This document shows positions 1 through 25,720 of a DNA stretch of 25,720 nucleotides, in pieces. Origin of the DNA: a virus. The stretch is from the IMG/VR virus record IMGVR_UViG_3300031823_000023, positions 1-25,720 of that record, one strand, 5' to 3'. Each line of letters starts with the position of its first letter. The first letter of the stretch is position 1. Made by a program: the position numbers and the translations under genes. The notes beneath the pieces were generated by a model. The model ran no database searches and had not been told where the DNA came from. It saw only the letters and a program-made list of their open reading frames with translations.

Positions 1-108
1 TTCTCTCGAGCTAGGGTTCGATATACAGTCTTGACAGATCCAGGGACGGTGACAGCCGTGCGTTAGTAGCCATCGCCATCGTCCGCATTCAAAACAGAAA
101 TGGTACAT
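1..108 (-). CDS. Small zinc-ribbon protein (partial, runs off left edge)
   Basis: An open frame begins at an ATG at 108 and stays open to base 1 (36 codons, no stop). It encodes two CxxC knuckles, Cys5-Cys8 and Cys25-Cys28, with further Cys19, His17 and His20 between them, in a Trp/Arg-rich context. This spacing is typical of a structural zinc ribbon. An AGG lies 6 bases before the start. The start overlaps the end of the tiny upstream ORF by 20 bases, which suggests translational coupling. Its role is unknown; small zinc-ribbon proteins of this kind are common in phage early regions and may bind nucleic acid or a host protein. The C-terminus is outside the window. Confidence 0.55.
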   Translation of the reverse strand, partial: MYHFCFECGRWRWLLTHGCHRPWICQDCISNPSSRE

Positions 109-181
109 TGGATACCTGCCTTCGTCTACCAGGAGGTTTCCAGGCGGATTCGTTCAAATACCGGCTATAATCTGATATCAT
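89..181 (-). CDS. Tiny ORF (30 aa), unknown
   Basis: A 30-codon frame starts with ATG at 181 and ends with TGA at 89. It is preceded by a very strong purine block (GAGGAGGAGG, about 10 bases before the ATG) and an AAGG nearer to it. The peptide is basic and Pro/Arg-rich in its second half and matches no family I recognise. It overlaps the start of the zinc-ribbon gene by 20 bases, so it may be a real small early protein or a leader whose translation feeds the next gene. The ribosome site is the main support. Confidence 0.35.
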   Translation of the reverse strand: MISDYSRYLNESAWKPPGRRRQVSNVPFLF

Positions 182-215
182 CGTCCTTAGACCTCCTCCT
201 CTCGCGGTTAATCTA

Positions 216-244
216 ATTTTATCATAGATCCAACTGATTTTCCA
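216..244 (-). promoter_or_regulatory. Leftward sigma70-like promoter candidate
   Basis: On the minus strand, TGGAAA (239-244) is followed after 17 bases by TAAAAT (216-221). This gives 4 of 6 matches to the -35 consensus, 5 of 6 to the -10 consensus, and ideal spacing. It lies in the AT-rich gap after the polymerase-like gene and just before the strong ribosome site of the tiny ORF, so it would drive the small genes at the left edge. The gap 182-302 holds no gene that I can see. Confidence 0.45.
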
Positions 245-302
245 GCGTGTATAGCGATAAAGATCAAGAAATTTTTGCGGATGGGACCGTTTTTACGCTA
301 AG

Positions 303-1595
303 TCACCAACTTTGATCCCAGGCCTCTCGCTTGTAGTGGTACTCTCCGCGGCATCCATAGCCGTCATGAGCGCAGTCGTGATAGCCCCCATCGAAGCGGA
401 GCACCTTTGGCGCGTCAAATTGCTCGAATGTATTCCAGTCGGTCGTTGGCATCGTAACGCTAACCTCGAGTGGATGCTCGCGCACGGCGTCCCAGTCGAT
501 ATTATAGCCACAGTCTCGGGTCTTCAGATTAGTCTTGAAGACGTTAGTCTGGGCTATGAGTAGGTAATCGTGTACCGTATGCTTCCACTGTCCAAGATTG
601 TCACCGATATCGAGCTCGGAGGCAATATCGACATTCGTGAAGAAACCATCGGTATTCCAGCGATACACGGTACCGTAGGAGGCAACGGCCCGCTCCATGG
701 CTGCGATGAGTAGAGCGCGAGTATTTCCTCGAATGTAAGTTCCCAAGTCTGGACGGAACGTTGGTAGCTTAGGTGATAGAAACTTTCCAGGCAGGACACT
801 TTGTGTTACCTTCAATACTCGAGCGGTTGGTTTACCTTCTAGGCTCTTGCGGGCTGAGTCAAGCGCCTGGGCGAACTCTCCGAGTTGTGGGAACTCGAGC
901 ATTGAAGATGCATAGGCGCTGACCATATCGAATTCGTGAATCGGTCCAGGAATGTAGCCGCAGGCGACTGATGCTGCTTCAGTGGTCGGGATGAGATTAT
1001 GCTGGACGAGCGGAATGTTATCGAGGTCGATCTTCATTTCACGGAATAGGAAGTCGGCGATTGATGAATTGCGGAACCAGCGATTCTGGTATGCGCGCAG
1101 ACCTACGCTAGCTAGTTCTACTCTGGCTTGCTCCATTATGACTGGAATGTCTTCGGTTCCGTATAGGCTACTCGTTTTGGCCATAGACTGCATAAAGAAA
1201 GGCCGCACGTCGAAGATATGGTTAGTCTGCTTGCCGGAACTGACCTGATACCAGAGCTCGCCGCCCGTTACGTGGGTGCCTTCCTTATATACGCGCAGGC
1301 AAACCTTGCCCCAAGGTGTTGGGACCGGAATGCCTTCGCTGAACAGAATACGGCGATCCTTATCAGAAAAGGTTCTGGCGACCCGTTCGGCAATGCGATG
1401 CAGTTGACCGTAGCAGACTTGGGTTGCGTCTTGGTCCTCAAAGTGTGAAGCCATAGGCGCGAATTCTTTACGACGCCTAGCGGCATCCTGTTCACGCCAC
1501 TGTCTACGGCGTTCTTCAGGCGACTTGGTAGAAGCTCTGCGCTTAGGCTCGTGCTTAATGAGATCGCTATCGGACCAGTTGTCGAACTTCTGCAT
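303..1595 (-). CDS. Shortened family-B DNA polymerase-like protein
   Basis: A 430-residue protein with the palm signature of viral or plasmid type-B DNA polymerases. Residues 221-231 (EFDMVSAYASS) match motif A (DxxSLYPS-like, with Ala for Pro), and 311-319 (YRWNTDGFF) match motif C (Y-DTD), but the first Asp is Asn. GQWKH at 335-339 matches the LGxWK motif that usually follows motif C. An FDVRPFF segment at 128-134 resembles the end of an exonuclease-like domain. The KxxxNSxYG motif B is not visible: motifs A and C are only about 93 residues apart, and the usual fingers are missing. The first 50 residues are very basic and charged. ATG at 1595 overlaps the TGA of the HNH gene (TGATG). It probably belongs to DNA replication. 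Whether it polymerises, primes or is inactive cannot be told from sequence. Confidence 0.65.
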   Translation of the reverse strand: MQKFDNWSDSDLIKHEPKRRASTKSPEERRRQWREQDAARRRKEFAPMASHFEDQDATQVCYGQLHRIAERVARTFSDKDRRILFSEGIPVPTPWGKVCLRVYKEGTHVTGGELWYQVSSGKQTNHIFDVRPFFMQSMAKTSSLYGTEDIPVIMEQARVELASVGLRAYQNRWFRNSSIADFLFREMKIDLDNIPLVQHNLIPTTEAASVACGYIPGPIHEFDMVSAYASSMLEFPQLGEFAQALDSARKSLEGKPTARVLKVTQSVLPGKFLSPKLPTFRPDLGTYIRGNTRALLIAAMERAVASYGTVYRWNTDGFFTNVDIASELDIGDNLGQWKHTVHDYLLIAQTNVFKTNLKTRDCGYNIDWDAVREHPLEVSVTMPTTDWNTFEQFDAPKVLRFDGGYHDCAHDGYGCRGEYHYKREAWDQSW

Positions 1596-2119
1596 CAGGT
1601 ATCACCGACATGAGACCAAGTACGGCGTGCTACAATGTTACCGATCGCAGTAGCGGACATATCGTACTTGACGGCTAGCACAGACTTTTGCCAACCTTGA
1701 GCGGCTAGTCTGCGGATTTCCCGGATCTCGTCTTCGGTCCGCTTATGGCTACCTTGGCGTTCGCCGCGATTCGACGTTCCGTCTCGGTCTCGGTCGCGCT
1801 GGTTCTTTGCAGGAGTGTCCCATGATAGGTTATCTATTGCATTGTCTAGGAACCCTGCAGGACCATGGCATGCCTCCATACCTGGAGGACATGGCTTGTC
1901 GAAGGTCTCCAAGACTAGCTGCGCGACTGACCGACGTCTTACGTTGCCGAAGCTGTCGGTTAGGTTAACACAGACCTGATCGTTAAGACGGTTTACCTGA
2001 AGTCGCATGACGCGATCGGTCTGGTAGCTATATATGCGCCCTAGACTAGAGATTGCGTAACGCTCTTCGTAGGCTGTTAGTTGGCACCATTCTTCGATCC
2101 GGGGCCTAGGTATCGCCAT
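1595..2119 (-). CDS. NUMOD4/HNH endonuclease with C-terminal helix-turn-helix
   Basis: A 174-residue homing-type endonuclease. Residues 10-32 (starting EEWCQL, then YAISSLGRIYS) are a NUMOD4 DNA-recognition motif. Residues 83-108 hold the HNH_3-type nuclease core, with His85, Asn93 and NLSW at 97-100 followed by TPAKNQ. Residues about 127-165 look like a helix-turn-helix (EIREIRRLAAQG, then a YDMSATAIGNI helix). The frame is open further upstream, but I place the start at ATG 2119 because GGAGG lies 5 bases before it. It overlaps the upstream gene by 14 bases and the polymerase-like gene by one. Such free-standing genes usually nick a related phage lacking the gene and so spread themselves; placement inside a replication operon fits. 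Confidence 0.85.
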   Translation of the reverse strand: MAIPRPRIEEWCQLTAYEERYAISSLGRIYSYQTDRVMRLQVNRLNDQVCVNLTDSFGNVRRRSVAQLVLETFDKPCPPGMEACHGPAGFLDNAIDNLSWDTPAKNQRDRDRDGTSNRGERQGSHKRTEDEIREIRRLAAQGWQKSVLAVKYDMSATAIGNIVARRTWSHVGDT

Positions 2120-2534
2120 ACTCCACCTCCTGCGGAGACAATGGGCGGCCCATAGTTCGGTTCCAGCGTTGTCGCCACCTTGCGCGATTCTGGACTCCGC
2201 GAGCGTAGTAGGCATTCCAGAGTGTATTGCGGTTTTCGGCGGGGTCGTCGGCGATCTCTGGATTTTCGCGTTCCAATCGCATCCATTCGAGCTCGAAGTA
2301 AGGATCGTTATACTTTACGTCACCATCGACTTCGCGGACACGCTCACGGACGATCGTGCGAGCTCGAACTTGTTCTGCATCTGCTACAGGACTACTCGGC
2401 AGGCCGATATTGAATAGACGACGCATTTCTGATTCGGAGCGGTTAACCATGCGGCCGCGCTCATTTACACGTCCGCCTCGCAAACCTTCGAACTTGGACT
2501 TCAGAGTTTCCCAGTCCTCGTTACTAACCGTCAA
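2106..2534 (-). CDS. Hypothetical protein, Arg/Glu-rich
   Basis: A charged, mostly helical protein of about 142 residues, rich in Arg, Glu and Trp, with no recognised domain. A GTG at 2543 would add three residues but touches the AGGA box with no spacing. A TTG at 2534 stands 8 bases after AGGAG and is the better start. The gene follows the TAG of the DGSVW paralogue and overlaps the HNH gene by 14 bases, so all are read from one transcript. The C-terminal half (NRARWRQRWNRTMGRP) is strongly basic and could bind nucleic acid; this is inference only. Confidence 0.7.
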   Translation of the reverse strand: MTVSNEDWETLKSKFEGLRGGRVNERGRMVNRSESEMRRLFNIGLPSSPVADAEQVRARTIVRERVREVDGDVKYNDPYFELEWMRLERENPEIADDPAENRNTLWNAYYARGVQNRARWRQRWNRTMGRPLSPQEVEYGDT

Positions 2535-2545
2535 CCAAACCACTC

Positions 2546-2755
2546 CTAGCCGCCTCTGTGAAACTGAAACCAGACAATCTGGCCTCGTACATGGATCTCA
2601 ACCGGGATCTGCCGTTTGCGCGCTTGGTAACGTAGTAGTGACTTGAATCCGGAAGTCGTAGTCTCGAAATCTTCGCCTTGTTGTGCTTTCCAGACGCTGC
2701 CGTCGGCTAGTTCGTCCCACTGGTATTTAGGAGGTCGGCCAATTCTTGGGGCCAT
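2546..2755 (-). CDS. DGSVW-type small protein, copy 2
   Basis: A 69-residue protein built on the pattern W-(D/T)-E-x-x-DGSVW-(K/R)-A-x-x-GEDF, then an F-x-x-x-L-x-x-x-ARx segment and an IVWFQF end. The same scaffold occurs in the gene at 3868-4164, so the two are paralogues. Similar short DGxxWxLxxGxDF proteins are, to my knowledge, widespread in actinobacteriophages without a proven function. I choose ATG 2755 over the GTG 2779 in the same frame because the stop of the small Cys/His gene at 2757 sits one base upstream (TGAcATG), which points to coupled translation; neither start has a clear ribosome site. The N-terminus (APRIGRPPKY) resembles an AT-hook-like basic stretch. Confidence 0.75.
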   Translation of the reverse strand: MAPRIGRPPKYQWDELADGSVWKAQQGEDFETTTSGFKSLLRYQARKRQIPVEIHVRGQIVWFQFHRGG

Positions 2756-2756
2756 G

Positions 2757-2942
2757 TCATCGCGATAGCGCCATAGCACATACGCTGTATGCAGTGAAGT
2801 GATAATGGTTCGGATTACCCGAATTCAAGGGTGGGATCGGGAAGGAATGAGCCCAGCCGTTCGGGTCGTCGGTCCAGCCTGCGTCAAGGACTGGCGATTG
2901 ACAGATTGGGCACCAACCGATCTTATGGCGGATGTAGACTAT
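2757..2942 (-). CDS. Small Cys/His protein with no conventional start codon
   Basis: Between the ATPase gene and the DGSVW paralogue an open minus-strand frame encodes about 61 residues. They include GWCPICQSP, a Trp/Asp-rich loop, an HYH, and a late Cys, which look like possible zinc ligands, and the frame ends with TGA at 2757-2759. It fills an otherwise empty gap and is flanked tightly on both sides. The frame opens after an in-frame TAG at 2967-2969 but contains no ATG, GTG, TTG or CTG before the CPIC motif. The best candidates are an ATA at 2942 overlapping the ATPase stop (ATAG), an ATC at 2951 just after GAGGA, or an ATT at 2966. A -1 shift from the ATPase frame is another possibility. 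The start given is therefore provisional. Confidence 0.5.
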   Translation of the reverse strand: MVYIRHKIGWCPICQSPVLDAGWTDDPNGWAHSFPIPPLNSGNPNHYHFTAYSVCAMALSR

Positions 2943-3871
2943 AGTATTGATGGTGTCCTCGACAATCTATGCGTTCGCTGATCAAAGAAGACCGGAAACT
3001 CTTCCATGTCCGATTCTAGTCGGCCAGTTGCGGAAAAATAGCGGATCCCTTTTTCATCTTGGTCAAATTCTTCATCGCTTTCGCCGCCTTGACCTCCGAT
3101 TCGGTAAGACCATAGTGCGTCAGCAGCGTCTCCGAATACCGAGCCACCTCTAGCTCGCCGTTGGGCCCCATGACCTGTGTGATGAACCAGAAGGATGTCG
3201 ATGTCACCTGCTTCATGTGCGAGCTCATTGAATCCTTCAACTAGAGCGCCTCCTCCGTCTGATGAGTTGCTGTTCTCATTAAGGTTGAATACACGGATTA
3301 GCGGCCCGATAGGGTCGATAACGAGTACCTTGACGTTCATGTCGCGCAGCATGTCAGCGATGCGCGTACGGATGACGTCACTGATCACGTTGAATGTCTT
3401 GGCTTGGCCGCGCAGGTTGAGTACAGCTGCGTTCGCAGGGAGATCAAACGGCCGCGCGTAGTGTTGCTGAGTGCGCTCGTCGACCTCGAGGTTCACATCG
3501 AGGATTAGCTCATCTGGCTTTATGCGGACAACTGACTGGCCTAGGAAGTCGCGACCAGTTGCTAGGCTACTGATCAGGTTGAGCTTCAACGTACTCTTGC
3601 CAGACTTGTAGCGAGCTGCGAGCAGAACCGTTCCGCCGAATGGCCAGAGCTTGTCTATACGATAGCGGGGCGCATGGTATTCGATAGCCAGGAAGTCTGG
3701 ATAGAGCTGTGGGATTGGAAGCGAGAATTCCGCATCGGCAATCATTTCAATGAGCTGATGACGGCCCTTTTGGTCGCCAAGGTTCTGTTCTAGAAACATC
3801 TTGGCTCGGTTCTGAATAGCCTTGATGTTAGGTGCTGGGACTGAAAGGTCGTCAAGGTCAAGTTGGCTCAC
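2939..3871 (-). CDS. RecA-fold replicative helicase-like ATPase (RepA/DnaB-type)
   Basis: A 310-residue protein. Walker A is ARYKSGKST (residues 86-94), preceded by a GGTVLLAA strand. Walker B is VLVIDP (182-187). A HHTGH sensor-like motif (230-234) and RGGSVFGDAADALWS (241-255) complete the core typical of RepA, KaiC-like and phage DnaB-like hexameric ATPases. The first ~75 residues would be a linker or partner-binding part. It probably unwinds or loads at the phage replication origin, working with the polymerase-like protein downstream. I place the start at GTG 3871: it overlaps the upstream TGA (GTGA), with GAAGG 9 bases before. A TTG at 3913 is possible but would overlap the upstream gene by 46 bases. 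Confidence 0.85.
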   Translation of the reverse strand: MSQLDLDDLSVPAPNIKAIQNRAKMFLEQNLGDQKGRHQLIEMIADAEFSLPIPQLYPDFLAIEYHAPRYRIDKLWPFGGTVLLAARYKSGKSTLKLNLISSLATGRDFLGQSVVRIKPDELILDVNLEVDERTQQHYARPFDLPANAAVLNLRGQAKTFNVISDVIRTRIADMLRDMNVKVLVIDPIGPLIRVFNLNENSNSSDGGGALVEGFNELAHEAGDIDILLVHHTGHGAQRRARGGSVFGDAADALWSYRIGGQGGESDEEFDQDEKGIRYFSATGRLESDMEEFPVFFDQRTHRLSRTPSIL

Positions 3872-4164
3872 CGACAGCGACCTTCGCCTGGACAGTGTTC
3901 GTCGCGCGAGCAACCTGATAGGTGGCCGTCTGCTTCGACCTTCTTCGTGAATTGGAACTCGACAATGCCAGGCTCTGGACTACCTGTAGCGACTTCTAGG
4001 CCTTCTTGTCGAGCTCGTATATGCAATGCGGTCTGAAAACTGGAAGGAGAACAGGTGAAGTCTTCGCCTTCCTTAGCCCTCCAGACGGAGCCGTCGGTCC
4101 ATTCGGTCCAAGGGTACCACCGACGCCGCTTTGGCTCCGTGGCACCCTCGATACGCTCAGCCAT
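3868..4164 (-). CDS. DGSVW-type small protein, copy 1, with Cys-rich tail
   Basis: A 98-residue protein, first gene of the leftward operon. Residues 18-37 carry TEWTDGSVWRAKEGEDF, followed by an F-x-x-x-L-x-x-RAR segment and GIVEFQF, the same layout as the 69-residue paralogue at 2546-2755. It also has a C-terminal extension with two cysteines and a late His (GCSRDEHCPGEGRCR) that the paralogue lacks. ATG at 4164 has an AAAGGG box about 4 bases upstream and lies some 40 bases after the promoter -10. Its stop overlaps the ATPase start (GTGA), so the two are made together. Its function is unknown; a helicase or replication partner is a guess from position. Confidence 0.75.
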   Translation of the reverse strand: MAERIEGATEPKRRRWYPWTEWTDGSVWRAKEGEDFTCSPSSFQTALHIRARQEGLEVATGSPEPGIVEFQFTKKVEADGHLSGCSRDEHCPGEGRCR

Positions 4165-4203
4165 TATGACCCTTTCTGTCCAAGCGAATTTGTCTATACT
4201 AAA

Positions 4204-4233
4204 AGTATATCATAGGCCCACACGTTCAGTCAA
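4204..4233 (-). promoter_or_regulatory. Leftward sigma70 promoter for replication operon
   Basis: On the minus strand, TTGACT (4228-4233) is followed after 18 bases by TATACT (4204-4209), each matching 5 of 6 consensus positions. Transcription would start near 4197 and leave a leader of about 33 bases before the ATG at 4164. This is the best promoter in the window and suits an early operon read by host RNA polymerase. Confidence 0.75.
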
Positions 4234-4254
4234 GATGCTTCACTGGAGTTTTTT

Positions 4255-4264
4255 CGAAATTTCG
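4255..4264. promoter_or_regulatory. Palindrome CGAAATTTCG between divergent genes
   Basis: A perfect 10-base palindrome lies in the divergent gap 4165-4319, upstream of the leftward -35 box and close to where a rightward -35 would fall. It could be an operator for a regulator acting on both directions, or chance in an AT-rich stretch. No second copy was noticed. Confidence 0.25.
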
Positions 4265-4289
4265 TAGTGCGGACCTCTGCTATCTGGGA

Positions 4290-4295
4290 TATACT
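4290..4295 (+). promoter_or_regulatory. Weak rightward -10 candidate
   Basis: TATACT at 4290-4295 sits 24 bases before the first rightward ATG. No convincing -35 lies 16-19 bases upstream (the region reads AGTGCGG) and no extended TGn -10 is present. If real, the late promoter would need an activator or a phage-specific factor, which would suit late structural genes. Confidence 0.35.
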
Positions 4296-4319
4296 TAGAG
4301 TAAGAGGTAGGGAGTCGAG

Positions 4320-4598
4320 ATGGCGATCACGAACGGCCTTGTATCGGTGGGAACTTCGCCGACACTGATCTGCGCTGCGAGCGCAGGAGCGCTCCTCCAG
4401 AACCTCGGCACGGTAGCAGTGACTATCGGCGGGCCAAGCGTCGCGGTCGGCCATGGACCGACACTGCCGCCGAGCATGACGCAGCCAATTCTAGTCCCGG
4501 AAGTGAATAACAGCGCCGGAGATGACTACGGCATCTACGGAGTTTCGGGCACCGGGGGTCAGGGCGTTGTGTATCTAGCGGCCTCGTTTGGAGGATGA
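4320..4598 (+). CDS. Small beta-rich phage protein, unknown
   Basis: A 92-residue protein, first gene of the rightward operon. ATG 4320 follows an AGGTAGGGAG purine block by 5 bases. The sequence reads as alternating short beta strands (GTSPTLIC, LQNLGTVAVTIGGPSVAVG, a Pro turn region, then YGIYGVSGTGGQGVVYLAA). This resembles the many small phage proteins with the pattern NxGxxxVxIGGxxV...GxxLxPG...LYxVxASGTxxVxxL, generally thought to be virion-associated beta sandwiches. Its place far upstream of the capsid gene makes a decoration role uncertain. Confidence 0.7.
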   Translation: MAITNGLVSVGTSPTLICAASAGALLQNLGTVAVTIGGPSVAVGHGPTLPPSMTQPILVPEVNNSAGDDYGIYGVSGTGGQGVVYLAASFGG

Positions 4599-4599
4599 C

Positions 4600-4794
4600 G
4601 TGTCTAACGCGCATGCACAGCAGTACTACTTCGGTCCGGGTACTGAAACGACTCAAGGGTCGGGCAGTATCGATACGTACGACGTGTCGCAGACGGCCCC
4701 TGAAGCGATGACTACCGAGCCCGGTACTTATCAGACTCCGCAGCCCGGCCTCAATGCGCCGATCGCACAAGACAAGCGGCGCGGCTCTTCATGA
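4600..4794 (+). CDS. Small Gly/Thr/Pro-rich protein, unknown
   Basis: A 64-residue hydrophilic protein rich in Gly, Thr, Gln and Pro, with no recognised domain, probably extended or disordered. GTG 4600 is chosen because GGAGG sits 5 bases before it; an in-frame TTG at 4588 would place that ribosome site inside the gene. It starts one base after the preceding stop and its own TGA overlaps the next ATG (ATGA), so it is firmly embedded in the operon. Confidence 0.6.
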   Translation: MSNAHAQQYYFGPGTETTQGSGSIDTYDVSQTAPEAMTTEPGTYQTPQPGLNAPIAQDKRRGSS

Positions 4795-5048
4795 GCGACC
4801 AGCACGCGATCGGCTATTATGCGGCTCCAGGTCGCGAATCTGCGACGCAAGCAGGTCCAGTCGAGAACTGGACGATCCCAGCCGATACGATCTCCGGCCC
4901 GATCGGCGGGGCGTTTGGAGGACCGAGTGGCGGCGTCGGGACTAACGCGGTTAACATGGCAGGCCTGAGCTCAATGAATCCGAGTGAGGTTGCCAACTCG
5001 AACACCGGCCCGATTCCTCCGGGCACAGGTGTAATCGCAACGGTTTAG
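4791..5048 (+). CDS. Small Gly/Pro-rich protein, unknown
   Basis: An 85-residue protein with low-complexity Gly/Ala/Pro sequence (SGPIGGAFGGPSGGVG) and no membrane segment. It starts at ATG 4791 by a four-base ATGA overlap and has no clear ribosome site of its own, so it depends on coupling. The early YY..PG.E...G..E pattern recalls that of the preceding 64-residue product (QQYYFGPGTETTQGSG versus IGYYAAPGRESATQAG). The two small genes may be an old duplication. Confidence 0.6.
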   Translation: MSDQHAIGYYAAPGRESATQAGPVENWTIPADTISGPIGGAFGGPSGGVGTNAVNMAGLSSMNPSEVANSNTGPIPPGTGVIATV

Positions 5049-5057
5049 GAGGCAGTA

Positions 5058-5312
5058 GTGGCTGATAATCATGGAGCGGCTTACAACCGTTCGCTTGAGG
5101 TCAATGGACAGTGTGGCGACCTGCCCTGGCAGGGTTCGGACGACTCTAACGGTTTTGTCGGTATTGGCGGCTATGAGTCGCGCAATGACGGCGACAATGA
5201 TAGCGACGACATCGGTACCTACGGTCCGATTCCACGGCCTACTGAGAATCAACCATTTCGCAATCCGCTAACCGACCCTCAGCGGGCTGACAACGGCGCG
5301 GTCTGGAGCTGA
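5058..5312 (+). CDS. Small acidic protein, unknown
   Basis: An 84-residue acidic, Asn/Asp/Gly-rich protein with no recognised fold. GTG 5058 lies 5 bases after GGAGG. Asp and Asn cluster in the middle (RNDGDNDSDD) and Pro near the end. It sits in the run of five small genes before the terminase. A small terminase subunit would be expected hereabouts, but this sequence lacks a helix-turn-helix, so I do not assign that role. Confidence 0.6.
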   Translation: MADNHGAAYNRSLEVNGQCGDLPWQGSDDSNGFVGIGGYESRNDGDNDSDDIGTYGPIPRPTENQPFRNPLTDPQRADNGAVWS

Positions 5313-5316
5313 ACAC

Positions 5317-5511
5317 GTGTCATTCTCATTCAAGGTAGTCAAGAAGGATGGCGAGCTGACTGTCGATGACCTCGGAATGCTAGCGCACATTCCGGACGGG
5401 ACGTTTCAGGTCGGCGGCCATTCGGACGACGGCGCGAACGAGGCACTCCACGTGACGCTAACCGGTCCGGAAGGACAGATGGTAGCGCAGGCTACTAGCT
5501 GGCACAAGTAG
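5317..5511 (+). CDS. Small beta-type protein, unknown
   Basis: A 64-residue protein with strand-like segments (FSFKVVKKDGELTV, ALHVTLTGPEGQMVAQAT). GTG 5317 is 8 bases after GGAG, and the stop is 5 bases before the terminase ATG. It is compact and without low complexity, unlike its left neighbours. No family recognised. Confidence 0.6.
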   Translation: MSFSFKVVKKDGELTVDDLGMLAHIPDGTFQVGGHSDDGANEALHVTLTGPEGQMVAQATSWHK

Positions 5512-5516
5512 GGGCG

Positions 5517-7232
5517 ATGGAACGGTCGGGGTACTTCTTCGAAGGCGATCCGGGTTATGAAGGTGATACTGACCCGGTTGAATTCGAGTACCCTGACTTC
5601 CTGCTACGCCTGATCGATAATCCTCAAGGACCGAAGTGGTTTCAGGAGTATCTGCTGTCCTTGGATCGGAAGACGCTAGCGGGCGACAGCGCAGTTGCGC
5701 GTGCGGCGCTCACGAAGGACGACCCGCTACTCTTCGCGCTTGTATACTTGTCGCACCACTTGTACTCCGTCGAGACCGGCGACAAGCTGTCATTTGCGGA
5801 GTTTCACCTGGACCTGCTGGAACATGCTAAGACTTGGACTGCGAAGCCGCATAAACCGCGCGAGCACCGCGATGCATATGTTGCGCCGCGCGGTTGCGGT
5901 AAGAGTACTTGGCTGTTCCTACTGCTTCCTGTCTGGGCTGCCGCGCATAAGCATGTGAAGTTTATCGTCGCGTTCTCTGACTCGGCAGACCAGTCCAAGA
6001 ACCATCTAGCGACGATCCGCGGCGAGTTTGACACGAATGACTTGCTCCAGCAGGACTTTTCGGATCTCTGTGAGCCTAAGGTGAGGCGGCCGGGCGGCCC
6101 GGTAGGCAAGAAGCTGGTTGCGAGTCGCACGGACATGATCGAGCAGGCCAATGGTTTCATCATGGTGGCTAAGGGTTCTGGGACGGCAGCTCGTGGCCTG
6201 AAGGTAGGCAAGTTGCGTCCTGATCTGATCGTTCTTGATGATATTGAGCCGGGCGAGGAGCAATATAGCCCGACGATCATGCGGCATCGGTTGCGCTGGA
6301 TGCTCGAGACTGTGTTTCACCTGAATGAGTTTGCACGAGTTGTCATTGTTGGAACGGTAACAGCTCCAGGTTCGATTATGCATCAGTTGGTTGAATCGGA
6401 GCTGCATCCAGAAGATGATGAGGCGATGTGGATTGATGATCAGGAGATCGCGGTCCATTACTACGAACCGATCATTCTAAATGAAGACGGCACGGAGCGA
6501 TCGTGCTGGCCAGGCAAGTGGCCACTAGCGTATCTTAAGAAGCACGAGCATACAAAGGAATACAAGAAGGAGTTCCTGAATCAGCCGGTCTCGCTAAATG
6601 GGACGTACTGGTCTCAGGAAGACTACGTTTACGCAGACCTGCCCTGCGTTCGCACAGTGCTTGCGATCGACCCTGCGGTTACTTCACATGAGACGTCACA
6701 CGATACCGGTATTGGCATTGTTGGCCTTTGGCATCCGAAAGCCGGCTTGGAGCTACCGGAGACGCTTCCAGAGCGGCTACTTGGCCAGATGCTACAGCCG
6801 AAGGTCGTTGTCAAGTTTGCAACGATCGTGAAGCTGCCTCCAAAGCAATTGCGTGAGTCGATCCTCTGGTACTTGGAGCAGTGGCCCGAGATCGGTGAAG
6901 TTGTCGTTGAGTCGAACCAAGGCGGTGACACTTGGACTATGGTATTCCATCACATGCCGGTCCGAGTTAAACTGCTCTGGAGTGCCTTGAAAAAGGCGGT
7001 TCGGCAAACGCGCTTGCTTAACCTATATCAACGAGGCCGTGTGGTTCACGCTCGGCCGATTCCGCGCCTCGAGCAGCAGCAGTGCGCCTATGATGGAGCA
7101 GATGATAAGGACATCATGGATGCTGTCGAGATCGGCGTGCGACATTTCTTGACTGTTCCGAAGAAGCTCAGCGGCGGGACTTATAGCTACGGCCGTAGAA
7201 CGCCTGTGGGGGTGATGAGCGAAGATGGATAG
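5517..7232 (+). CDS. terL: Terminase large subunit
   Basis: A 571-residue packaging motor with both expected domains. Walker A is APRGCGKST (123-131), Walker B LIVLDD (237-242) and the coupling motif VVIVGT (275-280). The C-terminal RNase H-like nuclease shows Asp385 (LAIDPAV), Glu465 (VVVESNQGG) and Asp535 (KDIMDAVEIG). It cuts concatemeric DNA and pumps it through the portal. Length and motif spacing are normal. ATG 5517 has only a weak GGGG box upstream, so translation is probably coupled to the gene before it. The stop overlaps the portal start by 8 bases. No small subunit is recognisable nearby. Confidence 0.95.
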   Translation: MERSGYFFEGDPGYEGDTDPVEFEYPDFLLRLIDNPQGPKWFQEYLLSLDRKTLAGDSAVARAALTKDDPLLFALVYLSHHLYSVETGDKLSFAEFHLDLLEHAKTWTAKPHKPREHRDAYVAPRGCGKSTWLFLLLPVWAAAHKHVKFIVAFSDSADQSKNHLATIRGEFDTNDLLQQDFSDLCEPKVRRPGGPVGKKLVASRTDMIEQANGFIMVAKGSGTAARGLKVGKLRPDLIVLDDIEPGEEQYSPTIMRHRLRWMLETVFHLNEFARVVIVGTVTAPGSIMHQLVESELHPEDDEAMWIDDQEIAVHYYEPIILNEDGTERSCWPGKWPLAYLKKHEHTKEYKKEFLNQPVSLNGTYWSQEDYVYADLPCVRTVLAIDPAVTSHETSHDTGIGIVGLWHPKAGLELPETLPERLLGQMLQPKVVVKFATIVKLPPKQLRESILWYLEQWPEIGEVVVESNQGGDTWTMVFHHMPVRVKLLWSALKKAVRQTRLLNLYQRGRVVHARPIPRLEQQQCAYDGADDKDIMDAVEIGVRHFLTVPKKLSGGTYSYGRRTPVGVMSEDG

Positions 7233-8763
7233 TCTCGCGATGAACGGCACGATGATGCCGGGCAACACCTTCCTCGGCATGGCGATCCCGCGGCCGGCGC
7301 CCGAGCCTTATGACCTGCCTGGCGCTGATTTGAAGAATGGAATTTTGAGTCTCGACGAATCCCAGATGGGCTACGTTAAGGCGATCCAGTATTACAATGG
7401 AACGATGCCAGAGTTCTTTGCATCATTGCGGCTTAGGATCGCGATGGGCGCGACCGGTGTCGTGTTTAACTTCAACTTTGCGAAACTGCCTGTAGATGCG
7501 GTGGCCGAGCGTCTTGAGGTCGCTGCAATCTTCGCTTCGGACATTAATTCGAAGTCCACTATTCAGCAGGCCTGGAAAGATAATAATCTCGACCTAAACG
7601 CGCCTGACGTGATGAAGAAGGCGTGCAAGCTAGGGGATGCGTACGTATTGGTCTGGCCGAATACTGACGGCGAGACTGATTCGGAAGGCAACCCACTTTC
7701 AGTCGACATCTTTTATCAATCGCCCCGCGTCATGCGCGTGTTCTATGACGATGAAAACGAGAACCGGAAGCGCTATGCGATCAAGCGGTGGGAAGACTCG
7801 AACTCCGGTTACACATTCGCGAACTTGTATTATCCTGATCGTATTGAGAAGTACATGCTTGCGCCGCAGCCTGAATCCGGCGAGAAGCCGAAGTGGGAGA
7901 AGCGCCTCGATGATGGCGATGACGGAGAATGGCCGCTACCGAATCCGTACGGTGAGGTTCCGGTCTTCCACTTTCGCAATGAGTTCCCGTATGGGAATCC
8001 GGAGCATGTCAATGGCTATGGTCCACAGGATGCGATCCATAAGCTTGTAGTTAGCCACATGGCGTCAGTTGACTATAACGCGTTTCCGCAGCGTTGGGCG
8101 ATCATGGATCCGGCGTATGATACCTCTGAAGCCGCAATGGGCGATGAGGGCGAGTACGCGTTCTCGATCGATACGGGTGCGACGCTCGATCAGGGTATGG
8201 ACCCCAAGTCACAGCTAACGGCTGATCCAGCCTCGGTATGGTTCATGAAGGGGATTACGTCCTATGGACAGTTCCCAGTCGGTGACCCAACAGCATTCCT
8301 GACACCGTTTACAGCGTACGTGCATGCGCTAGCGGTAATCACACAGACTCCGATGCATTTCATGGACCCAATCGTGTCCAATGTGTCGGGCGAATCCCTG
8401 AGGGTAATCGAAGCGCCCTTCGCGAAGAAGGTGCGCAACCGTCAATTGTCGTTTGGATCGACATGGCGGGACGTGTTCAGGTTCGTTCTGAAGATAAAGG
8501 GGCAGAGTAAACCAGCGGATGTGCAAATCCACTGGGTCCCCGCAGCGACAGTTAACGACTTGAGTACCTTGCAGGGGCAGGCAATTAAGGAACAAATTGG
8601 CGTGCCGCCGCGACAGCTCCTTGAGGAGCAGGGCTACACGCCGGAGCAGCTCGACTCGTGGGGAGTCACGATCGAGTATAGGAACCTAGGTGTCGGTCAA
8701 GGCGCATACTTTGACACTGAAGAGGGCGATGGGGCCGAACCTGGGACGAGCGAAGAGGTATGA
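7225..8763 (+). CDS. Portal protein (SPP1 gp6-like)
   Basis: A 512-residue protein directly after the terminase, as usual for portals. It has the family's helical opening (GYVKAIQYYNG), a wing with YVLVWPNTDG and DIFYQSPRVMRVFYDDE, the loop PVFHFRNE before a helix-rich stem, and a segment at residues about 375-400 (ITQTPMHFMD, then NVSGESLRVIEAP) typical of SPP1-type portals. It forms the dodecameric ring at one capsid vertex through which DNA passes. The C-terminus is acidic. ATG 7225 overlaps the terminase end by 8 bases. Confidence 0.92.
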   Translation: MDSLAMNGTMMPGNTFLGMAIPRPAPEPYDLPGADLKNGILSLDESQMGYVKAIQYYNGTMPEFFASLRLRIAMGATGVVFNFNFAKLPVDAVAERLEVAAIFASDINSKSTIQQAWKDNNLDLNAPDVMKKACKLGDAYVLVWPNTDGETDSEGNPLSVDIFYQSPRVMRVFYDDENENRKRYAIKRWEDSNSGYTFANLYYPDRIEKYMLAPQPESGEKPKWEKRLDDGDDGEWPLPNPYGEVPVFHFRNEFPYGNPEHVNGYGPQDAIHKLVVSHMASVDYNAFPQRWAIMDPAYDTSEAAMGDEGEYAFSIDTGATLDQGMDPKSQLTADPASVWFMKGITSYGQFPVGDPTAFLTPFTAYVHALAVITQTPMHFMDPIVSNVSGESLRVIEAPFAKKVRNRQLSFGSTWRDVFRFVLKIKGQSKPADVQIHWVPAATVNDLSTLQGQAIKEQIGVPPRQLLEEQGYTPEQLDSWGVTIEYRNLGVGQGAYFDTEEGDGAEPGTSEEV

Positions 8764-8802
8764 CCGCGATGGTGATACTTCTCAAGCAAGGAGTTGGGCG
8801 AG

Positions 8803-9513
8803 ATGCCTAAGGACACTGACGACGTTACCGACGACGTTAATAGTGACGTCACCGATGACGCGACCGATGATGTCGATGCTAGCGACGTTACCGACGACGG
8901 TGCGGACGACGTTACCGACGATGCTACGGACGACAAGAAGGATGGTCAGGGTGGGAAGCCTGGATCTAAGCCTTCGACGCGTCCGACGCCTCCGAAGGAT
9001 GATGACGATCCGAACGCAGGCCTAAAGTCGGCGCTAGCTAAGGAGCGTGCAGCGCGCCGAGCGGCCGACAAGGAACTGAAGGATCTTCGGCTTAGGCATG
9101 CGTCGGCCGAAGAGCGGCAGTTGATAGAGGCGAAGGAACTAGCGGCGACGGAAGCTAGAGCAGCTACGAGGGCTCCACTAGTCAAGGCGCTAGCGGTTGC
9201 TAAGCTTGAAGCTGCAGGTGTCCAGACAGGCACAGCCAAACTAGTTGGACTGCTCGATCTGGACAAGGTCGAGTTGGACGACGACGGCGAGATCCTCGGC
9301 CTGGAAGAGCAGATCGAGGAGCTCAAGACCGATTTTCCAAATCTGTTTGTTGCGTCTGGCGGGAGCGTAAGGCCGCCAAATATCAATGGCGGCTCTGGGA
9401 ACGGGCGTAAGAAGGACAAGGAAGATAGGCAGGAGCCGAAGGGCTTCGCACAGCTCCTTGCAGACCAGGTCACGGGGGCAGCTCCGCCGGGACAGGGAAT
9501 GGTAATGAGGTAA
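8803..9513 (+). CDS. Capsid scaffolding protein with acidic repeat head
   Basis: A 236-residue protein between portal and major capsid. Residues 4-44 are almost purely Asp, Val, Thr and Ala in repeats of DVTDD/DATDD type. A basic, Pro-rich linker follows, then a coiled-coil-like helix (about 70-125, KERAARRAADKELKDLRLRHASAEE), a segment LEAAGVQTGTAKLVGLLDLDKVELDDDG that is common in phage scaffolds, and a basic end. It should guide capsid assembly and then leave. I choose ATG 8803, 9 bases after AAGGAG, over the TTG at 8794 that touches it. No maturation protease is seen nearby. Confidence 0.85.
   Translation: MPKDTDDVTDDVNSDVTDDATDDVDASDVTDDGADDVTDDATDDKKDGQGGKPGSKPSTRPTPPKDDDDPNAGLKSALAKERAARRAADKELKDLRLRHASAEERQLIEAKELAATEARAATRAPLVKALAVAKLEAAGVQTGTAKLVGLLDLDKVELDDDGEILGLEEQIEELKTDFPNLFVASGGSVRPPNINGGSGNGRKKDKEDRQEPKGFAQLLADQVTGAAPPGQGMVMR
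8818..8935 (+). repeat. Degenerate tandem repeats coding DVTDD units
   Basis: Repeats of about 15 bases (GACGTTACCGACGAC and variants with GATGCGACC) fill the 5' end of the scaffold gene and encode the Asp-rich head. They stay in frame throughout, so copy number could change without breaking the gene. Confidence 0.7.
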
Positions 9514-9557
9514 GTCGGCCGCCGCAGGGTGACGACTTCGGACTAAGGAGGTGAAAC

Positions 9558-10622
9558 GTGGCTCAGTCCACGTTTACCAACTGGATCCCGGTTGAATACG
9601 GGGCTCAAGTGATCCAGAAGGTCACCCAGCACTCCGCTGTGGAGACTTTCGGCCAGGAACTCATGATGACGTCCAACTCGCGGTACGTGTCGCGAGACCA
9701 GGGTGTCCAGGCGGGCCTGGTTGCGAAGGGCTCGACCTATGCGGTCGGTTCTGGCGGTCAGGGCTTCGGCTCCAACGACGGTACTGAGGACGCTGTCCTG
9801 CTGACCGCCGGCAAGTGGGGCACGGAGATCGACATCGCTGAAGAGGACATCATGGACTCTCTGGCGGACATCATCAACAGCAAGTCCAATGCGATTGGCA
9901 CTGCGCTTGCGAAGGTCTACGATAACGTGTCAATCGGGCTGAACGCGGCTCCGGGTGCCACGAACGCGCAGACCACTTCGGTATACTACGGCCTGACGCA
10001 CACCGATGCGAGTACCGGGTACACGGCGCCGACAGGTAGCGGCACTACGCTTGCTGGCGGCAACTATGTCCAGACCGGAACGGGCTCGTTCGGCAAGCCG
10101 ACATATACGAACCTGTCAGTGGCCCTCGGGAACGTTGAAGTCGGTGACTACTTCAATGAGGAGGACATGATCTGCATCGCCCATCCATACTTCAGGCAGG
10201 CGCTGCGAGGGATTGTAGACGGCCAGAATCGGCCGATCTTTCAGGAGTCGTCCGGCGGGTTCCCCGGCGGCGGCCAGGGTGCGACTCCGGATCTGATCTT
10301 TCGGGTCCCCGTGTTCTGGAGCCTCGGTTCGACGGTCACGACTCCGACTCCGACTAGCCAGTTCGTGGCGCCGAACTATGCCACCTCAGGTTCAGCTGTC
10401 GCAGGCACGGCAGGCAACAGGCTCCTGGTCTTCTGCAACCGGCTGTATCTCCTGGCCGGCAAGCGGACCACGAACCCGAACAACCCTGCCGGAACTCCCG
10501 AGTTCCAGATCGTGCCGCCTATGTACAGCGGCACGGACACGACCATCCTCCGCGGCCGCATGAGGCGGGCGTTCTCGATGGGCACGGAGTTCGCGTTCTC
10601 GATCCTCGAGGCTACATGCTGA
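9558..10622 (+). CDS. Major capsid protein (HK97 fold)
   Basis: A 354-residue protein downstream of the scaffold with an HK97-type layout: an N-arm (FTNWIPVEYGAQVIQKV), an E-loop region, the spine-helix region EIDIAEEDIMDSLADIINSKS, a P-domain and A-domain with CIAHPYFRQALRG, and the closing strand EFAFSILEAT. GTG 9558 stands 6 bases after AAGGAGG, the strongest ribosome site in the window, as expected for the most abundant virion protein. Codon choice is more C/G-ended than in its neighbours (fewer CTA, GTA and CTAG), consistent with high expression. A perfect hairpin follows the stop. Confidence 0.93.
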   Translation: MAQSTFTNWIPVEYGAQVIQKVTQHSAVETFGQELMMTSNSRYVSRDQGVQAGLVAKGSTYAVGSGGQGFGSNDGTEDAVLLTAGKWGTEIDIAEEDIMDSLADIINSKSNAIGTALAKVYDNVSIGLNAAPGATNAQTTSVYYGLTHTDASTGYTAPTGSGTTLAGGNYVQTGTGSFGKPTYTNLSVALGNVEVGDYFNEEDMICIAHPYFRQALRGIVDGQNRPIFQESSGGFPGGGQGATPDLIFRVPVFWSLGSTVTTPTPTSQFVAPNYATSGSAVAGTAGNRLLVFCNRLYLLAGKRTTNPNNPAGTPEFQIVPPMYSGTDTTILRGRMRRAFSMGTEFAFSILEATC

Positions 10623-10635
10623 TAAGTCGAGTTTA

Positions 10636-10661
10636 GGCGGAGCGGCTTAGGCCGCTCCGCC
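10636..10661 (+). terminator. Strong hairpin after the capsid gene
   Basis: GGCGGAGCGGC (10636-10646), loop TTAG, GCCGCTCCGCC (10651-10661): a perfect 11-base stem, extended outside by CGAG/CTCG (10628-10631 with 10664-10667). There is no T run after it, so it may be a partial terminator or an mRNA 3' stabiliser that raises capsid mRNA relative to downstream genes. Confidence 0.75.
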
Positions 10662-10683
10662 TCCTCGAGGAAGGGAATTCATT

Positions 10684-11037
10684 ATGGGACACGGTCCTCT
10701 TACGTCACTAAGCGGAGTGTCGAGCGTCGGTGCCGGCAGCACGTGCGACCTGACTGGGGTGGCGGATTCGCATACGATTGTTGTAGCAGTCAGCTGGACC
10801 TCGATTACTAGCGGCTCTCCCAGCGTATCAGTCGATCTAGAAGGATCGCACGATGGCCTGAATTGGGTGACGCTAGGCAACTGCGGCGTGGCGCTCTCAG
10901 GCGCCGGCGGCGGCTCGGCCGCGAACTTCGCTTCCGCATCTGGGATCGTTCGCTACGTGCGAGCGAACTTTATCCAGTTCATAGGATCAGCTGATGTCAC
11001 TGGCGCTTCGATCACGGCAACGATTGCGAGTCTGTGA
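10684..11037 (+). CDS. Putative head decoration-type beta protein
   Basis: A 117-residue Ser/Gly/Val-rich protein right after the capsid gene and its hairpin. The segment SVDLEGSHDGLNWVTLGNCG followed by SGIVRYVRANF matches the pattern of jelly-roll or discoidin-like phage proteins (vxLxGSxDGxxWxxLg...ryvRv). The position suggests a capsid surface or fibre protein, but no specific family is certain. ATG 10684 follows GAGGAAGGG. Its TGA overlaps the start of the next gene. Confidence 0.65.
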   Translation: MGHGPLTSLSGVSSVGAGSTCDLTGVADSHTIVVAVSWTSITSGSPSVSVDLEGSHDGLNWVTLGNCGVALSGAGGGSAANFASASGIVRYVRANFIQFIGSADVTGASITATIASL

Positions 11038-11333
11038 TGGCTGAAGAAGAAGAAGAGGCCAAGGCCGGCCTAGTCGATAAGGGCAAGGACTACCCGAAGA
11101 CGACCGCGAAGGCTGCGTCTACCGCAGAGTACTCAAAGACGTATCGACTCTACGTCTGGCCACCAGTGTTGAGCGAGGAAGACTTGGCTGCGCATGCTAC
11201 GCAGCTACAAGCGGACGCGCGCGCTGAGGGTCTCGTTCCGGCTCGGACGGTCGACGTGATTGTCGAAGGCGAAGGCGGACTTACGTTCGTTACTTGCACG
11301 ACTCGTGTCAAGAAGGCTAAGGAGTCACTGTGA
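11037..11333 (+). CDS. Small charged protein, unknown
   Basis: A 98-residue protein with a Glu run at the start (MAEEEEEAKAG) and a compact alpha/beta body. It starts at ATG 11037 by TGATG overlap with the previous stop; a GTG at 11034 is also possible. It contains LYVWPPVLSEEDLAAHATQLQADARAEGL and a strand VDVIVEGEGGLTFVTCTTRVKK. No family recognised. It lies among head accessory genes, so a virion role or assembly factor is likely. Confidence 0.65.
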   Translation: MAEEEEEAKAGLVDKGKDYPKTTAKAASTAEYSKTYRLYVWPPVLSEEDLAAHATQLQADARAEGLVPARTVDVIVEGEGGLTFVTCTTRVKKAKESL

Positions 11334-11758
11334 CCATCCTCCTTTCGACAACCTTCACAGACTTGCTACTCGGCTATGAGTCGAGCGCACATACTGCTTC
11401 GGTTGCCGACCAGTTCGGCGGCGGCACGCTTGTTGTCTATAGCGGCACGGCGCCGACCGGTCCGAATGAGGCGCTGTCAGGTAACACGGCTCTGGCAACC
11501 TGGACGTTTGCGGCTGCCTCGTCTTGGTCTGCCTCCGCAGGCGGCTCGCAGAACCTTGACATCCCAACACTGACGGTAACGGCTGCAGCGACTGGGACGG
11601 CGACGTTCTTCCGAGTGCTCAACTCTGGCGGCACGGCGCTCATTCAAGGGACGGTAGCTACATCGGGCGGCGACTTCAACCTGTCGTCGACTTCGATCAC
11701 GTCCGGCGATAACGTCACAATCACCGGCACGCCAAGTATCGCTTGGACGGTGACGTAG
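11330..11758 (+). CDS. Beta-rich phage structural-type protein
   Basis: A 142-residue protein of a kind I know from many phages without a firm function: LVVYSGTAPTGPNEALSGNT, a Ser/Ala-rich strand region, ATGTATFFRVLNSGGTALIQ, then GTVATSGGDFNLSSTSI and SGDNVTITGT. It should fold as a beta sandwich and be displayed on or near the head. GTG 11330 sits 5 bases after AAGGAG and overlaps the preceding TGA (GTGA). Confidence 0.72.
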   Translation: MTILLSTTFTDLLLGYESSAHTASVADQFGGGTLVVYSGTAPTGPNEALSGNTALATWTFAAASSWSASAGGSQNLDIPTLTVTAAATGTATFFRVLNSGGTALIQGTVATSGGDFNLSSTSITSGDNVTITGTPSIAWTVT

Positions 11759-12339
11759 TGTCCGGTTACACCATGACGCAGCCGGAGCTGTATTATGCGC
11801 TCCCGGCTGCAATCACGAAGAACACTTATACGTCGCAGGCTCCAATCTCGGCGATCGCATCTTCGTCCGTACCTCGATGCGTAGTCCCAGCACTGTATTT
11901 CAACCAGGTCGGTAAGGCAGCTCATGTTAAGGCCTGGGGGACGATCGCTAATGCCTCAGCCGCGACGTTTATCTTTGCTGCCGGCCTTGACGCCGCCGCG
12001 GGAACGATCGGCGGAACTGGCGGTGCGACGCTATTCACTACGGCGGCCCTGACGCCGACAGCCTCAGTTACCGCACCATGGTTCCTGGATATGGACATTA
12101 CCTGCCAGGCTGTCGGCAACCTGGGCACCACCTTGCAGGTGAACGCGGATCTTACCGTTAACAATGTCGCGTCATCTGGAGCATGGGGTACCGGCTCGCA
12201 GGAGACGATGTGCGCGAACACATTGACAGGCCTTAACAATGAGATTGCGCTGTGGCTGGAGCTGTTCGGTACGTGGTCGGCTTCGTCAGCGAGCAACACG
12301 ACTACGCTACAACAGTTCAAGGTCTACCTGGAGAACTAG
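11758..12339 (+). CDS. Beta-rich head-region protein, unknown
   Basis: A 193-residue Ala/Thr-rich protein with a regular beta pattern (KAAHVKAWGTIANASAATFIFAAGLDA, APWFLDMDITCQAVG, LQVNADLTVNN, NEIALWLELFGTWSASSASNTTTLQQFKVYLEN). It looks like a jelly-roll capsid accessory or fibre-base protein. GTG 11758 overlaps the upstream TAG by one base (TAGTG); an ATG at 11773 is a weaker alternative without a ribosome site. Grouped with the genes on both sides as a head surface cluster. Confidence 0.68.
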   Translation: MSGYTMTQPELYYALPAAITKNTYTSQAPISAIASSSVPRCVVPALYFNQVGKAAHVKAWGTIANASAATFIFAAGLDAAAGTIGGTGGATLFTTAALTPTASVTAPWFLDMDITCQAVGNLGTTLQVNADLTVNNVASSGAWGTGSQETMCANTLTGLNNEIALWLELFGTWSASSASNTTTLQQFKVYLEN

Positions 12340-12363
12340 TAGTGCCTAGAAGGCGGTGACAGC

Positions 12364-14985
12364 GTGGCGACCTATAGCCTTTATTCAGGCAGCGGGCCTG
12401 CGCTCACCTCCTACGGCGGACCCTTTCAGTCTGGTATCGCATTTCAGGTTACCGAAGGCGGTTGTTGGTTTCTCGGTTATCGCTGGTGGGTGCCTTCAGG
12501 CGGAGATACGACGGCGCAGAAGTTCGCGCTATGGTGTATTACAGTCAACTCCGCGACCGGCAACGCGCTGGTATCTGGATCAGTGATCACCTCCGGTGCA
12601 TTGACCGCGAACGCGTGGAACGTCATTACACTGCCGACGCCGCTCCAACTGGCTCCCGGCGCGGCGTATATTGCGTGTACCGGCTGGACGGCAGTCAATG
12701 GGTTCCCCGATACCAATAACGTGTTCGGCTCTGGGGATCCAGACTCGGCCGGCATCACTAATGGGCCACTGTTCGCTTACTCCGACGTTGCCAACGGCGG
12801 ATCAGGTACGGCTATCCCGGTCGGCATCGGCGCGCAAGGACAGTTTTCTGCTAACTCTGGAGCTACCGATCCGTCTATCTATATGCCAATAGGGTCGTCG
12901 AACTCGGCGAACTTTGGCATGGACGTGATAATTTCCGATACTGCGCCGTCCGGCTACTCAGGCTCCTACCGGATGTGGCCCAATTTTGCAGGCGTTAGTC
13001 AGCAGAACAACAATATGGTAGACTTGAATGACGCCTATATCCTAGGCACTGAGTTTACCCTGTCGGCATCATGCACGCTAAACAACATTTGGTTCTACAG
13101 TCCGCCGACCGCGGCACAGCTGCCAACGCAGTGCGCTATCTGGAACGTCGGCACCCAGACTATGGTATCTGGGACACTAAATACTTCGCCGTCATGGTCA
13201 GGTGCTGCTGCCTCGGGATGGGTGTCCTGCGCGTACAGCGGCGTGACACTGCCGGCAGGTGATTATAAAGTCAGTGTTTGGAATGCTTCGGCTTCTGGTA
13301 CTGGTACTGGCTGGAATGCATACACTCCAAGTTATTGGACAACGGGTGCAGGCGCGAGCAATCTAGTCTCTGGGCCGATTACGATGCCCAATGAGACAAA
13401 CGCGACTAGCCCTGGCCAGAGCACTTATCAGACTAGCAGTAGCACGTTTCTGTATCCTAATACATATGCTAGCGGCACGCCCGGTCAGAACTATTGGGTC
13501 GACATTGAGGTAACTCCGCCGTCTGCTGGAAGCGCGCTATACCAACCGCAGCAGCATGGTAGCCGCCTTTATCATAAGCGGCATACACGCTTTCAGCGAA
13601 TGCCTTCGATACCTGGCCTGAATACGGAGCTGGGGCCACTATCGCTAGTATTGATGACACTGCAGACAAGTCTCAGCGGCCATGTCGTGGAGTTCGGCGG
13701 ACTTATAATTCCGCTTCCGACATTGGTTACTAGCTTGAGCGGTACGGCCCAGCATACAGAGAGCGGTTCGCTAGCAATCCCGCTCCCGACACTAACTGTA
13801 AGCCTTAATGGCCACGTTGTGGAATCGGGCGGGCTCGCAATTCCGCTACCGACACTGCATGCGAGCCTCAGCGGAACTGCGCAGCATACGGAGAGCGGCG
13901 CGCTAGCGATCCCGTTGCCGACATTGACTGTAACCTTGGCAGGCAGTGTTATTGGTGGAGAGTCTGGAGCATTCGCGCCGGTTCTACCGAAGCCTGTAGC
14001 GAATCTCAGCGGCACTATAACACATCAAGGCGCGTTTGCAGTTCCCCTACTGACGCTGCTTACAAGTTTGAGCGGCACCGCGCAGCACACGGAGAGTGGA
14101 GCGCTTGCGGTTCCGCTCCCAACATTGACTGCGACGCTAACGGGTAAGGTCGGGCATGCCGGTGCACTAGCGGTGCCGCTAACGACACTGCGTGCGAGCC
14201 TCAGTGGAACTGCGCAACATACGGAAAGCGGCGCGCTAGCGATCCCGTTGCCGACAGCGGCTGCTACGCTGGCTGGCCTTATTGCGCATAAGGGCTCGTT
14301 CGCAATAACGTTGCCGGCGATTCAGACGGCGATCGCAGGTAGCCCGGGCGGGAATGTCACCGGCTCGTTTGTTATTATCTTGCCGCCTGGACAGCGATTT
14401 CAGCTTGAGGCTGGCAGCTTTAATCCAGTCCTACCAACGCTAGCCACTTCGATTACGGGTCGGCGAACGGGTGAAGCCGGCAGCTTCAATTTGGCCTTGC
14501 CGCTATTGTATACTGTGCTTGCCGGAATTGCGCAGCAGTCAATTTCTGGCAATCTAAACTTGGTCTTGCCGATATCCGCCGTTGGCGGACTAGTCGCACG
14601 CGTTGGGCATGAGAACGGTCAGCTAACGATTGCGCTTGCGACTATTCAGGTGTCACTGACTGGCGTGCTAGTGCATGTAGGCGTACTTAATCCAAATTTG
14701 GGCATTGGAATGCAGCTAACGCGCTACGAGATGTTCGGAAGCGAGTCGCGAGCTGAGATTGCAATGCTTATGACAGAGCCGACACTAGACCTAGCGGCGC
14801 GGATAGAGAAGGAGAAGACTCCTTCGTTGGCAGGCTTCTTTAGGGCTAAGCAAGTCCGAACGCAGCGACGCCATCAGTTGCGAGAAGCTCGTAGGCGGGC
14901 AGGGCATGAGAGACCGAGGCGCGCAGGAGAGGAAGAGTTATGGCAAATGCGTCTAACACTTGGGCGATGCCAGCTGATGTGCTGA
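12364..14985 (+). CDS. Large head-region protein: two DUF4082-like domains plus LPTL repeat array
   Basis: An 873-residue protein. Residues 1-190 and about 210-395 are two related beta domains (GIAFQV...LGYRWWVP; GTEFTLSASCTLNNIWFYSP, then LPAGDYKVSVWNA) resembling DUF4082-type modules of secreted surface proteins. Residues 424-785 are about 16 units of 21-23 residues with consensus GALAIPLPTLxxSLSGTAQHTES. The last ~85 residues are helical and very basic. GTG 12364 follows AAGGCGG. It may be a capsid fibre, appendage or host- or mucus-binding adhesin. It stands between head genes and the head-tail adaptor, not among tail fibres. The 3' end overlaps the adaptor gene by 46 bases. Confidence 0.72.
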   Translation: MATYSLYSGSGPALTSYGGPFQSGIAFQVTEGGCWFLGYRWWVPSGGDTTAQKFALWCITVNSATGNALVSGSVITSGALTANAWNVITLPTPLQLAPGAAYIACTGWTAVNGFPDTNNVFGSGDPDSAGITNGPLFAYSDVANGGSGTAIPVGIGAQGQFSANSGATDPSIYMPIGSSNSANFGMDVIISDTAPSGYSGSYRMWPNFAGVSQQNNNMVDLNDAYILGTEFTLSASCTLNNIWFYSPPTAAQLPTQCAIWNVGTQTMVSGTLNTSPSWSGAAASGWVSCAYSGVTLPAGDYKVSVWNASASGTGTGWNAYTPSYWTTGAGASNLVSGPITMPNETNATSPGQSTYQTSSSTFLYPNTYASGTPGQNYWVDIEVTPPSAGSALYQPQQHGSRLYHKRHTRFQRMPSIPGLNTELGPLSLVLMTLQTSLSGHVVEFGGLIIPLPTLVTSLSGTAQHTESGSLAIPLPTLTVSLNGHVVESGGLAIPLPTLHASLSGTAQHTESGALAIPLPTLTVTLAGSVIGGESGAFAPVLPKPVANLSGTITHQGAFAVPLLTLLTSLSGTAQHTESGALAVPLPTLTATLTGKVGHAGALAVPLTTLRASLSGTAQHTESGALAIPLPTAAATLAGLIAHKGSFAITLPAIQTAIAGSPGGNVTGSFVIILPPGQRFQLEAGSFNPVLPTLATSITGRRTGEAGSFNLALPLLYTVLAGIAQQSISGNLNLVLPISAVGGLVARVGHENGQLTIALATIQVSLTGVLVHVGVLNPNLGIGMQLTRYEMFGSESRAEIAMLMTEPTLDLAARIEKEKTPSLAGFFRAKQVRTQRRHQLREARRRAGHERPRRAGEEELWQMRLTLGRCQLMC
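13633..14718 (+). repeat. In-frame array of ~16 units, 63-69 bases each
   Basis: The LPTL repeat array is conserved at DNA level in places: 13861-13923 and 14194-14256 differ at only 3 of 63 bases. Early units alternate between two forms (ending GHVVE or GTAQHTE), giving a higher-order period of about 132 bases. The last units are diverged, as if older. Such repeats can gain or lose units by recombination while keeping the frame. Confidence 0.8.
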
Positions 14986-15458
14986 ATGCTACAGGGCAGA
15001 CGGTAACGCTAGCCCAAGTGCAATATGCAGGCAGCATCATTGATCTGTTTACTGGACGGCCCTATGCATTCAGTTGGACAGATCCGAGCTCTCAGGAGAC
15101 GATCCAGTATAACTGGTTCGAGAATGTGGGCGCGTCGGATTCATATTACTTGAATCTCGCTGTCATATATCAGGTGCTCTGGATGCAGCAGCAGCCGGAC
15201 ATCTTCACGAGACTTGAACTGGACTCGATTCAGACTATGCGTGCGCCGATTAAGCTGAACAATGACAATGCCTTGATGATCGGGCCGCTAGTGCGTAAGG
15301 CGTTGTCACGAGTTTCATGGCTACGCAGCCGTGCCCTCCATGTTCGGTCTCCCTTCGAGGATCTATACGCAGCGAATAGCGTCAACTTCGGCGAGTTCAT
15401 CTTTCCGTGGAGTCCCATCGGCGGCTATGGCGGAGCTCCGAGCGGTCCTGATTACTGA
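14940..15458 (+). CDS. Head-tail adaptor (connector)
   Basis: A 172-residue mostly helical protein. The opening MANASNTWAMPADVLNATGQTV, a SIIDLFTGRPY segment, AVIYQVLWMQQQPDIFTRLELDS, and IGPLVRKALSRVSWLRSR match the layout of head-to-tail adaptors in actinobacteriophages. It would sit under the portal and start the neck. ATG 14940 follows a long purine block (AGGAGAGGAAGAG). Confidence 0.8.
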   Translation: MANASNTWAMPADVLNATGQTVTLAQVQYAGSIIDLFTGRPYAFSWTDPSSQETIQYNWFENVGASDSYYLNLAVIYQVLWMQQQPDIFTRLELDSIQTMRAPIKLNNDNALMIGPLVRKALSRVSWLRSRALHVRSPFEDLYAANSVNFGEFIFPWSPIGGYGGAPSGPDY

Positions 15459-15475
15459 TCGAAAGGAGGATCGAT

Positions 15476-15613
15476 ATGTTCACTCATTGGAATTGGGGAT
15501 GGCACGGCGGCGATGTTTACATGCGCGGCTGGGGCCTAGTAGTCGTACTCGGGGCAGCTGTAGTTCTACTAGGTAGCATGGGATGGTACTCCAGAAAGCA
15601 GCATAGGAGGTAG
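15476..15613 (+). CDS. 45-residue single-pass membrane protein
   Basis: ATG 15476 follows AAAGGAGG by 6 bases and the frame ends with TAG at 15611-15613. The N-terminus is Trp/His/Gly-rich (FTHWNWGWHGGDVYMRGW). A hydrophobic helix follows (GLVVVLGAAVVLLGSMGW, residues about 20-37), then a basic tail (SRKQHRR), which predicts an outside-N, inside-C orientation. It sits exactly between the adaptor and stopper genes, and its last codons form the AGGAGG ribosome site of the stopper. It could be a holin-like or antiholin protein, or a membrane-targeted moron. Confidence 0.7.
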   Translation: MFTHWNWGWHGGDVYMRGWGLVVVLGAAVVLLGSMGWYSRKQHRR

Positions 15614-15614
15614 C

Positions 15615-15989
15615 ATGTATGCCATCGCGAACACCCTAGTTACGATTCTACGAGGAACGACAGTAGACTCGTTTGGGGATGTCATCGATGCTCCGACCGC
15701 GATCTACACGAACATTATCGCGTTTATCAGCTATCCGACAATGAGCCCATTGCGTCCCATCGTGCTAGGAAGCACTGTCGTTGAGCCTGCTGGGCCAGAA
15801 CCGAGTACGACGAGACTGGCAGCTTGTACGCTACCTTCCGGGACTGATATAAGGAACTCGGATCAGTTGCTTGACCAATACACTTCCCTACTATATGAAG
15901 TCTATCAAGTGACGCAGCTAGGCCGTGCAGGCGCGGTACCAGACGTCATTGTGAGCCTGAAGCGCGTTACGACAACTGAACAAGCCTAG
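15615..15989 (+). CDS. Head-tail stopper / head closure protein
   Basis: A 124-residue beta-barrel-type protein. VTILRGTTVDSFGDVIDA near the start, a central strand region, TRLAACTLPSGTDIRNSDQLLDQ, and LYEVYQVTQLG..AVPDVIVSLKRV are the pattern of head-closure (SPP1 gp16-like) proteins found after adaptors. It would plug the neck after packaging. ATG 15615 follows AGGAGG by 4 bases. Confidence 0.75.
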   Translation: MYAIANTLVTILRGTTVDSFGDVIDAPTAIYTNIIAFISYPTMSPLRPIVLGSTVVEPAGPEPSTTRLAACTLPSGTDIRNSDQLLDQYTSLLYEVYQVTQLGRAGAVPDVIVSLKRVTTTEQA

Positions 15990-15998
15990 GAGTGCCAC

Positions 15999-16565
15999 GT
16001 GATTGCTGCGCTTGCGGTTGTTAGTGCGATAGCTGCGATACTAGGGACAGTAGTCATTTGGCTAGGGTACCGTGATAGCCGCAGGAACAATGCACGGAAG
16101 CAGAGCGTCGAAGAGATTAAGGCTATTGTCCATGAAGAGATTAAGGCGTTCGTAGATAAGCAGCAAGAGCAGGGCACCCGGGTGGATGGGGTGATCACGC
16201 GGCAGCAAGAAACAACAGGGGATCTCCATGAGCTGGCGGACAAGATGGGGAGGGTTCTTGACCGCCTAGCAGTCATGGAAACTAAAATCGAGGTCTTCTG
16301 GAGATCTGTAGCTATGGACGCTGCAAAAATCATTCACAGTCCGGACCCGAGACGAGCACATATAGACGAGCTCCTAGATGCCTTCATGGGCGGCTCGCTA
16401 ACAACTGAACAGGCGGCCGAACTCCGTAAGATCCTAGTGTTCCTACGCGATTGGGAGCCGGGCAAGCCTGCTAACTTCCCTGTATACCCAGGGGAGCAGG
16501 TTGCAGCAGCGATTCTGCTGCGTACTATGGACCATGCACTAGCAAGTGGGAGCAAGCATGGATGA
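15999..16565 (+). CDS. Membrane-anchored coiled-coil protein
   Basis: A 188-residue protein with an N-terminal hydrophobic helix (residues 2-23, ending WLG), then a basic YRDSRRNNARK stop-transfer stretch, a long charged coiled-coil-like region (33-105), and a C-terminal helical domain (HIDELLDAFMGGSLTTEQAAELRKIL, 121-146). The positive-inside rule puts the coiled coil in the cytoplasm. GTG 15999 is 6 bases after AGGAG. No family recognised. It opens the cassette that separates the stopper from the neck genes and could be a holin partner, a superinfection-exclusion protein or part of an inserted unit. Confidence 0.75.
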   Translation: MIAALAVVSAIAAILGTVVIWLGYRDSRRNNARKQSVEEIKAIVHEEIKAFVDKQQEQGTRVDGVITRQQETTGDLHELADKMGRVLDRLAVMETKIEVFWRSVAMDAAKIIHSPDPRRAHIDELLDAFMGGSLTTEQAAELRKILVFLRDWEPGKPANFPVYPGEQVAAAILLRTMDHALASGSKHG

Positions 16566-16926
16566 AGTTGCCGACTCAAGTGTAATGAAGGCGGCCGAGG
16601 CTCAGATCGATCGGCTGGTTAGAGCGAATAGGTGGCAGAAGGTTAGCATCATCGTCGGTGCGGTCTTGATCTTGCTGCTCGGCTGGGTGGTCTGGAACCA
16701 GCACCAACAAGCAATCACGTCGTGTCAAGCCGGTAACGACTATAGGGCTTCCCAGACGCAGATCTGGGATGAACTGTTTACGCTATCGTTCGGATACAAG
16801 CCGCCGGACAAGAACTCAGAGGCGTATAAGCTAGACGAGACGTTCCTGGCATATGTGCATAAGACTAATGCTCCGCGGAGCTGCGCGAGCTCTTGGGACG
16901 TCTTGAGCGCGGGCGCTCAAGGCTAG
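16558..16926 (+). CDS. Single-pass membrane protein, unknown
   Basis: A 122-residue protein with a short helical head, a membrane helix at residues 29-46 (VSIIVGAVLILLLGWVVW) and an extra-membrane C-terminal domain of about 75 residues with two cysteines (Cys56 and Cys113) that could form a disulfide outside. ATG 16558, 5 bases after GGGAG, overlaps the previous gene by 8 bases. Basic residues before the helix predict a cytoplasmic N-terminus. It could be a holin-class or envelope protein; nothing in it is diagnostic. Confidence 0.72.
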   Translation: MDEVADSSVMKAAEAQIDRLVRANRWQKVSIIVGAVLILLLGWVVWNQHQQAITSCQAGNDYRASQTQIWDELFTLSFGYKPPDKNSEAYKLDETFLAYVHKTNAPRSCASSWDVLSAGAQG

Positions 16927-16939
16927 AGAGGAAACGGCT

Positions 16940-17056
16940 ATGGAGGCAAAAATCGGATCGATGGTCCTCACTGCGATAGCAGTCGCAGTCGGCGTCGGTG
17001 TCGGCATTCTGTTTGGAGCCTGGTTGATTCAGCAGGCGTACGGAGTGCTCCTGTAG
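16940..17056 (+). CDS. 38-residue Gly/Val-rich membrane protein
   Basis: ATG 16940 follows AGAGGAAAC, and TAG at 17054-17056 overlaps the GTG of the next gene by one base. Almost the whole protein is one hydrophobic helix with small residues (VLTAIAVAVGVGVGILFGAW, residues 9-28). Small-xxx-small faces of this kind favour helix packing, as in small holins and toxin-like membrane peptides. It is the third membrane protein in a row. Confidence 0.65.
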   Translation: MEAKIGSMVLTAIAVAVGVGVGILFGAWLIQQAYGVLL

Positions 17057-17499
17057 TGAGACTATTGGATCGTGTAGCGGCGCATGTTCAAGCGATTACG
17101 CGCCGCTACACTCTGCATTACCCGGCGCATGGGGGTCGCCAAGAAGACCCTTGGCATGCAGACTTTGAAGAGTTCAAGGTTCGCCGCGTAATTAGCGGTA
17201 CGCATTATTGTGACTTTGGTCATACATATCGCGGCGGCGATACTTCAGAATGCGACCTATCGAAGCCGCTAGAAGCGCATCACTCGATCATCGAGTTTGC
17301 GCTCCAGAATGGCGTCGACATTAAGCTCCTGGAGCAATTCTATCCAGGTGTCTCTACCATGGGAGTCGGCAAGTGGATCGACTCTGACCAGAACCTGACG
17401 CTGCTTTGCGTTTGGCATCATCGCGGACATGGAGGAGTCCATATCGCGAGCGCGTCTGACTGGGAAGCCTACCAGTTCGTGAAAGGACTGATCTCGTAA
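17056..17499 (+). CDS. HNH-like protein
   Basis: A 147-residue protein with a His pair in EAHHSIIEFA (75-76), Asn113 in SDQNLTLLC, and CVWHHRGHGGVH (118-129), the order expected of an HNH ββα-metal site. An upstream HYCDFGH (50-56) and Cys66 could hold a structural zinc with Cys118. Similar actinophage genes are annotated as HNH endonucleases. GTG 17056 overlaps the previous TAG. HNH proteins near terminases aid packaging, but this one lies 10 kb downstream of terL, so a homing or accessory role is equally likely. Confidence 0.65.
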   Translation: MRLLDRVAAHVQAITRRYTLHYPAHGGRQEDPWHADFEEFKVRRVISGTHYCDFGHTYRGGDTSECDLSKPLEAHHSIIEFALQNGVDIKLLEQFYPGVSTMGVGKWIDSDQNLTLLCVWHHRGHGGVHIASASDWEAYQFVKGLIS

Positions 17500-18356
17500 T
17501 GTATGACGGTATTACGCCGACCAAGTTCGGGCGCTACAAGATCGCGGAAGAACTAGTTGCAGAGCGTGCGCTCTTTCACTCCAATGAGGAGCTGAAGGAA
17601 GTCAGCTGGGACATCCCGATTCCTGTTCTCGACCAAGAGGACCTGTTCGCGCAGGGCATCAACACAGAGACCATGATCCCCGGGTCGCCGGCGGTCGACG
17701 CTCTCGGATCTTGTACGGCGAACGCGTCTACAGAGCACATCGCGCAACTGTCGGTTGCGGCCGGCAAGAACCTCGAGGATCTGGAGATCGGCTTCGGAGG
17801 CAAGACCTGGCGTATGGCGCCGGCTTCGGCGACGGGCTCGGCGGTCATCAATGAGCAGTGGGCAATCGTATTCTACCACCTTGACACTGATCAGACCAAG
17901 GTATCGTCTCAGGAATGGCCGCCGACTGACTGCGGCTCGACTGGCCAGTACTGCTGCGAGTTCGCGATTGGCGCCGGCCTAGCAAAGGACTACATCGTCC
18001 CTCACAATATCCAAGGAGCGCTCCTAGCGCTTCAGGCGGGAACCGTGATTCAAGGCGCGCCTTGGTTCAACGCTTGGATGCAGCCCGACTCAAACGGCTT
18101 CGTTGACGGCGACGGTTCGGTTGAGGCGCTCGAGGCGGCAATCCAGTCTGGGATCGCCGGAGGCCACGAGACCTGCCAGCGCGCGATCAAGCAGCTCGCT
18201 CAGATTAAGGGCGGCGCGATCGATCTCCAGAATACGGTTATCGAAATCCGGAACTCCTGGAGCCAGCAGTTCGGCCTCGACGGTGACTATCTAATCCACG
18301 CGTCGACGCTCGACCTTCTCGGGTCGCACGTCGACTACAAGCAGCTTGTGCTCTGA
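17499..18356 (+). CDS. Papain-fold (C1-type) cysteine protease
   Basis: A 285-residue protein with the papain catalytic order: Cys72 in ALGSCTANAS (Gln-x-x-x-Cys region altered), His223 in GGHETC, and Asn252 in IEIRNSWSQQFGLDGDYLI, the classic NSW followed by a Gly-rich GxxGY-like strand. DCGSTGQ at 144-150 matches the DxGssg loop of bacterial papain-like enzymes. No signal peptide or membrane anchor is seen, so it acts in the cytoplasm, in the virion, or after lysis. ATG 17499 overlaps the HNH gene by one base. Possible roles are virion protein processing, host protein cleavage or lysis; sequence does not decide. Confidence 0.75.
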   Translation: MYDGITPTKFGRYKIAEELVAERALFHSNEELKEVSWDIPIPVLDQEDLFAQGINTETMIPGSPAVDALGSCTANASTEHIAQLSVAAGKNLEDLEIGFGGKTWRMAPASATGSAVINEQWAIVFYHLDTDQTKVSSQEWPPTDCGSTGQYCCEFAIGAGLAKDYIVPHNIQGALLALQAGTVIQGAPWFNAWMQPDSNGFVDGDGSVEALEAAIQSGIAGGHETCQRAIKQLAQIKGGAIDLQNTVIEIRNSWSQQFGLDGDYLIHASTLDLLGSHVDYKQLVL

Positions 18357-18357
18357 C

Positions 18358-18486
18358 ATGCCTCGTTGGCGCCTGCTCCTACGATGGCTAGGGGACGAGA
18401 TCTATGGTCTATGGATCTCGATCTTTCCGCCGAAAGGTACAGACGGTGATAACAAGTCCAGCTCGTCGAGTATCGACATTCGATGA
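18358..18486 (+). CDS. Small 42-residue ORF, unknown
   Basis: An ATG one base after the protease TGA (TGAcATG) opens a 42-codon frame ending at TGA 18484-18486. The first half is Trp/Leu/Arg-rich (MPRWRLLLRWLGDEIYGLW) and could be an amphipathic helix lying on a membrane. The tail is a run of Ser. It overlaps the next gene by about 41 bases. Tight coupling supports it; no homologue is recognised. Confidence 0.4.
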   Translation: MPRWRLLLRWLGDEIYGLWISIFPPKGTDGDNKSSSSSIDIR

Positions 18487-18766
18487 TCTGGAGCGGGCCG
18501 GTGATTACACCGGCCCGCACGTCATCGAATTGGACCCAGGCAATGAGAGTCTGGTTGTCTGGTTCCTACTGCCTATCCATGAAGGTGTAGACAAGTTCGA
18601 CCATTCGGGACAGGGTAATGGCGTTCATGGGGTCTATGAGCCGCCTTGGACGTTTCGTGAGTGCGCAGACGGCTCGCTAGAAATTCGCGCCTCGATAGGT
18701 TGTGGTCCTCAGCCTTATTATTGGCATGGGTACTTGGATGAAGGGAACGTCTGGCGACAAGTGTAG
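18446..18766 (+). CDS. Small protein with WHGYLDEG end, unknown (DUF6527-like?)
   Basis: About 106 residues: STFDDLERAGDYTGPHVIEL, VVWFLLPIHEGV, a Gly/His loop, PPWTFRECADGSLEIRASIG and YYWHGYLDEGNVWRQV. The order (an LP strand, W-x-F, DGSLxIxxSIG, then HGYLxxG) loosely resembles DUF6527-type proteins, but this is a weak match by eye. GTG 18446 is favoured because AAAGG lies 8 bases upstream; an in-frame ATG at 18404 would add 14 residues without a ribosome site. Last gene of the cassette. Confidence 0.65.
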   Translation: MITSPARRVSTFDDLERAGDYTGPHVIELDPGNESLVVWFLLPIHEGVDKFDHSGQGNGVHGVYEPPWTFRECADGSLEIRASIGCGPQPYYWHGYLDEGNVWRQV

Positions 18767-18801
18767 CAGGTATGAAGTTTTTTAGTATCGTTCAATAGTT
18801 A

Positions 18802-18821
18802 GCGGGAGACCCTAGCTTTTT
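18802..18821 (+). terminator. Modest hairpin with T run
   Basis: GCGGG (18802-18806), loop AGA, CCC then a TA bulge and GC (to 18816), followed directly by TTTTT (18817-18821). It lies in the 142-base gap 18767-18908, which has no gene I can support, and would end the cassette transcript. A TATAGA at 18835 has no -35 partner. Confidence 0.35.
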
Positions 18822-18908
18822 CTGAACGGCCTGTTATAGACTTAGAAGTAAGAGCAAGCGAGCTCGGTGGTAGACACTAAGGGCTCGGTTGGGCCACTGA
18901 CGTAGAGG

Positions 18909-19364
18909 ATGTGGCGAGTGCGGGTTTATATTGACGCTAACGCGATCGGGCATGTTGAAGCCGACGTCGAGGATTTCCTCGGTACTGAGCTTGGGCCCTT
19001 GATCACTGCGGATGCGATTCGGTATGCGCCTAAGCGTACTGGGCACCTCGCCGCCGGCATTAGTTACTACACCGACGGAACGTCGCTTATTGTGTTCTCG
19101 GATGCGGACTATACGCTGGATGTTGAATTCGGCCATCGAGTCTATCATCGGTTCACGCGGCGGGTTGGCCCTGAGATAGTTCCGGAGCAGCCGTTTTTGC
19201 GGCCCGCACTTTACAAGTATCGTTCGCCAGAGGATGTCGAAGGCACGCCGCCGCTAGTTGCTCCAGGAGTACAGCGCACCGGTCAATCAGTCACGCTAGA
19301 GGAATGGGTTCTTAGACATCAGCGTCGCGGGCGTGTCCGTAGGCCAGGAAAGCGAATTGGCTGA
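18909..19364 (+). CDS. Neck/tail completion protein (HK97 gp10-like)
   Basis: A 151-residue protein with the gp10-type pattern: a helical LITADAIRYAPKRTGHLAAGISYYTDG (the APKRTGxLxxSI motif), DADYTLDVEFGHR (YAxxxEfGt), and PEQPFLRPAL. Such proteins join the head-tail connector to the tail tube. The C-terminus is long and basic (QRRGRVRRPGKRIG). ATG 18909 touches the AGAGG box, whereas a GTG at 18918 stands 9 bases after it and may be the true start. Confidence 0.8.
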   Translation: MWRVRVYIDANAIGHVEADVEDFLGTELGPLITADAIRYAPKRTGHLAAGISYYTDGTSLIVFSDADYTLDVEFGHRVYHRFTRRVGPEIVPEQPFLRPALYKYRSPEDVEGTPPLVAPGVQRTGQSVTLEEWVLRHQRRGRVRRPGKRIG

Positions 19365-19861
19365 TGGCACCGCACCCGAACAGTGAGCTCGTAGCGATGG
19401 CTTGGATTGCGAGTATCCCTGCGCCGTTCGGCCCATTCTCGGCCAATATGGTAGCTACACAGCCGCCAGCCGAACAGAGCTGGCCGCTTAATCAGGATGG
19501 GATCGCGAACTTTATCACGGTAACGATCGTCGGCGGGACGCCGCTATTGGGAGTGCCGATCGCTCAGCCGATAGTTGAGGTTAAGGCGTACGCGACTAAG
19601 CCCGGCTCCAACAAGCCTCCGTGGTTCGCGGCTAATGATGTACTACAGCGTATCTGGCTCTCGACGATAAGCAAGCTACCGGGAGTCTTTGGACGAGCGC
19701 TGACGATCACGTCAAACGGTGTTGTATATGCCCCTGCATCCTGCATTGAGGCGACCGTACATACTGAGCCGCGGCGTATCTATAGCGACACGCGAAACTG
19801 GGCGGCTTACATGATGGACATGTCGCTATCCTGGCGGGAGGCTGGACTGGTAGTACAATGA
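19364..19861 (+). CDS. Tail terminator protein
   Basis: A 165-residue protein starting at ATG 19364 with a TGATG overlap. Features are an N-terminal helix segment (ELVAMAWIASIP), the strand FITVTIVGGTPLLGVPIAQPIVEVKAYAT, a helix ANDVLQRIWLSTISKLPGVF, and the final beta strands ending MDMSLSWRE. This is the order in tail terminators of actinobacteriophages (strand with a Pro pair, helix, two C-terminal strands). It caps the tail tube at the head-proximal end. Position just before the tail genes fits. Confidence 0.75.
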   Translation: MAPHPNSELVAMAWIASIPAPFGPFSANMVATQPPAEQSWPLNQDGIANFITVTIVGGTPLLGVPIAQPIVEVKAYATKPGSNKPPWFAANDVLQRIWLSTISKLPGVFGRALTITSNGVVYAPASCIEATVHTEPRRIYSDTRNWAAYMMDMSLSWREAGLVVQ

Positions 19862-19910
19862 CCCTATAGTCTTGGCGGACGCAAGGGGAGAATAGAAGGA
19901 GGTAACGACG

Positions 19911-20162
19911 ATGGCGCGCAAGATGAAGATCGTGATTAAGCATCCAGGAGCACTAACCCGAAAGGCGAAGGCCGCCGGGATGTCTCCTCGCGCGTTCGCG
20001 ACTAAGGTTATGTCTGCCAAGAAGGGGACGTATTCAGCTCAGACGCGTCGGCAGGCGAACTTTGCGAAGGTCGCGGCCACTTGGAACAAGCCAAAGGCGG
20101 GCTCCGCTAAGGCCAAGGCAGCCGGCCGGAAGGCCGCAGCAACTCGCAGGAGGCGAGGATGA
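19911..20162 (+). CDS. Small basic, Lys/Ala-rich protein
   Basis: An 83-residue protein, strongly basic. The N-terminal half (KIVIKHPGALTRKAKAAGMSP, AKKGTYSAQTRRQANFAKV) matches a phage family with the KPGALTRKA...ARxAxxF pattern. The C-terminal half is a Lys/Ala/Arg run like histone H1 tails. ATG 19911 follows AGAAGGAGG by 8 bases, a strong site that implies much product. It could bind DNA or an acidic virion protein. Confidence 0.75.
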   Translation: MARKMKIVIKHPGALTRKAKAAGMSPRAFATKVMSAKKGTYSAQTRRQANFAKVAATWNKPKAGSAKAKAAGRKAAATRRRRG

Positions 20163-20542
20163 CACTTCTTGCGCTTGGTCCCGGCGTTTCGCCTGGATAT
20201 CAAGGGCTCGTGGGAAACGGCGTTGTCAATCTAACGACCCTGTCGCTAGCCACACTTGGCGGGAACACGGGAATCACTTTCCCGAACATTCCAGGACTGA
20301 CGCTAATCCTGACCAAGACTGTTACAGGCGATCCTGGCGCGACAATCACGCCAGGCGCGACGATCCTCGGCCAGAGCGTTCCGGCGATTCCGTTCGCCGA
20401 AGCAGTAGCGGGTGATCTATACCTGATGGGGCCATTCTTCACGCTCGATGCGAACGTGGGCGGCAATTTGGTCCAGATGAACTTTGCGACACCGGCAGAC
20501 CTAGCCGGCGTCTGCGTCCTTCAATCTGGCGGCGTTTACTAG
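20159..20542 (+). CDS. Small beta-rich tail-region protein, unknown
   Basis: A 127-residue protein rich in Gly, Thr, Leu and Val, organised as strands separated by Gly/Pro turns (GVVNLTTLSLATLGGNTGITF, GLTLILTKTVTG, DLYLMGPFFTLDAN, GVCVLQSGGVY). No membrane segment, no family recognised. ATG 20159 overlaps the preceding TGA (ATGA) with AGGAGG 8 bases before. Directly ahead of the tail tube gene, it may be a tube-associated or decoration protein. Confidence 0.68.
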   Translation: MTLLALGPGVSPGYQGLVGNGVVNLTTLSLATLGGNTGITFPNIPGLTLILTKTVTGDPGATITPGATILGQSVPAIPFAEAVAGDLYLMGPFFTLDANVGGNLVQMNFATPADLAGVCVLQSGGVY

Positions 20543-20554
20543 GAGGTGTGAGGC

Positions 20555-21187
20555 ATGACAGGCTACGTAGGAGTCACTCCTGGAAACGTCGTCCAGGGGC
20601 CTGCAACGATCTACAACGGGCTCTTCGGGTCGGTTACCGAGCCGCCCGTGACCAACACGGCGATCAAGACCGACCCAGTCTCTGCGGGCGGCGCTGGCTG
20701 GACTGACTACGGCGGCACGAGTGGCGGTGTCCAGTGGGACACGGCTTACACCTACGGGCAAATCAAGGCGGACCAGATTGTCGACCCTATCGGGGCGCGA
20801 CTGACCGGCCGCACGATCACGGTAACCACGTCGCTTCTTGAGGCGACGCTGGTCAACCTGCAGTCGGCGATGAACAACTCAGCGACGATCACCCCCGGCA
20901 CCGGCATTACAACGTTCGATCCAGGCGGTGCAGTAGCCGCTCCCGGCACGAACACTCCGACACTGACCCAGCCGACATACAGCGCGTTGCTCATCGACGG
21001 TTGGGCGCCTGCTCTGACCTCTGGAGCAGCAGCGCGTCGCAGATTCATTCTGCGTAAGGTGCTGAACGACGTCAAGGCCACGGCGAAGTACGACCTGACT
21101 ACCCAGTCGATGTGGGCCTGTACGTTCACATGCTATTACGTGAGCGCCGCGATCTCACCATTCGTTGTCTACGACCAGACCGCATAG
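20555..21187 (+). CDS. Major tail (tube) protein
   Basis: A 210-residue protein whose layout is that of siphovirus tube subunits: GPATIYNGLFGSVTEPP, DYGGTSGGVQWDTAYTYGQIKADQ, a strand with GRTITVTTSLLEATLVNLQSAMN, and a C-terminal LRKVLNDVKATAKYDLTTQSMWACTF. It stacks as rings to make the tail tube. ATG 20555 follows AGGAGG. Like the capsid gene it uses more C/G-ended codons than its neighbours, as expected for an abundant protein. It stands immediately before the tail chaperone pair. Confidence 0.88.
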   Translation: MTGYVGVTPGNVVQGPATIYNGLFGSVTEPPVTNTAIKTDPVSAGGAGWTDYGGTSGGVQWDTAYTYGQIKADQIVDPIGARLTGRTITVTTSLLEATLVNLQSAMNNSATITPGTGITTFDPGGAVAAPGTNTPTLTQPTYSALLIDGWAPALTSGAAARRRFILRKVLNDVKATAKYDLTTQSMWACTFTCYYVSAAISPFVVYDQTA

Positions 21188-21199
21188 GAAGGAACTGCC

Positions 21200-21610
21200 A
21201 TGGCGGACACCAAGCAGTCCACCGACTCGTCGGGAGTGATCGATATCGCTCCCGGCGACGTCGAAATTCTGCGCCTCTCATCGAAGGATGAGAGCGAGGA
21301 GATCGAATACGTTACGCTCTTTGAGCTTGATGACGCGCCTTTTCGGGTCCCGAAGAATCCGTCGCCGACAGTCGGACTGCGCTACTTGCATATCCTGAAG
21401 CATGAGGGGGAAGGACAGGCGGCGTACTTCATCCTGTCCAACATGCTCGGCGAGCAGGGCTATGAGGCCCTCATGAACTATACGCAACTTACCCAGGACC
21501 AGTACGACTTCATCTTGACTGCCGCGATTCGGATCTCGACAGGTAAGACAGAGCGCCCAAAAGGGAACCAGCGGAACCGCCAGCCTGGGCCGTCCGGACG
21601 GCGCAAATAA
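21200..21610 (+). CDS. Tail assembly chaperone, upstream frame (gpG-like)
   Basis: A 136-residue acidic, helical protein between the major tail protein and the tape measure. Residues 60-115 (VGLRYLHILKHEGEGQAAYFILSNMLG, then YTQLTQDQYDFILTAAIRIS) fit actinophage tail chaperones. The basic tail (KGNQRNRQPGPSGRRK) lies after the frameshift site and is replaced when ribosomes slip. It keeps the tape measure soluble while the tube polymerises. ATG 21200 follows GGAAGG. Confidence 0.82.
   Translation: MADTKQSTDSSGVIDIAPGDVEILRLSSKDESEEIEYVTLFELDDAPFRVPKNPSPTVGLRYLHILKHEGEGQAAYFILSNMLGEQGYEALMNYTQLTQDQYDFILTAAIRISTGKTERPKGNQRNRQPGPSGRRK
21556..21562 (+). promoter_or_regulatory. -1 programmed frameshift site CCCAAAA
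   Basis: C-CCA-AAA, read in the upstream chaperone frame, is a canonical X-XXY-YYZ slippery heptamer. After slipping, reading resumes at 21562 in the -1 frame, which has its last upstream stop at 21544-21546 and then stays open to 22008. GC-rich sequence follows and could pause the ribosome. The product would be about 269 residues. Confidence 0.85.
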
Positions 21611-22008
21611 TATGGATCGTGGATTGTCTCGACAGTGTGTGCAGCGATATGAGCGCGCTGCATCATATCAGAGACATCACCGAACTCGACGGTCCAACGT
21701 TTTTTCGTATTGCGTATCGACTACCGGCGTACGAAGGGGCTGCTCGAGTAGACCTCGAGGGTTGGCTAGAAGAGGTACAGGAGCAGGAACGACAGTTTAT
21801 CGAACAACGGGATAACGAAGGGCGTCCGCCGCGTTACATCTACGACGAAGAGGATATGCGGCGCGAGAAGGAGGGTCGAGTGAACATGTCGACACCTGCG
21901 GGAGAGGATCGAGCGGCAACGCTCGAGGAGCTCGCTCAAGCCGGCGTCGCAATGCCTCAGATCGGACAAATCGCGCCCATCTTCGAGATGCCGACAGTGG
22001 CGGACTGA
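21562..22008 (+). CDS. Tail assembly chaperone, frameshifted extension (gpT-like)
   Basis: The -1 frame after CCCAAAA encodes 148 residues that extend the chaperone. They include LHHIRDITELDGPTFFRIAYRLP, a coiled helix (GWLEEVQEQERQFIEQRDNEG), PPRYIYDEED and a C-terminal PQIGQIAPIFEMP, the usual form of the T part, which contacts tube subunits while the G part contacts the tape measure. A GTG at 21619 could start it alone but has no ribosome site, so it is most likely made only as the fusion. Confidence 0.82.
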   Translation, partial: REPAEPPAWAVRTAQIIWIVDCLDSVCSDMSALHHIRDITELDGPTFFRIAYRLPAYEGAARVDLEGWLEEVQEQERQFIEQRDNEGRPPRYIYDEEDMRREKEGRVNMSTPAGEDRAATLEELAQAGVAMPQIGQIAPIFEMPTVAD

Positions 22009-22011
22009 GCT

Positions 22012-25000
22012 ATGACTACTGGGTTCAAGGTTGCGCAGGGCTACCTCGAGGTCGACGTAGATTACGCGACCCTCGATGCGGGTATCGCAGGGATCGAATC
22101 CCGTCTCGCGGCAATTAAGAACCTGGCGATCGATGCAAACCTGCCTACGGGTCAAGTGGATGCAGCTATCGCCGACATTACAGCCAAGCTGGCTACACTC
22201 AAGCTGAAGACTTTGGCTATCGGCGGTATTGATCAGACTGAGCTGAACACCTCACTGCTAGAGATTCGGGCTAAGCTAGAGGCGTTCAGCGCGTCTACGG
22301 GTCTAAGCCTTAAGACGACAGGAATTAGCGACGCTATCGGTAAGCTGATGGCGCTCAGGGTTGCGACCGATGCCGCGACCGGCACCGGAGGCGGTGCAGG
22401 CGGGGGCGGCGGAGGCTTCCTAGGATTGACAGGCGCAGCTTTTGGCTTTTGGGGAATTCTCGGGCAGCTAAATACACAGATTCCATTGTTCGGCGGCCTC
22501 CTGAGCGGCGTTCCTCTTCTACGTACGGTTGGCGGCCTGCATCTTCTGGCGGACTCTATCCTGGAAGTGGCGGCGGAGCTAGTCCCAGCAGCGATTGCCT
22601 TGGCGGCCTTTGGAGCCGCTTCTGCCGGCACTGTCGGTGATATTGTGCGTCAGGAACAGGCGTACATTACAATGCAACAGGCGCTAGGGACTGCTCTCCC
22701 AGGACTGACTAAGGGCCTGCAGGATTTTCAGGATTCCGTTAAGCCTGGAGTCTATGTACTGTTCGGCGAAGCTCTGCAGGTCATTAACGATCATACGGGA
22801 ACGTTCCAGCAGCTGGCGACAGGCGCAGGGCATGTGCTGGATAATCTCGGAGCTAGAGCGGCGCTTGCGCTAGGTGGCAGCGGCCTAGAGGGTTTTGTTT
22901 CTAAAGGTGTTAACGATCTACAGACGCTAGGTAACATTATTGGGAACGTCTTCGGCATTTTTGGCAACATACTTCATACCCTACCTGGGTATGCGCAATT
23001 GTTGTTCACTGCGTTGCAGGATGTCACTGGAGCTCTCGAGGCTATTACAGGCAATTCGATCGTACAAGGCCTCCTTAATATTGGGCTGTATATGCATGGC
23101 GCTATCCTGTGGGGCGGCCTTGCGGTAACTGCTATTATGCAACTGCAGGGGCCGCTAACGGCTGTTGTGGGATGGGTCGGCGGCGCCGTTAACGCTATGG
23201 TCAAGTTCGGCGTTATGTTTAGCATTATTGCCGCCCAAGAGGGTGTCCTAGCGGCTGCGACTGCAACGCTCGAAGGCATCATGACTGCGCTAGCTGCCGT
23301 GAATCCATTCGTGTGGGTCGCAATAGGTATCGGAGCGCTAACCGCACTGGTCGTATGGCTAGGGAATACGAAGAGTGCTGCACAAGAAGCTTATGGAGCA
23401 CTAGAACAGCAGGTAAACGCGGCTACTACTTTTGTACAGGCGCAGACAATTTTGGCCCAGGGGATTCAGACTACTAATACGCAACTGGCGCAGACTCCTA
23501 AATATGTCTCAGAGACCATTGTCGGCATTCATGGGCTTTCGCAGACTATAATGGTGCTGAATCCGCAGTGGCAGGGATTGTCCTCGAACACTAAAGCTTA
23601 CAGCGCGCAGCAAGCGATCCTGACGACACGTATGGATGCGCTTAATAAGATCACGGGGAGTCAAGCTGCCTCCTTGTCCGACTTGAACTCGCTAGGCGTT
23701 AAGGCTGGCAGTATTGCGACTGAGAGCGCTTCGGCTTTCGCGAATCAAGTGGAGCAGATTAAAGCGCTCACAGCTGCCACTGTGCAGCTAGCGGGGTATC
23801 AGACAGGGCAGGCCGCGGCGGCCCAGAACGCGCTAACGAATCTGTATATGCAGGAAACGCTTCCTGCGATTCAGAAGGTCACGCAGGCTGAAACGAACCT
23901 GATGAATGTGATCACTGGTGGACAGTCAGCCTATGACACCTTTGAGCTCGGCATGGCGACGATGAATGCTAACTTGAGCGCGGCTGAAGCGCCTCTAAGT
24001 ACGGCTACCCATTCACTCGACGGCCTAACTTCTAAGGTATCTCTAGCCGGAGCTGCTATGGCCGGTACGTCACAGGCGAGCTACACGTTGAATCAGGCGT
24101 TCTACTCGCAGGTCACGGCGGCCCAGAGTACGATCAGCGCGCTTATGGCTCAGAGTATTTCACAAGGCGATCTGACTAAGGTGGTTTCCACTTCCGTCGA
24201 GCAGATGCTACAGTATGCAGGCAGTAATACGGCGGCTCGCTCGACGTTGGTAGACCTAATTAATAACGCCCTTGGGCCAGGGACCGTAACGCTCAAATCG
24301 TTGAACCAATGGGTCGGGACGAACTCTACGTCGCTAGGCAATATGAATAACATTATTGGACAGTCGACGGTTAAGGCTGGAGGCCTTAACTCAGTCCTAT
24401 CTTCGACTTTGTCGAACATGGAAGCGGTCGCGACTTTTCAGGCTCACGGTGGACAGCAGGCATGGAACACCTTTGCAACGGACATTGAAAAGGGTACGAC
24501 GAACAGCAACAGCTTCAAGACGGCCACCCAGGATGTCATGGCACAGCTATTGATTCAGTCGAACAATAGCTTGCCGGCAGCGCAGCGGGCTTTTATAAAT
24601 TATGCGACACAAGGCTTGGGCCTGACAAAGTCTCAGGCAGACGCTCTCTGGAAGCAGGACCTACCCGGACTGCAGAACGAGATCAATAGTATGCATGGGA
24701 AGAATATCCCAATTACGGTAACAGGCTCAGGTTCGGGAGGCTTGTCGATTAGTGCGACTGGACAGCCGACCGAGACGATTGGCATCGCATCTTTGGCTGG
24801 AATTAAAGCGGCTGAGAATATCATTGGGCTAGCTGCCGGCGGCCGAATTCCAGGATACGGCGGCGGAGACAAGCATCCTGCATTGCTCGAGAGCGGCGAG
24901 ACGGTCGTTAGTAAAGAGGACAGCCTGCTGCTAGCTAACGTCTTTAGGGCTATGGGCGTTCCAGGCTATACGAGCGGCGGCCTTGCAGGAAGCCTCAGTG

Positions 25001-25695
25001 CACTATCTCCGACGGCGGCGCAGGATACCGGCGCCGACGCGATGCAACTTATGAAGACGGTACTTACTGGGGCGGTCGGTAAGATGGCGCAGGCTGTCGC
25101 CGCTGCAATGCAAGTCGCGAACGTCGGTTCTGGAGTGTCGCGCTGGACGAGCCTGGTAGACCAGGCGCTCACTATGGAAGGCTTGCCGCTGTCTTTGGCT
25201 TCCAAGGTTCTGTCGCAGATGCAGACGGAGTCGGGCGGTAACCCGAACGCGATTAACCTAACGGACATCAACGCACAGATGGGCGACCCGAGTCGCGGGC
25301 TGCTTCAGGTTATTATGTCGACCTTTGACATGTATCACTGGCCTGGGACCAGCATGAACATCTATGATCCGTTGGCTAACATTGCGGCGGCGATTAACTA
25401 CGCGCGAGCGGTATATGGGCCATCATTGTCTGACCAGTATGGCGGCATGGGTTCTGGTCACGGCTATGCTGGCGGCGGATTCATGCCCGCCGGCCGATGG
25501 GGCTATGTCGGTGAGCAGGGTGCAGAGATTGCGCGCGCACGTCCCGGCGGCGGCGTCGATATCGTGCCGCTAGGTGGGCCTGCGCACGGTGGCCAAACGA
25601 TCAACCTGAACTACTTCGGGACGCAGTATCCGACGCCGGAGCAGCAGATGCATCAGCGTATTGATCTAGCATTGGCCTTGGGGGTGGCGCCATGA
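22012..25695 (+). CDS. Tape measure protein with lytic transglycosylase-like domain
   Basis: A 1227-residue protein, the longest gene, right after the chaperones. It opens with coiled-coil helices (GIAGIESRLAAIKNLAIDAN). A Gly-rich hinge lies near 124-137, followed by two hydrophobic zones (about 137-210 and 375-450) that could cross membranes. Long Gln/Ala/Thr helical stretches follow. Residues about 1045-1150 hold an SLT-type transglycosylase core: MQTESGGNPNAIN with Glu1073 as likely acid, GLLQV, and INYARAVYG. It sets tail length and may help cut peptidoglycan at injection. At about 1.5 Å per residue the tail would be near 180 nm. Its stop overlaps the next ATG (ATGA). Confidence 0.93.
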   Translation: MTTGFKVAQGYLEVDVDYATLDAGIAGIESRLAAIKNLAIDANLPTGQVDAAIADITAKLATLKLKTLAIGGIDQTELNTSLLEIRAKLEAFSASTGLSLKTTGISDAIGKLMALRVATDAATGTGGGAGGGGGGFLGLTGAAFGFWGILGQLNTQIPLFGGLLSGVPLLRTVGGLHLLADSILEVAAELVPAAIALAAFGAASAGTVGDIVRQEQAYITMQQALGTALPGLTKGLQDFQDSVKPGVYVLFGEALQVINDHTGTFQQLATGAGHVLDNLGARAALALGGSGLEGFVSKGVNDLQTLGNIIGNVFGIFGNILHTLPGYAQLLFTALQDVTGALEAITGNSIVQGLLNIGLYMHGAILWGGLAVTAIMQLQGPLTAVVGWVGGAVNAMVKFGVMFSIIAAQEGVLAAATATLEGIMTALAAVNPFVWVAIGIGALTALVVWLGNTKSAAQEAYGALEQQVNAATTFVQAQTILAQGIQTTNTQLAQTPKYVSETIVGIHGLSQTIMVLNPQWQGLSSNTKAYSAQQAILTTRMDALNKITGSQAASLSDLNSLGVKAGSIATESASAFANQVEQIKALTAATVQLAGYQTGQAAAAQNALTNLYMQETLPAIQKVTQAETNLMNVITGGQSAYDTFELGMATMNANLSAAEAPLSTATHSLDGLTSKVSLAGAAMAGTSQASYTLNQAFYSQVTAAQSTISALMAQSISQGDLTKVVSTSVEQMLQYAGSNTAARSTLVDLINNALGPGTVTLKSLNQWVGTNSTSLGNMNNIIGQSTVKAGGLNSVLSSTLSNMEAVATFQAHGGQQAWNTFATDIEKGTTNSNSFKTATQDVMAQLLIQSNNSLPAAQRAFINYATQGLGLTKSQADALWKQDLPGLQNEINSMHGKNIPITVTGSGSGGLSISATGQPTETIGIASLAGIKAAENIIGLAAGGRIPGYGGGDKHPALLESGETVVSKEDSLLLANVFRAMGVPGYTSGGLAGSLSALSPTAAQDTGADAMQLMKTVLTGAVGKMAQAVAAAMQVANVGSGVSRWTSLVDQALTMEGLPLSLASKVLSQMQTESGGNPNAINLTDINAQMGDPSRGLLQVIMSTFDMYHWPGTSMNIYDPLANIAAAINYARAVYGPSLSDQYGGMGSGHGYAGGGFMPAGRWGYVGEQGAEIARARPGGGVDIVPLGGPAHGGQTINLNYFGTQYPTPEQQMHQRIDLALALGVAP

Positions 25696-25720
25696 CATAT
25701 ACTGGAACGAATCCAGTTTC
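25692..25720 (+). CDS. Start of next tail gene (partial; probably distal tail protein)
   Basis: ATG 25692 overlaps the tape measure TGA and the frame reads MTYTGTNPV to the window end. By gene order in siphoviruses the next gene is usually the distal tail protein, but nine codons cannot show this. Confidence 0.5.

Follow-up and report, generated by a model that had tools for sequence, protein, structure and literature searches.

A repeat-built gene in the head cluster of a soil phage probably encodes a virion-surface adhesin fibre

An open reading frame built from short repeats lies among the head genes of a soil phage, raising the question of what its product does and where on the particle it might act. 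The locus was analysed within its virus record of 25,720 bases, hereafter the window, and the region from the major capsid protein (MCP) gene to the adaptor gene was defined as the slot. The genes that frame this slot were located as follows.

9558-10622, plus strand: MCP, upstream border of the slot (phrog_10; matches annotated Streptomyces phage MCPs)
11330-11758, plus strand: g7, virion structural protein and proposed cassette partner (phrog_3758, E 1e-25)
11743-12339, plus strand: g8, small protein encoded immediately ahead of the fibre gene (HMM family)
12364-14985, plus strand: repeat-built gene, the probable fibre gene (whole open reading frame including the stop; GTG start; 873 aa)
14940-15458, plus strand: g10, head-to-tail adaptor bounding the slot on its downstream side (E 2e-15 to gp16, annotated as the adaptor of Streptomyces phage KimJongPhill)

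Genes were arranged in the order terminase, portal, scaffold, MCP, a weakly Bbp16-like gene, g6, g7, g8, the repeat gene, g10 and g11, with the tail genes through the tape measure following g11. The KimJongPhill match of g10 and the MCP-side genes upstream confirmed the position given in the initial annotation, between head genes and the adaptor, and g11, g18, g20, g21 and g22 matched the KimJongPhill stopper, tail terminator, major tail protein and tail assembly chaperones. Within the scaffolding protein gene there was a short array of 12-nt tandem repeats (8818-8934).

Relatives were collected by MCP searches and comprised a clade whose contigs had MCP identities of 59-84%, together with a wider set. 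The nearest cultured relatives by MCP were Streptomyces and Microbacterium phages, and related MCPs were found in Streptomyces genomes; an actinobacterial host is therefore likely. Capsid proteins of two satellite phages, MiniFlayer and Mulchroom, belong to the same MCP family. Between the stopper and tail-terminator genes, an odd location, the window encodes a peptidase-type protein (17499-18353; phrog_16701, E 1e-13) that is 66-78% identical within the clade.

The protein was divided into an N-terminal region, a repeat array and a C-terminal frame, with the following features.

12418-12795, plus strand: first DUF4082-like N-terminal domain (Pfam PF13313, E 2.1e-6, 28.2 bits)
13018-13281, plus strand: second DUF4082-like domain (Pfam PF13313, E 3.8e-4, 20.9 bits)
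13633-14358, plus strand: variable part of the LP-unit array, 11 units ahead of the landmark by matrix scan; their number varies in relatives
14359-14982, plus strand: conserved C-terminal frame, the proposed docking part, from the landmark TGSFVIILPPGQR to the end (36/36 pairs)
14827-14976, plus strand: basic C-terminal helices inside the frame (residues 822-848 and 857-871 by structure model; charge count)

The two DUF4082-like domains reported initially were recovered, both below the curated Pfam gathering cut-off of 28.4 bits for PF13313, the first just below it and the second well below. These domains are similar to DUF4082 without formal membership of the family. Their similarity to one another did not exceed that of shuffled sequences, and internal duplication is not proposed as their origin. 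The description of a very basic helical end also held, with 17 lysines and arginines against nine acidic residues in the last 70 positions and a modelled helix at residues 822-848. In the window, the protein extends about 15 residues beyond the end of its relatives, into the adaptor gene (14940-14985).

The array begins at residue 424 and consists of units of about 22 aa, spaced mostly 21 and 23 aa apart, with the core GxFxIxLPxLxxxLxG. A position-specific matrix built from the family scored 14 units clearly, and about three additional degenerate units were seen by eye around residues 666, 727 and 771, making the earlier count of about 16 a fair one; the literal string LPTL occurs six times in the protein. 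Two nearly identical tracts were found within the array, exactly as had been claimed.

13860-13922, plus strand: near-identical tract, copy 1 (3/63 mismatches to 14193-14255)
14193-14255, plus strand: near-identical tract, copy 2 (333 nt downstream of copy 1)

When the two copies were aligned, all three mismatches fell at silent third positions. Elsewhere in the array, median unit-to-unit DNA identity was 0.50, and the same codon was used for the same amino acid at a frequency of 0.39, compared with 0.31 expected. Since the other units are only about half identical and codon identity barely exceeds expectation, a single recent copying or conversion event has acted on an array that is otherwise old. 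Thus, the proposal of recent duplication or gene conversion holds for one tract of about 75 nt and fails for the array as a whole, which is divergent. The low DNA identity between units also makes assembly collapse an unlikely cause of differences in unit number among genomes.

A large gene was present in this region in all clade members long enough to show it. Ten proteins, including that of the phage L044 discussed below, shared the C-terminal frame, and their numbers of LP units ranged from about 7 to 19: 14 in the window, 18 in L003, 16 in L005, 10-12 in L008, 8 in L009, 7-8 in L010, 19 in L011, 13 in L012, 16 in L044 and 10 in L126. Unit number is thus variable between phages, as had been predicted, and whole-unit indels were found even in a close pair: in the orthologous arrays of L003 and L005, units correspond one to one except for two indels close to the array end, one of 24 residues and the other of roughly 20. 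In L009, L010 and L126, a second motif, INPGPTWLxLFKPG, was interleaved among the LP units. One pattern match, L123, was attributed to chance.

Pairwise comparison of nine of the ten proteins revealed opposite behaviour at the two ends. From the landmark TGSFVIxLPPGxR to the end, the frame measured 174-208 aa and was homologous in all 36 pairs, whereas the region ahead of the array matched in only 7 of the 36 and formed a patchwork in which, for example, the second domain of L005 resembles the first domain of L012. In L003 and L005, the first 236 residues are 89% identical and are followed by sharp divergence. N-terminal domains are therefore swapped between phages. The dN/dS ratios for this pair were 0.11 for the first domain, 0.22 for the C-terminal frame and 0.11 for the array; such purifying selection indicates that the protein is real and constrained.

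Searches with the protein and the repeat consensus by tblastn yielded no matches in cultured phages, and a sequence search of the PDB with the family profile returned nothing convincing. An AlphaFold2 model of the full protein had a pLDDT of 34, and the helix at 822-848 was the sole part above 70. The model of a five-unit segment (pLDDT 55) placed one long strand in each unit; the confidence of both models is too low for claims about fold. All Foldseek matches in the PDB and BFVD were weaker than E 0.001.

The slot was also inspected in the wider relatives. KimJongPhill gp15, which occupies it, belongs to the PHROG named tail fiber (phrog_16641, E 1.7e-75); the slot protein of L065 has pectin lyase and tail fiber matches, and that of L090 is a polysaccharide deacetylase. 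The window protein itself matched no tail-fibre family, whereas slot proteins of wider relatives did. Other repeat-built proteins were a 913-aa protein with an 18-aa repeat in L019 and a 1,190-aa protein with a 20-aa repeat in L015, the latter encoded downstream of the adaptor gene. The adaptor gene of L009 lies between two different repeat genes (11499-17201). The product of the second, 778 aa long, has no conserved C-terminal frame and follows a 57-aa period with the motif NPGPTWLxLFKPG. An actinobacterial MAG contig with a related MCP, L050, encodes an 833-aa protein (12985-15486) with a different 20-aa repeat and an N-terminal beta domain of similar appearance. These occupants suggest that genes for fibres and for polysaccharide-active proteins recur at this position, between the capsid and adaptor genes.

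The content of the slot bears on two readings in which the protein would not be displayed on the particle. Some wider relatives, such as Lizz, have no large gene in the slot, as would be expected if the gene were a moron whose product is secreted or placed on the host surface during infection and forms no component of the virion. We consider this very unlikely, because the gene lies inside the morphogenesis run in every sufficiently long clade member, overlaps the adaptor gene by 46 nt and shares its repeat with a tail-fibre open reading frame. An internal head protein, which would bind packaged DNA through its basic C-terminus and be ejected with the DNA, would account for the very basic C-terminal helix and for the placement among head genes. 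We consider this reading very unlikely as well: in most members the frame finishes with an acidic stretch, the relatives' slot is occupied by fibre or spike proteins, and exposed adhesins typically show the beta-rich repeats, DUF4082-like domains and rapid N-terminal swapping seen here.

We favour a fibre on the virion surface, for which attachment at the head or neck must be weighed against attachment at the tail. The HMM family of g8 was found in the window and in L008, L009, L010, L012, L015, L044 and L126, and g8 also lies upstream of fibre genes with other repeats. L044 is a 122-kb phage that encodes a head maturation protease; its MCP is only 23% identical to that of the window, and no portal or major tail protein match was detectable. 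Nevertheless, g7 (69-71% identical), g8 and the repeat gene occur together in L044, a few genes after the MCP and about 19 kb ahead of the tape measure gene. The presence of this cassette beside the MCP of a different head favours a transferable unit that remains associated with head genes. At 10579-12904 in L044, a glycosyltransferase and a nucleotide-sugar epimerase gene closely follow the fibre gene, which may point to virion glycosylation.

Other observations point to the tail. In the mycobacteriophages Papyrus, Butterscotch and StAugustine, relatives of g7 immediately follow minor tail genes; those of Papyrus and Butterscotch directly precede lysin A. Three LP units were found in the L002 tail-fibre open reading frame, beside a minor tail protein and near an endolysin. 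A weak similarity links the N-terminal beta domains to minor tail proteins of mycobacteriophages (hhalign probability 59) but is only suggestive, and KimJongPhill gp15, which occupies the slot, is assigned to a tail-fibre family. Two further candidates were rejected: a g8-like domain in the L002 tail-fibre frame, seen as an uncorrected BLAST match, was not confirmed by a clean HMM, and LP-like units in the minor tail proteins Papyrus gp32 and StAugustine gp36 scored within or near the shuffle range. The protein could accordingly be a tail or baseplate fibre that is encoded in the head cluster and acts at the tail as a receptor-binding protein. We judge this rather unlikely, since the gene keeps to the region from MCP to adaptor across the clade and, in the unrelated L044, lies far from the tape measure gene.

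Two properties of head fibres were found at this locus. The gene is near the MCP gene both in the clade, between MCP and adaptor, and in L044; in the window it lies upstream of the adaptor and tape measure genes, outside the tail and baseplate block. A conserved part, which would dock, is joined to a variable part (36/36 versus 7/36 pairs). Because the fibre, g7 and g8 form a cassette in the head region, attachment at the head or neck is likelier than at the tail. Against this preference, the g7 relatives in mycobacteriophages adjoin minor tail genes and the L002 tail-fibre frame contains LP units. Of the capsid fibre proposed in the initial annotation, a repeat-built and probably virion-surface fibre in the head cluster is thus retained, consistent with the fibres and spikes in the slot of relatives; its assignment to the capsid over the neck or tail is not, given the location of the g7 relatives, and the suggested binding to mucus or particles is conjectural.

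Collectively, these data suggest that the gene probably encodes a virion surface adhesin fibre whose C-terminus docks, whose N-terminus binds and whose repeat number sets its length. The frame of about 200 aa, with the basic helix at its end, would dock onto the particle, and the LP-unit array would form a beta-rich stalk. At the other end, the DUF4082-like beta domains would be exposed, putative binding heads that are exchanged between phages. Unit number would shift as whole units are gained or lost; conversion would overwrite single tracts. We further propose, more tentatively, that g7, g8 and the fibre may constitute an adjustable fibre cassette transferred as a whole among phages whose heads are unrelated, and that the LP unit may be a beta stalk absent from solved structures.

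Comparable architectures have been described. In T4 Hoc and SPP1 gp12 the helix-rich end is C-terminal, and that of Hoc is the likely site of capsid binding (PMC5292684). Like the proposed fibre, Hoc is encoded with head functions, exposes its N-terminal beta domains and has a C-terminal part rich in helices, but it has three Ig-like domains and no LP-unit array, and the fibre gave no convincing sequence match to any PDB chain. SPP1 gp12 has the same polarity, a repeat-built N-terminal part followed by a helix-rich C-terminal part, but is a small protein with collagen-like repeats in place of LP units. KimJongPhill gp15 comes from a related phage and lies between MCP and adaptor, but this tail-fibre family member and other fibres of the same slot lack LP repeats, and their shared fibre-type motif is N-terminal, so that their polarity looks reversed. 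Tandem arrays of BACON domains in crAssphage adhesion proteins grow by duplication and horizontal transfer (PMC6949934); they too are arrays of beta domains, but their units are whole Ig-like domains and they lie among tail genes. Carbohydrate-binding modules on the necks and tails of 936 lactococcal phages are swappable, and two, one of them from a neck, bound host cells (PMC6669499). These modules resemble the fibre in being exchangeable binding parts on appendages away from the tail tip, but they involve other genes and domains and no LP array. Head fibres of other phages aid attachment (PMC12796354; PMC7602432).

Most likely, then, the fibre is a new version of a familiar type of virus adhesin, similar to the head adhesins Hoc or SPP1 gp12, and not a new kind of system. 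What is new is an undescribed repeat family in a group of uncultured, probably actinobacterial phages, together with a fibre design that combines a conserved C-terminus with a swapped N-terminus. The phages that carry it would provide a natural series of stalk lengths in which the effect of fibre length on adsorption can be tested.
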